Shown here: piece after piece, positions 1 to 64,000 of the stretch
Layout: each line of letters starts with the position of its first letter
How positions within the stretch are numbered: position 1 is the stretch's first letter
Assembly: GCA_038746285.1 (NCBI GenBank)
Contig: JBCDKT010000015.1
Span: 1 to 64,000, forward strand
From: Bacteroidota bacterium
GTDB lineage: Bacteria > Bacteroidota > Rhodothermia > Rhodothermales > JANQRZ01
Reading direction: 5' to 3'
DNA: 64,000 bases
Made by a program: the position numbers and the translations under genes
Notes under the pieces: generated by a model
What the model was told of the DNA's origin: nothing
Database searches by the model: none
What the model saw: only the letters and a program-made list of their open reading frames with translations

Positions 1-64
1 ACGGCCCCCCGTGTGACCCCGCGGACCCGGCATGCGTGGGCTTCGTTCGGTACTGGTGCGGGGC

Positions 65-148
65 GGGAGGTCGGGAGGTCGGGTGGTCGGGAGGTCGGGA
101 GGTCGGGAGGTCGGGAGGTCGGGAGGTCGGGAGGTCGGGAGGTCGGGC
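65..148 (+). repeat. G-rich 8-bp tandem repeat (GGGAGGTC)x10
   Basis: Ten adjoining copies of GGGAGGTC occupy 65-144; the third copy reads GGGTGGTC, and a GGGC stub follows. The G-runs on one strand could form a G-quadruplex. The array sits about 170 bases before the first secreted dehydrogenase gene and is followed by a 31-bp dispersed core motif at 167-197. There are no spacers, so it is not a CRISPR array. Confidence 0.9.
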
Positions 149-166
149 AAAGCAAAGCCGCGAAAA

Positions 167-197
167 CTACCGAGGCCGCTGCGCAACGCGCCAACCG
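167..197 (+). repeat. Dispersed 31-bp core repeat, copy A
   Basis: The motif begins CTACCGAGGCCGC and ends GCCAACCG. A second copy at 33082-33112 matches 28 of 31 bases and a more diverged one lies at 26633-26661. In each case a G-rich short tandem or low-complexity tract precedes it, and pyrimidine-rich CTGTCC/CCGTCC-type sequence or a palindrome follows. Confidence 0.7.
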
Positions 198-316
198 TCC
201 TCTGTCCACCGTCCAACGGGTTCACTAGATTTACCCTGCGCGCACCGGATAGTTTGGGTATATACTGTCCCGCCAGACTGCTTCCGTCCGTCTCCACCGA
301 TTTCGCCCTACTCGCC

Positions 317-1765
317 ATGCGTCTACTTCTCCTTGCTGCTCTGCTGCTTGCCGCTCCCGCCTACGCCCAGATCACCGTCGAGGAAGTCTTCCCGGGCCTC
401 TCGTTCGACAGTCCCATCGGGCTGGAGCACGACCCGGTCGACGAGGATCGGCTCTACGTCGTCGAGCAGGCGGGCGTGGTACGGGCGTTTGATATCGGCC
501 CGGACGTAGCCTCGTCGAGCGTGTTTCTCGACCTCCTCGACCGGGTCAGCTCGGGCGGCGAGAAAGGGCTACTCGGGCTGGCCTTCCACCCGGATTACGA
601 GACGAACGGGTACCTCTTCGTCAACTACAGCACGCGGCCCCCGCACCGCTCGCGCCTGTCCCGGTTCTCCCGCTCCGCCTCAAGCCCCAGCATGGCCGAC
701 CCGGCGACCGAACTCGTCCTGCTCGAGGTCGACCAGCCCTTCAGCAACCACAACGGCGGGGGACTCGCCTTCGGCCCGGACGGCTATCTCTACCTCTCGC
801 TCGGCGACGGCGGCTCCGGCGGCGACCCCGAGGAGAACGGGCAGGACGGCACGACGCTCCTCGGCGCGATCCTCCGCCTCGACGTGGACGGCGGCGGGGC
901 CGCGCCCGACTGCGGCGAGATCGGCGGCCAGGAGGCGGGCTACACCGTCCCGCCGAACGCCCTCGCCGACGGGCCGGGCGGTACGTGCGACGAGATCTAC
1001 GCGTGGGGCCTCCGCAACCCCTGGCGCTTCTCCTTCGACCGCGAGACCGGCACCGGCTGGATCGCCGACGTCGGCCAGAGCCAGTGGGAAGAGATCGACG
1101 TGATGGAGGACGGCGCCAACTACGGCTGGAACACGTACGAGGGCAACGCCTGCTTCGACGGGCCGTGCGACCCGGAGGGGCTGGCATTTCCCGTCTGGGA
1201 GTATAACCACTCGCTCGGCTGCTCCGTAACCGGCGGCTACGTCTACCGCGGCACCGAGGTGCCGGAACTGACGGGCCGCTACGTCTACGGCGACTACTGC
1301 TCCGGCCGGGTCTGGGCGCTCGACACGTCGGGCGCGCGGCCGGTGAATGACGAGGTGTTCCGCTTCCCGGCGAGCCCCTTCCCGGCGCTGACCACGTTCG
1401 GCGAAGACGCCCGCGGCGAGCTGTACCTCGTCCGCCAGAACGGACAGTTCTACCGGTTCTTCTCCGGGTCCGACACTTCCACCGGTAGCGGTCCGAGTCC
1501 GGAGATCCTTCGCCTCGACCTCAGCGGCCCGAACCCGTTCCGCGCGGAAACGGCGCTGACGGTGAAACTCGCTCAGGCAGGGCCGGCGCGGGTAGCGGTC
1601 TACGACGTGCTCGGGCGCGAGGTGGCGGTGCTCCTCGACGGTGTGGCTCCGGCGGGCGAGACCACCGTGACGCTGGCTGCCGCCGGCCTGCCGGCCGGGC
1701 TGTACGTCGTGCAACTGGAAGCGGCAGGCGCAACGCGGACGCGCAGGGTCGTCCTCGCCCGCTAG
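317..1765 (+). CDS. Secreted quinoprotein glucose/sorbosone dehydrogenase-like protein, type IX CTD (paralogue 1)
   Basis: The 482-residue product should oxidise sugars outside the cytoplasm with PQQ, as members of the glucose/sorbosone dehydrogenase six-bladed propeller family do; the substrate cannot be told. The ATG at 317 is chosen because it begins a clean signal peptide (MRLLLLAALLLAAPAYAQ). Family motifs follow in order: LLGLAFHPDY near residue 95, NHNGGGLAFGPDGYLYLSLG near 145 with the histidine equivalent to the catalytic base, and RNPWRF near 240. Residues 403-482 form a PNPF...VYDVLGREV sorting domain, so secretion by a type IX system is inferred. It is the first of three tandem paralogues reading the same way. 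Upstream is repeat-rich with no convincing promoter. Confidence 0.85.
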   Translation: MRLLLLAALLLAAPAYAQITVEEVFPGLSFDSPIGLEHDPVDEDRLYVVEQAGVVRAFDIGPDVASSSVFLDLLDRVSSGGEKGLLGLAFHPDYETNGYLFVNYSTRPPHRSRLSRFSRSASSPSMADPATELVLLEVDQPFSNHNGGGLAFGPDGYLYLSLGDGGSGGDPEENGQDGTTLLGAILRLDVDGGGAAPDCGEIGGQEAGYTVPPNALADGPGGTCDEIYAWGLRNPWRFSFDRETGTGWIADVGQSQWEEIDVMEDGANYGWNTYEGNACFDGPCDPEGLAFPVWEYNHSLGCSVTGGYVYRGTEVPELTGRYVYGDYCSGRVWALDTSGARPVNDEVFRFPASPFPALTTFGEDARGELYLVRQNGQFYRFFSGSDTSTGSGPSPEILRLDLSGPNPFRAETALTVKLAQAGPARVAVYDVLGREVAVLLDGVAPAGETTVTLAAAGLPAGLYVVQLEAAGATRTRRVVLAR

Positions 1766-1803
1766 ACCGCCGTTCGCCTCCCTTCTTCTGCCTGCTGTCT
1801 GCC

Positions 1804-3297
1804 ATGACGCTTCGCCCCGCTTGCTTTCTGGTCGCCGTGCTCCTCGCGGTTCCGGCCATCGCCCAGCCTGTCGAACTGGAGGCAGCCTTCCCCGAGTTGC
1901 CGCGCTTCCGGGTCCCCATCGGGCTCGAAACAGCCCCCGGCGAGACGCGCCTGTTCGTGGTCGATCAAGTCGGCCTTCTTTTTTCGTTCGAGAACGACGA
2001 GGCCGCGAGCCGGCTCGACACGCTCCTCGACCTCCGCTCTGTCGTGAGCTACGACGAGCCGTCGTGGGAAGAGGGCCTGCTCGGCCTCGCCTTCCACCCG
2101 GACTATCAGGAAAACGGCCACTTCTTCGTCTACTACAACGCGCCCCCGGCGAACCCGGGCGAGGACCACCGGTCGATCGTCTCCCGCTTCACCGTGACCG
2201 AGTACGCCCCGCCCCGCGCTACGCTCGGCAGCGAAGTCGTGCTCCTGGACGTCGAGCAGCCGTTCCGGTGGCACAACGGCGGCAAGCTCGCCTTCCACCC
2301 TGGCGAGGACGCGGCCAACCTCTACGTCTCCTTCGGCGACGGGGGGTCGGCGAGCGACCCTCTCGACCACGCCCAGAACCGCGAGACGCTCTTCGGCTCC
2401 ATCCTCCGCCTCGACGTGGACAATCCATCGGGTGGTCGGAACTACGGCATCCCGCCGGACAACCCGTTCGCGGGCAACGCCGACGGCTGGCGCGAGGAGA
2501 TCTGGGCCTACGGGCTGCGCAACCCCTGGCGCTTCTCCATCGACCCCGTCACCGGCGACCTCTGGGTCGGCGACGTGGGGCAGGGGCAGTGGGAGGAGGT
2601 GACCGCCGTGCGCGAGGCGGGGGCCAACCTCGGCTGGGACATGTACGAGGGGATGCACTGCTTCGAGGGTCCGTGCGACCCGGCCGGCGTCACGTTCCCG
2701 GCGTGGGAGTACCCGCACGCGGACGGGATGTGCTCGGTCACCGGCGGCTACGTCTACCGCGGCGCGGACCTCCCCGAGCTCGTGGGGCAGTACGTCTACG
2801 GCGACTTCTGCACGGGCCGCGTGTGGGCGCTCGACATCGACCCCGCGGCGGGGGACACCACCAACACCCTCCTCCTGGCAGGAGACGATGACAACGAGCC
2901 GGGCGAAGTCGACCTCCTCCTGTCCTCGTTCGGCGTGGACGCGGGCGGCGAGTTGTACGCGCTCGGGTGGGACACCCGCCGCGTCTACCGCTTCGTGCGT
3001 AGGATCGTGGACGCGGAACCCGGCGCGACGGGTACCGCAACGGTCCTCCGGGCCCCCTTCCCCAATCCGTTCGCGGACGAGACCGTGCTGCGGTTCGACC
3101 TCGCCGAGGCGGGGCCGGTGCGGATCGCGGTCTACGACGTGCTCGGGCGCGAGGTCGCCGTGCTGCGCGAGGGGGTGGCGGCGGCGGGCGCGGGCACCGT
3201 CCGGTTCAGCGCAGACGGCCTCGCCCCCGGCATGTACGTCGTGCAGTTGGAAGCGGCAGGCGCGACGCGGACCCGCAAGGTGCTTCTCGCCCGATAG
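1804..3297 (+). CDS. Secreted quinoprotein glucose/sorbosone dehydrogenase-like protein, type IX CTD (paralogue 2)
   Basis: The 497-residue protein has the same architecture as its upstream neighbour: signal peptide (ending AIAQ), dehydrogenase propeller with LLGLAFHPDY, WHNGGKLAFHPG and RNPWRFSID, then a C-terminal sorting domain ending in KVLLAR. It starts 38 bases after the stop of paralogue 1, so co-transcription is likely. Its middle (about 2402-2515) and C-terminal domain (about 3073-3215) are almost identical at DNA level to paralogue 3, whereas the rest has diverged, which suggests gene conversion. Its last 60 bases resemble paralogue 1 more. Substrate unknown; PQQ dependence is a family property and not shown here. 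Confidence 0.85.
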   Translation: MTLRPACFLVAVLLAVPAIAQPVELEAAFPELPRFRVPIGLETAPGETRLFVVDQVGLLFSFENDEAASRLDTLLDLRSVVSYDEPSWEEGLLGLAFHPDYQENGHFFVYYNAPPANPGEDHRSIVSRFTVTEYAPPRATLGSEVVLLDVEQPFRWHNGGKLAFHPGEDAANLYVSFGDGGSASDPLDHAQNRETLFGSILRLDVDNPSGGRNYGIPPDNPFAGNADGWREEIWAYGLRNPWRFSIDPVTGDLWVGDVGQGQWEEVTAVREAGANLGWDMYEGMHCFEGPCDPAGVTFPAWEYPHADGMCSVTGGYVYRGADLPELVGQYVYGDFCTGRVWALDIDPAAGDTTNTLLLAGDDDNEPGEVDLLLSSFGVDAGGELYALGWDTRRVYRFVRRIVDAEPGATGTATVLRAPFPNPFADETVLRFDLAEAGPVRIAVYDVLGREVAVLREGVAAAGAGTVRFSADGLAPGMYVVQLEAAGATRTRKVLLAR

Positions 3298-3324
3298 TCT
3301 ACCGAGTTCTTTTTCTAAATCTCT

Positions 3325-4788
3325 ATGATGCTCAGCCGTTTCCTGCTTCTCCTCGTCCTGTCTGCGGGGACAGCCTATGCTCAGGCTCCCCTCGAGCGCG
3401 TGTTTCCCAACCTGGCTTTCGAAAACGCCATCGCGATCCGGAACGCGGGCGACGGGTCTGACTACCTCTACGTGGCCGACATCTACGGGCGCGTCTACGC
3501 GTTCCCCAACGACAACGATGTCGCCGAGGCGGACACCTTCCTCGACCTCTCGAACGACATCTACTCGAACCAAGCCGGGGGGCTCCTCGGCCTGGCGTTC
3601 CACCCCGACTACGAGGAAAACCGGTACTTCTTCGTGTACTACGTCACCGAGGCAGGGGAAGGACCGTACCGCTCCCGGCTCGCGCGCTTCACCGCGCCCG
3701 AAGCTCCCGGCCAGCCTGTCGACCTAGAGACCGAACTCATCCTGCTCGACATCGAGCGCGGCGAGAACCTCAACCACCACGGAGGCGACCTCCACTTCGG
3801 GATTCCCGAGGGTCCGCTCGGGGAGCACTACCTGTACCTCTCCGTCGGAGACGGTGCCTGCTGCTTCGATCCTCTCGGCGCTGGACAGGACCGCACGACG
3901 CTCCTCGGCTCGGTCCTCCGCCTCGACGTGGACAATCCATCGGGTGGTCGGAACTACGGCATCCCGCCGGACAACCCGTTCGCGGGCAACGACGACGGCT
4001 GGCGCGAGGAGATCTGGGCCTACGGCTTCCGCAACCCCTGGCGCTTCTCCATCGACTCCGAGACCGGGCAGGTCTGGGTCGGCGACGTGGGCGAGTTGTC
4101 ATGGGAAGAGGTCAACCTGGTCACGGGCGGAGGGAACTACGGCTGGAGCGTCATGGAGGGCAACGGGTGCCTCGACAGCGAGACGTGCGAGGACGAGGGG
4201 ATGACGCGCCCTGTGTGGGCCTACCCCCATGACGTGGGCGTCTCGGTGACGGGCGGCTACATCTACCGAGGCTCCAGCGCCCCCGATTACTACGGGAAGT
4301 ACATCGTCGCCGACTGGGGGCTCCGCAAGCTGTGGAGCCTGGACTACGACCCGCAGAGTGGCGAGCCGGCTGAGGTGGAGCTCCTGTCAGACTTCACCGG
4401 ACTCTTCGTGGTCTCGTTCGGGACGGACGAATCGGGCGAACTGTACGCGCTCAACTACTTCCTCGGCGGCATCTACCGCTTCGCTCCGCCAAAGGTCAGC
4501 AACGAGGACGCCGCACAGGCTGACGCTCCGCTCGCGCTTCAACTCAGCGGCCCCAACCCGTTCGCGGACGAGACTGTGCTGCGGTTCGACCTCGCCGAGG
4601 CGGGGCCGGTGCGGATCGCGGTCTACGACGTGCTCGGGCGCGAGGTGGCCGTGCTGCGCGACGGCGTGGCGGCGGCGGGCGCGGGCACCGTCCGGTTTAG
4701 CGCGCCCGGCCTCGCGCCCGGCGTGTACGTCGTGCGCCTGACGGCCGGTGGGCGCAGCGTGTCGCGCACCCTCACGCTTGCCCGATGA
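3325..4788 (+). CDS. Secreted quinoprotein glucose/sorbosone dehydrogenase-like protein, type IX CTD (paralogue 3)
   Basis: A 487-residue third copy with signal peptide (SAGTAYAQ), propeller motifs LLGLAFHPDY and RNPWRFSID, and a C-terminal sorting domain ending SRTLTLAR. The usual HNGG motif reads NHHGGDLHFG here. Two adjacent ATGs (3325, 3328) could each start it. The stop codon overlaps the pyrE start by four bases (ATGA at 4785), so the biosynthetic gene pyrE appears translationally coupled to a secreted-enzyme operon, an odd pairing. Two cysteines (GACC, near residue 175) replace the GSGG-type loop of paralogue 1. Confidence 0.85.
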   Translation: MMLSRFLLLLVLSAGTAYAQAPLERVFPNLAFENAIAIRNAGDGSDYLYVADIYGRVYAFPNDNDVAEADTFLDLSNDIYSNQAGGLLGLAFHPDYEENRYFFVYYVTEAGEGPYRSRLARFTAPEAPGQPVDLETELILLDIERGENLNHHGGDLHFGIPEGPLGEHYLYLSVGDGACCFDPLGAGQDRTTLLGSVLRLDVDNPSGGRNYGIPPDNPFAGNDDGWREEIWAYGFRNPWRFSIDSETGQVWVGDVGELSWEEVNLVTGGGNYGWSVMEGNGCLDSETCEDEGMTRPVWAYPHDVGVSVTGGYIYRGSSAPDYYGKYIVADWGLRKLWSLDYDPQSGEPAEVELLSDFTGLFVVSFGTDESGELYALNYFLGGIYRFAPPKVSNEDAAQADAPLALQLSGPNPFADETVLRFDLAEAGPVRIAVYDVLGREVAVLRDGVAAAGAGTVRFSAPGLAPGVYVVRLTAGGRSVSRTLTLAR

Positions 4789-5483
4789 GCCTGCCTCCCA
4801 CGACACCGCACATCGACCCGCTCACGACGCTCCGCGAGCAGATCGCGGCGGACCTCTTGCAGATCGGTGCGCTCGTGCTGCGACCGGACGAGCCGTTCAC
4901 CTGGGCCTCGGGCCTCCGCGCGCCGGTCTACTGCGACAACCGGCTGACGCTCGCCTACCCGGCCATCCGGTCCCGCGTCACGGCCGGTTTCCAGGAACTG
5001 ATCGGGCGGAGCGAGGCAGCCCCCGACGCCGTGGCCGGGGTGGCGACGGCCGGCATCCCGCAAGCTGCGCTCGTCGCAGACCAGCTCGGGCTGCCGCTGG
5101 CCTACGTCCGGGCGAGCGTGAAGGGTCACGGGCGCGAGAACCGGATCGAAGGCCGCCTCGAAGCAGGGCAGCGGGTGGTCCTCGTCGAGGACCTGATCTC
5201 GACCGGCGGCTCGTCCGCCGCCGCCGCCGAGGCGCTGCGTGCGGCGGGTACGGTCCCGACGACGGTCCTCGCCATCTTCTCGTACGGCCTTGACGCCGCT
5301 GCCGGACGCTTCGCCGAAGCCGGCCTCGCCCACGCCACGCTCACCGACTTCGATACCCTCCTCCGCGTCGCCGAGCGCGCCGGGGCGCTGGCGTCGTCGT
5401 CGCTCGGCACCCTCCGCGCCTGGCGCGCCGACCCGGAAGGGTGGAGCCAGAGCCATCGGGGGACTGGAGGATCGGAGGACTGA
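4785..5483 (+). CDS. pyrE: Orotate phosphoribosyltransferase
   Basis: The cytosolic enzyme joins orotate to PRPP to give OMP in de novo pyrimidine synthesis. The 232-residue protein has the type I phosphoribosyltransferase PRPP loop VVLVEDLISTGGS at residues 131-143, and the family's WASGLRAPVYCDNR and ASVKGHGRENRIEG stretches. Its ATG overlaps the previous stop by four bases. The last residues (HRGTGGSED) and the stop are encoded by the left arm of a repeat hairpin (5456-5546), so the natural end has probably been altered by that element. pyrD lies far away at 33157, so the pathway genes are scattered. Confidence 0.93.
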   Translation: MSLPPTTPHIDPLTTLREQIAADLLQIGALVLRPDEPFTWASGLRAPVYCDNRLTLAYPAIRSRVTAGFQELIGRSEAAPDAVAGVATAGIPQAALVADQLGLPLAYVRASVKGHGRENRIEGRLEAGQRVVLVEDLISTGGSSAAAAEALRAAGTVPTTVLAIFSYGLDAAAGRFAEAGLAHATLTDFDTLLRVAERAGALASSSLGTLRAWRADPEGWSQSHRGTGGSED

Positions 5484-5546
5484 GGGATTGCGTTCCGGTG
5501 GTCGCACGTTTTCCACTCCCCCGATCTCTCAATCCCTCAATCACCC
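5456..5546. repeat. GGATTGA-type quasi-palindrome, pyrE-cinA junction
   Basis: Low-complexity left arm (GGAGGATCGGAGGACTGAGG, then GATTG) and complementary right arm (CTCTCAATCCCTCAATCACC) enclose about 20 unrelated bases. The same arm type occurs at 47383-47468 and 47824-47908. Both gene borders touch it: the pyrE stop lies in the left arm and the cinA start follows the right arm by one base. Confidence 0.75.
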
Positions 5547-5547
5547 A

Positions 5548-6837
5548 ATGATAGCTTCTCTCATCACCGTTGGCGACGAGCTGCTGATCGGGCAGACGGT
5601 CAACACGAACGCGGCCTGGATCGGCGAGCAGCTCAGCGCGCGCGGCATCACCGTCCGCCGCGCCGCGACGGTCTCCGACGAGGCCGACGACATCCGCGAC
5701 GAGCTGCGCCGCGCCCTCGCGGCGTCCGACGCCGTCCTTCTCACCGGCGGCCTCGGGGCGACGCACGACGACATCACCAAGCGCGCCGTCGCCGACGAGC
5801 TCGGCCGCGCGCTCGTCTTCCGGGACGACCTCTTCGCCGAGCTGAAGGCGAAGTTCGAGGCGCGGGGCCGCACGATGGCGGCGCGCAACCGCGTGCAGGC
5901 CGAGCTCCCCGAAGGCTTCGAGGCCCTGCCGAATCCGGTCGGGACGGCACCGGGGCTGTGGTTCGAGGACGAAGCAAGCGGCTGCGCTGTCGCCGTGATG
6001 CCGGGCGTCCCGCAGGAGATGAAGACGCTCATGCGCGAGGCCGTTCTCCCGCGCCTCGTCGAGCGGCGCGGCGACGAGACGGTCGTGCAGAAGACCCTCC
6101 TCACCGTCGGGCGCGGCGAGACCGACCTCGCCGACGCCCTCGGCGACTACGCCGAGCGCCTCGGCCCCGACCTCCACCTCGCCTTCCTCCCGAGCTACGG
6201 CGTCATCCGCCTCCGCATTACCGCCTCCGGGGCCACGCGTGCCGAGGCCGAGGACCGGCTCGCAGGTTTCGAGCGCCTCGTCCGCGACCGGGTCGAGGAG
6301 TTCGTCTTCGGCGAGGGCGACGATCTCCTCGAAGCCGCCGTCGGGCGCATGGTCGGCGAGCGCGGGCTGACCCTCGCCACGGCCGAGAGCTGCACCGGCG
6401 GCCTCCTCGCCGACCGCATCACGAACGTCCCCGGCGCGTCGGCCTACTACAGCGGCGGGGCCGTTGTCTACGGCAACGAGCAGAAGGTCAGCCTCCTCGG
6501 CGTGGACCGGGCCGCCATCGAGGCGCACGGGGCCGTGAGCGAGGCCGTCGCCAAGCAACTCGCTGAGGGCGTGCGCCTCCGCCTCGGGACCGACCTCGGC
6601 ATCTCGACGACAGGCGTGGCCGGGCCGGGCGGCGGCACGCCCGAGAAGCCCGTCGGCACCGTCTGGATTGGCTACGCCGACACGCACGGGAGCTACGCCG
6701 TGCGGCTGCAACTGGCGAAGGACCGGCTGCTCAACAAGCGCCTCAGCATCACTTTCGCGCTCAACCTCCTGCGCCGGCAGCTCCTGCGGCGGGACCGAGC
6801 GGCGGTAGACGGTGAGACAGTGGACCGTGGACGGTAA
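5548..6837 (+). CDS. cinA: CinA-family protein, nicotinamide-nucleotide amidase
   Basis: A 429-residue full-length CinA. The N-terminal MoCF-like domain (residues 1-170) shows GDELLIGQTVNTN and LLTGGLGATHDD. The C-terminal PncC domain (about 265-420) shows TAESCTGGLLADRI and TTGVAGPGGGTPEKPVGTVW. Family members hydrolyse NMN to nicotinate mononucleotide and the N-terminal domain can act on ADP-ribose; a competence role is historical. The ATG at 5548 is preferred because the family starts MxAxxITVGDELLxG. The gene precedes recA, a common arrangement. Its last residues (AVDGETVDRGR) and stop are encoded by a GGACGGT-type repeat tract. Confidence 0.93.
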   Translation: MIASLITVGDELLIGQTVNTNAAWIGEQLSARGITVRRAATVSDEADDIRDELRRALAASDAVLLTGGLGATHDDITKRAVADELGRALVFRDDLFAELKAKFEARGRTMAARNRVQAELPEGFEALPNPVGTAPGLWFEDEASGCAVAVMPGVPQEMKTLMREAVLPRLVERRGDETVVQKTLLTVGRGETDLADALGDYAERLGPDLHLAFLPSYGVIRLRITASGATRAEAEDRLAGFERLVRDRVEEFVFGEGDDLLEAAVGRMVGERGLTLATAESCTGGLLADRITNVPGASAYYSGGAVVYGNEQKVSLLGVDRAAIEAHGAVSEAVAKQLAEGVRLRLGTDLGISTTGVAGPGGGTPEKPVGTVWIGYADTHGSYAVRLQLAKDRLLNKRLSITFALNLLRRQLLRRDRAAVDGETVDRGR

Positions 6838-6860
6838 GACAGTGGACGGTAAGACAGGGG
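6804..6860 (+). repeat. GGACGGTGAGACAG-type repeat tract at cinA 3' end
   Basis: Short direct units (GTAGACGGTGAGACAG, GTGGACGGTAAGACAG twice) overlap the last codons of cinA and supply its TAA at 6835. Similar tracts lie at 26662-26724, 33007-33062 and 34243-34329. Confidence 0.75.
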
Positions 6861-6898
6861 CCGCTGTAGATAGGCCGACCTCTGCGCTTTGCACCTGT

Positions 6899-6930
6899 TC
6901 GTAGGGGCGTAGCGGTCCTACGCCCTGCCT
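6899..6930. repeat. GTAGGGGC-type palindrome, cinA-recA gap
   Basis: GTAGGGGCGTAGCGGTCCTA followed by CGCCCTGCC is an imperfect inverted repeat with the conserved GTAGGGGC left end. The remaining cinA-recA gap (6861-7086) holds no gene; a TTTG at 6993 has no matching -7 element at the right spacing. Confidence 0.6.
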
Positions 6931-7086
6931 GGGGGCAACCCGTCGAGGCGCACGTTCAAAAAAATCAGTTCGGCGGGGTTACGGGGCGGGACTTTGCGCG
7001 TCTAGTTCCGTATGACACAAGGCTGGCAGCGCCCGGCTGTATTCTCCCGTACACACCTTCACCAACCCACGGGGACACCCACCATC

Positions 7087-8172
7087 ATGGCAAACGATTC
7101 GACGCAGGACGGGGCCCGCCAGAAGGCGCTCGACCTCGCCCTCAAGCAGATTGAAAAGCAGTTCGGCAAAGGCTCGGTGATGAAGCTCGGCGACGCGCCG
7201 CCGGTCATCATCGACGCGATCCCGACCGGGAGCCTCGCCCTCGACCACGCCCTCGGCATCGGCGGCGTCCCGCGCGGGCGCGTGGTCGAGATCTACGGCC
7301 CCGAGTCGAGCGGGAAGACGACGCTCGCCACCCAGATCATCGCCGAGGCCCAGAAGCTCGGCGGGACGTGCGCGATGATCGACGCCGAGCACGCCTTCGA
7401 CCCGACCTACGCCGAGAAGCTCGGGGTCAACATCGACGACCTCTACATCTCCCAGCCCGACACCGGCGAGCAGGCCCTCGAGATCGTCGACATGATGGTC
7501 CGCTCGGGCGCGCTCGACGTGGTCGTGGTCGACTCCGTTGCCGCGCTCGTGCCTAGAAGTGAGATCGAGGGCGAGATGGGCGACAGCCACGTCGGCCTCC
7601 AGGCGCGGCTGATGAGCCAGGCGCTCCGCAAGCTCACCGGGACGATCAACCGGACCAAGACCTGCCTCGTCTTCATCAACCAGATCCGCGAGAAGATCGG
7701 CGTCTCCTGGGGGTCCCCGGAGACGACGCCCGGCGGGCGGGCGCTCAAGTTCTACTGCTCGGTGCGGATGGACATCCGCCGCATCGGCGCGGTCAAGGAC
7801 GGCACCGAGATCGTCGGCAACCGGACGCGCGTCAAGGTGGTCAAGAACAAGGTCGCCCCGCCGTTCCGGCAGGCTGAGTTCGACATCATCTACAACGAGG
7901 GCATCTCCTCGATGGGCGAGCTCGTCGACATGGCCGTCGAGGCGGACATCGTCACGAAGTCCGGTTCGTGGTACAGCTACGGCGAGGAGAAGATCGGCCA
8001 GGGCCGCGACTCGGCCAAGCAGTGGCTCCGCGACAACGACGACGCCCGCGCCGAAGTCCTCCACCGCGTCAAGGTGGACCTCGGGATGATCGAGGCCCCC
8101 GACGCGGTGTCGGAGGCGGCCGAGGTGACGAAGGAGCAGGCGAACGGGGCCGCCGAGGTCTTCGGGGCCTGA
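7087..8172 (+). CDS. recA: Recombinase RecA
   Basis: The 361-residue ATPase forms filaments on single-stranded DNA, drives homologous strand exchange and activates the SOS response. Walker A is GPESSGKTT near residue 75; [20 protein letters not shown] covers the L2 loop and DNA-binding region; the N-terminal helix [20 protein letters not shown] is canonical. ATG 7087 (MANDSTQDG) is preferred over an in-frame ATG at 7012, which would add 25 untypical residues. A strong intrinsic terminator follows 32 bases after the stop. No clear LexA operator was recognised upstream. Confidence 0.97.
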
Positions 8173-8204
8173 CCCTGACTCCGACCTTCGGACCCAGCGC
8201 GTAT

Positions 8205-8242
8205 GCCGCGCCGCCGACGCTTGTTGGCGGCGCGGCTTTTTT
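8205..8242 (+). terminator. Intrinsic terminator of recA
   Basis: A perfect 11-bp G+C-rich stem (GCCGCGCCGCC, 8205-8215, with GGCGGCGCGGC, 8226-8236), a 10-base loop and six T residues (8237-8242). It lies 32 bases after the recA stop and is the clearest rho-independent terminator in the window. Confidence 0.92.
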
Positions 8243-8312
8243 GCGCGAGCGACGCTTAGCTTACAGTACCAGTGCGAGAGTGAACGTGCAATTGCCCGGC
8301 AAAGCGAAAACG

Positions 8313-8939
8313 ATGCGCGGCTACACCGTTTGTGTAGGCATCTTCTGCCTATGCATAGCCGGTTGCATCACGGTCGTGGCGGATCACTTCACTATTGACG
8401 ACCCCAACCTTGAGAGTGCCCCGCTGAAACTCGATGGGTACTACTACCACCTCGTGCCTCACTTCTCCGCCGACCCGTCTCTCGGCAAAGCCATCGATCC
8501 TATCCTGCTCTGGCGGGACGGAACGGCTGCGTATGTCGGACGCAGCGGAAGGCGTCTCAACGACTCCGAGATCGGCCCGACTCGCTACGGGACGCTGGAG
8601 AATGCGCATGGGGATTTTCAGCGCTTCATCAACGACCCTCAACTCTTCGACAGAACCATCAATGGAGGAATTCGGTGGGGGAAGTTCCGCGTTGGGGAGG
8701 ACAGCCTCTTGCTTCAAGTCTTTCGGTTGAGCTTTGGTACGATACCTCGCAGCTATGACGTATCGGAGTACAAAGGGCGTATTCTGAGTGACACCTCGTT
8801 CGTGCTCGACGAGGTGCGTCTGTACGGTCCCCCTCACAGAGGAGCTTCGGGAGCGATGAGCGATACCTTCTACTTCCGACACGTCGAAGAAAAGCCCTCC
8901 TCAATGAACTGGACGCAGACACATCCCGACCTACAGTAG
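8313..8939 (+). CDS. Uncharacterised lipoprotein
   Basis: A 208-residue protein that I do not recognise. The start at 8313 gives MRGYTVCVGIFCLCIAGC, a type II signal peptide with an IAGC lipobox, so membrane anchoring is inferred. The mature part is soluble-looking, with a central charged stretch and a TFYFRHVEEKP segment near the end. Base composition is visibly lower in G+C than the neighbours (roughly 55%), and A/T-ending codons are commoner, which suggests recent acquisition. It follows the recA terminator and therefore needs its own promoter, which I could not identify. A GTG-led upstream extension is possible but would destroy the signal peptide. Confidence 0.7.
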   Translation: MRGYTVCVGIFCLCIAGCITVVADHFTIDDPNLESAPLKLDGYYYHLVPHFSADPSLGKAIDPILLWRDGTAAYVGRSGRRLNDSEIGPTRYGTLENAHGDFQRFINDPQLFDRTINGGIRWGKFRVGEDSLLLQVFRLSFGTIPRSYDVSEYKGRILSDTSFVLDEVRLYGPPHRGASGAMSDTFYFRHVEEKPSSMNWTQTHPDLQ

Positions 8940-8990
8940 CGCGTCTTTCTCTGCCGACGTTTCCACGTCACCCTTCCACCTTCCGCTGCC

Positions 8991-9719
8991 GTGCTGATTC
9001 GCGCCTTCCCGCTCCTCACGCTCCTCCTGATCGCCGCTGTGCCTGTGCAGGGGCAGGTGGACCCCGCCACCGGCACGCCCATCGTGGCCGAAGACCCGCC
9101 GAGCACGGCGGATGTCCGGCTCTTCCGCACGATCTACGACATCGAGGCTCCGGCCTTCGCCGCCACGATGCGCGGCGTGCACTGGACTTCGCGCAACGTC
9201 TTCATCGGGGCGGTCCCGGCGGCGTGGCTAGGCACCCTCGCCGGCGGCGGCGACCGCGACTACCAGCCGGCGTACCTCCTGACGCTCACGCATGCCAGCA
9301 CGATTGGGGCCGTGTTCGCGCTCAAGACGCTCATCCGTCGGCCCCGGCCCTACGCCTCGCTGCCGGGCGTCACGCCGCGCTCGGGCGGCCACCCGAGCAC
9401 GTTCGACCCGCACTCGTTCCCGTCGGGCCACGCCGCGCTGTCGTTCGCGCTCGCCACCTCGGTGAGCCTGTCCTACCCCGAGTGGTACGTCATCGCGCCG
9501 TCGCTCACATGGGCGGCGGCGGTGTCGCTCAGCCGCCCGTGGCTCGGCGTGCACTACCCCTCCGACGTGGCCGTCGGCATCGTGCTCGGGACCGGGATCG
9601 CCCTCGGCCTCCACGCCCTCGGCGATGCGATCACGCCGAGTGGCCTACGGAACGACGACGAGCCGGACCCGCTGCGCACCCCGTCGCCACCGTCGGTCCG
9701 GTTCGTCATCCCCTTCTGA
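8991..9719 (+). CDS. PAP2-superfamily membrane/periplasmic phosphatase
   Basis: A 242-residue type 2 phosphatidic acid phosphatase-like protein with a GTG start and signal peptide (LLIAAVPVQGQ). The three phosphatase motifs are present in order: LKTLIRRPRPYASLPG, PSGHAALSF and SRPWLGVHYPSDVAVG, containing the Arg/His residues that bind and attack phosphate. Relatives dephosphorylate lipid phosphates such as undecaprenyl diphosphate or phosphatidylglycerophosphate; which one cannot be told. Its TGA overlaps the ATG of the glycerophosphodiesterase gene by one base (TGATG at 9717), so the two are probably translated together in phospholipid turnover or phosphate scavenging. Confidence 0.87.
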   Translation: MLIRAFPLLTLLLIAAVPVQGQVDPATGTPIVAEDPPSTADVRLFRTIYDIEAPAFAATMRGVHWTSRNVFIGAVPAAWLGTLAGGGDRDYQPAYLLTLTHASTIGAVFALKTLIRRPRPYASLPGVTPRSGGHPSTFDPHSFPSGHAALSFALATSVSLSYPEWYVIAPSLTWAAAVSLSRPWLGVHYPSDVAVGIVLGTGIALGLHALGDAITPSGLRNDDEPDPLRTPSPPSVRFVIPF

Positions 9720-10558
9720 TGCCGCGCGTCCCCGACGGCTTCGACGTGCAGGGGCACCGGGGCGCGCGCGGCCTCGCGCCGGAGAACACGATCCCCGCCT
9801 TCCGCCGCGCCCTCGACCTCGGCGTGACGACGCTCGAACTCGACACCGTCGTCTCGGCCGACCGCGTGGTCGTCGTCTCGCACGACCCCACGATGTCGCC
9901 GGTGTTCTGCGCGCACCCGGACGGGCGGCCCGTCGCGCCGGACGAGGAGATCACGCTGTTCGGCCTGCCCTACGCTGAGATCGCCCGGTTCGACTGCGGG
10001 AGCCGGCTGACCCCGCGCTTCCCGGAGCAGGTGCTCCAGCCCGCCGCGAAGCCGACGCTCGCCGAGGTGGTTCGCTTCGCCGAAGCCTACGCGCACGAGC
10101 ACGGCCGCCCGCCGGTGTTCTACAACGTCGAGACCAAGTCGACGCCCGAGGGCGACGGGCGTCTGCACCCACCACCGGGCGAGTTCGTCCGCCTGCTGTG
10201 GGAGGTTGTGAAGACGGAGGGCATCGCCGAGCGGTTCACGCTCCAGTCGTTCGACGTGCGGACGCTCCAGGAGGTGCGCAGCCTCAGCCTCCCGGTCCGC
10301 CTCGCGCTGCTCGTCGAGGATACGGGACGGTCGCCGGAGAAGAGCCTGCACAGCGGCCTCGGCGCGCTCGGGTTCGTCCCCGACATCTACAGCCCCGACT
10401 TCCGACTCGTGAACGAGGCCGTGGTCGCGGCGGCGCGCGAGGCCGGGATGCTCGTCATCCCGTGGACCGTCAACGAGGTCGGCGATATGGAGCGGCTCCG
10501 CGCCCTCGGCGTGGACGGCCTCATCACGGACTACCCGGACCGGGCGCTCGGGCGGTAG
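9719..10558 (+). CDS. Glycerophosphodiester phosphodiesterase
   Basis: A 279-residue TIM-barrel GDPD enzyme that hydrolyses deacylated phospholipids to glycerol 3-phosphate and an alcohol. Seen: GHRGARGLAPENTIPAFRRA at residues 13-32 (catalytic His and Arg, metal-binding Glu), LELDTVVSADRVVVVSHD (metal-binding Glu/Asp and second catalytic His), and the C-terminal IPWTVNEVGDMERLRALGVDG-type motif with a final LITDYPDRA. No signal peptide, so probably cytosolic. The start at 9719 overlaps the PAP2 stop, consistent with a two-gene phospholipid-degrading unit. Confidence 0.92.
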   Translation: MPRVPDGFDVQGHRGARGLAPENTIPAFRRALDLGVTTLELDTVVSADRVVVVSHDPTMSPVFCAHPDGRPVAPDEEITLFGLPYAEIARFDCGSRLTPRFPEQVLQPAAKPTLAEVVRFAEAYAHEHGRPPVFYNVETKSTPEGDGRLHPPPGEFVRLLWEVVKTEGIAERFTLQSFDVRTLQEVRSLSLPVRLALLVEDTGRSPEKSLHSGLGALGFVPDIYSPDFRLVNEAVVAAAREAGMLVIPWTVNEVGDMERLRALGVDGLITDYPDRALGR

Positions 10559-10622
10559 GGGCACGGCGGTACCGTGCCCGAGGGGTAATGCCAACCCAGG
10601 GCGAGGCGCACCTCGCCCCTAC
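10554..10622. repeat. Compound GTAGGGGC-type palindrome after the glycerophosphodiesterase gene
   Basis: Two hairpins are nested between GGTAGGGGC and GCCCCTACGG ends: GGGCACGG/CCGTGCCC around 10559-10581 and AGGGCGAGG/CCTCGCCCCT around 10599-10621. It overlaps the stop of the preceding gene. The rest of the gap to 10733 shows no gene. Confidence 0.65.
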
Positions 10623-10733
10623 GGATTCTGCGCCGGTCGCATCGCCGAGCAGACTGTCCCGTCGGAGCGTACCATTACCAAGACCTCGGGGCTGCGTCGT
10701 AGCTTCCCGTTTCATCCACTTCGCTTCCTCGCC

Positions 10734-12776
10734 ATGCCGACCCGATTTCTGCCCCTCGCCGCGCTGCTTCTCGCCCTGCCTGCCTTCGCCCAAGACGCCG
10801 ACGTGATGCGCGCCGGGCCGCTCGACAACGGCAAGATGTGGCTCTTCGAGAACCCGCCCGTCGACTACCTCGCCGAGACCTACGGCCTGCGCCCGGACGA
10901 GGCATGGTTCGAGCGCGCTCGTCTCTCCGCGCTCCGGCTGCCGGGCTGCTCCGCCTCGTTCGTCTCCCGCGACGGCTTGGTGGCGACCAACCACCACTGC
11001 GTGCGCGGGGCCATCGTGGACGTGACGCGCGAGGGCGAGACGCTCGTGCAGGACGGCTTCTTCGCCCGGTCGCTCGGCGATGAGCGCCGGGTCGAGGGGC
11101 TGTACGTGGACCAACTCGTCGCCATCACTGACGTGACCGACCGGGTGAACGCCGCGCTCGATGCCGCCCAGACCGATGCCGAGCGGGCTGCCGCGCGCAG
11201 CGCCGTGACCGACGAGATCGAGGCTGAACTGGCGACTGGAGACGGGATCACGGTACAGGTCGTCTCGCTCTACAACGGCGGTCTGTACTCGGCCTACACC
11301 TTCCGCCGCTACGACGACCTCCGCATGGTCGCCGCGCCCGAGGAGCAGCTCGGCTTCTTCGGCGGCGACCCGGACAACTTCACGTACCCGCGCTACGCGC
11401 TCGACTTCGCGTTCCTCCGCGTCTACCAAGATGGGCAGCCGCTCGACACGTCCGACTTCCACTACGCGTGGAGCACGGAAGGCGTCGCGCCCGGCGACCT
11501 CGTCTTCGTGATCGGCAACCCGGGCTCGACGGATCGGGGCGACACCGTCGCCCAGCTCCACTACCGGCGCGACGTGCAGGTGCCCGCACTGCTCACCTTC
11601 CTCAACGGGCGCATCACCGCTATCGACGCTTACCTCGAAGACCACCCGGACGAGGAGGGCGTCCGCAACCAGCGGTTCGGGCTGAGCAACGCCCGCAAGG
11701 CATACCGGGGCCGGGCCGACGCGCTCACGAACGAGGTCATCATGGCGCGCCGCCGCGACTTCGAGCGCCAGTTCCGCCAAGCCATCGAGTCGGATGCTGG
11801 CCTCCGGGCTGAGTACGGCGGGCTGATCGACCGGATGTCGGCCCTCCAGCGCGAGAAGCGCGAGGTCGCCCCCGCGTTCAGCGCCTTCGCCGCGATGACG
11901 AACCCGACGTACTCCTCGTCCACGCTGCGCCGAGCCTTCGCCGTGGTGCAGGGCGGCGACGTAGCCTCCATCGCCGACTTGCCGCCGGCGCTGGACCGGA
12001 TGTACCTCGCGGCTCAGCTTCGCCAGTTCGAGCGCTACCTCGAACCGGGGTTCGTCAACCCAATCCTCGACGGGCGCTCGCCTGAAGCAGCAGCAGAAGC
12101 GATCATCGCGGGATCGGACCTGTCGAGCGCCGAGCAGGCAGGAGACGTAACGATGGCATCGGACGACCTCGCTGTGGACCTGGCCCGCGCGGTTCTGCCC
12201 CGCTTCGCCGAGTTCCAGAGCGCGAGCGCTGGGCTGGGCGCGCAGGAGGCCGAGGTGGCGCGGCGGCTCGGGCAGGCGCGGTTCGCGGTCTACGGCACCG
12301 CCGTCCCGCCGGACGCCACCTTCTCGCCGCGCTTCACCGACGGCGTCGTGCGCGGGTACGACTACAACGGCACCGTCGCCCCGCCGAACACGACCTTCTT
12401 CGGGCTCTACGACCGCAACGCCTCGTTCGGGCAGGACTCCGAGTGGGCGCTCCCCGAGCGCTGGCTCCCCGCCCCGCCCGACCTCGACCGCGCGACGCCG
12501 CTCAACTTCGTCTCGACCTCCGACACGATCGGCGGCAACTCCGGCTCGCCAGCCGTCGACCGCGACCTCCGCCTCGTCGGTCTCAACTTCGACCGGATGA
12601 TCGAGGGCTTGAGCCGCGACTACATCTACTTCGCCGACCGGGGCCGCAACGTGATGGTCGACGCCCGCGCGGTCCTCGAAGCCCTCGACGCCGTCTACGA
12701 CCTCGACCGCGTGGTCGTAGAGCTTCGCACGGGCGCGCTCGTCGAGACGGAAGCTGAAGCTGATGCGATGGAGTGA
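10734..12776 (+). CDS. Secreted S46-family dipeptidyl-peptidase (DPP7/DPP11-like)
   Basis: The 680-residue exopeptidase removes dipeptides from oligopeptides outside the cytoplasm. It has a signal peptide (ALPAFAQ), the chymotrypsin-fold catalytic His in TNHHCVRG near residue 86, and the nucleophile Ser in GGNSGSP near 605. Immediately after, GLNFDRMIEG carries an arginine where acidic-residue-specific DPP11 enzymes have one and DPP7 has glycine, so preference for Asp/Glu at P1 is inferred. Length fits the family (about 700-720). No sorting domain is present, so it is probably periplasmic. The stop codon sits at the start of a GACGAGCGACGA-type hairpin. Confidence 0.9.
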   Translation: MPTRFLPLAALLLALPAFAQDADVMRAGPLDNGKMWLFENPPVDYLAETYGLRPDEAWFERARLSALRLPGCSASFVSRDGLVATNHHCVRGAIVDVTREGETLVQDGFFARSLGDERRVEGLYVDQLVAITDVTDRVNAALDAAQTDAERAAARSAVTDEIEAELATGDGITVQVVSLYNGGLYSAYTFRRYDDLRMVAAPEEQLGFFGGDPDNFTYPRYALDFAFLRVYQDGQPLDTSDFHYAWSTEGVAPGDLVFVIGNPGSTDRGDTVAQLHYRRDVQVPALLTFLNGRITAIDAYLEDHPDEEGVRNQRFGLSNARKAYRGRADALTNEVIMARRRDFERQFRQAIESDAGLRAEYGGLIDRMSALQREKREVAPAFSAFAAMTNPTYSSSTLRRAFAVVQGGDVASIADLPPALDRMYLAAQLRQFERYLEPGFVNPILDGRSPEAAAEAIIAGSDLSSAEQAGDVTMASDDLAVDLARAVLPRFAEFQSASAGLGAQEAEVARRLGQARFAVYGTAVPPDATFSPRFTDGVVRGYDYNGTVAPPNTTFFGLYDRNASFGQDSEWALPERWLPAPPDLDRATPLNFVSTSDTIGGNSGSPAVDRDLRLVGLNFDRMIEGLSRDYIYFADRGRNVMVDARAVLEALDAVYDLDRVVVELRTGALVETEAEADAME

Positions 12777-12853
12777 GCGACGAAGTACGGGTGACGAGCG
12801 ACGAGTCTGGATAGGCAGCCGTTCGTCACTCGTCGCTCGGCAGTCGTCGTTCG
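12772..12853. repeat. GACGAGCGACGA-type quasi-palindrome, S46 peptidase-msrA gap
   Basis: Left arm (GTGACGAGCGACGAGT, 12791-12806) pairs with right arm (CACTCGTCGCTCGGCAG, from 12827). The peptidase TGA lies at its left border. A half copy occurs at 45483-45511. Nothing else recognisable lies before msrA. Confidence 0.7.
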
Positions 12854-12916
12854 TAAGGAGCTTTCGGGCGTAGCGGGCGTAGCAGCGTCCCCATTCACCG
12901 AACCCGAGTCATCCCG

Positions 12917-13465
12917 ATGAGCAACCTTCAAACGGCCACGATTGGCGGCGGCTGCTTCTGGTGCGTTGAAGCCGTCATGCAGCCCCTCAAAGGCGTCGAG
13001 CGCGTCGTCTCCGGCTACTCCGGCGGCAAAGGGGCCAACCCGTCCTACCGCGAGATCTGCGGCGGCCGCACCGGCCACGCCGAAGTCGTCCAGGTCCACT
13101 TCGACCCCGACGTGATCTCGTACCGCGACCTGCTCTACGTCTTCCTCGCCACCCACGACCCGACGACGCTCAACCGCCAGGGCGCGGACACCGGCACGCA
13201 GTACCGCTCCGTGATCTTCTACGCCGACGACGAGCAGCACCGCGTCGCCGACGAGGTCATCGCCGACCTCACCCAGCGTCAGATCTTCGACCGCGGGATT
13301 GTGACGGAGGTCTCGCCGCTCGGGCCGTTCTACGAGGCCGAAGACTACCACCAGGACTACTTCCGGCAGAACCCCGGCCAGCCCTACTGCCAGGCGGTGA
13401 TCGCGCCGAAGGTCGCCAAGCTCCGCCGCCACTACCTCGACCGGCTCAAGGCAGAGGCGGCGTAG
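12917..13465 (+). CDS. msrA: Peptide methionine-S-sulfoxide reductase MsrA
   Basis: A 182-residue cytosolic repair enzyme that reduces methionine-S-sulfoxide in proteins. The catalytic motif GGCFWC is at residues 11-16 (nucleophile Cys13), followed by [19 protein letters not shown] and the [20 protein letters not shown] block. A candidate resolving cysteine lies in GQPYCQ near residue 154. Length matches stand-alone MsrA; no MsrB is fused or adjacent. It is flanked by a repeat hairpin upstream and the ppc promoter region downstream. Confidence 0.96.
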
Positions 13466-13482
13466 CCCCTCTCGCAAAACTA

Positions 13483-13515
13483 TTTCGGGCGGATCGGTGC
13501 GGGGCGATATCTTCG
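13483..13515 (+). promoter_or_regulatory. Candidate promoter of ppc
   Basis: A TTTCG at 13483 and TATCTTCG at 13508-13515, about 20 bases apart, resemble the Bacteroidota -33/-7 pair (TTTG / TAnnTTTG). It lies 24 bases before the ppc start. Weak evidence: motif resemblance only. Confidence 0.35.
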
Positions 13516-13539
13516 AGAGCTCACCCGACTCTCCGCTCT

Positions 13540-16335
13540 GTGCCCATCCCCACCTCGCTTCCCGGCGGCCTCGAGATTGAGGCCGAAGGCTCCGGCATCT
13601 CGGCCCCGCTCTCGCGCACGGTCAACCTCCTCGGCGGGCTGCTCGGCCGCGCCGTCCGCGCCCGCTACGGCGACGACGCGTTCGACCTCGTCGAGACGCT
13701 GCGCGGGCTGTGCCGCGAAGAGCAGCACGACGAGGCCGCTCGCCTCCTGGACAGTCAGCCGCTCGACCGGCTCGTGGCGCTGCTGCGGGCGTTCACGACG
13801 TTCTTCCACCTCGTCAACAAGGCGGAGCAGCTCGAAATCCTCCGTATCAACCGGGACCGCGCCCGCGAGGCGTCGCCGGACGCACCCCGCGCCGAGTCGG
13901 TGATGGCCGCCGTCCATGCGCTCAAAGAGCAGGGCTGCTCGCTGGACGACGTGCTCGCGCTCGTCGGGGCGCTCGACGTTCAGCCGACGCTGACGGCGCA
14001 CCCGACCGAGGCGCGTAGGCGCTCGATCCTCTTCCACCAGCAGCGCATCGCTGACCTCCTCGGTGGGCTGCGCGAGCGCGACACGACGCCGGCCGAAGAC
14101 GACGCGCTCGTCGGCGAGATCGAGAGCGTGGTCCAACTCCTCCTCGCCACCGACGAAATCCGCTCGGCGGCGGTGACGGTCGAGGACGAGGTCCGCCACG
14201 GCCTCTTCTTCGTCGCCACCAGCATCTGGGAGACCGTCCCCCGCATCCACGCCGACCTCCGCCGCGCCCTCAACACCTACTACGACGAGGAAGAAGTACG
14301 GGCGCAGCATGCTGCGTCCCTGCCGCCGCTCTTACGCTACCGCTCGTGGATCGGCGGCGACCGCGACGGTAATCCGCGCGTGACGGCCGAGGTGACCGAA
14401 TGGACGCTGGGCGTGCACCGGGAGGACGCGCTCCGGCTCTACCGCCGCGCGCTCGACCACCTCCGCCTCACGCTCTCCGTCTCCGAGCGCCAGACGCCGG
14501 GCGACGCGTTCGCCGCGCTGCGCGACTCCATCGAGCAGGACCGCGAGGCCGTGGCCCTCCCCGCGCGGCGGTGGCGGCAGAACGCCCACGAGCCGGTCCG
14601 CCTCAAGCTGATGCTGATGCAGGCCAAGCTCGACCGGCTCCTCAGCGGCGATGAGTTCAGCTACGCCGCCGCCGACTTCCGGGCCGACCTCGACCTGGTC
14701 GCCGAGAGCCTGACCGCCGCCGGCCTGGAGACGCTCGTCGCCGACGGGCCGCTGGCCGACCTCCGCGTGCAGGCCGACGCCTTCGGTTTCCACCTCGCCG
14801 CACTCGACCTGCGGCAGCATAGCCGCCTCCACGAGGCCGCCGTGGACGACCTTCTCCGCCTCGCGGGCGTCACCGACGACTATGCCTCGCTGGGCGAAGC
14901 CGAGCGACTGAGCGTGCTCGACGCCGAGCTTCGCAACCCGCGTCCGCTCCGCGCGCCCGGCGCTGAGGTGGGCGACGACACCCACCGCGTCCTCAGCGTT
15001 CTCGACGTCGCCCGGCGGGCGCTCAGCGCAGAGCCGGAGAGCATCGGGTCGTACATCATCTCGATGACCGACGCGGTCAGCGACGTGCTGGAGGTGCTGC
15101 TGCTCTTCAAAGAAACCGGGCTGTGGCAGATGGCCCCCGGCGGTGGCGTCACCTGCCCGCTCGACGTCGTCCCCCTCCTCGAAACGATCGCCGACCTGGA
15201 CCGCGGCGAGGCGCTCCTCGACCGACTCTTCACGCACCCGGTCTACGTCCGGCAGCTCGTGGCGCGCGGGCGGATGCAGGAGGTCATGCTCGGCTACTCG
15301 GACTCGAACAAGGACGGCGGCTACTGGCAGGCCAACTGGGCGCTCCACAAAGCGCAGGGCGCGATCGCCCGCGTCTGCCAGCGCTTCGGGCTCGACCTCC
15401 GGCTCTTCCACGGGCGCGGCGGGACGGTCGGGCGCGGCGGCGGGCGGGCAAACCAGGCCATCCGCGCCATGCCGCCCGAAGCGCAGACGGGCCGCATCCG
15501 GTTTACGGAGCAGGGTGAGGTCATCTCGTTCCGCTACGCGCACCCCGGCATCGCCCGGCGGCACCTGGAGCAGATCGTCCACGCCCAACTCGGTGCCCTC
15601 GCCGAGGCCCCTGACCCGGCGAGCTTCGAGGGACCGACCGAAGACGACACGCGGGCGCTGATGCAGCAGATCGCCGACACCTCGATGACGGCCTACCGCG
15701 CGCTCATCGACGACCCCGCGTTCTGGCCCTGGTACCTCCAGGCGACGCCCATCGAACACATCGCGGGCATCCCGATGGCCTCGCGCCCGGTCTCGCGCAA
15801 GGCCGCGAGCGAGGTCGATTTCGACGGGCTGCGGGCGATCCCGTGGGTCTTCGCCTGGACGCAGCCGCGCTACACCGTCCCCGGCTGGTACGGCCTCGGC
15901 ACCGCGCTCGCCCAGGCGACGGCTGACGCGGGGCAGGCTGACCGGCTCCGGCAGATGCACGCCGAGTGGCCGTTCTTCCAGGCGATCGTTGCGAACGCCC
16001 TCCGCGAGATGGCGAGGGCACGCTTCGCCATTTCCGAGCGCTACGCGGGCCTAGCCGAAGGGCGTCAGCACGAGCGCCTCGCGGCCGAGTTCGAGCGCGC
16101 CGAGCGGGCGCTCCTCCGCGTCGCCGGGCAGGACCGACTGCTCGCCCACAGCCCGGTGATCGAAAAGTCGATCCGGCTCCGCAACCCGTACACTGACGTG
16201 CTGAACCTCGTCCAGCTCGAACTGATCGAGCGGTGGCGCAGCGGCGGGGCCGAAGGCGACGAGGCCGACGCCCTCGAGGAGGCCCTCTTCGTCTCCCTCA
16301 ACGGCCTCGCCGCCGCGATGCAGAGCACGGGGTAG
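13540..16335 (+). CDS. ppc: Phosphoenolpyruvate carboxylase
   Basis: The 931-residue cytosolic enzyme carboxylates PEP with bicarbonate to oxaloacetate, refilling the TCA cycle. Signatures are present in order: LTAHPTEARRRS (catalytic His), WIGGDRDGNPRVT, LGYSDSNKDGGYWQANW, FHGRGGTVGRGGG, MASRPVSRK and the C-terminal RNPYTDVLNLVQLE. A GTG start at 13540 fits family length. Two oddities: the stretch coding VRAQHAASLP (14296-14323) carries the same palindromic core as the GTAGGGGC repeats, and the last 33 bases of the gene are duplicated at 16947-16979 beyond a small gene pair. The protein ends AAMQSTG, like the usual QNTG tail. Confidence 0.96.
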   Translation: MPIPTSLPGGLEIEAEGSGISAPLSRTVNLLGGLLGRAVRARYGDDAFDLVETLRGLCREEQHDEAARLLDSQPLDRLVALLRAFTTFFHLVNKAEQLEILRINRDRAREASPDAPRAESVMAAVHALKEQGCSLDDVLALVGALDVQPTLTAHPTEARRRSILFHQQRIADLLGGLRERDTTPAEDDALVGEIESVVQLLLATDEIRSAAVTVEDEVRHGLFFVATSIWETVPRIHADLRRALNTYYDEEEVRAQHAASLPPLLRYRSWIGGDRDGNPRVTAEVTEWTLGVHREDALRLYRRALDHLRLTLSVSERQTPGDAFAALRDSIEQDREAVALPARRWRQNAHEPVRLKLMLMQAKLDRLLSGDEFSYAAADFRADLDLVAESLTAAGLETLVADGPLADLRVQADAFGFHLAALDLRQHSRLHEAAVDDLLRLAGVTDDYASLGEAERLSVLDAELRNPRPLRAPGAEVGDDTHRVLSVLDVARRALSAEPESIGSYIISMTDAVSDVLEVLLLFKETGLWQMAPGGGVTCPLDVVPLLETIADLDRGEALLDRLFTHPVYVRQLVARGRMQEVMLGYSDSNKDGGYWQANWALHKAQGAIARVCQRFGLDLRLFHGRGGTVGRGGGRANQAIRAMPPEAQTGRIRFTEQGEVISFRYAHPGIARRHLEQIVHAQLGALAEAPDPASFEGPTEDDTRALMQQIADTSMTAYRALIDDPAFWPWYLQATPIEHIAGIPMASRPVSRKAASEVDFDGLRAIPWVFAWTQPRYTVPGWYGLGTALAQATADAGQADRLRQMHAEWPFFQAIVANALREMARARFAISERYAGLAEGRQHERLAAEFERAERALLRVAGQDRLLAHSPVIEKSIRLRNPYTDVLNLVQLELIERWRSGGAEGDEADALEEALFVSLNGLAAAMQSTG
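14296..14323. repeat. GTAGGGGC-type palindrome core inside ppc
   Basis: The core CGCAGCATGCTGCG (14303-14316) and degraded flanks (GTACGGG / TCCCTGC) match the perfect 28-bp palindrome at 40116-40143. It is read in frame in a loop just before the conserved RYRSWIGGDRDGNP motif. Confidence 0.75.
16303..16335 (+). repeat. Direct repeat R1: 3' end of ppc
   Basis: These last 33 bases of ppc, including the TAG, match 16947-16979 at 30 of 33 positions; the first 21 are identical. The pair flanks the DUF433/DUF5615 genes like attachment-site or target duplications. Confidence 0.85.
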
Positions 16336-16337
16336 GC

Positions 16338-16670
16338 TCAGTCCAGAATCAGGAAGGCCGCCTCCCGGTCGTCGGCGAACCGCTCGATGATCGGGCGACG
16401 GATGCGGAGCAGCTCTGCGACGCGCGTCGTCGGAGCGTTGCCGACGCGCAGCCACACGACCTTCGGTGGGGAGCCGTAGAGAATACTCCGCTGGTAGAAG
16501 TCGGTGTCCTTCGAGACTAGGAGAAACCCCTCGTCGGCAGCGTGTGTCCAGATGCGGGCATCGTCCGCGCCGAGTAATCCGATCTCCCGAACGTGGGCAG
16601 AACCCGGATAGGCTTCCGCGAGCGTCTGCGGGAGACGGAACGACAGGTTCTCGTCAAACAGCAGCCTCAC
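16338..16670 (-). CDS. DUF5615 PIN-like toxin-type protein
   Basis: A 110-residue protein of the PIN-like DUF5615 family, whose members pair with DUF433 proteins and are thought to be toxin components with nuclease folds. Seen: LLFDENLS at residues 3-10 with the acidic residue expected at the PIN-like site, HVREIGLLGADDARIW, and KDTDF near residue 54 with a second acidic cluster. Its ATG overlaps the stop of the DUF433 gene by four bases, so they form an operon. It converges on ppc with two bases between stops. Toxicity is inferred from family context only. Confidence 0.82.
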   Translation of the reverse strand: MRLLFDENLSFRLPQTLAEAYPGSAHVREIGLLGADDARIWTHAADEGFLLVSKDTDFYQRSILYGSPPKVVWLRVGNAPTTRVAELLRIRRPIIERFADDREAAFLILD

Positions 16671-16885
16671 GCTGCGAAGAGCCGGCGTTCACGCTCAGCG
16701 GCAAAGGCGAGGGCGGCGCGGATGTCCTCCGCCGACAGGTCCGGGAAGTCGCTTAGAATTTCCTCCGGCGTCATTCCCCCAGCGAGGTATTCAAGCACGT
16801 CCGAGACGGTGATGCGCGTACCTCGGATCGTAGGTTTCCCACTGCGAATAGCCGGGTCGAGCGTAATGCGGTCCTGAGCGTCCAT
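16667..16885 (-). CDS. DUF433 antitoxin-type protein
   Basis: A 72-residue small helix-turn-helix-like DUF433 protein. It shows the family core: DPAIRSGKPTIRGTRITVSD followed by LEYLAGGMTPEEILSDFPDLS. It probably neutralises the downstream DUF5615 partner and may bind the operon promoter. The ATG at 16885 (MDAQDRITLDP) is chosen because upstream in-frame sequence consists of non-family residues and reads through the duplicated ppc end on the opposite strand. It heads a two-gene operon with a four-base overlap. Confidence 0.85.
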   Translation of the reverse strand: MDAQDRITLDPAIRSGKPTIRGTRITVSDVLEYLAGGMTPEEILSDFPDLSAEDIRAALAFAAERERRLFAA

Positions 16886-16946
16886 GATTCCGCTGAGAGT
16901 GCAGATCCGGGTACGTCCGCTTCCGGTGAGCGTTCCTTCGTCCAGT

Positions 16947-16979
16947 GGCCTCGCCGCCGCGATGCAGGGCACGGACTAG
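16947..16979 (+). repeat. Direct repeat R2: duplicate of the ppc 3' end
   Basis: This is a 33-base copy of 16303-16335 with three mismatches and the same in-frame TAG. It is detached from any ppc reading frame and lies 61 bases upstream of the DUF433 start. The interval R1 to R2 is 644 bp, the likely size of an integrated cassette. Confidence 0.85.
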
Positions 16980-16980
16980 A

Positions 16981-19005
16981 TTACTCAACACCTCGGTAGC
17001 GCTCGAACCAGCCGAGGATGTAGGCCACCTTCGCCATGAGCCGGCTCGGGCGCGAGGCGATGCCGTGCGCGGCACCGGGGACGCGGACGAGCGCCGTCGG
17101 AACCCGCCGAAGCTTGAGCGCCTGGTAGTACTGCTCCGACTCCGAGATCGGCGTGCGGAAGTCCTCTTCACCGGTGAGCAGCATCGTCGGCGTCGTCACG
17201 TTCCCGACGTAGGCCAGCGGCGAGCGCGCCCAGTAGCCCTCCGGGTCCTCCCACGGGAGGGCCGGGAACCAGTACTGCGAGAAGAACGGGTAGGCGTCGG
17301 CCGTCAGCACAAAGCTCGTCCAGTTGATGACCGGCTTCGCCACGACCGCCGCCCGGAACCGGTCCGTATGCCCGACGATCCACGCCGTCAGCACACCGCC
17401 GCCCGAGCCACCCGTCACGAAGAGCTGGTCCGGGTCCACGTAGCCCTGCCCGATGGCGGCGTCGACCGCGCTCATCAGGTCGTCGTAGTCCTGGCTCGGG
17501 TAGGCGTGGTGGATCAGGTTGCCGAACGCTTCGCCGTAGCTCGTCGAGCCGCGCGGGTTGGTGTAGAGGACGACGTAGCCCGCCGCCGCCATCAGCTGGA
17601 CCTCCGCCGAAAAGCGCGGGCCGTAGTTGGCGAACGGCCCGCCGTGGATTTCGAGGATCAGCGGGTAGCGCCGGTCGGGGTCGAAGTCCGGCGGCTTGAC
17701 GATCCACCCATGGATGCGCTGCCCGTCGGCGCTCGACTCGGTCCACAGCTCCTCGACCTTGCCGAGCGGGGCGTGCTCGAACAGGTCGTCGTTGAGGCGG
17801 GTCAGCCGTGCTGTGCGTGCGCCACGCTGCCCGACCGCGAGGTCGGCCGGGTGGTGGGGTGCCACCAGGGTGAACGCGAAGCGCCCGTTTGAGGCGATGG
17901 AAAACGACCCGCCGCCGTAGGGCCGCCCGAGCGAGGTCCCGCCGAGGTGGTCGGCGAGGTTCGTCACCGTGCCGTCAAGGGCGACGAGCGCAATCTTGGT
18001 GTCGCCCTCGTCGTCGTACTGGACGAACACGCCCGTCCCGTCGGCGCTCCACGTCGGACGCTGCACGCTCCGGTCCAGCCCGCCCGTGACAAGGCGCGGG
18101 TTCGAGCCGTCGGCGTCGGCGACGTAGAGCCGGGTGAGCTGGTATCCCTGGCGGCGGTCGTCGAAGCCGAGGTACGCGATCCGCCCGTCAGGCGCGACCG
18201 CTGGGCTGGCGTCGGGGCCGTCGCGGTCGGTGAGCCGGGTGAGCGCTTCCGTGTCGAGGTCGAGTCGGTAGAGGTCGGACTCGCGCGGGTCGTACTCCCA
18301 GTCTGAGCTTCGATTCGCGGAGAGGATGAGCGCCTGTCCGTCGGGTGTCCAGGCGGGCGAGCCGCCGTGGTTGTACGGGCCGTTCGTCACCTGGCGCGGC
18401 GTCCCGCCCTCGGCGGAGACTACGAAGACCTGCCGGAAGCCGGGCTCGGTGTAGCCGCTGCCGTCCGACCGGTAGCGAACCGACTCGGTGTAGGTCGGGC
18501 GGTCGGCCCACGCCGCGCCGTCCGGTGGGGCCGGGAGCGAGATGAGCGATTCAGCCTCGCCCTCGACGAACATCGTGAACGCGATCTGCTCTCCGTCGGG
18601 GGACCACCCCAGCCCGCCGGGCGAGGCCGGAAGCTGGGTCAGCGCCACCGACGCGCCCGTGTCGAAGTAGCGGACAAAGAGCTGCGCCTTGTCGTGCTCG
18701 TCGGTTGTGACGTAGGCCAGCCGCTCGCCGTCCGGCGACCAGCGCGGCGACGAGGCATCTGCGACGAGCGGACGGTGGTTGCCGCCGTCGTAGTCGACGA
18801 TCCAGAGGTCGGAGCGCGCGCGGTCGGCCATCACGTCCATCCGGTTGCGCCGGTAGATGACGTGCTCGCCGTCGGGGCTGATCTGCGGGTCGGACGCGTA
18901 CTCGAGCTCGAACACGTCCATCAGCTCGAAGCGCTCGGCCTCCTGCGCGAGCGCGACGGGTGCGAAGGCGAGCAGGGCGGCGAAAATGAGGAGGTGGAAG
19001 CGCAT
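16981..19005 (-). CDS. S9-family serine peptidase (dipeptidyl aminopeptidase/acylaminoacyl peptidase-like), exported
   Basis: The 674-residue peptidase has a signal peptide (FAPVALAQ), an N-terminal PD40/TolB-like beta-propeller (residues 30-400, repeats of SPDGE/SPDGxxIAF) and a C-terminal alpha/beta hydrolase domain. The catalytic triad appears as Ser534 in GGSGGG, Asp615 in GEEDFRTP and His647 in AAHG. Such enzymes cleave short peptides that enter through the propeller. ATG 19005 is chosen for the signal peptide; an in-frame ATG 29 codons earlier gives no leader. No sorting domain, so periplasmic location is likely. Its stop lies two bases after repeat R2. Confidence 0.92.
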   Translation of the reverse strand: MRFHLLIFAALLAFAPVALAQEAERFELMDVFELEYASDPQISPDGEHVIYRRNRMDVMADRARSDLWIVDYDGGNHRPLVADASSPRWSPDGERLAYVTTDEHDKAQLFVRYFDTGASVALTQLPASPGGLGWSPDGEQIAFTMFVEGEAESLISLPAPPDGAAWADRPTYTESVRYRSDGSGYTEPGFRQVFVVSAEGGTPRQVTNGPYNHGGSPAWTPDGQALILSANRSSDWEYDPRESDLYRLDLDTEALTRLTDRDGPDASPAVAPDGRIAYLGFDDRRQGYQLTRLYVADADGSNPRLVTGGLDRSVQRPTWSADGTGVFVQYDDEGDTKIALVALDGTVTNLADHLGGTSLGRPYGGGSFSIASNGRFAFTLVAPHHPADLAVGQRGARTARLTRLNDDLFEHAPLGKVEELWTESSADGQRIHGWIVKPPDFDPDRRYPLILEIHGGPFANYGPRFSAEVQLMAAAGYVVLYTNPRGSTSYGEAFGNLIHHAYPSQDYDDLMSAVDAAIGQGYVDPDQLFVTGGSGGGVLTAWIVGHTDRFRAAVVAKPVINWTSFVLTADAYPFFSQYWFPALPWEDPEGYWARSPLAYVGNVTTPTMLLTGEEDFRTPISESEQYYQALKLRRVPTALVRVPGAAHGIASRPSRLMAKVAYILGWFERYRGVE

Positions 19006-19138
19006 GGCGGAAGGGTCGGCGTGGGATGACAGTAGCTCGGATACGCGCCTTACATGTTTAGCCCTCGTTATTTCAGCCGGCGGACGCGGCACGTTCTCCA
19101 GCGCTTTTTTGCTAGCGCGTCCGGGTCAGGATGTGCGC

Positions 19139-19489
19139 TCAGATGCTGAGGCGGTCCGGTCCGGTTTCTGCCAGGCGCGTGACGATGAGTTGATTAAGGC
19201 TAACGCCTTCGCGGTCGGCGGCCTGCGCGAGGCGGGCGTGGAGGCTGCGCGGCATCCGAACGTGGAAATCGCCGCTGAAGGCCGAAAGGCTGTCCGGGCG
19301 CGGCAGCGGGTCGCCGGCCTCGGCCATGTCGGCGAGCACATCGCGGAGCAGGTCGAGCGCCTCAGCGACGGCGCGCTGCGGGTCCTCGTCGAGCACAGAG
19401 AGGAGCGGAAAGGCCGGGAAGGTGACGACGTACTCGCGGTCGTCGGGACTCCAGTCTAGGCTGAGTTGATAGTCAGTCGGCGAGGCCAT
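19139..19489 (-). CDS. hicB: HicB-family antitoxin
   Basis: A 116-residue protein with an N-terminal HicB partial RNase-H-like fold (residues 1-50, YVVTFPAFPLLSVLDEDPQRAVAEAL) and a C-terminal ribbon-helix-helix-like segment (FHVRMPRSLHARLAQAADREGVSLNQLIVTRLAE), the usual DNA-binding half that autoregulates hicAB. The ATG at 19489 overlaps the end of hicA by 17 bases. A start at 19516 would add nine residues. Neutralisation of HicA is inferred from the family. Confidence 0.88.
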   Translation of the reverse strand: MASPTDYQLSLDWSPDDREYVVTFPAFPLLSVLDEDPQRAVAEALDLLRDVLADMAEAGDPLPRPDSLSAFSGDFHVRMPRSLHARLAQAADREGVSLNQLIVTRLAETGPDRLSI

Positions 19490-19730
19490 CGGGATAGTGC
19501 GAGTCAATGAAGGCAAGAAGCTGCCGGACTTGATAGGGCTTCGCTTTGCTGCCTCTCGGCTGGAGGTTGAGGCGCTCGCTCGGCGCGTCCGGGTGCCGGT
19601 AGATCCGGTGCGAGGCGGACTGTCGGCGGAACACGAACCCGGCGCAGACGGCCAGCTTCTCTAGGTCGCCGAAGCCGAAGTTGTTTGGTGCGCGGCGGGC
19701 CTTGTCGAGGAGCTTCAAGCAGCGGGCCAT
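19473..19730 (-). CDS. hicA: HicA-family mRNA interferase toxin
   Basis: An 85-residue small basic double-stranded-RNA-binding-fold protein. It shows the HicA pattern with the catalytic histidine in ASHRIYRHP near residue 45, preceded by FVFRRQS and followed by LNLQPRGSKAKPYQVRQLLAFI. HicA toxins cleave mRNA during stress. ATG 19730 is chosen because the upstream 58 codons overlap the divergent ettA promoter and look random. The gene lies 94 bases from the ettA start, so promoters overlap or abut. Confidence 0.85.
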   Translation of the reverse strand: MARCLKLLDKARRAPNNFGFGDLEKLAVCAGFVFRRQSASHRIYRHPDAPSERLNLQPRGSKAKPYQVRQLLAFIDSHYPDGLAD

Positions 19731-19782
19731 AAGCGTCCAGATGATGGGAGTATATACGGTCCCTACATATGGGTTCCATTCG

Positions 19783-19790
19783 TACCTTTG
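19783..19790 (+). promoter_or_regulatory. Candidate -7 element (TACCTTTG) of ettA
   Basis: TACCTTTG matches the Bacteroidota -7 consensus TAnnTTTG exactly and lies 34 bases before the ettA GTG. A clear -33 TTTG is not seen about 20 bases upstream, where the sequence is A/T-rich (TATATACGG). Confidence 0.4.
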
Positions 19791-19824
19791 CCTTGTCCCC
19801 GCGCACCTACCCCTTCGCCCTACC

Positions 19825-21507
19825 GTGAGCGACCAGAACATCATCTTCTCGATGGTCGGCGTCAGCAAGAGCCACCGCCCCGGCCAGTTCGTCCTCAAGG
19901 ACATCTACCTCTCGTTCTACTACGGCGCCAAGATCGGCGTGCTCGGCCTCAACGGTGCCGGCAAGTCGACGCTCCTCAAGATCATCGCCGGCCTCGACCC
20001 TAAGTACGACGGGACGATCCAGGCCGACAAGGACATCTCGTTCGGCTACCTCGCCCAGGAGCCGGAGCTGGACGAGTCGAAGACCGTCCGCGAGATCGTC
20101 GAGGAAGGAGCCGCCGAGGCCGTAGGGTTGATGAAGGAGTACGAGGCCGTCAGCGCGGGCTTCGCCGAGCCGGACGCCGACTTCGACGCGCTCATGGAGA
20201 AGCAGGGCAAGCTCCAGGAGCAGATCGACCGCCTCGACGCGTGGGACATCGACTCGAAGCTGGAGATGGCCGCGGGCGCGCTCCGCTGCCCACCGATGGA
20301 AACGCCGATTTCGGTCCTCTCCGGCGGCGAGCGCCGACGCGTCGCCCTCGTCCGCCTCCTCCTCCAGCGCCCCGACGTCCTCCTCCTCGACGAGCCGACC
20401 AACCACCTCGACGCCGAGTCCGTCGCCTGGCTCGAAGGGCACCTGGAGCAGTACGAGGGCACCGTCATCGCGGTCACCCACGACCGCTACTTCCTCGACA
20501 ACGTCGCCGGCTGGATCCTCGAACTCGACCGGGGCAAGGGGATTCCGTTCGAGGGCAACTACTCGTCGTGGCTGGAGCAGAAGCACGCCCGGCTCGCGGT
20601 CGAGGAGAAGCAGGCGTCGCGGCGGCAGAAGACGCTCGCGCAGGAGCTGGAGTGGGTCCGCCAGAACCCGAAGGGCCGCCGCGCCAAGAGCAAGGCGCGC
20701 ATCGCCAACTACGAGCAGATGCTCGCCGAGCAGCACGAGCAGCGCAGCGAGGAGCGCCAGATCACGATCGCCCCCGGCCCCCGCCTCGGCGACATCGTGA
20801 TCCAGGCCCAGGACGTGGCCAAGGGCTACGGCGACCGCGTGCTCTACGACGACCTCTCGTTCAGCCTCCCGCCGGGCGGGATCGTCGGCATCATCGGCCC
20901 GAACGGGGTCGGGAAGACGACCCTCTTCCGCATGATCACCGGGCAGGAGGAGCCGGACGCCGGGACGTTTACGGTCGGGCAGACGGTCGAACTCGGCTAC
21001 GTCGACCAGGGCCGGCCGCTCGACGACGACAAGACGGTCTTCGAGGAGATCACGGGCGGGGGCGACTTCGTCCAGGTCGGGGGCCGCGAGGTGAACGCGC
21101 GCGCCTACGTCGGGCGGTTCAACTTCGCCGGGCAGGACCAGCAGAAGAAGACCGGCGAGCTCTCCGGCGGCGAGCGCGGCCGGGTCCACCTCGCCAAGAC
21201 GCTCAAGGAGGGCGCGAACGTCCTCCTGCTCGACGAGCCGACCAACGACCTCGACGTGAACACGCTCCGCGCGCTCGAAGAGGCGCTGCTCGGCTTCGCG
21301 GGCTGCGCCGTCGTGATCTCGCACGACCGCTGGTTCCTCGACCGCGTCGCCACCCACATCCTCGCCTTCGAGGTGGACGCCGAGGGTGAGGTGGACGTGC
21401 GCTGGTTCCCGGGCAACTACTCGGAGTACGAGGAGGACCGCCGCGCCCGCCTCGGGACCGCCGCCGACATCCCGAAGCGGATCAAGTACCGCCAACTCAC
21501 CCGCTGA
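19825..21507 (+). CDS. ettA: Energy-dependent translational throttle protein EttA (ABC-F)
   Basis: The 560-residue cytosolic ABC-F ATPase binds the ribosomal E site and gates the first elongation step according to ATP/ADP. Two nucleotide-binding domains are evident: Walker A GLNGAGKST (about 40) and GPNGVGKTT (about 358), signatures LSGGERRR and LSGGERGR, and Walker B LLLDEPTNHLD and LLLDEPTNDLD. The EttA-type linker (ELEWVRQNPKGRRAKSKARI) and ending PKRIKYRQL match E. coli EttA closely. The GTG at 19825 (SDQNIIFSMVGVSK) matches the family start; a longer in-frame start at 19681 would read through the promoter. Confidence 0.96.
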   Translation: MSDQNIIFSMVGVSKSHRPGQFVLKDIYLSFYYGAKIGVLGLNGAGKSTLLKIIAGLDPKYDGTIQADKDISFGYLAQEPELDESKTVREIVEEGAAEAVGLMKEYEAVSAGFAEPDADFDALMEKQGKLQEQIDRLDAWDIDSKLEMAAGALRCPPMETPISVLSGGERRRVALVRLLLQRPDVLLLDEPTNHLDAESVAWLEGHLEQYEGTVIAVTHDRYFLDNVAGWILELDRGKGIPFEGNYSSWLEQKHARLAVEEKQASRRQKTLAQELEWVRQNPKGRRAKSKARIANYEQMLAEQHEQRSEERQITIAPGPRLGDIVIQAQDVAKGYGDRVLYDDLSFSLPPGGIVGIIGPNGVGKTTLFRMITGQEEPDAGTFTVGQTVELGYVDQGRPLDDDKTVFEEITGGGDFVQVGGREVNARAYVGRFNFAGQDQQKKTGELSGGERGRVHLAKTLKEGANVLLLDEPTNDLDVNTLRALEEALLGFAGCAVVISHDRWFLDRVATHILAFEVDAEGEVDVRWFPGNYSEYEEDRRARLGTAADIPKRIKYRQLTR

Positions 21508-21509
21508 CC

Positions 21510-22019
21510 ATGTCACCTCTCTGGAAAGGGGCCGCCGCCGGCTTGGTCGGTGGCCTGGCCGGGGCCTGGGCCAAGAGTAAAACGGAGCCTGTGCTCCAGG
21601 TGGTGGGCGAAGACTTCTTCCCCCCGACGTACGACGAAAAGCAGCTTCCCGGAGCCGACATCTCGGGCCACCCGGAGCGGATGCCGCCCGCGCTCCTCGT
21701 GGCGCGGCTCACCGGCGGCCGGATCAGCCAAACCCAGACGCTCGCAGCGCAATCGCGCATCCACTACGTCTTCGGGACTGGTGCGGGGGTGGCCTACGGC
21801 GTGCTGGCCGAGGTCGCGCCGGTCGTCGGGATCGGGTACGGGCTGCCGGCGGCGCTCGCGCTCTGGGCGGGGACGCACGGGACGATGCTGCCGGCGCTCG
21901 GCCTCCAGGCGCGGCCTGCCGACCTGCCCACGTCGGCGCATGTGTGGGAGGTCGGGTCCCATCTCGTTTTCGGTCTCACAGCGGACCTCGTGCGCCGGGC
22001 CGTCCGCCGGGCGCTCTGA
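21510..22019 (+). CDS. DUF1440 (YagU-like) inner-membrane protein
   Basis: A 169-residue membrane protein with about four hydrophobic segments: GAAAGLVGGLAGAWA (residues 7-21), YVFGTGAGVAYGVLAEVAPVVGI (about 85-107), GLPAALALWAGTHGTMLPALGL, and HLVFGLTADLVRRAV near the end. It resembles the YagU/DUF1440 family, linked to acid resistance in E. coli; its function is not established. It begins two bases after the ettA stop, so it is probably cotranscribed with ettA. The spacer to the next gene holds an operator-like palindrome. Confidence 0.7.
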   Translation: MSPLWKGAAAGLVGGLAGAWAKSKTEPVLQVVGEDFFPPTYDEKQLPGADISGHPERMPPALLVARLTGGRISQTQTLAAQSRIHYVFGTGAGVAYGVLAEVAPVVGIGYGLPAALALWAGTHGTMLPALGLQARPADLPTSAHVWEVGSHLVFGLTADLVRRAVRRAL

Positions 22020-22047
22020 ATCCAGGCGGCGCAGGGCCCGGCGTCGC

Positions 22048-22064
22048 GCAAACGTCACGTTTGC
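22048..22064. promoter_or_regulatory. Perfect palindrome GCAAACGTcACGTTTGC, possible operator
   Basis: Eight-base perfect arms around one central base lie 105 bases before the subtilase start. The right arm ends in TTTG (22060-22063), a possible -33 element, with TAGGTTGC at 22080 as a poor -7. Repressor or activator binding is inferred from symmetry alone. Confidence 0.4.
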
Positions 22065-22169
22065 ATCAAAGCGAACACATAGGTTGCGCTAGGCGGCGTG
22101 TTTGCTTAGTCTTGCGGGACGGGCCACCGCGCCTCCTTCCTTCCCTCCACCGACTCACCCAGAACCGTG

Positions 22170-24491
22170 ATGCATGTTTGCCGACGCGGCTTGTTCGCCG
22201 CCCTTGCCTGTCTCCTGTTCCTCGCTGCTCCCACCGCCGACGCGCAGCGCGCCGACGCCCGCGTGCCGAGCGAGCTCATCGTCCGCCTCGCCCCCGAGGC
22301 TGACATCACCGACCTGACGGCGGCCGCCCGGCTCTCCGGCGAAGGGCTCGTCGCCAAGCGGCTCCTCGTCCCGGCGCTGGGCATCTGGCTCGTCGAGTTC
22401 AACGAGGTCGGGCGCGACGACCTCGCGGCCCGTGCCACGCTCGACGCCGTGCGCCGCACGGCGGCGGTCCAGGTAGCGCAGTTCAACCACGAAGTGACGC
22501 TCCGCAGCACCGAGCCGGACGACAGCCGCTTCGGCGACATGTGGGGCCTCCACAACACCGGCCAGAGCGGCGGCACGCCCGACGCTGACATCGACGCGCC
22601 CGAGGCGTGGGACTACCTCTCCGGCGGCGTCTCCGCCCAGGGCGACCGCGTGGCAGTTGGGATCGTGGATAGCGGGTTCGACCTGGACCACCCCGACATG
22701 GACTACTGGACCAACACGGCCGAGACCCCGAACAACGGCATCGACGACGACGGCAACGGCTACGTCGACGACGTGAACGGCTGGAACGCCTACAGCAGCA
22801 GCGGCAACGTCACCAACTCGTTCCACGGCTCGCACGTCTCCGGGACGGCGGCGGGCAACGGCGGCAACGGCATCGGCATCACCGGCGTCAACTGGGACGC
22901 ACAGGCCGTCGCCATCCAGGGCTCCTCGGGCAACGAGTCGACGGTCGTCGAGGCCTACGGCTACGCGCTCGCGCTGCGCCAGCAGTACGACGCCACCGGC
23001 GGCGCTGAGGGCGCGTTCATCGTCTCGACCAACTCGTCCTTCGGCGTCGACTTCGCCGACCCGGACGACTTTCCGATCTGGTGCGGGTTCTACGACGATC
23101 TTGGCCAGGCCGGCATCCTCTCGATGGGGGCGACCATGAACCGCAACGCCGACGTGGACCAGACGGGCGACGTCCCGACGGCCTGCCCGAGCAACTACCT
23201 GGTCTCGGTGACCAACACCACACGCACTGACGACAAGAATAGCGGCGCGGCCTTCGGTCTGACGACGATCGACCTCGGCGCGCCGGGCACCTCCATCCTC
23301 TCGATCAACAGCAGCGGCGGCTACAGCAACGCCACCGGCACCTCGATGGCGACGCCGCACGTCGCCGGTGCCGCGGCGTTCCTCGTCTCGGGCATGAGCG
23401 GGGCCCGCCTGCAGGAGTACAAGGACAACCCCGGCGCGGTCGCGCTCGACGTCAAGCGCGCCCTGCTGCTCGGCACCGACGACATCGGCCTCGAGACCGT
23501 CAGCGGGGGGCGCCTGAACCTGCTCGGCAGCCTCCTCGAGAGCTTCGAGGACGACGACCGCAGCGACGTGATCGCCGCCAGCACGACGATCGCGGACCTC
23601 GCCCTCGACGGCGAGTACCTCTACGTCCCGGACGGCGTCACGCTCACGCTCACCGGCTCGCTCACGCTCGGTGCCGACGCCGACGGCAACCCGTCGCGCC
23701 TGGTTGTGCGCGGCACCGTGCAGGGCACCGTCAGCCAGTCCATCACCGGAGGCAGCGAGATCGTCCTGCGCCCAGGCGGCCAAAACCTGATCGACGGCAC
23801 CGGTGCCGGCAGCATCGACCTGACGGCGAGCGCGACGACCTCCACGACCGTCGCCCCCGGCGGCTCGGTCTCGTTCGCGTTCTCGGTCACCAACTCGACC
23901 CCGGCCGGGTACGCGGGCGACTTTTACTACACCGCCATGCCGGGCTCGGCCTCGGGTCTCATCCGGTCCGGTACCTTGCCCTCGGGCGCTACGGTGAGCG
24001 GCACGTACACGCAGATCGTACCTGCCTCCACACCGCCCGGCATCTACACCTACACGCTCTCGGTCGGTCAGATGACGGGCTCGTTCCTGGCGCGGGCTGT
24101 GGTCGAGGACTCGGAGAGCTTCACGATCACGGTGACGGGCTCCGCCATCGGCGACGCCCCCGCGTGGCTGGCGAAGGACATCGCGGTGGAGGAAGAGGAT
24201 GCAGCGGCGAGCCGCAGCGCGACGGTCCCGGCAGAGCTGGGCCTGGCAGCCTACCCGAACCCGTTCGCGGGCTCTACGATGATCCAGGTCGACCTCGCCG
24301 CCTCGGCTGAGGTACAGCTCGTCGTCTACGACGTGCTCGGGCGCGAAGTGGCCCGCCTCGCCAGCGGCACGATGGACGCCGGGCAGCACACGGTCGTCTT
24401 CAACGGACGCGACCTCCCGAGCGGCTCCTACGTGGTCCGCGTGACTGCCGGCGGCTCGGTCCAGACGCAGCGGATCACGCTCCTGCGCTAG
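22170..24491 (+). CDS. Secreted subtilisin-like S8 peptidase with type IX CTD
   Basis: The 773-residue serine endopeptidase has a signal peptide (LFLAAPTADAQ), a propeptide-like region (about 30-110), and a subtilase domain with Asp167 (IVDSGFDLDHPD), His219 (FHGSHVSGT), oxyanion Asn288 (STNSSFG) and nucleophile Ser392 (GTSMATPHVAG). A beta-rich region follows, then a sorting domain (PNPFAGSTMIQV...YDVLGREVARL) to the end. It is therefore probably exported, activated and surface-anchored or released by a type IX system. A GTG one codon earlier (22167) is an alternative start. A 14-bp hairpin follows the stop. Confidence 0.93.
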   Translation: MHVCRRGLFAALACLLFLAAPTADAQRADARVPSELIVRLAPEADITDLTAAARLSGEGLVAKRLLVPALGIWLVEFNEVGRDDLAARATLDAVRRTAAVQVAQFNHEVTLRSTEPDDSRFGDMWGLHNTGQSGGTPDADIDAPEAWDYLSGGVSAQGDRVAVGIVDSGFDLDHPDMDYWTNTAETPNNGIDDDGNGYVDDVNGWNAYSSSGNVTNSFHGSHVSGTAAGNGGNGIGITGVNWDAQAVAIQGSSGNESTVVEAYGYALALRQQYDATGGAEGAFIVSTNSSFGVDFADPDDFPIWCGFYDDLGQAGILSMGATMNRNADVDQTGDVPTACPSNYLVSVTNTTRTDDKNSGAAFGLTTIDLGAPGTSILSINSSGGYSNATGTSMATPHVAGAAAFLVSGMSGARLQEYKDNPGAVALDVKRALLLGTDDIGLETVSGGRLNLLGSLLESFEDDDRSDVIAASTTIADLALDGEYLYVPDGVTLTLTGSLTLGADADGNPSRLVVRGTVQGTVSQSITGGSEIVLRPGGQNLIDGTGAGSIDLTASATTSTTVAPGGSVSFAFSVTNSTPAGYAGDFYYTAMPGSASGLIRSGTLPSGATVSGTYTQIVPASTPPGIYTYTLSVGQMTGSFLARAVVEDSESFTITVTGSAIGDAPAWLAKDIAVEEEDAAASRSATVPAELGLAAYPNPFAGSTMIQVDLAASAEVQLVVYDVLGREVARLASGTMDAGQHTVVFNGRDLPSGSYVVRVTAGGSVQTQRITLLR

Positions 24492-24516
24492 CAGGCACCG
24501 CTAGGCTGAAAGCAGG

Positions 24517-24548
24517 TCGGGGCTGGTGGAGCGATCCACCGGCCCCGA
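24517..24548. terminator. Hairpin between subtilase and DUF2237 genes
   Basis: A 14-bp stem (24517-24530 with 24535-24548, one G-T pair) and loop GCGA lie between two convergent genes. There is no strong T tract, so it may end transcription weakly in both directions. Confidence 0.5.
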
Positions 24549-24580
24549 TGCGTTTGGGGTCCGTCTGTCTTGCGGCTCGC

Positions 24581-24946
24581 TCAGGCGTCTTCGGCCGCGT
24601 GGGCGCGGAGCGTGCCGAGGTCCACGACGGTGAGGGCCTTCTCGTGCGTCGCCTCCAGGACGACGGGCGGGGCGACGCCGGCGGCGAGCGCCTCGGCCCA
24701 GCGGCTCACGCAGAGGCACCACTGGTCACCGGCGCGTAGGCCGGGGAAGCCGTAGGCCGGGTTCGGGGTCGAGAGGTCGTTGCCGCGCGAGGCGGTGAAG
24801 GCGAGGAACGCGTCCGTCACGCGGGCGCAGACGACGTGGGTGCCGTGGTCGTCGGGTCCGGTCTGGCAGGCCCCGTCGCGGTAGAAGCCGGTGAGCGGGT
24901 CGATGCTGCACGGCTGGAGGTCGCCGCCGAGGACGTTCGTAGCCAT
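24581..24946 (-). CDS. DUF2237-family protein
   Basis: A 121-residue small cytosolic protein of the DUF2237 family, function unknown. It shows the conserved pattern NVLGGDLQPCSIDPLTGFYR, CQTGPDDHGTHVVCARVTDAFLAF, and GLRAGDQWCLCVSRWAEAL, followed by VVLEATHEKALTVVDL. Several conserved cysteines (residues 12, 23, 36 and the CLC pair) hint at metal or cofactor binding, but nothing is proven. ATG 24946 gives the family start; a 13-codon extension to 24985 lacks conservation. It is convergent with the subtilase gene. Confidence 0.85.
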   Translation of the reverse strand: MATNVLGGDLQPCSIDPLTGFYRDGACQTGPDDHGTHVVCARVTDAFLAFTASRGNDLSTPNPAYGFPGLRAGDQWCLCVSRWAEALAAGVAPPVVLEATHEKALTVVDLGTLRAHAAEDA

Positions 24947-25015
24947 CAGAGAAGAGAGAAGTGAGAGGGAACAGGACCAACGCACGAAAGGCGTGTGCGT
25001 TCGGACCCCGCAGTG

Positions 25016-26710
25016 CTACGCCTCTGCCGGACGGGGAGCCGAGCCCCACGCCAGTGCGGGCCGCGTCAGCCGCAGACCAGGCAGCCGGCCGAGTGCTGCG
25101 TGAGCGAGGACCATGCCGGCGAGCGCCAGTACCGCATTCGGCACCGAGGCGAACGCCGCCACCTGGAGCATCAGGAAGGCGACCGCAGCCGGGATCGAGA
25201 GGAACAGCGGGACGAACCGTTCCGCGAACGAGAACCGGTCCGAGCGCTTCGAGAGCGGCGGCTCGCGGTGGAACAGCGCCTGCACCCGCGTCACGAGCGC
25301 GCACGTTCCGAGCCAGAAGCCGGCGTGGAGCAGAGCGTGGAACGGCGACATCGAGAGGCTGAGCAGGAGCGCGAGCGCCGCGTGCAGCGGCAGCAGCACC
25401 CGGAACACGAGCGCCGACTGCGCGCCGACCTGCAAGGCCCGCCCGCTTCGCATCGGGAGGACGCTGAACACCCACGCGGCGCGCTCGTGGGCCGAGAACT
25501 GGAGCGCCTGCACGAGCGTCTGCGCGCTGAAGAGCAGCACGACGAGCACGGAGAGGTGCATCTGGACGGCCTCCTCCATCAGCACGTTCTGCGCGCCCCA
25601 CACGAAGAGGTCGCCGAGGCCGTCCTGCCACCAGCCGAAGACGCCGAAGAGGAAGGCGAGCAGGGCGGCGGGCCACACCCGGCCGCGCATCAGCCGGTCG
25701 CTCCGCAGCGCGGCGACGGTGAGGCCGAACGCCGCCCGCGCTTCCGGGGCGCGGACGACTAGGCGCTCCCACCGGTTCGGGGCGAGCTGCCCAGCACGCT
25801 CCTTGTTGCCCAGCGCCTCGCTCGCCGCCGTCCGCTGGAAGAGGGCGAAGTAGCGCCGGGGAAAGACCAGGCTGAAACAGGCGACGAGCACGGCCGCGAG
25901 CGCCACCAACAGCGCAGCGTCCGCCGCGCTACTGCCGAGCCAGAGCCCGCCGAGCACCCAGCTCGGCGGCCACCACGCGGCATCGACCACCAGGTCGGAC
26001 TGCGTCCCGATCCACTGGTAGCCCACGACGAGTGCGCCCACGAGCAGCGCCCGCCCGGCCCCGAGCACCGGCTTGAGCGCGCGCGGCGGGAGCGCGAGCG
26101 TCAGGCCCCAGATGCCCGCGAGCGCCGCGAAGACCACCCCGAAGACCATCGCCACGAAGAGGCCACCCGCTGCGAGGGCCACCGCTACTCCGCTGTGCCA
26201 GCCGACGAGGACCGCCAGCGGCAGCGCCGTCGAGACGCCCACGACGCCCGCGAAAAGGCCGATGTTGACGAGCCGGGCGACGTAGTGCGTCGCCTCCGTC
26301 GCCGGCAGCGTCAGCGCCCAGGCGTGGTCGCGCGGCCGCCCCATCAGGTCGTCGTAGGTGCCGACCACGGCGAAGCACGCGAGCACCGTCGCGAACGACA
26401 GCCCGACGAAGAGTACCGTCTCGGTGTGGGCCGCGTGCGGCAGGAGCGAGACGGCGAGGATCAGCGACGAGACCCCGTAGGAGACCACCGTCATCGCGGC
26501 ACGCGAGAACCGCGCCGCCCCCGTCTTGGGGTGCCGGAGGTCCAGCGTGAGCTGCGCCTCGACGAGCGCGCGAACCTGGTCCCAGTTGACGGCCCCAGTG
26601 AGTCGGTGAGTCGAAGAAGAGACAAGAAAATCAGCCAGGCCGCCGCGCAACGCACCAACGGTTCGCTGTCTTCTGTTCGCCGTCTTCTGTCTTACTGTCC
26701 TCTGTCTCAC
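25016..26710 (-). CDS. Polytopic membrane protein, ABC-2 exporter permease-like
   Basis: Up to 564 residues with at least ten hydrophobic segments spread over the whole length (for example VVSYGVSSLILAVSLLP, LFVAMVFGVVFAALAGIWGL, LLVALAAVLVACFSLVFP, LSVLVVLLFSAQTLVQAL, IPAAVAFLMLQVAAFASVP). It looks like a large ABC-type permease lacking its ATPase in the window; I do not recognise a specific family. The true start is unclear: the first 40 or so codons up to GAVNWDQVRALVEAQ are written in repeat sequence (26633-26710), and no ATG, GTG or TTG lies close to the conserved-looking start. A TTG inside the repeat is one candidate. Confidence 0.6.
   Translation of the reverse strand: MRQRTVRQKTANRRQRTVGALRGGLADFLVSSSTHRLTGAVNWDQVRALVEAQLTLDLRHPKTGAARFSRAAMTVVSYGVSSLILAVSLLPHAAHTETVLFVGLSFATVLACFAVVGTYDDLMGRPRDHAWALTLPATEATHYVARLVNIGLFAGVVGVSTALPLAVLVGWHSGVAVALAAGGLFVAMVFGVVFAALAGIWGLTLALPPRALKPVLGAGRALLVGALVVGYQWIGTQSDLVVDAAWWPPSWVLGGLWLGSSAADAALLVALAAVLVACFSLVFPRRYFALFQRTAASEALGNKERAGQLAPNRWERLVVRAPEARAAFGLTVAALRSDRLMRGRVWPAALLAFLFGVFGWWQDGLGDLFVWGAQNVLMEEAVQMHLSVLVVLLFSAQTLVQALQFSAHERAAWVFSVLPMRSGRALQVGAQSALVFRVLLPLHAALALLLSLSMSPFHALLHAGFWLGTCALVTRVQALFHREPPLSKRSDRFSFAERFVPLFLSIPAAVAFLMLQVAAFASVPNAVLALAGMVLAHAALGRLPGLRLTRPALAWGSAPRPAEA
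26633..26661 (+). repeat. Dispersed core repeat, copy B
   Basis: A diverged copy of the 167-197 motif (AGGCCGCCGCGCAACGCACC then AACGG). It is followed directly by a CTGTCTTCTGT-type tract. Confidence 0.65.
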
Positions 26711-26724
26711 CGTCCTCCGCCCTC
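26662..26724. repeat. CTGTCTTCTG/CCGTCTTCTG low-complexity tract at mltG 3' end
   Basis: Short tandem units, in complement GGACGGTGAGACAGAGGACA and GTAAGACAGAAGACGGCG. The mltG stop codon lies inside it at 26707-26709. Confidence 0.75.
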
Positions 26725-27762
26725 CGACCGCCGGCGCTCGCGCATCAGGGCGCGGTACCGTTCGGCGGCGTTGTTGTGCTCGCGGAGCGTCCGGCTGAAG
26801 ACATGGTCTCCGTCGCCGGTGGCGACGAAGTAGAGGTAGTCGTGCTCCTCGGCGTCCAGGACGGCGCGGACCGAGGACTCGGATGGGTTGTTGATCGGGC
26901 CGGGCGGGAGGCCGTCGATGAGGTAGGTGTTGTAGGGGTGCGGGAACCGGTAGTCGGCGAAGAGCAGGCGACGCATCCGGCCGCCCTCCTCCTGCATCAG
27001 CGCGTACTGCACCGTCGGGTCGGCCTGGAGCCGCATGCGCCCGGCGCGCGTCCGGCCGAGCAGCCGGTTGAGGTAGACGCCTGCGATGCGGGGCCGCTCC
27101 TCACGCTGCCGCGCCTCCCACTCCACGATCGACGCCAGCGTCACCACCTCGTCGCGGCTGAGGCCGAGGGCGTCGGCCTTCGTCTGCATGTCGTCCGTCC
27201 AGAAGCGGTTCCACTCCCGCTTGAGCCGCCGGACCGCCCCGCGCTCGTCAGTCGTCCAGTAGAGGTCGAACGAGTTGGGGCGCATGTAGCCGAAAAGGTG
27301 CGCCGTGTCAGTCCCAAGCTCGGCGGCGAGGTCGGGGTCGGCGAGGGCTTCGACGACGGCGGCGGAGTCGGCGTCGAGGTCGCGGCGGAGGACGGCGGCG
27401 AGGACGGCGGGGCGCGTGCCGGGCGGGACCGTCACCCGCACCGGGTCCTGGCGGCCCGCGCGGATCTTGCGAAGGATGTCCCAGTTGCGCGCGCCGGCCT
27501 CGAAGCGGTAGTAGCCCGGCTTGAGCTGCCGGCCCCAGCCCGTCAGCGTCGCCGCCCACTCGAACGATGCCGAGGAGGCGAGCAGGCCCGCGCTGCCCAG
27601 CGAGTCGGCGATCACCTCAAACGACGCGCCCTGCGGCAGCTTCGTCCCGCGGAATCCGTCGTAGTCGGGCGTGTTCGGCATAAAGAGGAGCCAGTAGACG
27701 GCGAGGGCACCGACGAGGCCGAGCGCGAGCGCGGCCAGGGCGAGGCGAATCAGCAGCTTCAT
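26707..27762 (-). CDS. mltG: Endolytic murein transglycosylase MltG (YceG)
   Basis: The 351-residue inner-membrane enzyme cleaves nascent glycan strands and sets their length. An N-terminal anchor (LLIRLALAALALGLVGALAV, residues 3-22) is followed by a LysM-like region and the YceG domain, with the catalytic glutamate as Glu214 in ASIVEWEA, plus LQADPTVQYAL, HPYNTYLIDGLPPGPINNP and YLYFVATGDGDHVFS. ATG 27762 is chosen because it begins the anchor. Its final residues (RRSEGGGR) and stop are formed by a repeat tract. It lies downstream of tsaD on the same strand, 122 bases away. Confidence 0.95.
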   Translation of the reverse strand: MKLLIRLALAALALGLVGALAVYWLLFMPNTPDYDGFRGTKLPQGASFEVIADSLGSAGLLASSASFEWAATLTGWGRQLKPGYYRFEAGARNWDILRKIRAGRQDPVRVTVPPGTRPAVLAAVLRRDLDADSAAVVEALADPDLAAELGTDTAHLFGYMRPNSFDLYWTTDERGAVRRLKREWNRFWTDDMQTKADALGLSRDEVVTLASIVEWEARQREERPRIAGVYLNRLLGRTRAGRMRLQADPTVQYALMQEEGGRMRRLLFADYRFPHPYNTYLIDGLPPGPINNPSESSVRAVLDAEEHDYLYFVATGDGDHVFSRTLREHNNAAERYRALMRERRRSEGGGR

Positions 27763-27883
27763 AGGCGCGAGGGGAGGCCGGGCATAAATCCTGCCAGCCG
27801 GGCAGAGAACCGGTGGCGGCCGGAGAGTGGGACGTGGCGCGTCGCCGAAGGACGGGTAAACGCCGCCGGGGGGCCTGCGAGTT

Positions 27884-28918
27884 TCACCCTGAGACGGCCA
27901 GCGCCGGGGCCGCTGCGAGGTCCAGCGTGCTCTCGATCCCCGCTGCCCACTTCCGGTGCCCCGCCACCGCAATCATCGCCGCGTTGTCCACCGAGTACGC
28001 CGGTTTCGGGATGAAGAGGCGGAGCCCCTCGGCCTCGGCCATCACCTGCGCTTCGCGCCGAAGCTGGCTGTTAGCCGAGACGCCCCCGACGACGGCGACC
28101 GCCTCGACGCCCGCCGCGCGCGCCGCGTCGCGCAGCGCCCCGACGAGCACGTCCACGACCGCCGTCTGGAAGCTCGCCGCGATATCCGGCAGGTAGTCCG
28201 CGAGCAGGGCCTCCCGCTCGGCGTCGGAGAAGCGATTGAGGTAGTAGAGCACCGCCGTCTTGATGCCGCTGAACGAGAAGTCGAACGGCCCGTCCGGCCC
28301 GCCGAGGCGGGTGCGGGGAAAGTCCTGAAACGCCGCATCGCCCTCCCGAGCCAGCTTGTCGATCACCGGCCCGCCGGGGTAGCCGAGGCTGAGCATCTTC
28401 GCCACCTTGTCGAAGGCCTCGCCCGCCGCGTCGTCGCGCGTCGTCCCGAGTACCTCGTGGCGAAAGCCGTCCTGGACGAGCACGAGTTGGGTGTGCCCGC
28501 CCGAGACCGTCAGGCAGAGGTAGGGGAGCGGCGGGTACGGCTCCTCGATAAAGACCGAGTAGAGGTGCCCCTCCAGGTGGTTCACCCCGACGAGCGGAAT
28601 CCCGAGGCCGAGCGCGAGCGCCTTCGCAAACGACAGCCCGACGAGGAGCGACCCCGCTAGCCCAGGACCATACGTCACCGCGACGGCGTCGAGGTCGTGC
28701 TTGGCCACGCCCGCCTCGCCGAGTGCCGCCTCCACGACGGGCACGACGAGGCGCTGGTGCGCCCGGCTCGCCAGCTCCGGCACGACCCCGCCGAATCGTC
28801 CGTGGACGGCCTGGCTCGACACGATGCTCGACTGCAACGCGCCGCCCGCGACGACGGCTGCGGCCGTGTCGTCGCACGAGGATTCGATGCCGAGGAGGAT
28901 GGGCGAGGCGAGGGGCAT
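27884..28918 (-). CDS. tsaD: tRNA N6-adenosine threonylcarbamoyltransferase TsaD
   Basis: A 344-residue ASKHA-fold metalloenzyme that transfers threonylcarbamoyl to A37 of ANN-decoding tRNAs, essential in most bacteria. It begins ILLGIESSCDDTAAAV, has the metal-binding His114 and His118 in NHLEGH, the SGGHTQLV loop, GEAFDKVAKMLSLGYPGGP and a late metal ligand region YSVDNAAMIA. Full length. The start faces a secreted-protein gene across an 85-base divergent spacer. Confidence 0.97.
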   Translation of the reverse strand: MPLASPILLGIESSCDDTAAAVVAGGALQSSIVSSQAVHGRFGGVVPELASRAHQRLVVPVVEAALGEAGVAKHDLDAVAVTYGPGLAGSLLVGLSFAKALALGLGIPLVGVNHLEGHLYSVFIEEPYPPLPYLCLTVSGGHTQLVLVQDGFRHEVLGTTRDDAAGEAFDKVAKMLSLGYPGGPVIDKLAREGDAAFQDFPRTRLGGPDGPFDFSFSGIKTAVLYYLNRFSDAEREALLADYLPDIAASFQTAVVDVLVGALRDAARAAGVEAVAVVGGVSANSQLRREAQVMAEAEGLRLFIPKPAYSVDNAAMIAVAGHRKWAAGIESTLDLAAAPALAVSG

Positions 28919-28941
28919 GGCGGAGAAAATAGCCCCCGCGC

Positions 28942-28972
28942 TTGCCGAAGTGCACGCGCGTCCGTATCTATG
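28942..28972 (+). promoter_or_regulatory. Candidate promoter for the 29004 gene
   Basis: TTG at 28942 and TATCTATG at 28965-28972 with 20 bases between approximate the Bacteroidota -33/-7 arrangement. The match is imperfect. Confidence 0.3.
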
Positions 28973-29003
28973 GAGCTAACGACACGAATATGGAGACCCG
29001 CCA

Positions 29004-30545
29004 ATGCGACTGGTTACCGCTTTTTTCCTGCTTACGCTCTGCGCCGGCTCCCTCGTCGCCCAGCCTTGCGACCCGGCTGCCACGGAGGAAGCCTGCGCCG
29101 ACACCACCGACTGGAAGCGCTACTTCCCCCTCGAGGTCGGCAACGTCTGGCACTACTACGAGGACCTCACCGAGGAGCCGGAGAACCGCTGGAGCTGGTC
29201 GATCACCGGCGAGGCCGAGGCGGGCGGCGAGACCTACGTTTCGCTCGAACGCTGCGACGACAACGCCGCCGGGGCTGCCGTCTGCGAAGCACCCGTGCTG
29301 CTCCGCTACGACGACGAGCACGACATGATCGTCCGCCGCACCGAGAGCGGCGACGTGTGGTGGCGCCAGCTCCCATGCCTACTCAGCGCCGACTTTAACG
29401 TGGGCTACGCGTGTACCGGCCCGGGTACCGGGGACGTGGCGTTCAGCTCGGTCTTCGGCGCATACGGAGCAACGAGGCCCGTGCCGCCCGATGTCCTGTC
29501 CGGCGATACGGAGAAGGACTTCGTCAAATTCCCCGGCACAGGCGCGGTGCTGTACGCGGGCCTCGGGGCGACCGCCTTCCCCATCGAACTACAGGGCAAC
29601 GCACCGAAACTCGTGTATGCCCATGTCGGCGGCGAGCAGGTCGGCACGCCCGCCTTCGCCTCGTGCGACCCGACCGACCTGGAAGACGACGAAGTCTGCC
29701 CCGACACGACCGACTGGCGGCGCTACTTCCCGCTTGAAGTCGGCAACCAGTGGCAGTACGAGTACGAGGGATTCTGCAACGGTGTCTTCACGTGCAAGAC
29801 TGGCCAAGAGGTCGTCGGCACGGAACGCATCGAGGGCGTCGACTACTTCCTGATCCGCTCCTGCGAAGTTGACGACGGTACCAGCGAGGTCTCCTGTTCC
29901 GACCCGGTCCCCCGGCGCTACGCCGAGGAGGGCGACCCGGTGGACGATCCGCGCCTCATCACGCCTTGCCTGTTCGACCTTCCGTTCAACTTCCAGGACG
30001 AAGTAGCGTGTTCAGAGGTACCAGAGGCCGCCTGGTTCACGTCGGGGCGCTACGGCAGCACGTTCGGTCTTGACGAAGGGCCAAGCCTTCAAGGCACGGT
30101 GAAGGAGATAGGCAACATCGGGGCGTTCGCGACCTACTTCGCAGGCATCGGGCAGACCCGCTACCTAGGCGATGGAAATCTGTTCGGGACGAATTTAGTC
30201 TACGCCCAAATCGGTGGGGTCGAATACGGCACTCCTGCTTTCGCCTTCCCGACTTCCGGCGAGGGCGAGGCTGCGCCGCTGGCCTCCGGCTTCACCTCGC
30301 TCTTCCCGAATCCGTCCAGCAGGACGGCGACCGCTCGCTACACGCTCGGCGCGGCGCAGGTGGTGACGCTGGAGGTCGTTGACCTCCTCGGGCGGCGCGT
30401 CCACACGGTCGAGGCCGGGCCGCAGACTGCCGGTGCGCACGAGGTCGCGGTCGAGACGCAGGACCTGCCGGCGGGCGTGTACCTGCTCCGGCTGCGCGGC
30501 GGCGAGGGCGTGCTGGCCGTGCAGCGCCTGTCGGTCGTGCGCTGA
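29004..30545 (+). CDS. Secreted two-repeat protein with type IX CTD, function unknown
   Basis: The 513-residue protein has a signal peptide (CAGSLVAQ) and two homologous halves, each opening with TDW(K/R)RYFPLEVGN(V/Q)W (near residues 35 and 235) and running to PKLVYAHVGG or TNLVYAQIGG followed by GTPAFA. Cysteine pairs recur in both halves, suggesting disulfides. Residues about 430-513 are a sorting domain (PNPSSRTATARYTL...LPAGVYLLRLRG), so surface delivery is inferred. I do not recognise an enzymatic motif. The internal duplication looks like a modular adhesive or binding protein. Confidence 0.75.
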   Translation: MRLVTAFFLLTLCAGSLVAQPCDPAATEEACADTTDWKRYFPLEVGNVWHYYEDLTEEPENRWSWSITGEAEAGGETYVSLERCDDNAAGAAVCEAPVLLRYDDEHDMIVRRTESGDVWWRQLPCLLSADFNVGYACTGPGTGDVAFSSVFGAYGATRPVPPDVLSGDTEKDFVKFPGTGAVLYAGLGATAFPIELQGNAPKLVYAHVGGEQVGTPAFASCDPTDLEDDEVCPDTTDWRRYFPLEVGNQWQYEYEGFCNGVFTCKTGQEVVGTERIEGVDYFLIRSCEVDDGTSEVSCSDPVPRRYAEEGDPVDDPRLITPCLFDLPFNFQDEVACSEVPEAAWFTSGRYGSTFGLDEGPSLQGTVKEIGNIGAFATYFAGIGQTRYLGDGNLFGTNLVYAQIGGVEYGTPAFAFPTSGEGEAAPLASGFTSLFPNPSSRTATARYTLGAAQVVTLEVVDLLGRRVHTVEAGPQTAGAHEVAVETQDLPAGVYLLRLRGGEGVLAVQRLSVVR

Positions 30546-30718
30546 GCAGAGGACGCCGGAGACCGCAGCGAGGGCAGGGACGCAGCGCAACGCGTCCCCG
30601 CCCTCGCCGTTTCTGCTCGGTGCCAGCACCCACCGCGGCCGCGCTTTCGGCGAGTGAACCTCGGCGGCGGTTCCGCGTGCAGAGGCCCGTCTCTCATCAC
30701 ACCACCACCTCTCGCCCG

Positions 30719-31177
30719 ATGAAACGCATCCACCACCTTCTGATCGGCGGGGCTGGGGGCGCGGACGCCGTGGCCGACGCCGGTCTGCTCGTGCTCCGGC
30801 TCACAGCGGGCCTCGCGATGGCCTTCGCGCACGGCCTCGGCAAGGTCCCGCCGGCTCCCGGCTTCGTCGAGCTGACGGCCGGCCTCGGCTTCCCGCTGCC
30901 AGGTCTCTTTGCCTGGGCGGCCGGCCTCGCCGAACTCGCTGGCGGCCTCTTGATCGCCGTCGGGCTGCTGACCCGGCCGGCGGCGTTTTTCCTCCTCTTC
31001 ACGATGGGCGTCGCCTTCTTCCTCCAACACGGCGGCGACCCCTTCGGCGAGCGCGAGATGGCGTTCCTCTACGGCGCATTCTCGCTCACGCTGCTCCTGA
31101 CCGGAGCCGGGCGCTTCAGCCTCGACGCGCTCCTGCAGAGCCGGGTCCGCCGCAGCGGCGAGCGGTTCTTCCGGTAG
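30719..31177 (+). CDS. DoxX-family membrane protein
   Basis: A 152-residue protein with four hydrophobic helices (LLVLRLTAGLAMAFAHGLGK, LFAWAAGLAELAGGLLIAVGLL, AAFFLLFTMGVAFFL, FLYGAFSLTLLLTGAG) in the DoxX/SURF4-like layout. Some relatives take part in quinone-linked redox or stress responses; the role here is unknown. ATG 30719 starts the family-like N terminus. It ends in a 7-bp hairpin that contains both its own TAG and the stop of the convergent gene. Confidence 0.85.
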   Translation: MKRIHHLLIGGAGGADAVADAGLLVLRLTAGLAMAFAHGLGKVPPAPGFVELTAGLGFPLPGLFAWAAGLAELAGGLLIAVGLLTRPAAFFLLFTMGVAFFLQHGGDPFGEREMAFLYGAFSLTLLLTGAGRFSLDALLQSRVRRSGERFFR

Positions 31178-31189
31178 GCCCGCTACCGG
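31171..31189. terminator. Shared hairpin over two convergent stop codons
   Basis: CCGGTAG (31171-31177), loop GCCCG, CTACCGG (31183-31189). The TAG of the DoxX gene and the CTA (TAG) of the opposite gene occupy symmetric positions in the stem. Terminator function is inferred. Confidence 0.35.
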
Positions 31190-32139
31190 GCAAGCGTCAC
31201 GCGGCGGGTCTCGGCGAAGCCTTCGCCGGTGGCGCGCACGACGTACACCCCGGCAGGCAGCGCGCTGGCGTGGAAGGTGAAATGATGCTCCGCCGCCGCG
31301 AGCGGCCCGTCGTGGAGCGTAGCGACCTCGCGCCCGAGGAGGTCGAAGACCGCCACCGTCGCCCGGCCGTCGGATGAAACCGTCAGCGCGAACGAGGTCG
31401 AGGTCGCAAACGGGTTCGGGTAGGCGGCTTCGAGGACCGGCGACGCGGATGCTGTCGCCGCATCGGCCGTCAAGATGGGGTCCGAAGGTATTGGTTGGCT
31501 ATTGCCGTTAGGGTAACCGTTGGGGTAAATAGTGTAGTTCGGTTCGAGTGCGTCGAAGCGCGGATCATCCTCATAGGTAGCGATGGCGTCTCCGAGCGTC
31601 GTCCCTGATATCTCGACGAGGTAGCTGTAGAAGTTCTCTTCAACGACGCGTGCGTTCAGCGCTTGTCCCACGTCCCGCACGTCGGCAAGCGTGACCCCAT
31701 CGGCGAGGAAGACGTCCAACTGGCCGCCGAGGTAGCGACGGGCGAGGAACGACGCCTCAGCCGGGACTAGCTCCATGTTCCAGCCGAAATAGGCGCGGAT
31801 GGTCTGCCGCCCCGTCGTCTCCGGCACGCCGTGGACGTTCGGCGCGATCTCCCACACCCAGGTCCGCGACGCGTTCGGCGCGAACGTGAAAGGAAGTTCA
31901 GCCGCGGCGCACTGCTGAATTCCGGGCAGCGGCCCGTAGTCGATGTTGGCCGGGATATTTGGGCACCCAATGACGAACGTGATCGGCTCGTCGGTCGTGT
32001 TGGTGATCGTGTAGCGGAACGTGATGGTCTCGCCGTAGCGGTAGGCCCTCCGGTCCGTCTCGGCGGAGGATACGAGGCCGTCCTGCGCAAAGGCAGGGGC
32101 GACGAGGGTGAGAAGTAAGAGCAGGAGCAGAGCACGCAT
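31183..32139 (-). CDS. Secreted BsuPI-like/subtilisin-propeptide-like protein with type IX CTD
   Basis: The 318-residue protein has a signal peptide (TLVAPAFAQ). Residues 26-125 resemble the BsuPI intracellular-proteinase-inhibitor fold (RAYRYGETITFRYTITNTTD, later TWVWE and TIRAYF). Residues 138-206 resemble the inhibitor propeptide of subtilases: LNARVVEENFYSYLVEISGT then YEDDPRFDALEPNYTIYP, with the typical EPNY ending. Residues 237-318 are a sorting domain. No protease domain follows, so it may be a secreted inhibitor or chaperone of subtilases such as the one at 22170. That role is inference. It could instead be the remnant of a larger protease. Confidence 0.75.
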   Translation of the reverse strand: MRALLLLLLLTLVAPAFAQDGLVSSAETDRRAYRYGETITFRYTITNTTDEPITFVIGCPNIPANIDYGPLPGIQQCAAAELPFTFAPNASRTWVWEIAPNVHGVPETTGRQTIRAYFGWNMELVPAEASFLARRYLGGQLDVFLADGVTLADVRDVGQALNARVVEENFYSYLVEISGTTLGDAIATYEDDPRFDALEPNYTIYPNGYPNGNSQPIPSDPILTADAATASASPVLEAAYPNPFATSTSFALTVSSDGRATVAVFDLLGREVATLHDGPLAAAEHHFTFHASALPAGVYVVRATGEGFAETRRVTLAR

Positions 32140-32217
32140 ACCGGATACCGTTCGGGAGAAGAGGAAGCCTGACACCGAGTATAGGGGGGCGCGCTCTCTT
32201 TTCCAAACGAACCGCTG

Positions 32218-33006
32218 TTAGCTGCCAAGTCCGCGCAGCGCCTCCAAGAAGGCCGCGGGCCCGATCCCGCTCGCGCCGGTGCGGAGGCGGAGCGTGCAGA
32301 AGAGGTCGATCAGGAGCATCTGCACGGCGTGGAGCGGGACGGCGATCCAGAAGCTCCGGCACCGCCACACGAGCGCGCCGAGGGCGAGACCGCCGAGGAT
32401 CGAGAGGTACGCCTCGGCCGCCGGCTTGCCCACGTGGAGGATCGCAAACGGCACCGTCTGCACGACGACCGCGAGGTAGCCGAACGCCGGGGCCGTCCCG
32501 AAGAGCACGAACCCCCGCCACAGGTACTCCCACCCGATCCAGTAGAAGATGTAGAGCAGCTCGTAGAGCACGAACGTCTGCCAGTCCGCCGACGCGGTGC
32601 GGAGGTGCGGGTAGGTCGACTGAAACGCCGGGTCCGCCGAGAGCACCCACGTCCCGAGCGCGACGACCGGCACGTAGAGCCCGCCGATCAGCGACGCCAG
32701 CCGCCAGTCGCCCAGCCCGAGGCCGATCTCGGACGGCTTCCGCTTGAAGAAGACCACCAAGAGGGCGACGGGAACGACGAAGCCAAGCACGCCCTGCGTC
32801 ACGAACCGCCACGCCCACGACCCCAGCCCCAGGTGCTCCGGCGCGACCGTCTCAGCAAAGGTCTCGCGGAAGAACCCCCGGCTCCCGATCTGCGAGTGCA
32901 GGATCACGAGCGCCGCTGCCGCGACGAGCACGACGGCCGCCTGCCGGTCGATCCCGGCCACCTGCTCGCGGAGCAGCGCCCATTCCTGTTTCAGTCGGTC
33001 ACGCAT
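32218..33006 (-). CDS. CPBP-family intramembrane metalloprotease-like protein
   Basis: A 262-residue polytopic protein (about seven hydrophobic segments) of the CPBP/Abi-like family. The glutamate-arginine motif appears as WEYLWRGFVLF near residue 160, the first histidine motif as FAILHVGKP near 190, and the second as PLHAVQM near 225. The first motif carries EYLWR where EExxR is common, so one acidic residue is replaced. Family members process membrane proteins; the substrate is unknown. Upstream is a GGACGGTG repeat tract. Confidence 0.82.
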   Translation of the reverse strand: MRDRLKQEWALLREQVAGIDRQAAVVLVAAAALVILHSQIGSRGFFRETFAETVAPEHLGLGSWAWRFVTQGVLGFVVPVALLVVFFKRKPSEIGLGLGDWRLASLIGGLYVPVVALGTWVLSADPAFQSTYPHLRTASADWQTFVLYELLYIFYWIGWEYLWRGFVLFGTAPAFGYLAVVVQTVPFAILHVGKPAAEAYLSILGGLALGALVWRCRSFWIAVPLHAVQMLLIDLFCTLRLRTGASGIGPAAFLEALRGLGS

Positions 33007-33062
33007 CGGGACGGTGGGACGGAGGACGGTGGGACCGAGGACGGTGAGACAGAGGACGGTGC
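33007..33062 (+). repeat. GGACGGTGGGAC-type tandem tract before the CPBP gene
   Basis: Units such as GGACGGTGGGAC, GGAGGACGGTGGGACC and GAGGACGGTGAGACAGAGGA run from the base after the gene's start codon on the opposite strand. A 31-bp core copy follows at 33082. Confidence 0.75.
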
Positions 33063-33081
33063 GCGAGATCGGAAGGCGAAG

Positions 33082-33145
33082 CTACCGAGGCCGCCGCGCT
33101 CCGCGCCAACCGTGTAGGGGCGCAGCACGGCTGCGCCCGCCTAGA
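33082..33145. repeat. Dispersed core copy C joined to a GTAGGGGC-type palindrome
   Basis: Bases 33082-33112 match 167-197 at 28 of 31 positions. Directly after comes GTAGGGGCGCAGCACGGCTG then CGCCCGCCTAG, a partial member of the palindrome family. The two families thus occur end to end in the CPBP-pyrD gap. Confidence 0.7.
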
Positions 33146-33156
33146 GGACTCGCCGC

Positions 33157-34185
33157 TCATGCTGCTGTCCCCACGGCCTCGCCGACAGAGGCGAAGCCGT
33201 CAGTCTCCAGCAGCCGCACGAGGCCTCGGTTAATTCGGCCGACCAGCCCTGGGCCCTCGTAGACCAAGCCGGTGTAGACCTCGACGAGCGAGGCCCCGGC
33301 GCGGACCATCCGGTAGGCAGCCTCGGGCGAGTCCACGCCGCCGACGCCGATGATCGGGCGGCGGCCCTCGGTCCGGCGGTAGAGGTGGCGGACGAGCGCC
33401 ACCGAGCGCGCCGCAAGCGGCCGGCCGCTGAGGCCGCCGCGCCCCATCGCCTCCAGCCGGGCGGCGGCGGTCCGCAGTCCGGCGCGGTCCGACGCTGTGT
33501 TCGTCGCCACGAAGCCCGCCACGCCGTGGCCCAGCGCGATGTCGACGAGCGTGTCGACGGGTCCAGAGTCGAATGCCACGTCGGCAGGGGGCGAGAGCTT
33601 GACGAGGACGGGCACCGCGAGGCCGAGGGCTGTGCGCTCCGCCATCACCGCGCCCAGCAGCCCGTCGAAGGCCGCCGGCTCCTCGAAGGTCTTGCCCTCG
33701 GCCGTGTTAGGGCACGAGACGTTGAGCGCGACATACTCCGCCAGCGGCGCGAGGCGGCGGAAGCTGTGGAGGAAGTCCTCGGTCGCGGCATCGCCCAGGA
33801 TCGACGGGTCGTGCGTCTTGGCGAGGTTGATCCCGAGCGGAACTGGCCGCGCCCTGCGCTCTGCGCGCAGCCGCGCGGCGACGGCGTCGGCCCCCTCGTT
33901 GTTCAGGCCCATCCGGTTGACGAGCGCGCGGTCCTCGGGCAGCCGGAACGCCCGCGGCGTCGGGTTGCCGTCGCTCGGGTGCGCCGTCACCGAGCCCACC
34001 TCGGCAAACCCAAACCCGAGCGCCGCCCAGGCTCCGACGAGCGCCGCGTTCTTGTCGAACCCCGCCGCCAGCCCGACGGGATTGGCGAACTCGCACCCCC
34101 ACAGCCGCTGCCCCAGCGCCGCGTCCGCGACTCGGAAGGGGCGGAGCAGCGCCGGAGCTACTCCCGCCAGCCGCGCCCCCTGCAT
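33157..34185 (-). CDS. pyrD: Dihydroorotate dehydrogenase (quinone), class 2; 5' end probably extends to about 34248
   Basis: The membrane-associated flavoenzyme oxidises dihydroorotate with quinone in pyrimidine synthesis. From ATG 34185 it has 342 residues with ANPVGLAAGFDKN, GSVTAHPSDGNPTPR, NRMGLNNEG, the class 2 serine region ALNVSCPNT, VKLSPP and IIGVGGVDSPEAAYRMVRAG. Upstream, in the same frame, lies VYRYLRPLLFRLGTETAHGA (34248 to 34189), which matches the class 2 membrane-associating N terminus. The codon where Met would be expected is GTC (34246-34248), and no ATG, GTG or TTG precedes it before a stop. A GGACAGAAGACGG hairpin directly abuts it. The protein may start at 34185, or use an unusual start, or the start was lost. 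Confidence 0.92.
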   Translation of the reverse strand: MQGARLAGVAPALLRPFRVADAALGQRLWGCEFANPVGLAAGFDKNAALVGAWAALGFGFAEVGSVTAHPSDGNPTPRAFRLPEDRALVNRMGLNNEGADAVAARLRAERRARPVPLGINLAKTHDPSILGDAATEDFLHSFRRLAPLAEYVALNVSCPNTAEGKTFEEPAAFDGLLGAVMAERTALGLAVPVLVKLSPPADVAFDSGPVDTLVDIALGHGVAGFVATNTASDRAGLRTAAARLEAMGRGGLSGRPLAARSVALVRHLYRRTEGRRPIIGVGGVDSPEAAYRMVRAGASLVEVYTGLVYEGPGLVGRINRGLVRLLETDGFASVGEAVGTAA

Positions 34186-34242
34186 CGCCGCGCCATGCGC
34201 CGTCTCGGTGCCGAGCCGGAAGAGAAGCGGACGGAGATATCG

Positions 34243-34329
34243 GTAGACCGAGGACAGAAGACGGAAGACGGTTGGATCGCCCGAAGATAGCGCTCGTGTG
34301 TCCTCCGTCTACTGTCTTCCGTCCTCCGG
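34243..34329. repeat. GGACAGAAGACGG-type quasi-palindrome, between pyrD and the 34332 gene
   Basis: Left arm (GAGGACAGAAGACGGAAGAC, 34250-34269) pairs with right arm (GTCCTCCGTCTACTGTCTTC, 34300-34319, plus CGTCCTCC). It fills the whole gap from the pyrD 5' end to two bases before the next gene's stop. Confidence 0.75.
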
Positions 34330-34331
34330 CC

Positions 34332-37300
34332 CTACCAGCCCGGTGAGAAGTTCAGGCCCCAGACGGTCGGCGTGCCCTGGCGCGAGAACGGGACGGCGTA
34401 GTAGACCTCCAGGATGAGCGCGCCGAGGACGTTGACGCGGGCCGAGGCCCCGGCGCTGTAGACCGGCTTCGCTGCCGAGAACGGCCGCCCGAGTTCGCCG
34501 CCCACCCCGAAGAACCGGTCCTGGGTCTGGCCCCAGGCCAGCCCGGCATCGGCGAAGAGCGTTAGCTCGGTCGGGAGGTAGGGGAAGTTGACGAGGCCGA
34601 ACTCGCTCGTGCCGAAGAACGGGAGGCGGACCTCGGCGCTCGCCACGCCGATGCTGCTGCCGAAGAGGCGGTCCTGGAGGAAGCCGTCTAGGTCGCGCTC
34701 CTGCTGCGAGGTAAACCGGTAGCCGCGCACGAGCGTGCCGTAGCCGAGGTAGAGCGGGAAGAGCTCGCCGCTGCTGGCGTCCGAGCCGTAGCGCCCGTAG
34801 TGGAGCACGCGGGCAGCGAACGTGAACGGCCGCGCGAAGAGGTAGCGCCGGTAGTCGGCCGTGGCCGTCAGGTAGTTGAGCGAGCCGACCGTCCCGTCCA
34901 GCCCGAAGCGGTAGCGACCGCCGCGCACCGGCGACGTGAACCCGAAGAACGAGTAGTCGCCGACGAAGGCCCCGCCGCCCTCGGCGAGGTAGAGCGCGTC
35001 GTCGCGGAAGCCGATGTCCGCGCCGTCGATCCCGCGCCGGCCCCCCTGCCGGAAGCCGCCGCTAACGCGCTCGATGTCGTTGTACTCGTAGTCGTAGCCG
35101 ATGCGGCGGACACCGAGGTTGCCCTCCAGGCGGCGCGTCTGCGAGAGCGGGTACGCCGCCAGCCCCGACACCTGCGTAAGGTAGATCCGGCGGAAGAAGA
35201 ACGTATCGAAGCCCGTGTCCGGGTCGTCGCCGACGCCGAGCACCTGGAGGAACGGGATGTGCGAGGCGGACCCGCCCCAGTTGAGGCGGCGGCGCTGGTT
35301 GAGGTAGAACACCTGGCCGCCGATGTCCTTGAACGACCCGTTGGCCTGGATCGAGGCGCCGACGATGTTGTTGCCGAGCACGTCGGAGAAGCGCATCGCG
35401 ATCCCGCCGCCCACGCCGAAGCCGTAGAACGGGTCGTAGCCCGCGCCGACCGTCGGCTGCGTCACGAAGTCGAGCCCGAGCTTCGGCTTGTAGGCCGTGT
35501 CGGGGAAGTCGCGCGTGCCCGGCAGGCCGGTCGTCTTGTCGGCGAGGTAGCCGTCGACCTTGCTCCGGCCGAGCGCGTCCACCGGCGGCAGCAGCCCGGC
35601 GATCGCCACGCCCCCGTCCTCGACCGGAGCCGACGGCGCGGCGTCCGACAGCGGCGTGCCCTGCGCCTGGGCCGCGTCGAGCGTGTAGACGTTGTAGCTC
35701 TGCGCCTCGAAGACGGAGAACATCACCGTCCCAGACTGCGCGGCCACCGACAGCGTCGGCGAGAGGTCGGTGATGCCGCTGATGCCGGTGGCGACGTCGG
35801 TCACCTGGAAGACCTCGCCCGAGGCGAGCGCGGTGCGGTAGACGTTCGAGAAGCCGCCCTGGTCGGCGACGAAGTAGAGACTCTCGCCGTCGGGGCTGAA
35901 CTGCGGGTTGATGTGCTTGGCCCCCTCGAAGAGCGACAGCAGCTCGATCTCGCTCGTCCCGAGGTCGAACAGCGCGAGGCGCGGCGCGGCCGTGGCGATG
36001 CGGTCGAAGGAGGTCCCCGGCCCGCGGTCGGTGGCGAAGGCGAGCGTCTGGCCGTCGGGGCTCCAGGCGGGCTGGAGGTCCATGTAGCGGTCGTTGGTGA
36101 GCTGCCGCGCCGTCCCGCCCTCGACGTTGACCAAGTAGAGGTCGCTGAGGCCGCCCTTGATGCCGGTGAACGCGATCTGCCGCCCGTCCGGGCTCCACAC
36201 CGGGTCCTTGATCGCCCCGATGTCGGTCACGCGGATGCGCCGCTCGATCTCGCGCGTCTCCACGTCCAAGACGGCGATCTCGTTGTCGCCCTCGACGAAG
36301 ACGACGAAGGCGAACTTCTGCCCGTCCGGGCTCCACGTCCCGGCCGAGTTGATGAACCGGAGCGCGTCGAGGTGCCCGTCGCTCGACACGTCGCCGAGCT
36401 TGCGGAGCACCTCGCCGGTGCGGGCGTCGGCCAGGAAGAGGTCGATCCCGAACAGGTCCTGGTCGGAGAGGTAGGCCACGTAGCGCCCGTCCGGGCTGGC
36501 GACCGGGGAGACGTTGACGTTGCCGCCGTCGAGTTCGCGGGCGAGGAGGCGGCGGCCCGCCATCGCCGTCACGCCGAGCGAGTCGAGCCGAGCCTCAAGC
36601 TCCACGATGTCGACGCGGTTCTCGTTGATGTAGGGCGGGGCCTCCTTGTTCGCCATGAACGGCGTGTAGGTCTCGGCCACGGCCCGTCCCCAGCGCGCGC
36701 CGAGCGAGTCCGGCGTCAGCCCCGTCACGCTCACGATGGCCGAGTCGAGCGGCATCGCGAGCGAGGTCTTGAAGAGGTTGACGGCCCCCTCGTCGCCGTA
36801 GGTGCCGCCGACGTAGGCCCAAAACGCCTGGCCGTAGCGGTAGGGGAAGTAGCGCGGGTCGCGCGAGAGCTGCTCGAGCGTCGGGAAGGCGTCGCGGAGG
36901 ACGGCGTCGCGCATCCACATCGCCGTGTGCACGTCCTCGCGCCCGACCGAGAGGTACTCGGCGAAGCCCTCGACGATCCACAGCGGCAGCCGGATGAAGT
37001 TGGCGAACGTGCCGCCGCGCTGCGACATGTCGTACTGGAACTGGTGGACGAGCTCGTGCCCGAGGACGTGGTCGGTGTCCTCGTACGAGCCGGTGAGCGG
37101 CATCACGATCCGCTGCTTGAAGCCCTCCGTCACGCCGCCCGTGCCCTGCCCGATCTGGCCGCTGATGACGTTCGTCTGCTGGAAGTCCGCGTCGTCGGCG
37201 TAGAGCACGATCGCCTTGCGCTCGTCGAACTCGTGGTCGAGGATCGCCGAGAGGCGGGTGTACCAGCGCTCGGCCATGCGGGCGGCGTCGCGCACGCCCT

Positions 37301-37493
37301 GCTCCTCCTCGGGGTAGTAGTAGATGTCGAAGTGCTCGGTCTCGAGCACGCGGAAGTCGAAGTCGTCGTACTGGACCTTGTTGCGGCCGAAGTACTGCGC
37401 CGCCGCCTGCTGCACCGGCGCAGCGAGGAAGAGCGCGACTGCGAAGAGCGTGAGGGACCGGAGACCCGCGAGTCGGAGGGCCGATGCGTTCAT
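34332..37493 (-). CDS. Gluzincin-like/PD40 propeller/BamA-like outer-membrane barrel fusion
   Basis: The 1053-residue protein has a signal peptide (LFLAAPVQQAAAQ). Residues 40-260 look like a peptidase-MA-type gluzincin: HELVH at 146-150 and EGFAEY at 175-180 as third zinc ligand. Residues about 330-640 carry PD40/TolB propeller repeats (SPDGRYVAYLS, SPDGQKFAFVV, SPDGRQIAFTG, SPDGQTLAFAT). From about 690 to the end, glycine- and aromatic-rich beta strands and an aromatic final residue (NFSPGW) resemble a BamA/surface-antigen beta-barrel. Outer-membrane location with the protease-like domain in the periplasm or outside is inferred. ATG 37493 begins the leader. Its role is unknown. Confidence 0.8.
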   Translation of the reverse strand: MNASALRLAGLRSLTLFAVALFLAAPVQQAAAQYFGRNKVQYDDFDFRVLETEHFDIYYYPEEEQGVRDAARMAERWYTRLSAILDHEFDERKAIVLYADDADFQQTNVISGQIGQGTGGVTEGFKQRIVMPLTGSYEDTDHVLGHELVHQFQYDMSQRGGTFANFIRLPLWIVEGFAEYLSVGREDVHTAMWMRDAVLRDAFPTLEQLSRDPRYFPYRYGQAFWAYVGGTYGDEGAVNLFKTSLAMPLDSAIVSVTGLTPDSLGARWGRAVAETYTPFMANKEAPPYINENRVDIVELEARLDSLGVTAMAGRRLLARELDGGNVNVSPVASPDGRYVAYLSDQDLFGIDLFLADARTGEVLRKLGDVSSDGHLDALRFINSAGTWSPDGQKFAFVVFVEGDNEIAVLDVETREIERRIRVTDIGAIKDPVWSPDGRQIAFTGIKGGLSDLYLVNVEGGTARQLTNDRYMDLQPAWSPDGQTLAFATDRGPGTSFDRIATAAPRLALFDLGTSEIELLSLFEGAKHINPQFSPDGESLYFVADQGGFSNVYRTALASGEVFQVTDVATGISGITDLSPTLSVAAQSGTVMFSVFEAQSYNVYTLDAAQAQGTPLSDAAPSAPVEDGGVAIAGLLPPVDALGRSKVDGYLADKTTGLPGTRDFPDTAYKPKLGLDFVTQPTVGAGYDPFYGFGVGGGIAMRFSDVLGNNIVGASIQANGSFKDIGGQVFYLNQRRRLNWGGSASHIPFLQVLGVGDDPDTGFDTFFFRRIYLTQVSGLAAYPLSQTRRLEGNLGVRRIGYDYEYNDIERVSGGFRQGGRRGIDGADIGFRDDALYLAEGGGAFVGDYSFFGFTSPVRGGRYRFGLDGTVGSLNYLTATADYRRYLFARPFTFAARVLHYGRYGSDASSGELFPLYLGYGTLVRGYRFTSQQERDLDGFLQDRLFGSSIGVASAEVRLPFFGTSEFGLVNFPYLPTELTLFADAGLAWGQTQDRFFGVGGELGRPFSAAKPVYSAGASARVNVLGALILEVYYAVPFSRQGTPTVWGLNFSPGW

Positions 37494-38174
37494 AATGCCA
37501 GGAGTCAGCGGTGCCGCGCGGTGCGGCACCAGGAACGAAGGTGTGTCTGCGTAGCCGGGCACAAGGCGGCGGCGAGTAACAAAGGGGATCGAGAACTGCC
37601 CTCCGAGGCGAACGGCTGGCCGGTGCGGCCGCGCTGGTGAGTAACGATGTACCCTAAATATGGGGCTAGGGTCCTTCGGGAACCAGACAAAGCCGCTGGA
37701 CGGGAAGCAGCAGGCGGTGACCGGTGGAGAGCCGGCCCTGAGCCGGCGCGGATTGCCCGGCGGGTGTCGGCCTCGTCACGGAATCAACGGACAGAGACTG
37801 GGGAACGTGCCCACCGGAATGTCAAAGATGTGTAACAGACGAATCCGCGCAGCACTGGTGGCGTGTAACCGAGCGTTCGGCAAGCCCGACTCTTCCCTCG
37901 AGCAAGACCAGCAAAGCCCTGAACTCCTGCCACAACGCACTCAAAGACTTCCGGCCCCTCGGAGTCATCCCGGACCCCGATCCGGGGCCCACCGGCTGGC
38001 TTCACCTGTGGGTCCCCACCGGAGCCTGTCCTGAGCGCAGCCGAACGGGCGGGGATGACGAATACAGAGGCCGGGAGCTTGAGAGCGTTGCATGAGGCGC
38101 ACCTCAACGCCTGCCCCCCGACTGTCCTCGTCGCCTCACCGTTAAAGGGAGAACGCTGCTCCCACCGTTTCTAA
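37494..38174. other. 681-bp intergenic region with repeat element and possible structured RNA
   Basis: The gap separates divergent genes. Near 37512-37530 is a hairpin (GTGCCGC/GTGCGGCAC) in the leader of the 34332 gene. From 37664 to about 37780 the sequence shows several complementary blocks (GTGAC 37717 with GTCAC 37775; GCCGGC at 37731 and 37742; GGGTCC-TTCG-GGAACC). A mosaic GTCATCC element lies at 37951-38074. Open frames here (longest about 124 codons) match nothing I recognise and have no sensible start. No tRNA or known ncRNA was identified. Confidence 0.5.
37951..38074. repeat. Mosaic GTCATCC...GGATGAC element, copy 1
   Basis: GTCATCCCGGACCCCGATCC (37964-) and GGGGATGAC (38051-38059) form the ends, with extended arms CCGGCCCCTC / GAGGCCGGG. 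The 23 bases 37964-37986 equal, inverted, 42151-42173; the 20 bases 38019-38038 equal, inverted, 57122-57141. Confidence 0.8.
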
Positions 38175-40109
38175 ATGTCGCTATCGTTGCGGACGAACGG
38201 CGGCGCTCGCCCGTTCTCCCCTTCGACCCTCGACCAGCGCGTGCACGCGATGAAACCCGACCTCCTCGCCGTCCAGGAAAAGAGCGGCCTCCGGCTCGCC
38301 ATCTTCTCCGGCCTCGTCGTGATCCTGCTGGGCCTGCTCTCGGTCCGGCTCGTGCAGATGCAACTCCTCGACCGGGGGCAGTACAGCGACGAGGCCCTCG
38401 CCAACTCCGTCGACCAGAAGGTCGTCGGCCCGGCGCGCGGGCTGATCTACGACCGCAACGGCATCCTCCTCGTCGACAACGAGCCGATCTACTCGCTGAC
38501 GCTCGCGCCGCGCTACTTCGAGCGCGAGAAGCTCGGCCTGCTCGCCCGCCTCGCCGGGGTCCCGGACTCGCTCGCCGAGGCGAAGTACGACGAGATCCGC
38601 GACTACTCCTCGTTCAAGAGCTCGCTCTTCCTCAAGGACATCCCGTTCCAGGCGTTCGCCCGCGTCAAGGAGGAGAGCTGGCGGCTGCCGGGCGTCGGGT
38701 TCGAGATCGCACAGAAGCGCGGCTACCACACCGAGGCCCGCGCGAGCCACGCTCTCGGCTACGTCCGCGAGATCACCGACAGCCAACTGGAGCAGCGCCG
38801 CCAGGAAGGTTACCGCCTCGGCGACATCGTCGGCCAGACCGGGATCGAGGAGTCCTACGAGACCGTGCTCCGCGGGCGGCCGGGGCGCGAGTTCGTCCTC
38901 GTCAACGTCCACGGCATGGAGGTGATGCCGTTCGAGGAGGGGACCGAGGACATCGACCCCCAGAGCGGCTACGAGCTCCACCTCACGCTCGACGCCAAAG
39001 TCCAGGCCCTCGCCGAGAGCCTGATGGTGAACATGCGCGGCGGCGTCGTCGCCCTCGACGCCCAGGACGGCGGCATCATCGCCATGGCGAGCGCGCCGGA
39101 CTACGACCCGACCAAGTTCGCCGGGCGGCTCAGCCAGGACTTCGTCGACTACATCTACCGCAACGAGGCCAAGCCGCTCTTCAACCGCGCCACCCAGAGC
39201 AGCCAGCCGCCGGGCTCGACCTGGAAGCCGTTCATGGCGGCCGTCGCCCTGGAGGAGGGGATGATTACCGAGGACACCGACCTCTACTGCGGCGGCGGCT
39301 ACGTCCTCGGCGGGCGGCTCTTCAAGTGCCACGGCGGCTCGCACGGCAACATCTCGGTCAAGCGCTCGATCCAGGTCTCGTGCAACACGTTCTACTTCCG
39401 CCTGATGAACGACCGGATTGGCGGGAAGCGCCTCGACCTCACGACCTGGAGCAACTGGGCGCGGCGCTTCGGCTTCGGCACGCTCGCCCCGCTCGACTTC
39501 CCGGACCAGCGCCCTGGCCTCATCCCGGACTCGTCCTACTTCGACCGCATCTTCCCGCACGGCTGGGGGCCGGGCGTGACGATCAACCTCGGCATCGGGC
39601 AGGGCAACATGGGGACCACCCCGCTCCAACTCGCCCGCCAGACCGCCGCGATCGCCAACGGCGGCCGCCTCGTCACGCCGCACCTCGTCGGTCACCAGCT
39701 CGACACCGAGACCGGCGAGCGGGTCGAGCCGAGGCACAGCGCCCGGTCGATCCCGATCTCGGACGAGAACCTCGACATCGTCCGGCGCGGGATGGAGCTC
39801 GTCGTCGAGGCCGGTACGGCGCGGCGCGCGCAGATCGAGGGGATCGCCGTGGCGGGCAAGACCGGGACGAGCCAGAACCCGCACGGCGAGGACCACTCCG
39901 TCTTCATCGCCTACGCCCCGGCCGACGACCCCCAGATCGCGGTCGCCGCGATCATCGAGAACGCCGGCTACGGCTCGACAGCGGCGGCACCGATTGCGAG
40001 CCTGCTGATCGAGCAGTACCTCACCGGCGAGATCGGCCGCCCCGGCCTCGTCGAGTTCACGCGCGCCCAGCGCAGCGAGCCCATCGAGAACGCAGTTGAG
40101 GAAAGGTAA
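38175..40109 (+). CDS. mrdA: Penicillin-binding protein 2 (elongasome transpeptidase)
   Basis: A 644-residue class B PBP that cross-links peptidoglycan during cell elongation, acting with RodA. One membrane anchor (LAIFSGLVVILLGLLSVRLVQ, residues 41-61), the pedestal motif RGLIYDRNG, and a transpeptidase domain with Ser348 and Lys351 (STWK), Ser402-Asn404 (SCN) and Lys562-Gly564 (KTG). A second ATG at codon 26 (38250) is an equally plausible start, because it gives a short cytoplasmic tail as in E. coli PBP2. rodA follows, separated by a perfect 28-bp palindrome. No mreBCD genes are visible just upstream. Confidence 0.95.
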   Translation: MSLSLRTNGGARPFSPSTLDQRVHAMKPDLLAVQEKSGLRLAIFSGLVVILLGLLSVRLVQMQLLDRGQYSDEALANSVDQKVVGPARGLIYDRNGILLVDNEPIYSLTLAPRYFEREKLGLLARLAGVPDSLAEAKYDEIRDYSSFKSSLFLKDIPFQAFARVKEESWRLPGVGFEIAQKRGYHTEARASHALGYVREITDSQLEQRRQEGYRLGDIVGQTGIEESYETVLRGRPGREFVLVNVHGMEVMPFEEGTEDIDPQSGYELHLTLDAKVQALAESLMVNMRGGVVALDAQDGGIIAMASAPDYDPTKFAGRLSQDFVDYIYRNEAKPLFNRATQSSQPPGSTWKPFMAAVALEEGMITEDTDLYCGGGYVLGGRLFKCHGGSHGNISVKRSIQVSCNTFYFRLMNDRIGGKRLDLTTWSNWARRFGFGTLAPLDFPDQRPGLIPDSSYFDRIFPHGWGPGVTINLGIGQGNMGTTPLQLARQTAAIANGGRLVTPHLVGHQLDTETGERVEPRHSARSIPISDENLDIVRRGMELVVEAGTARRAQIEGIAVAGKTGTSQNPHGEDHSVFIAYAPADDPQIAVAAIIENAGYGSTAAAPIASLLIEQYLTGEIGRPGLVEFTRAQRSEPIENAVEER

Positions 40110-40115
40110 TCTTCC

Positions 40116-40143
40116 GTAGGGGCGCAGCATGCTGCGCCCCTAC
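40116..40143. repeat. Perfect 28-bp GTAGGGGC palindrome, mrdA-rodA junction
   Basis: GTAGGGGCGCAGCATGCTGC then GCCCCTAC is its own reverse complement over all 28 bases. It begins seven bases after the mrdA stop and ends 15 before the rodA ATG, so it would fold in the shared transcript. Confidence 0.9.
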
Positions 40144-40158
40144 CGTGAACGCATCCAC

Positions 40159-41430
40159 ATGAACCGCACCTGGTACAAGAACATCGACTGGAGCACGATG
40201 CTCGCGTGGTCGGGCCTCGTGGCCGTCGGCCTGACGGCCATCTACAGCGCCACGCATGGCCCGGCCTCCGAGTTCTTGCTGGACTCGGTGCAGCGCAACT
40301 TCGACCGGCAGTTCACCTGGTTCGCGATCTCGGCGGTGGCGTTCTTCGTGATCCTGCTGATCCCGGCGCGGTTCTGGGACCGGGTCTCGTACCCGGCCTA
40401 CGCCGTCGTGATCGCGCTCCTGGTGGCGACGCTGCTCTTCGGGCGCGTCGTCAACGGGGCGAAGGCCTGGCTGTACGTCGGGCCGTTCGGGCTGCAGACG
40501 GCGGAACTGGCGAAGATCGGCACCCTGATGGCGGTGGCGAAGTTTCTGGCCTCGAAGCAGGCGCGCACCGGGCGGCTCCGCTACACGCTCGTCGCGGTCG
40601 GGATCGTCCTCCTCCCGGTCGTCATCATCATCGCGCAGAACGAGACCGGAACGGCGTTGATCTTCTTGGCGATGATTCCGTTCGTGCTCTTCTGGGGCGG
40701 CGTCCCGCTCTCGCTGATGGCGCTCATGGTGGCTCCGGCCGTCGCGGGCTACCTCGCCGTCGTCCAGAACGACGCGGCCTTCCCGCTCTACGTGCTGATC
40801 TTCGCGCTCCTCTTCACCGCTGCCATCCTCGCCACGACGCGCGACAAGTGGTGGAGCGCCGCGGCGTTCGCCTTCACCGGCGTCTTCGGGATCGCAGCGT
40901 GGCTCGGGCTGACGCAGATCCTCAAGCCGCACCAGGTCAGCCGCATCATCGCCTTCACCAACCCCGAGGCCTTCGCCTCGACGACCGGCTACCACGTCAT
41001 CCAGTCGAAGGCCGCGATTGGCTCGGGCGGGCTGCTCGGCAAGGGCTACATGCAGGGCACCCAGACCCAGCTCGCGTTCATCCCCGAGCAGTCGACGGAC
41101 TTCATCTTCACCGTGATCGGCGAGGAGTTTGGGTTCCTCGGGACGATGACCGTGCTCGCGCTCTTCGGGTACCTGCTGATCCGGCTGGCTTCGCTCGGAA
41201 GCTGGGCGGCGCACACCTTCATCAAGGTCTTCGCCGCGGGCGTGGCCGGCATCTTCCTGACCCACGTCATCATCAACGTCGGAATGACGATCGGCGTGGT
41301 GCCGGTGATCGGGATTCCGCTGCCGCTGGTGTCGTACGGCGGCTCGGCGCTGCTCGCCAACACGATCCTCGTGGCGATGGCGGTCAACCTCTACGCCCGC
41401 CGCGACGAGTTCTCGATCTACAGGTCTTGA
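40159..41430 (+). CDS. rodA: Rod-shape-determining glycosyltransferase RodA (SEDS)
   Basis: A 423-residue polytopic SEDS protein that polymerises lipid II into glycan during elongation with PBP2. About ten membrane helices; family motifs NGAKAWLYVGPFGLQTAELAKIG-like (residues 96-118), QNETGTALIF (containing the essential Asp-region), GLGKGYMQGTQ-like LLGKGYMQGTQTQLAFIPEQSTDFIFTV, and the end GIPLPLVSYGGSALLANTILVAMAVN. The ATG at 40159 is preferred; an in-frame ATG at 40129 lies inside the palindrome. A second GTAGGGGC palindrome follows the stop. Confidence 0.95.
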   Translation: MNRTWYKNIDWSTMLAWSGLVAVGLTAIYSATHGPASEFLLDSVQRNFDRQFTWFAISAVAFFVILLIPARFWDRVSYPAYAVVIALLVATLLFGRVVNGAKAWLYVGPFGLQTAELAKIGTLMAVAKFLASKQARTGRLRYTLVAVGIVLLPVVIIIAQNETGTALIFLAMIPFVLFWGGVPLSLMALMVAPAVAGYLAVVQNDAAFPLYVLIFALLFTAAILATTRDKWWSAAAFAFTGVFGIAAWLGLTQILKPHQVSRIIAFTNPEAFASTTGYHVIQSKAAIGSGGLLGKGYMQGTQTQLAFIPEQSTDFIFTVIGEEFGFLGTMTVLALFGYLLIRLASLGSWAAHTFIKVFAAGVAGIFLTHVIINVGMTIGVVPVIGIPLPLVSYGGSALLANTILVAMAVNLYARRDEFSIYRS

Positions 41431-41438
41431 GGTTGAAC

Positions 41439-41466
41439 GTAGGGGCTTGACTAATCAAGCCCCTAC
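41439..41466. repeat. GTAGGGGC palindrome after rodA
   Basis: GTAGGGGCTTGA (41439-41450), loop CTAA, TCAAGCCCCTAC (41455-41466): a perfect 12-bp stem between the convergent rodA and lipoprotein genes, overlapping the latter's last codons. The outer ends match the other family members while the inner arm differs. Confidence 0.88.
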
Positions 41467-41921
41467 TCGCGCTCGTAGACCGTCCGCCGCCCGCGCGGGT
41501 CGGTGAAGACGAGGCGGCCGTCGCTGCGGATCTCCAGCGTGGCTTCGCCCGGCAGGTCGTCGAAGGTGAGGGCGTTGCCGGTGACTTGGCCGTCGTAGTA
41601 TTCCGGCTGGGTGCCCGCCCGGCGGTCCTCGCCGGAGAGGATGGCGGCCCCGCCGCGCTCAACGGTCAGCCGCCGGACCAGCATCCCGCTCCGCAGGTCG
41701 GTGTCGGCGTCGGGCTCGTCTAGGGCCCCGACCGCGGTCCACTCGCCGGTGATCGAGACGCTCCCGATGAGCACATCGGCGCTGCTCGCGGCGTCGGCAG
41801 GGGGCGCGGGGTCAGGCGGTGGCTCGGAGGCTGGCACGCCGCCGCCGCCGACGCGAGGCGAGGAGGTCGAACCGCAGCCGGCGAGGACGAGGGCGAGGAG
41901 GAGGAAGGCGAAGAGGCGCAT
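41463..41921 (-). CDS. Small uncharacterised lipoprotein
   Basis: A 152-residue protein with a type II signal peptide (LLLALVLAGC), a Gly/Pro-rich linker (VGGGGVPASEPPPDPAPPAD) and a compact C-terminal region with ATLEIRSDGRLVFTDPRGRR, a lipocalin- or META-like strand pattern. I do not recognise a family. ATG 41921 is chosen because it begins the leader. Its last codons lie in a palindrome arm. Confidence 0.7.
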   Translation of the reverse strand: MRLFAFLLLALVLAGCGSTSSPRVGGGGVPASEPPPDPAPPADAASSADVLIGSVSITGEWTAVGALDEPDADTDLRSGMLVRRLTVERGGAAILSGEDRRAGTQPEYYDGQVTGNALTFDDLPGEATLEIRSDGRLVFTDPRGRRTVYERE

Positions 41922-42084
41922 GGCAGCAGCGAGGTGACGAGAGCGGTAATCTACATCCGAGCCCCGCGCGGCGGCAGCGAATTCATTGAAACCTGCGTGC
42001 CGGCCTCGGGAGGCGGCCCCCATCGCCCGGACGCCGGTGCCTATCATTTGAGAGACTGCTCGGCAAGCTCACTTTAGACAGGTA

Positions 42085-42174
42085 TGTCATCCTGAACTTG
42101 GTTCCCTGCAGGGAGGCTTCGCGTTCAGGATCTCCAAGCCTCGTCTCAGATCCCGGATCGGGGTCCGGGATGAC
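42085..42174. repeat. Mosaic TGTCATCC...GGATGACA element, copy 2
   Basis: Perfect 8-base inverted ends (42085-42092, 42167-42174) frame a 90-bp element with an internal TCCCTGCAGGGA palindrome. Its right arm equals, inverted, the left arm of the element at 37951. It lies in the 318-bp spacer before argS, where no gene is seen. Confidence 0.85.
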
Positions 42175-42239
42175 AAAGTTAGGAAGCGTGGCAGTCTCAA
42201 CTTGCCAGAGGACTGAGTCCTTGTTTGTCCCGACGTCTC

Positions 42240-43982
42240 ATGACCGAGTATCTCACCCAGCTTGTCCGCGCGGCCCTGGCGGGTCTCCCGGACCTGCCCG
42301 ACGACTTCGACCCGGCGGCGTTCGAGGTCGAGTTCCAGACGCCCGCGCAGCCGGAGCACGGCGACCTCGCCACGAACGCCGCGATGCAGCTCGCCCGCCC
42401 GCTCCGCCGCGCCCCTCGGCAGATCGCCGAGGCGCTCGTTGCCGGTCTCGATCTCGACCCCGAGCGCGTGGCCGCCGTCGAGATCGCCGGGCCGGGGTTC
42501 ATCAACTTCCGCTTCGCCGACGCCTACCTCACGAGCGGCATCGCGGACCTCTTGCAGCAGGGCATCGATTACGGCCGCGCCGAGCCGACCGGGCAGACGG
42601 CGATTGTCGAGTACGTCTCGGCGAATCCGACCGGGCCGCTGACGGTCGGGCACGGGCGCAACGCCGTCCTCGGCGACACCGTCGCCAACCTCCTCGACTG
42701 GTCGGGCTACACGGTCACGCGGGAGTACTACTTCAACGACGCCGGCCGCCAGATGCGCGTCCTCGGCGAGAGCGTCCGCGCCCGCTACGAAGCGCTCGCC
42801 AATCCCGACACGCCGACCAAGACCCTCGACGACGGCACCCTCGTCCCGGAGCGGTTTCCCGATGACGGCTACCGGGGTGCCTACATCATCGACATCGCCC
42901 AGGACCTCGTGGACGAGCATGGCAACGGGCTGATGGAGGCCGTCCGCTCCGACGATACCGGCCCGTTCCAGCAGGCCGCGCAGACCGCCATCTTCGCCGA
43001 CATCGAGGCGACGCTGAAGCGGCTCGGGGTCGAGATGGACGAGCACTTCAACGAGCGCTCGCTCTACGACAACGACGCCGTCTGGGAGGCCGTGGCGAAC
43101 CTCCGCGAGCAGGACCTCGCCTACGACAAAGATGGAGCCATCTGGTTCAAGACGGGCGCGCTCGGCAAGACGGTGACGAACGAAGACGGCGAGGACCAGC
43201 CCGTCGACACCGTCCTCGTCAAGTCGTCCGGCGAGCCGACCTACCGGCTGCCCGACATCGCCTACCACCTCGACAAGCTCTCCCGTCCGGTAAACGGACG
43301 GCGCGGCTTCGACCGGGTCGTGGACATCTTCGGGGCCGACCACATCGCCACCTACCCCGACGTGCTCCGCGGCGTCGAGGCCCTCGGCGGCGACGCCTCC
43401 AAGATCGACGTCGTCGTCTACCAGTTCGTGACGCTCGTCCGCGGCGGGACGCCGGTCAAGATGAGCACGCGGAAGGCGACTTTCGTCACGCTCGACGACC
43501 TCATCGACGAGGTCGGGCCGGACGTGGTGCGGTTCTTCTTCCTCATGCTCAGCCCCGGCACGCACCTCAACTTCGACCTCGACCTGGCGAAGGAGGCGGG
43601 CGAGAAAAACCCGGTGTTCTACCTCCAGTACGCCCACGCCCGCATCCGCTCGATTGAGCGCAAGGCCGAGGAGACCGGCGTCGCGGTCACCGACACGCCG
43701 GACTGGAGCCTCCTCGCGCACGAGAGCGAGACGGCGCTGATGAAAGAGCTCCTCCGCCTGCCCGAGCGCATCGCGGACGCCGCCGCCCGCTACGAGCCGC
43801 ACCGCCTGGCGACCTACCTCCGCGACGTGGCGACCGCCTTCAACGCGTTCTACCGCGACTGCCACATCGTCGGCGAAGCGCCGGACCTCGCGGCGGCCCG
43901 CCTCGCCCTCGCGCGGGCAGCCCGGATCACGCTCGCGGGCGGCCTCGACGTGCTCGGCATCACCGCACCGGAGCAGATGTGA
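42240..43982 (+). CDS. argS: Arginyl-tRNA synthetase
   Basis: A 580-residue class I synthetase that charges tRNA-Arg. The N-terminal Add-1 domain (residues 1-95) ends in GPGFINFRF; the HIGH-type motif is SANPTGPLTVGHGRNAV near 126; the KMSK-equivalent is PVKMSTRKA near 410; the C-terminal DALR anticodon-binding region contains LQYAHARIRSIERKA. ATG 42240 gives the family start (MTEYLTQLVRAAL). The stop overlaps the next ATG by one base (TGATG), so the following gene is translationally coupled. Confidence 0.96.
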   Translation: MTEYLTQLVRAALAGLPDLPDDFDPAAFEVEFQTPAQPEHGDLATNAAMQLARPLRRAPRQIAEALVAGLDLDPERVAAVEIAGPGFINFRFADAYLTSGIADLLQQGIDYGRAEPTGQTAIVEYVSANPTGPLTVGHGRNAVLGDTVANLLDWSGYTVTREYYFNDAGRQMRVLGESVRARYEALANPDTPTKTLDDGTLVPERFPDDGYRGAYIIDIAQDLVDEHGNGLMEAVRSDDTGPFQQAAQTAIFADIEATLKRLGVEMDEHFNERSLYDNDAVWEAVANLREQDLAYDKDGAIWFKTGALGKTVTNEDGEDQPVDTVLVKSSGEPTYRLPDIAYHLDKLSRPVNGRRGFDRVVDIFGADHIATYPDVLRGVEALGGDASKIDVVVYQFVTLVRGGTPVKMSTRKATFVTLDDLIDEVGPDVVRFFFLMLSPGTHLNFDLDLAKEAGEKNPVFYLQYAHARIRSIERKAEETGVAVTDTPDWSLLAHESETALMKELLRLPERIADAAARYEPHRLATYLRDVATAFNAFYRDCHIVGEAPDLAAARLALARAARITLAGGLDVLGITAPEQM

Positions 43983-44548
43983 TGACGCTCGCCTTCGACG
44001 GAACGCCTGGTGCCAAAGCCGCCGCGCTCGCGCTCGCGCCCGAAGCCGACCTGCTCGCCCTCACCCGTGGGGAGCGGGTGATCGATACCCTCGCGTCGGG
44101 CGAGGCCGAGCGCGGGATGGTCACCGTGGAAGACGGCATGGCGGGGAGCGACATCGGGGTGCTGGACGCGCTGCTGGAGACCGAGGCCGTCCGCATCGTC
44201 GGCGAGCGGTGGGAGCCGGCGGACGGTAGCGCGGCCCGCGCCTGGCTGATCGCCCCGGCGGGCACCGCGCCGGGCGGTCCGGCTACCAAGACGACGCTCG
44301 TCCTCACCCCGAAGACCGAGGTGCCGAACGCGCTCTTCCGCAGCCTGACCGCGTTCGTCGGCCGCCGGCTCGCAGTCTACAACGTGGTCTCGCGCCCGCG
44401 CCCCGGTCAGCCGGGCGCGTACCGCTACCTGGTCGACATCGAGGGCGACGCCGAGGCCGAGCCGCTGGCCTCCGCCCTCGTTGACCTCGGGGCGCTGAAC
44501 GACTCCGTGCGCGTCCTCGGGTCGTATCCGGGTCACACGCCAGCGTGA
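43982..44548 (+). CDS. Truncated prephenate-dehydratase-like/ACT-like protein
   Basis: A 188-residue protein whose first half resembles the start of prephenate dehydratase (LAFDGTPGAKAAALAL, then GEAERGMVTVEDGMAGS in place of VPVENS.AGS) and whose second half resembles its regulatory ACT domain (TKTTLVLTPKTEVPNALFRSL... then RYLVDIEGDA). Normal enzymes are about 280 residues. The second catalytic lobe is missing and the catalytic TRF motif appears as ARAWLI. Loss of catalysis and a possible ligand-sensing role are inferred. It is coupled to argS by a one-base overlap and runs into the next gene after four bases. Confidence 0.65.
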   Translation: MTLAFDGTPGAKAAALALAPEADLLALTRGERVIDTLASGEAERGMVTVEDGMAGSDIGVLDALLETEAVRIVGERWEPADGSAARAWLIAPAGTAPGGPATKTTLVLTPKTEVPNALFRSLTAFVGRRLAVYNVVSRPRPGQPGAYRYLVDIEGDAEAEPLASALVDLGALNDSVRVLGSYPGHTPA

Positions 44549-44552
44549 ACCG

Positions 44553-45476
44553 ATGCGCCGCCTGCCCATCCTCGTGCTGCTCGCCGCCTGCGCCGCCCAC
44601 GCGCAGCCGGCGGTGCCGGCCCTTACCGGGCGCGTCGTGGACCGCGCCGAGGTGCTCGACGCTGCCACCGAGCAGGCCCTCGCCGACCAGCTCGAAGCGC
44701 ACGAGGAGGCCACGAGCAACCAGGTCGTCGTGTTGACGATCCCGTCGCTGGAAGGCGAGTCGGTCGAGCGCCTGGCGGACGAGGTCTTCAACACCTGGGG
44801 CCTCGGGCAGGCCGACCTCGACAACGGCGTCCTCGTCCTCATCGCCCGCGACGACCGCGAAATGCGGATCGAGGTCGGCTACGGGCTGGAGGGCGACCTG
44901 ACCGACGCGCAGGCGGGCCGGATCATCCGCGGCGACTTCGTCCCGGCCTTCCGCAGCGGCGACTACGACGGCGGCACGCTCGCCGGGGTCACCTCCATCC
45001 TCGGCACGATTGAGGGTACCTACGAGCCGGCCGACGGCGGTGGAGGCAGCGAGGACATTCCCTGGTTCGTCCGCCTCATCTTCGGCTTTACGCACGTCCT
45101 GATCCCGGCGGGGATTGCGACGATGACGCTGTTCACGCCGGGGTGCGTGCGGTATTTCACCTTCCTGTTCTTCCTCGCCTTCATCGGGGTTGGCAGCATC
45201 TTCGTCTTCCCGATGCCCTACGGGTTCGCCGTAGGGCCGACGTTTCTGGTGCTCTGGCTCGCGGCGGACATCTATATGAGTCGGTCGCCGACGTGGCGGG
45301 CCAAGCGCGAGGAGGTTCGCGAGCGGACGAAGAAGGGCTTGAAGACGAAGGTGAGCATCGGCGGGCTGTCGTTCAGCGTCGGCGGCCGGTCGAGCAGTAG
45401 CGGGGGGGCGTCCGGCGGCGGGTTCAGCGGGGGCGGCGGCTCCTCCGGCGGGGGCGGCGCGTCGGGAAGCTGGTGA
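44553..45476 (+). CDS. TPM-domain exported membrane protein
   Basis: The 307-residue protein has a signal peptide (LLAACAAHAQ), a TPM domain (residues 25-150: GRVVDRAEVLD, SNQVVVLTIPSLEG, NGVLVLIARDDREMRIEVGYGLEGDLTDAQAGRII), three membrane segments (about 167-235), a basic cytosolic stretch (RAKREEVRERTKKGLKTK) and a Gly/Ser-rich tail ending GGGGASGSW. Relatives include YgcG-like proteins; plant TPM proteins act in photosystem repair. Bacterial function is unknown. Position: four bases after the preceding gene. Confidence 0.85.
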   Translation: MRRLPILVLLAACAAHAQPAVPALTGRVVDRAEVLDAATEQALADQLEAHEEATSNQVVVLTIPSLEGESVERLADEVFNTWGLGQADLDNGVLVLIARDDREMRIEVGYGLEGDLTDAQAGRIIRGDFVPAFRSGDYDGGTLAGVTSILGTIEGTYEPADGGGGSEDIPWFVRLIFGFTHVLIPAGIATMTLFTPGCVRYFTFLFFLAFIGVGSIFVFPMPYGFAVGPTFLVLWLAADIYMSRSPTWRAKREEVRERTKKGLKTKVSIGGLSFSVGGRSSSSGGASGGGFSGGGGSSGGGGASGSW

Positions 45477-45482
45477 GGGGAG

Positions 45483-45511
45483 GTGCGAGCGACGAGTGAC
45501 GAACGACGAAT
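45483..45511 (+). repeat. Half copy of the GACGAGTGACGA repeat
   Basis: GCGAGCGACGAGTGACGAAC then GACGAATG resembles the left arm at 12772-12806. The complementary right arm is missing here, between two convergent genes. Confidence 0.6.
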
Positions 45512-45522
45512 GAGCAGCAGGC

Positions 45523-45963
45523 TCAGTCGCAGCCGGTGACTTTGAGGCGGAGACCGTCGGGGTCGTGGAGGATCAGCGTGTCGTGCCGCTCGGTGTAGCC
45601 GACGGCCTGGGTGTTGAGCCGGGCGCGGAGGGCGTGCCAGGAGCGCTTCGGCAGCCGGAAGCTGAGCTGGCTGACCGACTCGCTCGTGCGCGCGGCGTCG
45701 CCCGGCGTCTCGACGAGTTCGATCATGTCGCGCCCCTCGGCGTCGATCAGCACGGCGCGGAGCCGGTCAATGTGGAGCGGGTGGCGCTCGACGGTCCGGA
45801 GCGAGAGACCGAGCGTGCCGGAGTAAAAGTCCAGGGCCTCCTCGAAGCGCGGCGTGATGACGCGGACCGGCCCGAGCCAGACGGTCGAGGACGGGTTGCG
45901 GATCGCCCGTTCGAGGATTCGCTCGGGGGAAGTGAGGGAAGACGTCGCGGGTACGTGGCCCAT
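45523..45963 (-). CDS. VOC-family (glyoxalase/dioxygenase-like) protein
   Basis: A 146-residue single-module vicinal-oxygen-chelate protein: VRVITPRFEEALDFYSGTLGLSLRT (residues 33-57), IELVETP in the centre and LILHDPDGLRLKVTGCD at the end. Possible metal ligands are the central Glu in IELVE and the residues in the DPDG strand, but a classic His at the first site is not obvious. Substrate unknown. It lies downstream of sufS on the same strand after a 141-base spacer, so membership in the suf transcript is uncertain. Confidence 0.8.
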   Translation of the reverse strand: MGHVPATSSLTSPERILERAIRNPSSTVWLGPVRVITPRFEEALDFYSGTLGLSLRTVERHPLHIDRLRAVLIDAEGRDMIELVETPGDAARTSESVSQLSFRLPKRSWHALRARLNTQAVGYTERHDTLILHDPDGLRLKVTGCD

Positions 45964-46104
45964 GAAGGCAAGGCGCAGGATGAAACAGGTCGATGGACCG
46001 GAGCGGGCAGAGTCTATGCCAGCCCAGACAGACCCTGTTCAGGCCAAGTCAGCGTAACGGGTCCAGGCCGGGACTATCCGCAGAAGCCCCGGAGTGCTGC
46101 CCCG

Positions 46105-47382
46105 TCAACCGGCTGAGACCGTGCGCCGCCGCGTGAGTGTCTCATGCGCGACCTGGAGCGCCTCGGCGAGCCGGTCGGCGTCGGCGAGGGGGTTATAGAC
46201 GTAGGCACTCGCCCTGAGCGAGGTCGCGGGGTAGGCACCGCCCCCGGCGAGGTGGGCGTGGAGCGGCATCGTGCAGTGGTGACCGGCGCGGCACATCACG
46301 CCCTGCGCGTCGAGGAGCACCGCGAGGTCATGCGGGTGGAGCCCCTCCAGCTGGAGCGCGACGATCCCGCCCTCGGCCTCGTGCTCGCCAGGCGGCCCGA
46401 TGAGGCGGACCCCCGGGATCGCTCGGATCTGGCGGGTCGCGTACCGTCCCCAGGCGCGCTCGTAGGCTGCCACGGCCGCCATCCCGGTCTCGTCTTCGTA
46501 GCTCAGGCTGGTGAGGTAGTCGCACGCCGCCGCAAAGCCGACGGCCCCGGCCGCGTGCGGCGTCCCCGCCTCGAAGCGCAGGTACCCGTCGAGGTAGTCC
46601 GAGCCCTCGACCGCGACCGTGCGGATCATCCCGCCCCCGGTCTGATAGACCGTCATCGCCTCCAACACCTCGGGCCGGGCCACGAGCGCGCCGATGCCGG
46701 TCGGGCCGAGCATTTTGTGGGCACCGAAGGTGAGCGCGTCGCAGTGGAGGTCGGCCAGGTCCACGGGCCGCGTCGGGACGCTCTGCGCGCCGTCGAGCAC
46801 CGTGAGGGCCCCGACCGACTGCGCGGCGGCGAAGACCTCGCGCACCGGGTTTTCGATACCCAGCACGTTCGAGACGTGGGTCATCGCCACGAGCTTCGTC
46901 GCTGGGCCGATGAGGTCGAGTGAGGCGTCGGCGTCAATCGTGCCGTCGGCCTGGAGCGGGAGGAAGCCCAGCGTGGCACCCGTCCGCTTCGCCAGTTCCT
47001 GCCACGGGAGGAAGTTCGAGTGGTGCTCTTGCGGCGAGAGCAGGATCTCGTCGCCCGGCCCGACCCGCTCCTCGCCCCACGACCGCGCCACGAGGTTCAG
47101 CCCCTCCGTCGTCCCCCGCGTAAAGACGACCGACTCCGCGCTCGCGCCGACGAACGCACCGACCGTCCGCCGCGCCTGTTCGTAGAGATCCGTCGCCCTC
47201 GCGCTCAGCTCGTAGACGCCCCGGTGGACAGGGGCGTTCTCGAAGGCGTAGAACCGGGCGATCCGGTCCACGACCGCCTTCGGCTTGAGCGAGGTCGCCG
47301 CCGAGTCGAGGTAGCACGGGCGCTCGCCCTCGGGCACATCGAGGAGCGGGACCTCAGAAGGTGAAAGCGGGAGGCTTGGCAT
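46105..47382 (-). CDS. sufS: Cysteine desulfurase SufS
   Basis: A 425-residue PLP enzyme that takes sulfur from cysteine for Fe-S cluster assembly. It has the PLP-binding Lys223 (TFGAHKMLGPTG), the His in QEHHSN (119-122), LDGAQS (Asp197 contact), and the active Cys370 in RAGHHCTMP, matching group II desulfurases. No SufE or SufU partner gene is seen in the window. It is the distal gene of the sufB-C-D-DUF59-S run, 84 bases after the DUF59 gene, with a GGATTGA hairpin filling the spacer. Confidence 0.95.
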   Translation of the reverse strand: MPSLPLSPSEVPLLDVPEGERPCYLDSAATSLKPKAVVDRIARFYAFENAPVHRGVYELSARATDLYEQARRTVGAFVGASAESVVFTRGTTEGLNLVARSWGEERVGPGDEILLSPQEHHSNFLPWQELAKRTGATLGFLPLQADGTIDADASLDLIGPATKLVAMTHVSNVLGIENPVREVFAAAQSVGALTVLDGAQSVPTRPVDLADLHCDALTFGAHKMLGPTGIGALVARPEVLEAMTVYQTGGGMIRTVAVEGSDYLDGYLRFEAGTPHAAGAVGFAAACDYLTSLSYEDETGMAAVAAYERAWGRYATRQIRAIPGVRLIGPPGEHEAEGGIVALQLEGLHPHDLAVLLDAQGVMCRAGHHCTMPLHAHLAGGGAYPATSLRASAYVYNPLADADRLAEALQVAHETLTRRRTVSAG

Positions 47383-47468
47383 CGGAGGATTGAATGATTG
47401 GAGGATCGGAAGAGCGAGGAGTACCGGCGATCACTCCCTCAATCCTCCGGTCCCTCATCCCCTCAATT
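47383..47468. repeat. GGATTGA-type quasi-palindrome, DUF59-sufS junction
   Basis: Left arm (GGAGGATTGAATGATTGGAG) and right arm (CTCCCTCAATCCTCCGGTCC) pair imperfectly around about 20 bases. It starts directly at the sufS initiation codon and reaches the stop of the upstream gene. Confidence 0.75.
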
Positions 47469-47820
47469 ACATGAACCCTAGCGTCATCTTCGCCTCGGGG
47501 GTCATGTAGTCCGGGTGGTAGGGCGGGGCGAAGGTGATGTCCACCTTGCAGCCGCGCACCTCGGGGATGTGGGAGACCTTCTCCTGCACCTCGGCGGGCA
47601 TACTCTCGGCGGCGGGGCAGTTCGGGGCCGTAAGCGTCATCTTGATGTAGACCTCGTTGCTGTCGTCCACGTCGATGAGGTAGATCAGCCCGAGGTCCCA
47701 GATCGGCACCGGAATTTCGGGGTCGTAGATGCCCTTGAGCACCTCCACGACCTGCGCCCCGATGGGGCCGAAGTCCTGCTCGCGGTCGAGCGGCGAGTCG
47801 AGCGGTTCGAAAGGATCCAT
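47467..47820 (-). CDS. DUF59/MIP18-family SUF accessory protein (SufT/PaaD-like)
   Basis: A 117-residue protein with the family motifs IYDPEIPVPIWDLGLIY (residues 31-47) and MTLTAPNCPAAESMP, whose cysteine is conserved in Fe-S maturation factors, then VDITFAPPYHPDYMTPEA. Relatives help deliver clusters to target proteins. Placement between sufD and sufS supports that role. Hairpin repeats occupy both flanking spacers. Confidence 0.9.
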   Translation of the reverse strand: MDPFEPLDSPLDREQDFGPIGAQVVEVLKGIYDPEIPVPIWDLGLIYLIDVDDSNEVYIKMTLTAPNCPAAESMPAEVQEKVSHIPEVRGCKVDITFAPPYHPDYMTPEAKMTLGFM

Positions 47821-47823
47821 TGT

Positions 47824-47908
47824 ATCGGGGGATTGAATGACCGGGGGATGGGAGAGTGGGACGGACCAGGGACCGATCCCTCAATTCTCCAATCCCTCAA
47901 TCCCTCAA
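47824..47908. repeat. GGATTGA-type quasi-palindrome, sufD-DUF59 junction
   Basis: Left arm (CGGGGGATTGAATGACCGGG) and right arm (GATCCCTCAATTCTCCAATC, CCTCAATCCCTCAAC). The sufD stop (47897-47899) and its last codons (LLRD) are part of the right arm. Confidence 0.78.
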
Positions 47909-49258
47909 CAGTTGTGCGTTGAGGCGGACCTCGATGAGGTCGTCGAGGTAGGTGCGGAGCGCCTCGTGCGGGAGCTCGGTGACGATGTCGTGCGCGAAGG
48001 CGTAGAGCAGGAGGGACTTCGCCTGCTGCTCGCTCAGGCCCCGGCTGCGGAGGTAGAAGACGTGCTCCGGCTCCACCTCGCCGGTCGTCGAGCCGTGCGA
48101 GCACTTCACGTCGTCGGCGTAGATCTCGAGCTCGGGCTTCGAGTGGTGGCTCGCGCTGTCGCTCAGCACCACGCCCTGGCTGGACTGGTAGGCGTTCGTC
48201 TGCTGCGCATCGCGCCGGACGAAGACCTTGCCGTTGAAGACGCCCGTCGAGCGGTCGTCGACGATCCCGCGGTAGAGTTCGTTCGAGAAGCAGTTCGGCT
48301 TGGCGTGGTCGACGAGCGTGTGGTTGTCGACGTGCTGCTGGCCGTCGAGGATGTAGAGGCCGTAGAGGTGGGTCTCGCAGTGCTCGCCGTTGGGAACGGC
48401 GTTGATGTTGTTGCGCACGAGCGCGCCGCCGAGCGTATAGGTGTGCGCGGCGAAGTAGCTCTTCTCCTCCTGGTAGACCTGGAGCGTGTTGACCTGCGAG
48501 GCGTCCGCGCCCTCGGTCTGGAGCTGGAGCACGCTCGCGCGCGCCTCGCGCTCGACGACGATCTCCGAGACCCGGTTGCCGAACGTCTTGGCCCCGCCCG
48601 CCGAGTGGTAGGTCTCGACGACGAGCGCCTCGCAGTTCTCGCCGAACAGGTAGAGGTTGCGCGTCTGCACGAACGCGTCGCGGTCGGCGTCGGTGACGTG
48701 GATAATCTGGACCGGCCGCTCGACCGTCACGCCGCGCTCGACCTGGAGGAAGACGCCGTCGAGTTCGAACGAGGTGTTGAGCGCGATGAAAGCGTCCTCC
48801 TCGGCGTTCGCGTACTGCCCGAAGGCGCGCTGCACGGCCTGCGCATGCACGCTCTCGCCCGCCTCGCGGAGGCTGCCGACCGTCACGCCGTCCGGCAACG
48901 CGCCGAGGTCGGAGAGCCCGAGGTCCACGACGCCGTTGACGACGACGAGCGTGCTCGCGTCGAGGCCTTCGATGCGGAGGTCGGCTACGTCTTCGGCGCT
49001 GACCGCTGCGGCGTCCGGGTCGAGGAGCGCGTAGTCGTGCCGGAGCGCCCGCTCGATGTTGGTGTACTTCCAGGCCTCGTCCTTGCGGCCCGGAATGCCC
49101 AGGGCGTCGAACGCCGCGCGGGCACGCTCGCGGAGGTCGCGGAAGGCTTCGGGGTGGCCGTTGGTGTGCAGCGCCGCGTGCTCGTGCGCCGCAGCGATGC
49201 GCTCGGTGAAGGTGAAGTCTTTTTCCAAAGTGGGAGTGGGTTCCAGCGTGTCGATCAT
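47897..49258 (-). CDS. sufD: Fe-S cluster assembly protein SufD
   Basis: A 453-residue partner of SufB in the SufBC2D scaffold on which clusters are built. The N-terminal helical part contains GIPGRKDEAWKYTN, typical for SufD; the beta-helix core (about 150-360) and the C-terminal GSTTGEVEPEHVFYLRSRGLSEQQAKSLLLYAFA follow, including the conserved His/Glu region. Full length. The tail ends in repeat-encoded residues. A GTAGGGGC palindrome lies between it and sufC. Confidence 0.95.
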   Translation of the reverse strand: MIDTLEPTPTLEKDFTFTERIAAAHEHAALHTNGHPEAFRDLRERARAAFDALGIPGRKDEAWKYTNIERALRHDYALLDPDAAAVSAEDVADLRIEGLDASTLVVVNGVVDLGLSDLGALPDGVTVGSLREAGESVHAQAVQRAFGQYANAEEDAFIALNTSFELDGVFLQVERGVTVERPVQIIHVTDADRDAFVQTRNLYLFGENCEALVVETYHSAGGAKTFGNRVSEIVVEREARASVLQLQTEGADASQVNTLQVYQEEKSYFAAHTYTLGGALVRNNINAVPNGEHCETHLYGLYILDGQQHVDNHTLVDHAKPNCFSNELYRGIVDDRSTGVFNGKVFVRRDAQQTNAYQSSQGVVLSDSASHHSKPELEIYADDVKCSHGSTTGEVEPEHVFYLRSRGLSEQQAKSLLLYAFAHDIVTELPHEALRTYLDDLIEVRLNAQLLRD

Positions 49259-49285
49259 GGCGGGTGCGGCGGTCGGTCGTTCGCG

Positions 49286-49314
49286 GTAGGGGCAGATTTC
49301 AAACCTGCCCGTAC
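49286..49314. repeat. GTAGGGGC-type palindrome, sufC-sufD junction
   Basis: GTAGGGGCAGATTTCAAACC then TGCCCGTAC: stem GGGGCAG/CTGCCC with conserved GTA ends; the right end reads GCCCGTAC instead of GCCCCTAC, as at 50129. Confidence 0.8.
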
Positions 49315-49322
49315 GAAATTAT

Positions 49323-50088
49323 TTACGCGGCGACGGCGTCCTCGGCGTGCTCGCGGATCCAGTCGTAGCCCTTGGCCTCGAGCTCCTGAGCCAGCTCCTT
49401 GCCGCCGGACTTCACGATGCGGCCGTTCATCAGGATGTGGACCACGTCGGGCACGATGTAGTTCAGGAGGCGCTGGTAGTGGGTGATGAGCACGAACGCC
49501 CGGTCCTCGCCGCGGAGCTTGTTCACGCCCTCGCTCACGATCTTGAGCGCGTCGATGTCGAGGCCGGAGTCGGTCTCGTCGAGGATGGCGAGCTTCGGGT
49601 CGAGCATGGCCATCTGGAAGATCTCGGCGCGCTTCTTCTCGCCGCCCGAGAACCCCTCGTTGACCGAGCGCTGCATGAGCCGGTGGTCGAGGTTGACGAA
49701 GTCGGCCTTCTCGCGCATGAGCTTCATGAAGGCGGCGACGTTCATCTCCTCCTCGCCCCGGTGCTCGCGCATCGCGCCCACGGCCGTGCGGAGGAACTGC
49801 ATCGTGCTCACGCCGGGGAGCTCGACCGGGTACTGGAAGGCGAGGAAGACGCCGTCGCGGGCGCGCTCCTCGGGGGTCCATCTCCAGGAGGTCCTGCCCG
49901 TTGTAGGTCACCGAGCCGTCGGTGATCTCGTACTCGTCGCGCCCGGCGAGGACATTGGCGAGCGTGGACTTGCCGGAGCCGTTCGGCCCCATGATGGCGT
50001 GGACCTCGCCGGGGTTGACCGTCAGGGTCAGGCCCTTGAGGATTTCGTTGTCCTCAATCGAGGCATGCAGGTTCGTGATCTCGAGCAT
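49323..50088 (-). CDS. sufC: Fe-S assembly ATPase SufC, reading frame split by a +1 frameshift
   Basis: SufC is the ABC-type ATPase of the SufBCD scaffold. From ATG 50088 the frame gives Walker [10 protein letters not shown] and reaches [10 protein letters not shown], then shifts at a run of five G (49872-49876 on the plus strand). Removing one base restores [20 protein letters not shown] and joins the frame of [31 protein letters not shown] and [11 protein letters not shown] to a normal C terminus, about 254 residues in total. Because the rest is intact and the operon is essential in most relatives, a sequencing error is the simplest cause; a real mutation or programmed frameshift is possible. 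Confidence 0.9.
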
Positions 50089-50128
50089 GGCGGTTGGGAT
50101 TCAGAGACGGAGTTAAAGGCGATTGATC

Positions 50129-50158
50129 GTAGGGGCGACCCCATGTGGTCGCCCGTAC
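50129..50158. repeat. GTAGGGGC-type palindrome, sufB-sufC junction
   Basis: GTAGGGGCGACCCCATGTGG then TCGCCCGTAC: inner arms GGGCGACC/GGTCGCCC pair perfectly. It lies in the 117-base spacer, which holds nothing else recognisable. Confidence 0.82.
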
Positions 50159-50205
50159 GGTGGGGCTGGCCGCACGTTGGACCAAGCGGCGACATCGCTG
50201 CGGGG

Positions 50206-51696
50206 TTAGCCGACCGACCCTTCGAGTTGGATCGAGAGGAGCTTCTGGGCCTCGACGGCGAACTCCATCGGGAGCTTGGCCAGGATCTGCTTGGCGAAGC
50301 CGTTGACGATGAGGTTGAGCGCGTCCTGCTCCGAGATGCCACGCTGCTGGCAGTAGAACATCTGGTCCTCGCCCACCTTCGAGGTCGTCGCCTCGTGCTC
50401 TACCTTCGCCGTCGAGTTGTTGATCTCGATGTAGGGGAAGGTGTGCGCGCCGCACTGGTCGCCCAAGAGGAGGGAGTCGCACTGCGAGAAGTTGCGCGCG
50501 CCCTCGGCCTTCTTGTTGATCTTGACGAGGCCGCGGTACGAGTTGTTCGAGGTCCCGGCCGAGACGCCCTTCGAGATGATCGTGCTCTTGGTGCGCTTGC
50601 CGAGGTGGATCATCTTGGTCCCCGTGTCGGCCTGCTGCGCGCCCTTCGTGAAGGCCACCGAGTAGAACTCGCCGACGGAGTCGTCGCCCTTGAGAATCAC
50701 ACTCGGGTACTTCCACGTCACCGCCGAGCCGGTCTCGAGCTGAGTCCAACTGATCTTGGCGCGGTCCTCGCAGATGCCGCGCTTGGTGACGAAGTTGTAG
50801 ATGCCGCCGACGCCGTCCTCGTCGCCCGGGTACCAGTTCTGAATCGTCGAGTACTTGACCTCCGCGTCGGGCTTGGCGACGATCTCGACGACGGCCGCGT
50901 GGAGCTGGTTCTCGTCGCGCATCGGGGCCGTGCAGCCTTCGAGGTAGGAGACGTAGCCACCGTCCTCGCAGATGATGAGGGTCCGCTCGAACTGGCCCGT
51001 CCCGGCCTCGTTGATGCGGAAGTAGGTCGAGAGCTCCATCGGGCAGCGGACGCCCTTCGGGATGTAGCAGAACGAGCCGTCCGAGAAGACGGCCGAGTTG
51101 AGCGCGGCGTAGAAGTTGTCCGTGTACGGCACGACCGACCCGAGGTACTCCTGCACGAGCTCGGGGTGGTCCGCGATGGCCTCGCCGAGCGAGCAGAAGA
51201 TGATCCCCTGCCGGGCGAGTTCTTCCTTGAACGTCGTCGCGACCGAGACGGAGTCCATCACCACGTCGACCGCAACCGGCACGGTCTCTTCTTCGATCCC
51301 GACGAGCCGCTTCTGCTCCACGAGCGAGATGCCGAGCCGCTCGAAGGTCTCCAGGAGTTCGGGGTCGACCTCGTCGAGCGAGTTGTACTTCGGCTTCTTG
51401 CCGGGGGCGGAGTAGTAGGAGATCGCCTGGAAGTCCGGCTCGGTGTAGTCGAGGTGGGCCCAGCGGGGGTAGTGGGCGTCGTCTTCGAGGAGCTTCAGAA
51501 CGTGGCGGTAGGCTTTGAGGCGCCACTCGAGCATCCACTCGGGTTCGCCCTTCTTCTCAGAGATCAGGCGGACCACGTCTTCGCTGAGGCCCTCCGGGAT
51601 CGTGTCGGCGTCGGTCTCGGTGACGAAACCATACTTGTAACCGCCTTCCTCTTTCTCGATGTCGGCGATTAGGTCATGCTCGGTGTACGTCGGCAT
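50206..51696 (-). CDS. sufB: Fe-S cluster assembly protein SufB
   Basis: A 496-residue scaffold subunit on which Fe-S clusters form with SufC and SufD. It has the SufB N-terminal region ([11 protein letters not shown], then [15 protein letters not shown]), the long beta-helix ([27 protein letters not shown], with a conserved Cys; IQNWYPGD), and the C-terminal [21 protein letters not shown] followed by [20 protein letters not shown]. It heads the minus-strand suf run; its promoter should lie in the 213-base divergent spacer 51697-51909, where I see no convincing Rrf2/IscR-type site. Confidence 0.96.
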
Positions 51697-51909
51697 AGTC
51701 GGTTAGCGCTAAGAGCAGGTCGTGTGGGAAACTTGCCTCTCGGAACGATGGTATGCTGCGCGCTCCAAAGGGTTGCCCGGCCCCTGTTAAGTTCTCCTCA
51801 AGCCGCGCGCTGCGGCGGGGAAGGGCACGAAGCGTGGAACTTCAGACGTATCCTGTAGGGTCCCCGCGCCGGCGGACACCTCCCGACTCAGCACCAGCCT
51901 GATCTTGCG

Positions 51910-52242
51910 ATGGAAGGCATCACGATCACCGACTCCGCCGCCAGCCGGCTCCACGAGATCGCCGAGCGCGAGGGCGTCGGCGGTGAGCAGTTCCTCCGCG
52001 TCGCCGTCGTCTCGGGCGGCTGCTCGGGGCTGACCTACGACCTCGGCTGGGACACGACCTTTGGCGAGACCGACCAGGTCGTCGGCGAGGAGCCGCTGCG
52101 GGTGGTGATGGACCGCAAGAGCTTCCTCTACCTCGACGGCACGACGCTCGACTTCTCGGACGGGCTGGAGGGCCAGGGCTTCCACTTCCACAACCCGCAG
52201 GCGTCCCGCACCTGCGCCTGCGGCGAGTCGTTCTCGCTGTAG
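51910..52242 (+). CDS. A-type Fe-S carrier protein (SufA/IscA/ErpA family)
   Basis: A 110-residue carrier that takes clusters from the scaffold to apo-proteins. The three conserved cysteines are Cys38 (SGGCSGLTY) and Cys102/Cys104 near the end (RTCACGESFSL). The usual C-G-C spacing is kept with Ala replacing Gly. It is divergent from sufB, which fits shared control, and its stop lies one base before the ATG of the aldolase-family gene. Confidence 0.92.
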   Translation: MEGITITDSAASRLHEIAEREGVGGEQFLRVAVVSGGCSGLTYDLGWDTTFGETDQVVGEEPLRVVMDRKSFLYLDGTTLDFSDGLEGQGFHFHNPQASRTCACGESFSL

Positions 52243-52243
52243 C

Positions 52244-53140
52244 ATGGGCGGGAGCGTCCTTCCGTCTGGCATCCTCGCGCCGAACCTCACACCGTTCGAG
52301 GACGACGGGCGCATTGCCGAGGCGCTGTACGTCGCGCACGCGGAGCATCTGCTGGCGCAAGGGTGCGCGGGACTGATCCCGTTCGGGACGACGGGCGAGG
52401 CGGCGTCAGTGGGGCTGGAGGAGCGGATGCGTGTGCTCGACCGGCTCGTGGCGGCCGGCGTTCCCGCGAGCAGACTGATCCCGGGCACCGGGCTGACGAG
52501 TCTGCCCGATACGGTCTACCTCACCCGGCACGCGGCGGAGCTAGGCTGTGCCGGCGTGCTCGTGCTGCCGCCGTTCTACTTCAAGTCGGTCTCGGACGAG
52601 GGCCTGTTTGCCTACTTCGCTCGGCTCGTCGAAACGGTCGGTCACCCAGCGCTGCGTGTGGTGCTCTACCACATCCCGCAGGTGGCGGGCGTCGGGCTGT
52701 CGGTCCCGCTCGTCCGGCGGCTGCGCGAAGCGTTTCCCGAAACGGTCGTCGGGATCAAAGACTCGTCGGGTGACGGGGCGAACACCTCGGCCCTCCTGGA
52801 GATCGGCGGGCTGACGGTCTATCCCGGCACCGAGTTGCTGCTGCCGCAAGCCCTTGCAGTGGGCAGCCCCGGTTGCATCACGGCAACAGCCAACGTCAAC
52901 GCGCCCGCGCTCGTCCGCCTGGCTCGTCTGGTCCACGACGATCCCGGAGCAGCGGACACCGCGTTCGAAGACGTGCGGCGGGTCCGCCTCGCCGTCCAGG
53001 CGTACCCGCCGATTCCAGCGATGAAGGCGCTGCTTGCCCGGCGCACGGGCGACGCCCGCTGGCGGAACGTGCGCCCGCCGTTGGAGCCGCTCGCCCAGGT
53101 CCAGGAAGAGGCCCTCGCCGAGCGTATCGGCGAGGGCTGA
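52244..53140 (+). CDS. DapA/N-acetylneuraminate-lyase-family aldolase
   Basis: A 298-residue TIM-barrel class I aldolase. Schiff-base Lys172 (GIKDSSGD), Tyr142 (YHIPQVAGVG in place of YNxPxxTG) and GTTGEA at 48-53 are present. The arginine typical of true dihydrodipicolinate synthases in the GR(T/S)... region is not evident, and the YHIPQ variant suggests a keto-acid or sugar-acid substrate, so I do not call it dapA. It is probably cotranscribed with the A-type carrier gene (one-base gap). Its last codons form a perfect 11-bp hairpin. Confidence 0.83.
   Translation: MGGSVLPSGILAPNLTPFEDDGRIAEALYVAHAEHLLAQGCAGLIPFGTTGEAASVGLEERMRVLDRLVAAGVPASRLIPGTGLTSLPDTVYLTRHAAELGCAGVLVLPPFYFKSVSDEGLFAYFARLVETVGHPALRVVLYHIPQVAGVGLSVPLVRRLREAFPETVVGIKDSSGDGANTSALLEIGGLTVYPGTELLLPQALAVGSPGCITATANVNAPALVRLARLVHDDPGAADTAFEDVRRVRLAVQAYPPIPAMKALLARRTGDARWRNVRPPLEPLAQVQEEALAERIGEG
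53111..53137. terminator. Hairpin formed by the last codons of the aldolase gene
   Basis: GCCCTCGCCGA (53111-53121), loop GCGTA, TCGGCGAGGGC (53127-53137): a perfect 11-bp stem inside the coding end (ALAERIGEG), between convergent genes. No T tract follows, so termination is uncertain. Confidence 0.45.
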
Positions 53141-53160
53141 CCTGCAAGTGGCTCGGGGAT

Positions 53161-54630
53161 TCAGCGGAGCACCGTCACCCGAGACGTAAGGGTCTCGTCC
53201 CCGGCCCGGAGCCGGACCAGGTAGACCCCGCTCGGCAGCAGGCGCCCCGCGCCGTCGCGTCCGTCCCACCCCAGCGTGTGTGACCCGGCGGCGAGCGCTC
53301 CGGCCTCCAGCGACCGAACGCGGCGGCCCTGCACGTCGAACACCTCGACCGACGCATCGCGCGCATCGGGGAGCGTAAACGACAGGCGCGTACCGGAGCG
53401 GCCGAGAGGATTCGGTGCCGCAGTGAAGGCGAGCGCGCCGTCCTGAGTCCCAGGCTCGCTCGCCACCGGCTCGGCGGGCTTGAGGAGGAAACCGAAGTTC
53501 TCGGGCCGCCCCTCGCTGTCGAAAAACCCCGCGCGCTGCCCGACGCCGACGATCCATCCGAGGTTGTTGATCCCGACGGCGCGCTGGAATGTCCACCCGT
53601 CGGCCGAGTCGTCGACGAGGTCACGGAGCAAAAAGAGCGTTTCGTCGATCCACACCGAGGCCTGGATGCGGTTCGGATCATTGAGGTCATTGCACTGCCC
53701 GACGACCCACGCGGCCTCGTTGAAGTCCTCGGCTGTGCATCCGAGGATACCGTCCGGATTGGTGTAGCGCCGCGCGGTGCCGTCGGGCTCCCAGATGACC
53801 GGGGTGAGTTCGTCACCTGGCCCGAACCGCTCGCCCATGATCTGCCCTTTCTCGTTGATCTCCTTGGCCTCGGAGAAGGTGTCGCCGGGGGAGACCACGC
53901 CGAGGTCCTCGATGGTGTACGTCCCGTCGCCGTTGGGGAGCCAGCGCACGGCGCGGATAATGTCGTCGCCCTCGGCGGGGACCGCCGCCCCGGCGATGAC
54001 CCCGGCGTTGTTGATCCCGACGGCCCGGCTGAACCCGCCGCCGATCGTCCCGAGGTCGGTGACGGCGTAAGTGCCCTCGCTGCTCGGCGTCCATACGACC
54101 GCGTGGTAGGCGTTGAATGAGCCCCCCTCCCACGCCGGGTCGTCGGTACGCGCGTTGCCGACGACGAGGCCGGCGTCGTTGAGGTCGAAGCTCGACGAGA
54201 CGAGGTCGAAGCCCTCCTGGAGCGGGAGCCCAGGCATCCCGACGGGCTCGCCGCCGTCGGCGCGGAAGAACGCGCGGAACTCGCCGTTGAAGCCGTCGCC
54301 GGCCTCGGCGGCCACGCCGGCTACGTCGCCCGCCGCGTTGATGTCGGCCACGCCGGCACTGCTCGGCCCGAGCGAGCCTTGCCAGATGATCTGGCCGTCC
54401 TGCCAGAGGTAGGCCTCGGAGGGGTCGAGGGGCCCGTCGGCGTCGAAGAGCGCAATCGATCCGCCGACCAAGCCGTCGTCGGTGACGACGTTGGCGTTGC
54501 CGCCTGCGTCGTTGTCGGTGACCAGGGTAAGCGAGTACGTCGGTGCGTCCTGCGCGGCGGTTGCGTCCTGCGCGGCGGTGGGGAGCGCGAGCGCCGCAAC
54601 GAGCGCAGCGAGCGTAGCGAGTCGGAGCAT
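53161..54630 (-). CDS. Secreted HAF-repeat protein with C-terminal sorting domain
   Basis: The 489-residue protein has a signal peptide (ALALPTAAQ). Its body is a series of HAF-type extracellular repeats of the form (S/F)xAxxINxxGxIxG with intervening HAxxW- or RAxxW-like strands (for example RAVGINNAGVIAGAA, EAKEINEKGQIMGE, RAVGINNLGWIVGVG), predicted to form a beta-propeller. Residues about 405-489 are an FlgD-like sorting domain (PNPLGRSGTRLSF...VFDVQGRRV...LPSGVYLVRLRAG). No enzyme motif is seen; function unknown. ATG 54630 begins the leader. Confidence 0.8.
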   Translation of the reverse strand: MLRLATLAALVAALALPTAAQDATAAQDAPTYSLTLVTDNDAGGNANVVTDDGLVGGSIALFDADGPLDPSEAYLWQDGQIIWQGSLGPSSAGVADINAAGDVAGVAAEAGDGFNGEFRAFFRADGGEPVGMPGLPLQEGFDLVSSSFDLNDAGLVVGNARTDDPAWEGGSFNAYHAVVWTPSSEGTYAVTDLGTIGGGFSRAVGINNAGVIAGAAVPAEGDDIIRAVRWLPNGDGTYTIEDLGVVSPGDTFSEAKEINEKGQIMGERFGPGDELTPVIWEPDGTARRYTNPDGILGCTAEDFNEAAWVVGQCNDLNDPNRIQASVWIDETLFLLRDLVDDSADGWTFQRAVGINNLGWIVGVGQRAGFFDSEGRPENFGFLLKPAEPVASEPGTQDGALAFTAAPNPLGRSGTRLSFTLPDARDASVEVFDVQGRRVRSLEAGALAAGSHTLGWDGRDGAGRLLPSGVYLVRLRAGDETLTSRVTVLR

Positions 54631-54756
54631 GGTGCAGACCGGATAGCTGGGGACGTTGTGCCTGCGGAAGCGAGCAGGCTCCGCAAGAAAGCCTGCGGCC
54701 CGATGCGAGGCCCTGAGAGCGGGCTGAGGAAGCCCCAAGGCTTCGCCGAGGCGCAG

Positions 54757-56925
54757 CTACCGGGCGTCGGGAAGCGTCGCGGCGGCGAGGTCTACCTCGC
54801 GCTCACCGATCCGCGAGACGACGGCGGACGTTCCCTCCGGCGAAAGGGCGAGGGTGAAGACGACACCCCCGCGCGGCAGCACGACGAGCGGGCGCTCCGG
54901 CGACGCGCTAGACTCCAGCGTCTCGTGGCTCCAACCAGGCCGGCGGTGCGCAAAGACGACCCCATCCGCTGCTGGTGCCCAGTTATAGACGTACCGTGGG
55001 TCGAGGTCCGGGAGGAGGACCTCGTCCTCGCCGTCTTCGCCCGTCCGCTGCCACAGCCCCGGGCGGCCGGGCCGCATCGTGTAGAGCTGCCCGCCCGTCG
55101 GCGACGGCTGGGGTGTCTTTGCTCCGCTAAAGGTCAACTGCGTACCCTCGCCCCCTCCGGCGGGGAGGCGCCACACCTCCGTCTGGCCGGAGCGGTCGGA
55201 GGCGACGTAGAGCCATGCCCCGTCGGCGGACCAGGCGGGCTCGGCCTCGTTCCACCCCGGCGAGGCCAGGCGGCGAGGCGGTTCGCCGAGCCCGTCGATC
55301 ACGTACACGTCGGCGTCGGCACCGCCTCGCGTGGCAAACGCGAGCCGCGTTCCGTCCGGCGACCACCGCGCAGCGCCCACGACGCCGGGGAGGTCGGTGA
55401 CCGCGCGGGGGCGGGAGCCGTCGCGCTCGGCGACCCAGACCTGCGGCGTGCCGGAGCGCTCGGAGACGAACGCCACGCGGCGGCCGTCCGGCGAGATCTG
55501 CGGGTGCGCGTCAAAGGCCGTCGACGGCGCGAACGGGACGAGGTCGGCGAGGCTGTCGGGTCCTGGCGGGCGCGCGAGGTCGAGCGCGAACAGGTCGGCC
55601 TCGACGCGCCACCGCTCGAAGACGAGGCGGCCGCCGGCCACGTCGGGAAAGACGCCGGGGTCTTCCACCGCAAGCAGTGCCGGGTCGGCCGTGCCGTCGG
55701 TCGTAGCGAGCCGCCAGAGGCTGGAGCGGCTGGCTTGGGCGAGCGCGTAGACGGCCCCGCCCGCCGAGAGCCAGTCGTGCCCGGCCATCATCTGCGTTCC
55801 CGTCGCCAGCGGCGTCACGGAGCCCGTTTCGAGGTCGAGGACCGAGAGGGTAACGGACTGCGCCCCGGCAGCCCGGAGGAAGAGGACGCGGCGGCCATCG
55901 GGCGAGGCGCGGGGCGTGTCGTCCACAGCGCCCGGCGGGCGGTCGTAGTCGAGCGCGCGCGTCTCGCCGCTGGCTAGGTCGACGAGCGAGAGCCCCAGCG
56001 CCGTCCCCGCTTCGTCGCCGCCGACGAGGAGGGCGCGGCCGTCGGCTGTCCAGTCGAGCGTGCGCGCGGCACCTCCGGGGCACGGGGCGACGACGCGCGG
56101 GGGCCCCCCGAAGGCGGGCACGACAGCGAGCACGCACGGGTCGCGCGCCCAGCGCGACGGGTCCCGGATCCAGTCGATGTAGGCGATCTGCGCCCCATCT
56201 GGGCTCCAGCGGGGCGACTCAGCGAGGTCGTCGGCCGTCACGAGCCGGAGCGGCTCGCCGCCCGCACCGGGCTCGCGGACGGGAAGGACGACGAGGTCGC
56301 CGGTCCGGGCGGTGCCGCTCACGTAGGCGACCCACGCGCCGTCGGGGGAGAGGGTCGGGCTGCGCTCGAACCCCGGCGTGCTCGTCAGCGGAGGCGCGGG
56401 CAGCACCGGAGCGGCCTCGCCGGAAGACGGACGGGCGAATCCTCCCGCGAACCAGCTGTAGGCCAGGACCGCGAGGACGGCTGCGGCCGCGAAGACGACG
56501 CCCGGGCGCACCGTCCGCGGCCTCTCGTGCGAAGGGTCCGGAACCGCGGCTGCCGATGCGTCTGGAGGAGCAGGCGGCTCGGCCGGCAGCCAGGCGACGG
56601 GGGCGAGCAGGCGGTAGCCGACCCGGGGCACGGTCCCGATGACCGTCGGGGCGCGAGCGTCGTCACCGAAGGCTTTGCGGAGTTCGGAGACGCAGCGCGT
56701 CAGCGTCTCGTCGCCGACGACGGTGTCCGGCCACCCCTCGTCGAGCAGTTCGCGCCGCGAGACGGCGGTCCCGGCGCGGCGGGCGAGGTGGCAGAGGACG
56801 CCCATCACTTTCGGTTCGAGCGTGCGGGCTTCGGTGCCTCGCCGGACCTCGAGGAGAGGCGGGTGCACCTCGCGCCCCGCCACGCAGAACGGAGGGGTAG
56901 AGAGCAGGCGGTCGTCGGAAGCCAT
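54757..56925 (-). CDS. Membrane-tethered winged-helix regulator with PD40 sensor domain (CadC-like)
   Basis: The 722-residue protein has an OmpR/CadC-type DNA-binding winged helix (residues 12-108: LEPKVMGVLCHLARRAG, SRRELLDEGWPDTVVGDETLTRCVSELRKAFGDD, IGTVPRVGYRLLAPV), a proline-rich linker, one membrane helix (142-160) and a large exported PD40/TolB-like propeller (190-722) with many SPDGxxVAF repeats. It probably senses an extracytoplasmic signal and binds DNA from the membrane, as CadC does. The target is unknown; the divergent FG-GAP gene at 57372 is the obvious candidate. ATG 56925 precedes the winged helix directly. Confidence 0.85.
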   Translation of the reverse strand: MASDDRLLSTPPFCVAGREVHPPLLEVRRGTEARTLEPKVMGVLCHLARRAGTAVSRRELLDEGWPDTVVGDETLTRCVSELRKAFGDDARAPTVIGTVPRVGYRLLAPVAWLPAEPPAPPDASAAAVPDPSHERPRTVRPGVVFAAAAVLAVLAYSWFAGGFARPSSGEAAPVLPAPPLTSTPGFERSPTLSPDGAWVAYVSGTARTGDLVVLPVREPGAGGEPLRLVTADDLAESPRWSPDGAQIAYIDWIRDPSRWARDPCVLAVVPAFGGPPRVVAPCPGGAARTLDWTADGRALLVGGDEAGTALGLSLVDLASGETRALDYDRPPGAVDDTPRASPDGRRVLFLRAAGAQSVTLSVLDLETGSVTPLATGTQMMAGHDWLSAGGAVYALAQASRSSLWRLATTDGTADPALLAVEDPGVFPDVAGGRLVFERWRVEADLFALDLARPPGPDSLADLVPFAPSTAFDAHPQISPDGRRVAFVSERSGTPQVWVAERDGSRPRAVTDLPGVVGAARWSPDGTRLAFATRGGADADVYVIDGLGEPPRRLASPGWNEAEPAWSADGAWLYVASDRSGQTEVWRLPAGGGEGTQLTFSGAKTPQPSPTGGQLYTMRPGRPGLWQRTGEDGEDEVLLPDLDPRYVYNWAPAADGVVFAHRRPGWSHETLESSASPERPLVVLPRGGVVFTLALSPEGTSAVVSRIGEREVDLAAATLPDAR

Positions 56926-57082
56926 CGCGGAGAGCGGCAAGAAGGAGGGAAGATAGCCTGAGGAAGTACCGACTGCGCGGGCCACACGTCGGCGTGTAGC
57001 GAGTCCGCGAGCATGACCTCACAGAACCATCAGGCTCCCATCACTGCGCCGCTGGCGCGCTCCGGTAGCTTAGAGTGCCCGA

Positions 57083-57229
57083 CAAAACCTATTGTTGCCA
57101 TTGCGAGCAATTCCCTCGACCGCGCTCAGGACAGGCTCCGGGAGCGCGGCAACCTCCTGAGCGAGGTGGCGTCCTAAGGAAATTGCTTCGTCGCTACGCT
57201 CCGCACAATGACAGCCTGGGTAGGTTTTG
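57083..57229. repeat. ATTGCGAGCAATTCC...GGAAATTGC...CAATGACA mosaic element
   Basis: Perfect 9-base ends CAAAACCTA (57083-57091) and TAGGTTTTG (57221-57229) enclose nested arms CATTGCGAGCAATTCC and GGAAATTGC. It also contains, inverted, 20 bases found at 38019-38038. The element lies in the 446-bp divergent spacer 56926-57371, which otherwise shows no gene. Similar GTCATTGCGAG-type repeats occur in many unrelated genomes. Confidence 0.8.
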
Positions 57230-57371
57230 CCAGAGCGTCTTGGTCGAATCGGAGGCTCGCAAAACCGGAGCCTGAGCGAGACGGCCCGCACACGTTCCCG
57301 CGTGCTTGCCATCGCGCCGTCATGCTCGGAGCCATCAAGCACAGACCCTTCCTGACCAACCTCCTGGCGTT

Positions 57372-59027
57372 ATGAAACCGTTCGTGTCCATCGTCGCTCT
57401 GTGCTTTGCCCTGAGCGCGAGCGCCCAGGTCGCGCCGCTCTACACCTTCGCCTCGCCTGACGAGCAGCAGGAGAGCCTCTTCGGCAGCGCCCTCGCCGCC
57501 GTCGGCGACCTCGACGGCGACGGCGTCCCCGACGTTGCGGTCTCGGCCCCGGACGAGGACGCGGGTCCAGCCGGCGACGCCGTCGTGGATGGCGGTCAGC
57601 TCCACGTCTTCAGCGGAGCCACGGGCCTGCTGCTCCGCACGTTCGTCTCCCCGAACCGCGAGACGGACGCCTTCTTCGGCGAGGGCCTCCTGCCTGCCGG
57701 GGACCGCGACGGCGACGGCACGCCGGATGTCTACGTGAGCGCCTCGCGCGAGACCGTCGACGGGGCTGGCGGGGCGGGCCGCGTCTACCTTCTCAGCGGC
57801 GCTGACGGGACCGAACTCGCCGCGTTCGCCTCGCCCGATCCGCAACCCGAGGGCAACTTCGGCTTCAACCTCGCCCGCCTCGGCGACCTCACCGGCGACG
57901 GGGTCGGCGAGGTCGGGGTGAGCGCGAACGGGGAAAGAGTGAACGGGCTTCCCCGAGCCGGGCGGTTTCACATATTTGACGGCGCTACCGACGCCCTCGT
58001 CCGCACCGTCGCCGCGCCCGATCCCGAGGTAGAGGCGGGGTTCGGGTACACCCTCGACGACGCAGGCGACCTCGACGGCGACGGCACTTCCGACATCGTG
58101 ACCGGTGCCCCGTTCCGCACCGGCCCGACAGGTCTCGACCTCGCGGGCCGCCTCTACTTCGTCAGTGGGGCCGACGGCTCGGCGATTCGCAACGTTCGGT
58201 CGCCCAACGAGACCGCGCTCGGCGGGTTCGGCCGCTACGTGGCCGGGCTGGGCGACGTCACGGGCGACGGCGTGCCGGACGTGGCGACGGGTGCCAACGG
58301 CGAACCCGAGCAGGGTTCGTTCGCCGGGCGGGCCTACGTGGTCTCTGGTGCCACGGGAGAGGCCGCCGTGACCCTCATCTCGCCCGACGAGCAGACCATC
58401 GGGTTCTTCGGCGAACTCGTCGAAGCCGCCCCCGACCTCGACGGCGACGGCCTGGCGGACCTCATCGTGAGCGCCCGCGCCGAGGACGAGAATGCAGCCC
58501 CGCAGGTGTTCATCGGCCGCGTATACGTGTTCTCCTCGGACGGCACGCTCCTCCAGACGCTCGAACCGCCCATGCCGGACCCCGACGGCGTCCAATACTT
58601 CGGCTACGGGATCGCCGCCCTCGGCGACCTCGACGGGGACGGAGGGATCGAGGTCGGCGTCGGAGCGTGGGGCGAGAACCCGCCGGGGAGCCCGCCGTTT
58701 GCGGGCCGGGCCTACGTCTTCCCCGTGGATCGCACGACCTCGGCGGTGACGCCGTCGCGGGTGCCCAGCCCCCTCACTCTCCGCACGGTGCCGAACCCGG
58801 CGCGCTCGTCGGCGACCGTCGCGTTCGGCCTCTCCGAACCGGGGCCAGTCCGCCTCGTCCTCTTTGACGCAGTGGGTCGCCGCGTCGCTGTCCTGGCGGA
58901 GGGGCAGCGAGGGCCAGGGTCCCACGTCGTTCAGGCTTCGCTGTCAAGCCTCCCGGCCGGAGTTTACGTTCTCCGCCTTACCGCTGGCAGCCGCGCCGCG
59001 ACGCACCGCCTCATCGTCATTCCGTAG
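57372..59027 (+). CDS. Secreted FG-GAP/integrin-alpha-like propeller protein with type IX CTD
   Basis: The 551-residue protein has a signal peptide (CFALSASAQ) and about seven FG-GAP repeats, each with FGxxLAxxGDLDGDGVPDVxVxA and calcium-binding DxDGDG loops (for example GDLDGDGVPDV, GDRDGDGTPDV, GDLTGDGVGEV, GDLDGDGTSDI). Residues about 470-551 are a sorting domain (PNPARSSATVAFGL...LFDAVGRRV...LPAGVYVLRLTAG). A seven-bladed calcium-stabilised propeller on the cell surface is inferred. The stop overlaps the convergent flavoprotein gene by 11 bases. ATG 57372 begins the leader. Confidence 0.88.
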   Translation: MKPFVSIVALCFALSASAQVAPLYTFASPDEQQESLFGSALAAVGDLDGDGVPDVAVSAPDEDAGPAGDAVVDGGQLHVFSGATGLLLRTFVSPNRETDAFFGEGLLPAGDRDGDGTPDVYVSASRETVDGAGGAGRVYLLSGADGTELAAFASPDPQPEGNFGFNLARLGDLTGDGVGEVGVSANGERVNGLPRAGRFHIFDGATDALVRTVAAPDPEVEAGFGYTLDDAGDLDGDGTSDIVTGAPFRTGPTGLDLAGRLYFVSGADGSAIRNVRSPNETALGGFGRYVAGLGDVTGDGVPDVATGANGEPEQGSFAGRAYVVSGATGEAAVTLISPDEQTIGFFGELVEAAPDLDGDGLADLIVSARAEDENAAPQVFIGRVYVFSSDGTLLQTLEPPMPDPDGVQYFGYGIAALGDLDGDGGIEVGVGAWGENPPGSPPFAGRAYVFPVDRTTSAVTPSRVPSPLTLRTVPNPARSSATVAFGLSEPGPVRLVLFDAVGRRVAVLAEGQRGPGSHVVQASLSSLPAGVYVLRLTAGSRAATHRLIVIP

Positions 59028-60045
59028 CTGCGCTACTCGGCGCGAGGCTGCGGGCGACCGCCTCGGCACCGGCGAGGCCGCTCAGGAATGCGCCCTCGAC
59101 GCGGGAGCCGTGGCACCAGTCGCCGCACGCGCCTAGGCGCTGCGCCTCGTCCCACAGGCAGCCGTCCTCCAGCGGCTCGTCTGCCTGCGCGTAGCGCCAC
59201 CGGTGGGCCTGCGCGAACGTCGGGGCGACCGGGCGGAGCCCCGTCGCGGCGAAGAACCCACTGAGGAGAGCCTCGACGACGGCGTCAGGCTCGTCCTCGA
59301 TGTGCGTCTCGGTCCAGGCCGGTGCGCCGTGGAAGACCCAGCTTTCGAGCGCGGGCCGCCCCGGCTTGCTGCTGTTGCGGGCCGCCCACGAGAGCGGGGC
59401 GTCGTGGACGAAGAGCCCGTCGGCCTCGACCGGCAGCGGGGCGTCGAACGTCGCCATCGCAGCCCAGGTCGGTTCCATCGTGACCGACGCAGCGCGCCGG
59501 GCGAGGTCCGGAGCGGCGGCGAGGAGCGGTGCGGCCTGGGGCGGCGGCACGGTTACGAGCACCGCGTCGAAGGTGCCGAGGTCCGCGCCATCGTCGGCGA
59601 CGAGGGACCAGCGGGCGCCGCTCGGCTCGGCGGCCTCGACCCGGACGCGGCAGCGCACGTCGAGGCCGTCGGCGAGGTGCCTCGGGACCGCGCTCATGCG
59701 CGGCACGCCGACGTAGCGCTCCGGCCCGTCGCCCTTGGGGGTCACCGCCCCGCCCTCGGCGACGCCGATCCGTCCGTCCCACCGCTGCACGATGCCAGCC
59801 TCAGTCCAGGACGCCACGCGGCGGCGGAAGCGCTCGTCGCGCACGGTGAAGTACTGCGCGCCGTGGTCGAACGTGGTCTCGGCCTGCCGGCGCGTCGACA
59901 TGCGCCCGCCCGGCCCGCGCCCCTTGTCGAAGACGGCCACGGCGTGACCCGCTTCGGCGAGGGCCTGGCCCGCGGTCAGCCCGCTCAGCCCGGCACCGAT
60001 TATGGCGACCGAGTATTCAGACGATGAAGGGGAGGGGCGGTGCAT
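59017..60045 (-). CDS. FAD-dependent amine-oxidase/renalase-like oxidoreductase
   Basis: A 342-residue flavoprotein with the N-terminal dinucleotide motif VAIIGAGLSGLTAGQALAEAG (residues 12-32), the family's VFDKGRGPGGRMSTRR (FAD contact), FDHGAQYFTVRD, and the C-terminal GDWCHGSRVEGAFLSGLAGA. This is the pattern of bacterial renalase-like NAD(P)/FAD proteins. Substrate unknown. ATG 60045 is chosen; the frame stays open far upstream but that part overlaps the next gene on the other strand. Expression is from the divergent spacer 60046-60195. Confidence 0.88.
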   Translation of the reverse strand: MHRPSPSSSEYSVAIIGAGLSGLTAGQALAEAGHAVAVFDKGRGPGGRMSTRRQAETTFDHGAQYFTVRDERFRRRVASWTEAGIVQRWDGRIGVAEGGAVTPKGDGPERYVGVPRMSAVPRHLADGLDVRCRVRVEAAEPSGARWSLVADDGADLGTFDAVLVTVPPPQAAPLLAAAPDLARRAASVTMEPTWAAMATFDAPLPVEADGLFVHDAPLSWAARNSSKPGRPALESWVFHGAPAWTETHIEDEPDAVVEALLSGFFAATGLRPVAPTFAQAHRWRYAQADEPLEDGCLWDEAQRLGACGDWCHGSRVEGAFLSGLAGAEAVARSLAPSSAATE

Positions 60046-60195
60046 GGCGCTCGGGATGTGCAGGCAGAGCGAGGGGCGTGCGAAGATCGCGCAAACCATG
60101 ACGGGTACAGGACGCACCTCAGAACCAGCGCCCCAAGCCCTCGTTCCACTTTCAGAGGAGATTGAAACTACACTAACCAGCAACGCCGCACAATC

Positions 60196-61953
60196 ATGCC
60201 TCCAACCATTCCCTCCCAGGCGGAGGACGTATCCGTGGTCACCACTGACGTGCTCATCATCGGGGCCGGGGCCGCTGGCCTCCGCGCCGCCATCGAGCTG
60301 CACGAAGCTGGGCGTGACGTACTCGCCATCGGCAAGCGCAAGCACGGGGACGCACACACCGTCTGGGCCGCAGGCGGAATCAACGCTGCTCTCGGCAGTC
60401 TCGATCCCGAAGACCGCTGGGACATCCACGCGGCCGACACCCTCAACGAGGGACACCACGTCAACAACGCGCAGGCCGTCGAATTGCTCGCCCGACACGC
60501 GCCCGAGCGCGTCCGCGAACTCGACCGTTGGGGTGCCGACTTCTCGAAGACCGAGGAGGGCGAGATCAACCAACGCTACTTCGGCGCGCAGTCGTTCCGC
60601 CGGACCTGCTTCAAGGGTGATATCACCGGCCGCGCGATCCTCGAAGCGCTCGTCGCCCAGGCCAAGCGTCTGGAGATTCCGTACCGGCAGGACACCTTCA
60701 TCACCGAGATTCTGGTGGACGACGGGCGCGCCGTCGGTGCCATCGGCTACGACATGAACACGGGCGACGTGCTCGTCTTCCACGCCAACGCCGTCATCCT
60801 CGCCGCCGGGGGCCACACCTCGGTCTACGTTCGGTCGTCGTCGCGGTCGGACGAGAACACGGGCGACGCGCAGACGCTGGCCTACAACGCCGGTGCCGTG
60901 CTGCGCGACATGGAGTTCGTGCAGTTCCACCCGACGGGCAAGCTCTGGCCCGAGGACCAGCGCGGCGAACTCGTCACCGAGGCCGTGCGCGGCGAAGGGG
61001 GACGGCTGTTCAACTCCGAGCGCGAGCGCTTCATGGAGCGCTACTCGCCCAAGCAGATGGAACTCGACGCGCGCGACGTGGTCGCCCGCGCAGGCTACGC
61101 CGAGATCCAGGCCGGGCGCGGCACGCCGAACGGCGGCGTCTGGCTCGACATCTCCCACCGCGACTCGGACTACGTCCGAGACCGGCTGCCCCGCATGGTC
61201 CAGGAGTTCGCCGACGTGGGCGTGGACATCACCGAGGAGCCGATGGAGGTCGCCCCGACGGCGCACTACGCGATGGGCGGCGTCGAGATCACCGACTTCG
61301 AAACCTGCGCCACGACCGTCGACGGGCTCTACGCCGCGGGTGAGAGCGTAGCTGGCGTCCACGGGGCCAACCGCCTCGGCGGCAACTCGCTCGCCGAGAC
61401 CGTCGTGTTCGGACAGATCGTCGGGGCGCACCTCGCTGGCAACCTGCCGGAGCGGGTGCAGATCTCGGACGACTGCGTCAACGAAGCCCTCGGCCGCATC
61501 CGTCGGCTCGCTGAGTCGGCCGGGCAGCACGAGCCAGAGGCTCTCATCGAGCGCCTGCGCCGCGTGATGTGGGACCACGCGGGGATCATCCGCGACGAGG
61601 ATGGCCTCATCGAAGGGCTCGCCAAGCTGGAGGCGCTGCGCCGCGACGCCGAGGACCTAAACGTCCAGGCCGCCCCCGGCAACGAGCAGTTCGAGCAGGC
61701 GATCAACCTCCACTTCATGATGACCGCCTGCGAGGCCATCCTCCGCAGCGCGCTCGCCCGCACAGAGTCGCGCGGGGCCCATTTCCGCTCGGACTATCCT
61801 GACACCGTGAGCGGCTGGCGTAAGAACGTCCAGGTCTGCCGCAGCAGCGACGGCGAGATGGCCCTCGACTCGGCCCCGGCCACGGAGCCGACGCCCAGCG
61901 TGCAGCAGGCCCTCAAGGAAGAGCACGAACTCGACTACCACCACCTCGAGTAG
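60196..61953 (+). CDS. Fumarate reductase/succinate dehydrogenase/L-aspartate oxidase-family flavoprotein
   Basis: A 585-residue flavoprotein. The FAD motif VLIIGAGAAGLRAAIELHEAG is at about 19-39, followed by HTVWAAGGINAAL, MEFVQFHPTG, TEAVRGEGGRLFN, the catalytic-region LDARDVVAR (Arg) and APTAHYAMGGVEITD, then GVHGANRLGGNSLAE and the C-terminal helical domain RSDYP.....W. These support the succinate/fumarate/aspartate-oxidising family. No iron-sulfur or membrane subunit gene accompanies it and no nadA/nadC is nearby, so whether it acts on succinate, fumarate or aspartate is open. A strong hairpin terminator follows. Confidence 0.85.
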   Translation: MPPTIPSQAEDVSVVTTDVLIIGAGAAGLRAAIELHEAGRDVLAIGKRKHGDAHTVWAAGGINAALGSLDPEDRWDIHAADTLNEGHHVNNAQAVELLARHAPERVRELDRWGADFSKTEEGEINQRYFGAQSFRRTCFKGDITGRAILEALVAQAKRLEIPYRQDTFITEILVDDGRAVGAIGYDMNTGDVLVFHANAVILAAGGHTSVYVRSSSRSDENTGDAQTLAYNAGAVLRDMEFVQFHPTGKLWPEDQRGELVTEAVRGEGGRLFNSERERFMERYSPKQMELDARDVVARAGYAEIQAGRGTPNGGVWLDISHRDSDYVRDRLPRMVQEFADVGVDITEEPMEVAPTAHYAMGGVEITDFETCATTVDGLYAAGESVAGVHGANRLGGNSLAETVVFGQIVGAHLAGNLPERVQISDDCVNEALGRIRRLAESAGQHEPEALIERLRRVMWDHAGIIRDEDGLIEGLAKLEALRRDAEDLNVQAAPGNEQFEQAINLHFMMTACEAILRSALARTESRGAHFRSDYPDTVSGWRKNVQVCRSSDGEMALDSAPATEPTPSVQQALKEEHELDYHHLE

Positions 61954-62003
61954 GAGGACCTGCCGGCTCCGGCCGGCGACCAGAAAGAGTACGAAGACAG
62001 ACG

Positions 62004-62034
62004 GTGCCAGCCCCGACGCGTTCGGGGCTGGCAC
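62004..62034 (+). terminator. Hairpin terminator of the 60196 flavoprotein gene
   Basis: A perfect 13-bp stem GTGCCAGCCCCGA / TCGGGGCTGGCAC (62004-62016, 62022-62034), loop CGCGT, then TGCTCGTTTCTC. It lies 50 bases after the stop. Confidence 0.8.
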
Positions 62035-62090
62035 TGCTCGTTTCTCGGGGCAGGCGAGAGGGTGGGGCCGTCCCTTAGAAAAACATCAGA

Positions 62091-62131
62091 TTTTGTTCAT
62101 GAGGCAAGCACCCTGAGTCCGTACCCTTTCG
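62091..62131 (+). promoter_or_regulatory. Candidate promoter region of the 62157 gene
   Basis: TTTTG at 62091 and TACCCTTTCG at 62122-62131 resemble -33/-7 elements, though the spacing (about 26) is long. GTACCC-TTTC-GGTAC forms a small hairpin at the same place. Confidence 0.3.
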
Positions 62132-62156
62132 GTACCCACACCCGACTCGCGATGCC

Positions 62157-64000
62157 ATGTCCAAGCCTACGCTCGTTGCCGTTCTCCTTTTTCTCTCTGT
62201 CGCCGCCCAAGCGCAGGTCACCGCGTTTGACGTGTCGTTCGACGACGAGTTGGTCGGCGGGCCGCCGGAGGTGGTGCCGGGCCTCGGCGGCGAGCGCCCG
62301 ACCAGCCTGTTCGGCGAGGCCGAGAGCCGGATCGACGTGGTGCCCGTCTTCGGCAGCACCGGGGCTTCGACGGCGGCGGGCAACGTCGCCCGCGTAGACG
62401 CGCCTGCGCCGGGCGACTACCACCTGCTCGACTTCGGCCACGCGCTCGTCGCTGGGATCGTCACCGAGGGCGTGGTCCGCGTGGGCTTCGACTTCGCCGC
62501 CGAGGGACCAGGCGAGGGATTCGCCTTCCTCCGCCTCTATGACGAGGCGGAGGAGGACATCGGCTCGGTCCGCCTCGGCTTCGACGAAACGGGCTTCGAC
62601 GTGGGCCTGCTCGACTACGACTCTGCGACGGGCGACTTCCTCGGCGTCGTCTACCCTGCCGTCTCGGACTTCGCCGCCGGGACGTGGCACCGCATCGAGC
62701 TGCTCTACGACCTCAGCCAGAACACGCTGCGCGTCGAGGTCGACGGCACCGACGGCGGGGTCGAGGTCGGACTGAGCCGAGCGACGGGGACGGGTGCGCT
62801 GGGTGCGTTCTTCAACTGGGGCGGGGCCTATGCCGGGCGCTCGGCCGTCGACAACGTGACTGTCGAGGTGCCGGAGGAGACCGGGCTGCCGCCGGCCCCG
62901 GCGGGCTTCCTCGATCTCCTGGAGCCGGAGGCCTACGGCGGCACCGTGCTCCGTCCGGAGAATGGCGACCTGCGCACCCGCGGCCTCGCCTTTCGCAATA
63001 GCCTCACCGCTCCGCTCTATTGGGGTCCGGCCTACGACGGCGTGGCGACCTACAGCTTTGTCGTCTCCCCGGATATGGACGAGAGCGACGCCCGCCCGTC
63101 GTTCGTCCGCACCGTACCTGTCCAGCGCAACCGCACCTACGAGGTCTCGGCGCTCATCCGGACGGACTTCCCGCGCAGCGACTGGGAGTTCAGCGTGATC
63201 GCCTTCGGCGTGGACCCGGACGTGACGAACCTCGAGGGCGGGCGCTACGGCGGGATGCCGGCTCGCACGGAGGGGCCGGACGGCTGGGAGCGCTGGACGT
63301 GGCGCTTTACGCCCCACTGGCCGACCGTCGCCGAGATCGAGATCGCCTTCGGGCTCCACGAGTACGGCCCGACCGGGTTCAACGGCGACGTGAGCATCGA
63401 GATCGCCGACTTCGCGGTCGTCGAGCTGCCCGAGGCTGACCTCGTGCCCTTCGCGCCGGGCGACGGCGTGACCTTCCCGGGCGGGCCGGGCGCGCTCGCC
63501 ATGCGCATCGACGGCGTCGAGGACGACGGGACGGTGCTCACCGTCGAGACGCTCGGCGCGGCGTTCGCCTTCGACCGCGCCGCCGGCACCCTCGCTGTCC
63601 GGCAGCAGGGCGCCTTCGAGCGCGACCTTGCGCTCGTCACGGGGCTAGACCTGTCCGGCCTCGCGGTGCAGCAGCAGACGGGCGACCTAGCCGTCCTCGT
63701 CGGGAGCGCGCTGACGGTCGGGGTGCAGGCCGACGGCGCGGCCATCCTCAGCCCGCACAGCGAGCTCTCGGCGACCGTCGAGAGCCGCCTCGGCGGCGAC
63801 TTCAACCGGATCGCGCAGGGAGACCTGTTTTCGATGGACGACTTCGGCGGGTTCACGGCGAATGTCCACACACCGCTCGGGACGGGCCGCGTGCCGCGCC
63901 TCGCGGGCGTCGGGGCGCTGCCCTTCGCGGGGCTGCCGCCGGACGACCTCGACACGCCGGGCGCGGCGGCCCCGGGCTGGCAGGCCCGCGCCGAGGTCAG
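62157..64000 (+). CDS. Large secreted protein, partial (cut by window end)
   Basis: At least 614 residues from ATG 62157, open to the window end. It has a signal peptide (LLFLSVAAQAQ). Residues 20-230 look like a concanavalin-type lectin/glucanase sandwich (VRVGFDFAAEG, TWHRIELLYDLSQNTLRVEVDG, AVDNVTVEVPE). A second beta-rich region (about 260-430: VQRNRTYEVSALIRTDFP, WERWTWRFTP, IEIADFAVVELPE) resembles a carbohydrate-binding module. A glycan-binding or glycan-degrading cell-surface role is inferred; no catalytic motif is visible yet, and a sorting domain may follow outside the window. Confidence 0.75.
   Translation, partial: MSKPTLVAVLLFLSVAAQAQVTAFDVSFDDELVGGPPEVVPGLGGERPTSLFGEAESRIDVVPVFGSTGASTAAGNVARVDAPAPGDYHLLDFGHALVAGIVTEGVVRVGFDFAAEGPGEGFAFLRLYDEAEEDIGSVRLGFDETGFDVGLLDYDSATGDFLGVVYPAVSDFAAGTWHRIELLYDLSQNTLRVEVDGTDGGVEVGLSRATGTGALGAFFNWGGAYAGRSAVDNVTVEVPEETGLPPAPAGFLDLLEPEAYGGTVLRPENGDLRTRGLAFRNSLTAPLYWGPAYDGVATYSFVVSPDMDESDARPSFVRTVPVQRNRTYEVSALIRTDFPRSDWEFSVIAFGVDPDVTNLEGGRYGGMPARTEGPDGWERWTWRFTPHWPTVAEIEIAFGLHEYGPTGFNGDVSIEIADFAVVELPEADLVPFAPGDGVTFPGGPGALAMRIDGVEDDGTVLTVETLGAAFAFDRAAGTLAVRQQGAFERDLALVTGLDLSGLAVQQQTGDLAVLVGSALTVGVQADGAAILSPHSELSATVESRLGGDFNRIAQGDLFSMDDFGGFTANVHTPLGTGRVPRLAGVGALPFAGLPPDDLDTPGAAAPGWQARAEV

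Follow-up and report, generated by a model that had tools for sequence, protein, structure and literature searches.

Propeptide-like domains that lack a protease are a recognised route to subtilase inhibition or external chaperoning, examples being POIA1, the yeast proteinase B inhibitor, SPI-1, TgMIC5 and SUB1-ProM (PMC6993865), and ORF2 of Aeromonas is a propeptide-like external chaperone (PMC5638518). The founder of the BsuPI family inhibits Isp1, and BsuPI homologues in general are not encoded near subtilisin genes (PMC3901451). The intracellular proteinase inhibitor (IPI) was dropped from MEROPS because an inhibitor and a competing substrate could not be distinguished (PMC3901451). Bacteria with type IX secretion export many proteases whose extracellular control is poorly understood. 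A conserved family in which two inhibitor-type folds share an exported scaffold would be a ready candidate for such control.

The open reading frame at 31183-32139 of the window (the 64,000-nucleotide stretch of Bacteroidota DNA that was analysed) lies on the minus strand, starts with an ATG at 32139 and encodes a 318-aa protein. Its layout is a signal peptide, domain A, domain B, a short linker and a type IX sorting domain:

32083..32139, minus strand: Sec signal peptide, residues 1-19, MRALLLLLLLTLVAPAFAQ, with an AxA cleavage site (AFA^Q), judged by eye
31759..32082, minus strand: domain A, residues 20-127, a BsuPI/IPI-like Ig-type beta-sandwich with cysteines at 59 and 77 and W-x-W at 94-96
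31516..31758, minus strand: domain B, residues 128-208, subtilase-propeptide-like (hhalign, AF2, Foldseek)
31444..31515, minus strand: variable linker, residues 209-232, unconserved in the homologue alignment
31186..31443, minus strand: type IX secretion C-terminal sorting domain (CTD), residues 233-318 (TIGR04183)

This anatomy and the homology of both core domains are well supported. Both segments recognised in a preliminary description of this DNA were recovered, with borders at 20-127 and 128-208 in place of 26-125 and 138-206. Homologues carry a comparable leader, which in one of them contains a lipobox. The T9SS type A sorting domain (residues 240-314) scored 37.0 bits with TIGR04183, above the cut-off of 23, and 25.7 bits with PF18962, where the cut-off is 27; the earlier assignment of a type IX CTD was upheld. 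No peptidase model of Pfam or NCBIfam matched the protein, in agreement with the protease domain having been described as absent. The genome of the window encodes about 150 matching CTDs and a single copy of the A+B part. A search of plasmids matched the sorting domain alone, with neither A nor B, and a whole-protein search of the PDB with the product returned nothing useful.

Domain B was compared with known subtilase (S8) propeptides at the level of profile and fold. The best Pfam family for this domain is PF22148 (Fervidolysin prodomain), which was reached by 3 of 25 members (best E 6.7e-4) and scored 14.6-14.8 bits on the 31183-32139 protein alone, below its cut-off of 21. A profile of 25 homologues aligned with 11 genuine S8 propeptides of the phylum by hhalign with a probability of 93.3, E 2.6e-7 and a score of 39.8, the best score from 100 column shuffles being 16.9. 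When 395 genomes were searched, the B-only matches below E 1e-3 (loci L074 and L076) were S8 proteases, and the match sat at the propeptide, immediately before the catalytic domain. The domain B profile matched no PDB sequence. The AF2 model has a core pLDDT of about 90, and Foldseek ranked the PCSK9 prodomain, pro-subtilisin E, the 1SCJ propeptide and POIA1 first to fourth, all non-significantly (E about 0.02, best 0.018). Matches in VIA include fervidolysin (Z 6.5, 22% identity) and ORF2 (3wqb_B, Z 6.1), with Z values of 6-7 that do not exceed those of other ferredoxin-like folds. Homology of domain B to S8 propeptides is a firm assignment carried by the sequence profile, and the predicted fold supports it.

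Domain A relates to BsuPI in a similar manner. PF12690 (BsuPI) gave 12.7 bits on the protein alone (curated cut-off 22.9), and among the 25 members it was weakly reached by 9, while Arrestin_C was reached by 19. The comparison set consisted of seven phylum sequences retrieved with PF12690; against these BsuPI proteins the profile of 25 homologues gave an hhalign probability of 95.7, E 9.4e-9 and a score of 50.0, and the best score from 60 column shuffles was 15.4. A Cys-Gln ... Cys pattern is common to members of the A+B family and BsuPI-type lipoproteins of the phylum. AF2 predicted a beta-sandwich with pLDDT near 70 in its better parts. Generic Ig domains dominated a fold search with the A+B model, and the absence of 3ISY (IPI) from the matches listed is uninformative. 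Profile comparison firmly assigns domain A as a homologue of the BsuPI family. In the AF2 model it is an Ig-type sandwich, and because it also resembles arrestin C domains, the name BsuPI denotes a family resemblance and not proof of inhibition. Both segment assignments of the preliminary description hold at profile level, both far above shuffles though sub-threshold in Pfam for the single sequence, and the structure predictions it had proposed gave folds that fit, a beta-sandwich for A and a propeptide-like fold for B.

The A+B family extends through the phylum. We read 28 A+B proteins from several classes, and named records place the family in Rhodothermales and other Bacteroidota. It is carried by 16 of the 114 genomes of the order; in the phylum search 29 of 395 genomes matched at least in part, the match spanning A and B completely in 18 of these, and a related-loci search in a closer genome set found four loci. 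Layouts vary: one member (L019) is a lipoprotein without a sorting domain, and three loci (L068-L070) encode domain A and a CTD without B. In genome G022, tandem A+B genes (L045, 126-1157 and 1619-2662) have nearly identical sorting domains and divergent cores. Close to the lipoprotein A+B gene, another lipoprotein gene (L048, 7406-8185) has a product that begins like BsuPI and whose second half contains several cysteines and belongs to no identified family.

Among three close relatives, dN/dS lay at 0.08-0.09 in domain A and 0.12-0.19 in domain B, rough ratios since dS is near saturation, and on these values both domains are under purifying selection. The kinship of domain B with S8 propeptides could also be read as that of a functionless remnant of a subtilase that has lost its catalytic domain. 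The same layout in 28 proteins of several classes, with open frames and dN/dS well below 1, makes this reading very improbable, and we rejected a chance or remnant origin on the conservation and the low dN/dS. No Pfam or NCBIfam model covers A, B and the sorting domain together, and a search of the open-access literature found no paper describing this layout, consistent with the earlier statement that no such three-part family has been described. The protein is a new combination of known parts with a predicted function.

Residues 199-202 of the protein read EPNY, the motif with which the propeptide-like segment had been said to end. The motif is present and is particular to this protein: 19 of 25 relatives have an acidic residue where it has Glu, and PNY is unconserved. 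E199 and N201 fall at helix-capping positions (E69 and D71 of BPN'), as does the equivalent E146/N148 pair of SUB1-ProM (PMC6993865); the second position is unconserved in the 25 relatives. About two thirds of members have an Arg 3-4 residues after the acidic position. The tail of B, whose residues would be expected to reach into the active site of a protease, is unconserved among relatives, and B is followed by the linker and sorting domain, leaving no free C-terminal inhibitory tail.

Conservation within B is highest at its junction with A (A6, G11 and G12 of B), not at the protease-contact positions. This pattern argues for a co-opted binding module, in which an Ig-like exported protein acquired a propeptide domain for a non-protease role such as adhesion, scaffolding or assembly with the YFPLEVGNxW protein described below; an A-P-x-Y-x-G-G hinge would lock A and B into one structural unit. 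Proteins with domain A and a CTD without B are also consistent with such a capture. However, the acidic capping residue is largely kept, and most known protease-less propeptide-like proteins inhibit or chaperone subtilases (PMC6993865, PMC5638518).

We also looked for subtilases that the protein might act on. The subtilase at 22167-24491 of the window (earlier given as 22170) had been proposed as a dedicated partner. This link was not supported: the enzyme has its own propeptide and lies 6.7 kb from the A+B gene on the opposite strand, and no S8 gene was found near homologues elsewhere, the 24 loci scanned having none within about 6 kb of the A+B gene. The missing neighbours are weak evidence against a subtilase role, because BsuPI homologues in general are not found near subtilisin genes (PMC3901451). 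The genome of the window has eight S8 matches. All 50 genomes compared contain S8 genes, whether or not they carry the A+B family, so co-occurrence is uninformative, and the mean number of matches per genome is about 6.8 with the family and 5.9 without. The broader proposal of a dedicated subtilase inhibitor or chaperone is partly supported: the fitting folds and the kept E/N pair speak for it, and the lack of an S8 gene within about 6 kb, the own propeptide of the subtilase in the window, the ubiquity of subtilases and the unconserved tail count against it.

A chaperone that acts externally on a propeptide-less subtilase, as ORF2 does for ASP in Aeromonas, is improbable here. In its favour, domain B matches ORF2 structurally (Z 6.1), and an S8 lipoprotein of the window's genome (L084) has no recognisable propeptide by eye. 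Against this, S8 matches of similar length also occur in genomes without the A+B family and look common in the phylum; ORF2 is encoded beside its protease (PMC5638518), whereas no A+B gene in the 24 loci scanned lies beside an S8 gene; and ORF2 acts via a C-terminal tail that domain B does not have.

Genetically, A+B is linked to the YFPLEVGNxW domain and not to proteases. The two neighbouring genes of interest in the window are:

29004..30545, plus strand: YFPLEVGNxW gene, with two domain copies (29100-29651 and 29703-30236) and a T9SS CTD
32218..33006, minus strand: CPBP/Rce1-like membrane protein, the upstream neighbour (PF02517, 31.9 bits)

Neither Pfam nor the PDB gave a credible match to the YFPLEVGNxW domain. 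A gene with this or a related domain neighbours the A+B gene in three loci (the window, L048 and L139), and in L139 the two are co-directional and about 60 bases apart. Two fusion architectures exist, YFPLEVGNxW-A-B-CTD in L020 and L150 and A-B-YFPLEVGNxW-CTD in L060. In a sister species (G001, locus L153), TsaD, DoxX, CPBP and DHOD are present and abutting, and the A+B and YFPLEVGNxW genes, which flank DoxX in the window, are both missing. Three adjacencies in 23 loci would arise by chance with a probability of about 1e-5 to 0.005, given 1-10 domain copies per genome, a figure that is indicative only because the same copies had served to build the YFPLEVGNxW profile. Adjacency, fusion and shared absence favour the co-opted module, but order-wide co-occurrence with A+B is weak (7/16 vs 15/98 genomes, Fisher p 0.014; the profile is biased towards its seed). 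In G002 and G032, which represent two other genera, the CPBP/Rce1-like gene is again found in synteny with DHOD and the A+B gene; this is probably shared synteny, and the gene is not clearly part of the system. Elsewhere in the window, two small adjoining ORFs at 16341-16972 resemble, by eye, a PIN-like/DUF433 toxin-antitoxin pair.

We consider a subtilase-directed surface regulator to be the single most likely function of the A+B protein, with a probability of roughly 0.43, and a co-opted non-protease binding role follows close behind. The regulator is suggested by the assigned homology of B to S8 propeptides and of A to BsuPI, both folds coming from subtilase-binding families, by the retention of E199/N201, by the occurrence of A and B together in 28 proteins and by the eight S8 matches in the genome. 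The absence of an S8 neighbour, the variable tail and second capping position with an Arg 3-4 residues after the acidic position in many members, the position of B away from the C-terminus, S8 numbers that hardly differ with and without the family, the removal of IPI from MEROPS and the arrestin-like character of A all argue against it.

The protein is a type IX cargo whose conserved core combines a BsuPI-type Ig domain with a propeptide-homologous domain freed from any protease. As a regulator, it may be held at the cell surface or released from it. A+B could bind a subtilase in trans, not necessarily the one at 22167, with the propeptide-like sheet covering the protease surface helices as propeptides do. 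Such binding would restrain or stabilise secreted or surface subtilases, and the BsuPI-like domain might strengthen or position the contact. The YFPLEVGNxW protein encoded nearby would probably be its partner in this surface process. That the family as a whole constitutes phylum-wide, type IX-exported bivalent subtilase regulators, with BsuPI and propeptide folds in one protein and a YFPLEVGNxW partner controlling surface proteolysis, is unlikely. In the A+B family, a bacterial subtilase propeptide domain exists separately from its protease; if the function of the family differs from regulation, it would clearly illustrate how such a domain can be put to new use as a binding module.

Several described systems share parts of this architecture. 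Like ORF2, the external chaperone of the Aeromonas sobria serine protease, the protein is bacterial and propeptide-like; ORF2 acts in trans on an S8 enzyme and is without Ig and sorting domains, and unlike ORF2, A+B is not encoded beside an S8 protease in the 24 loci scanned. The N-terminal prodomain of fervidolysin (PF22148) is the best Pfam family and a VIA match for domain B; it is part of a subtilase precursor, whereas the 31183-32139 protein has no catalytic domain and falls below the PF22148 cut-off. Stand-alone I9-type proteins (POIA1, yeast proteinase B inhibitor and SPI-1 of MEROPS I9; TgMIC5 and SUB1-ProM) share with domain B a propeptide fold, predicted in the case of B, the lack of a protease and the first, acidic helix-capping position, and POIA1 was Foldseek rank 4. 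The named I9-type inhibitors are eukaryotic and small, with the inhibitory tail at the end, whereas domain B is flanked by an Ig domain on one side and a type IX sorting domain on the other and is a candidate inhibitor only. BsuPI/IPI (PF12690, formerly MEROPS I22, the Bacillus subtilis intracellular proteinase inhibitor) is homologous to domain A by profile. The combination with a propeptide-like domain and a T9SS CTD is absent from the BsuPI architectures named in PMC3901451; unlike BsuPI/IPI, domain A scores below the Pfam cut-off and is joined to both of these.
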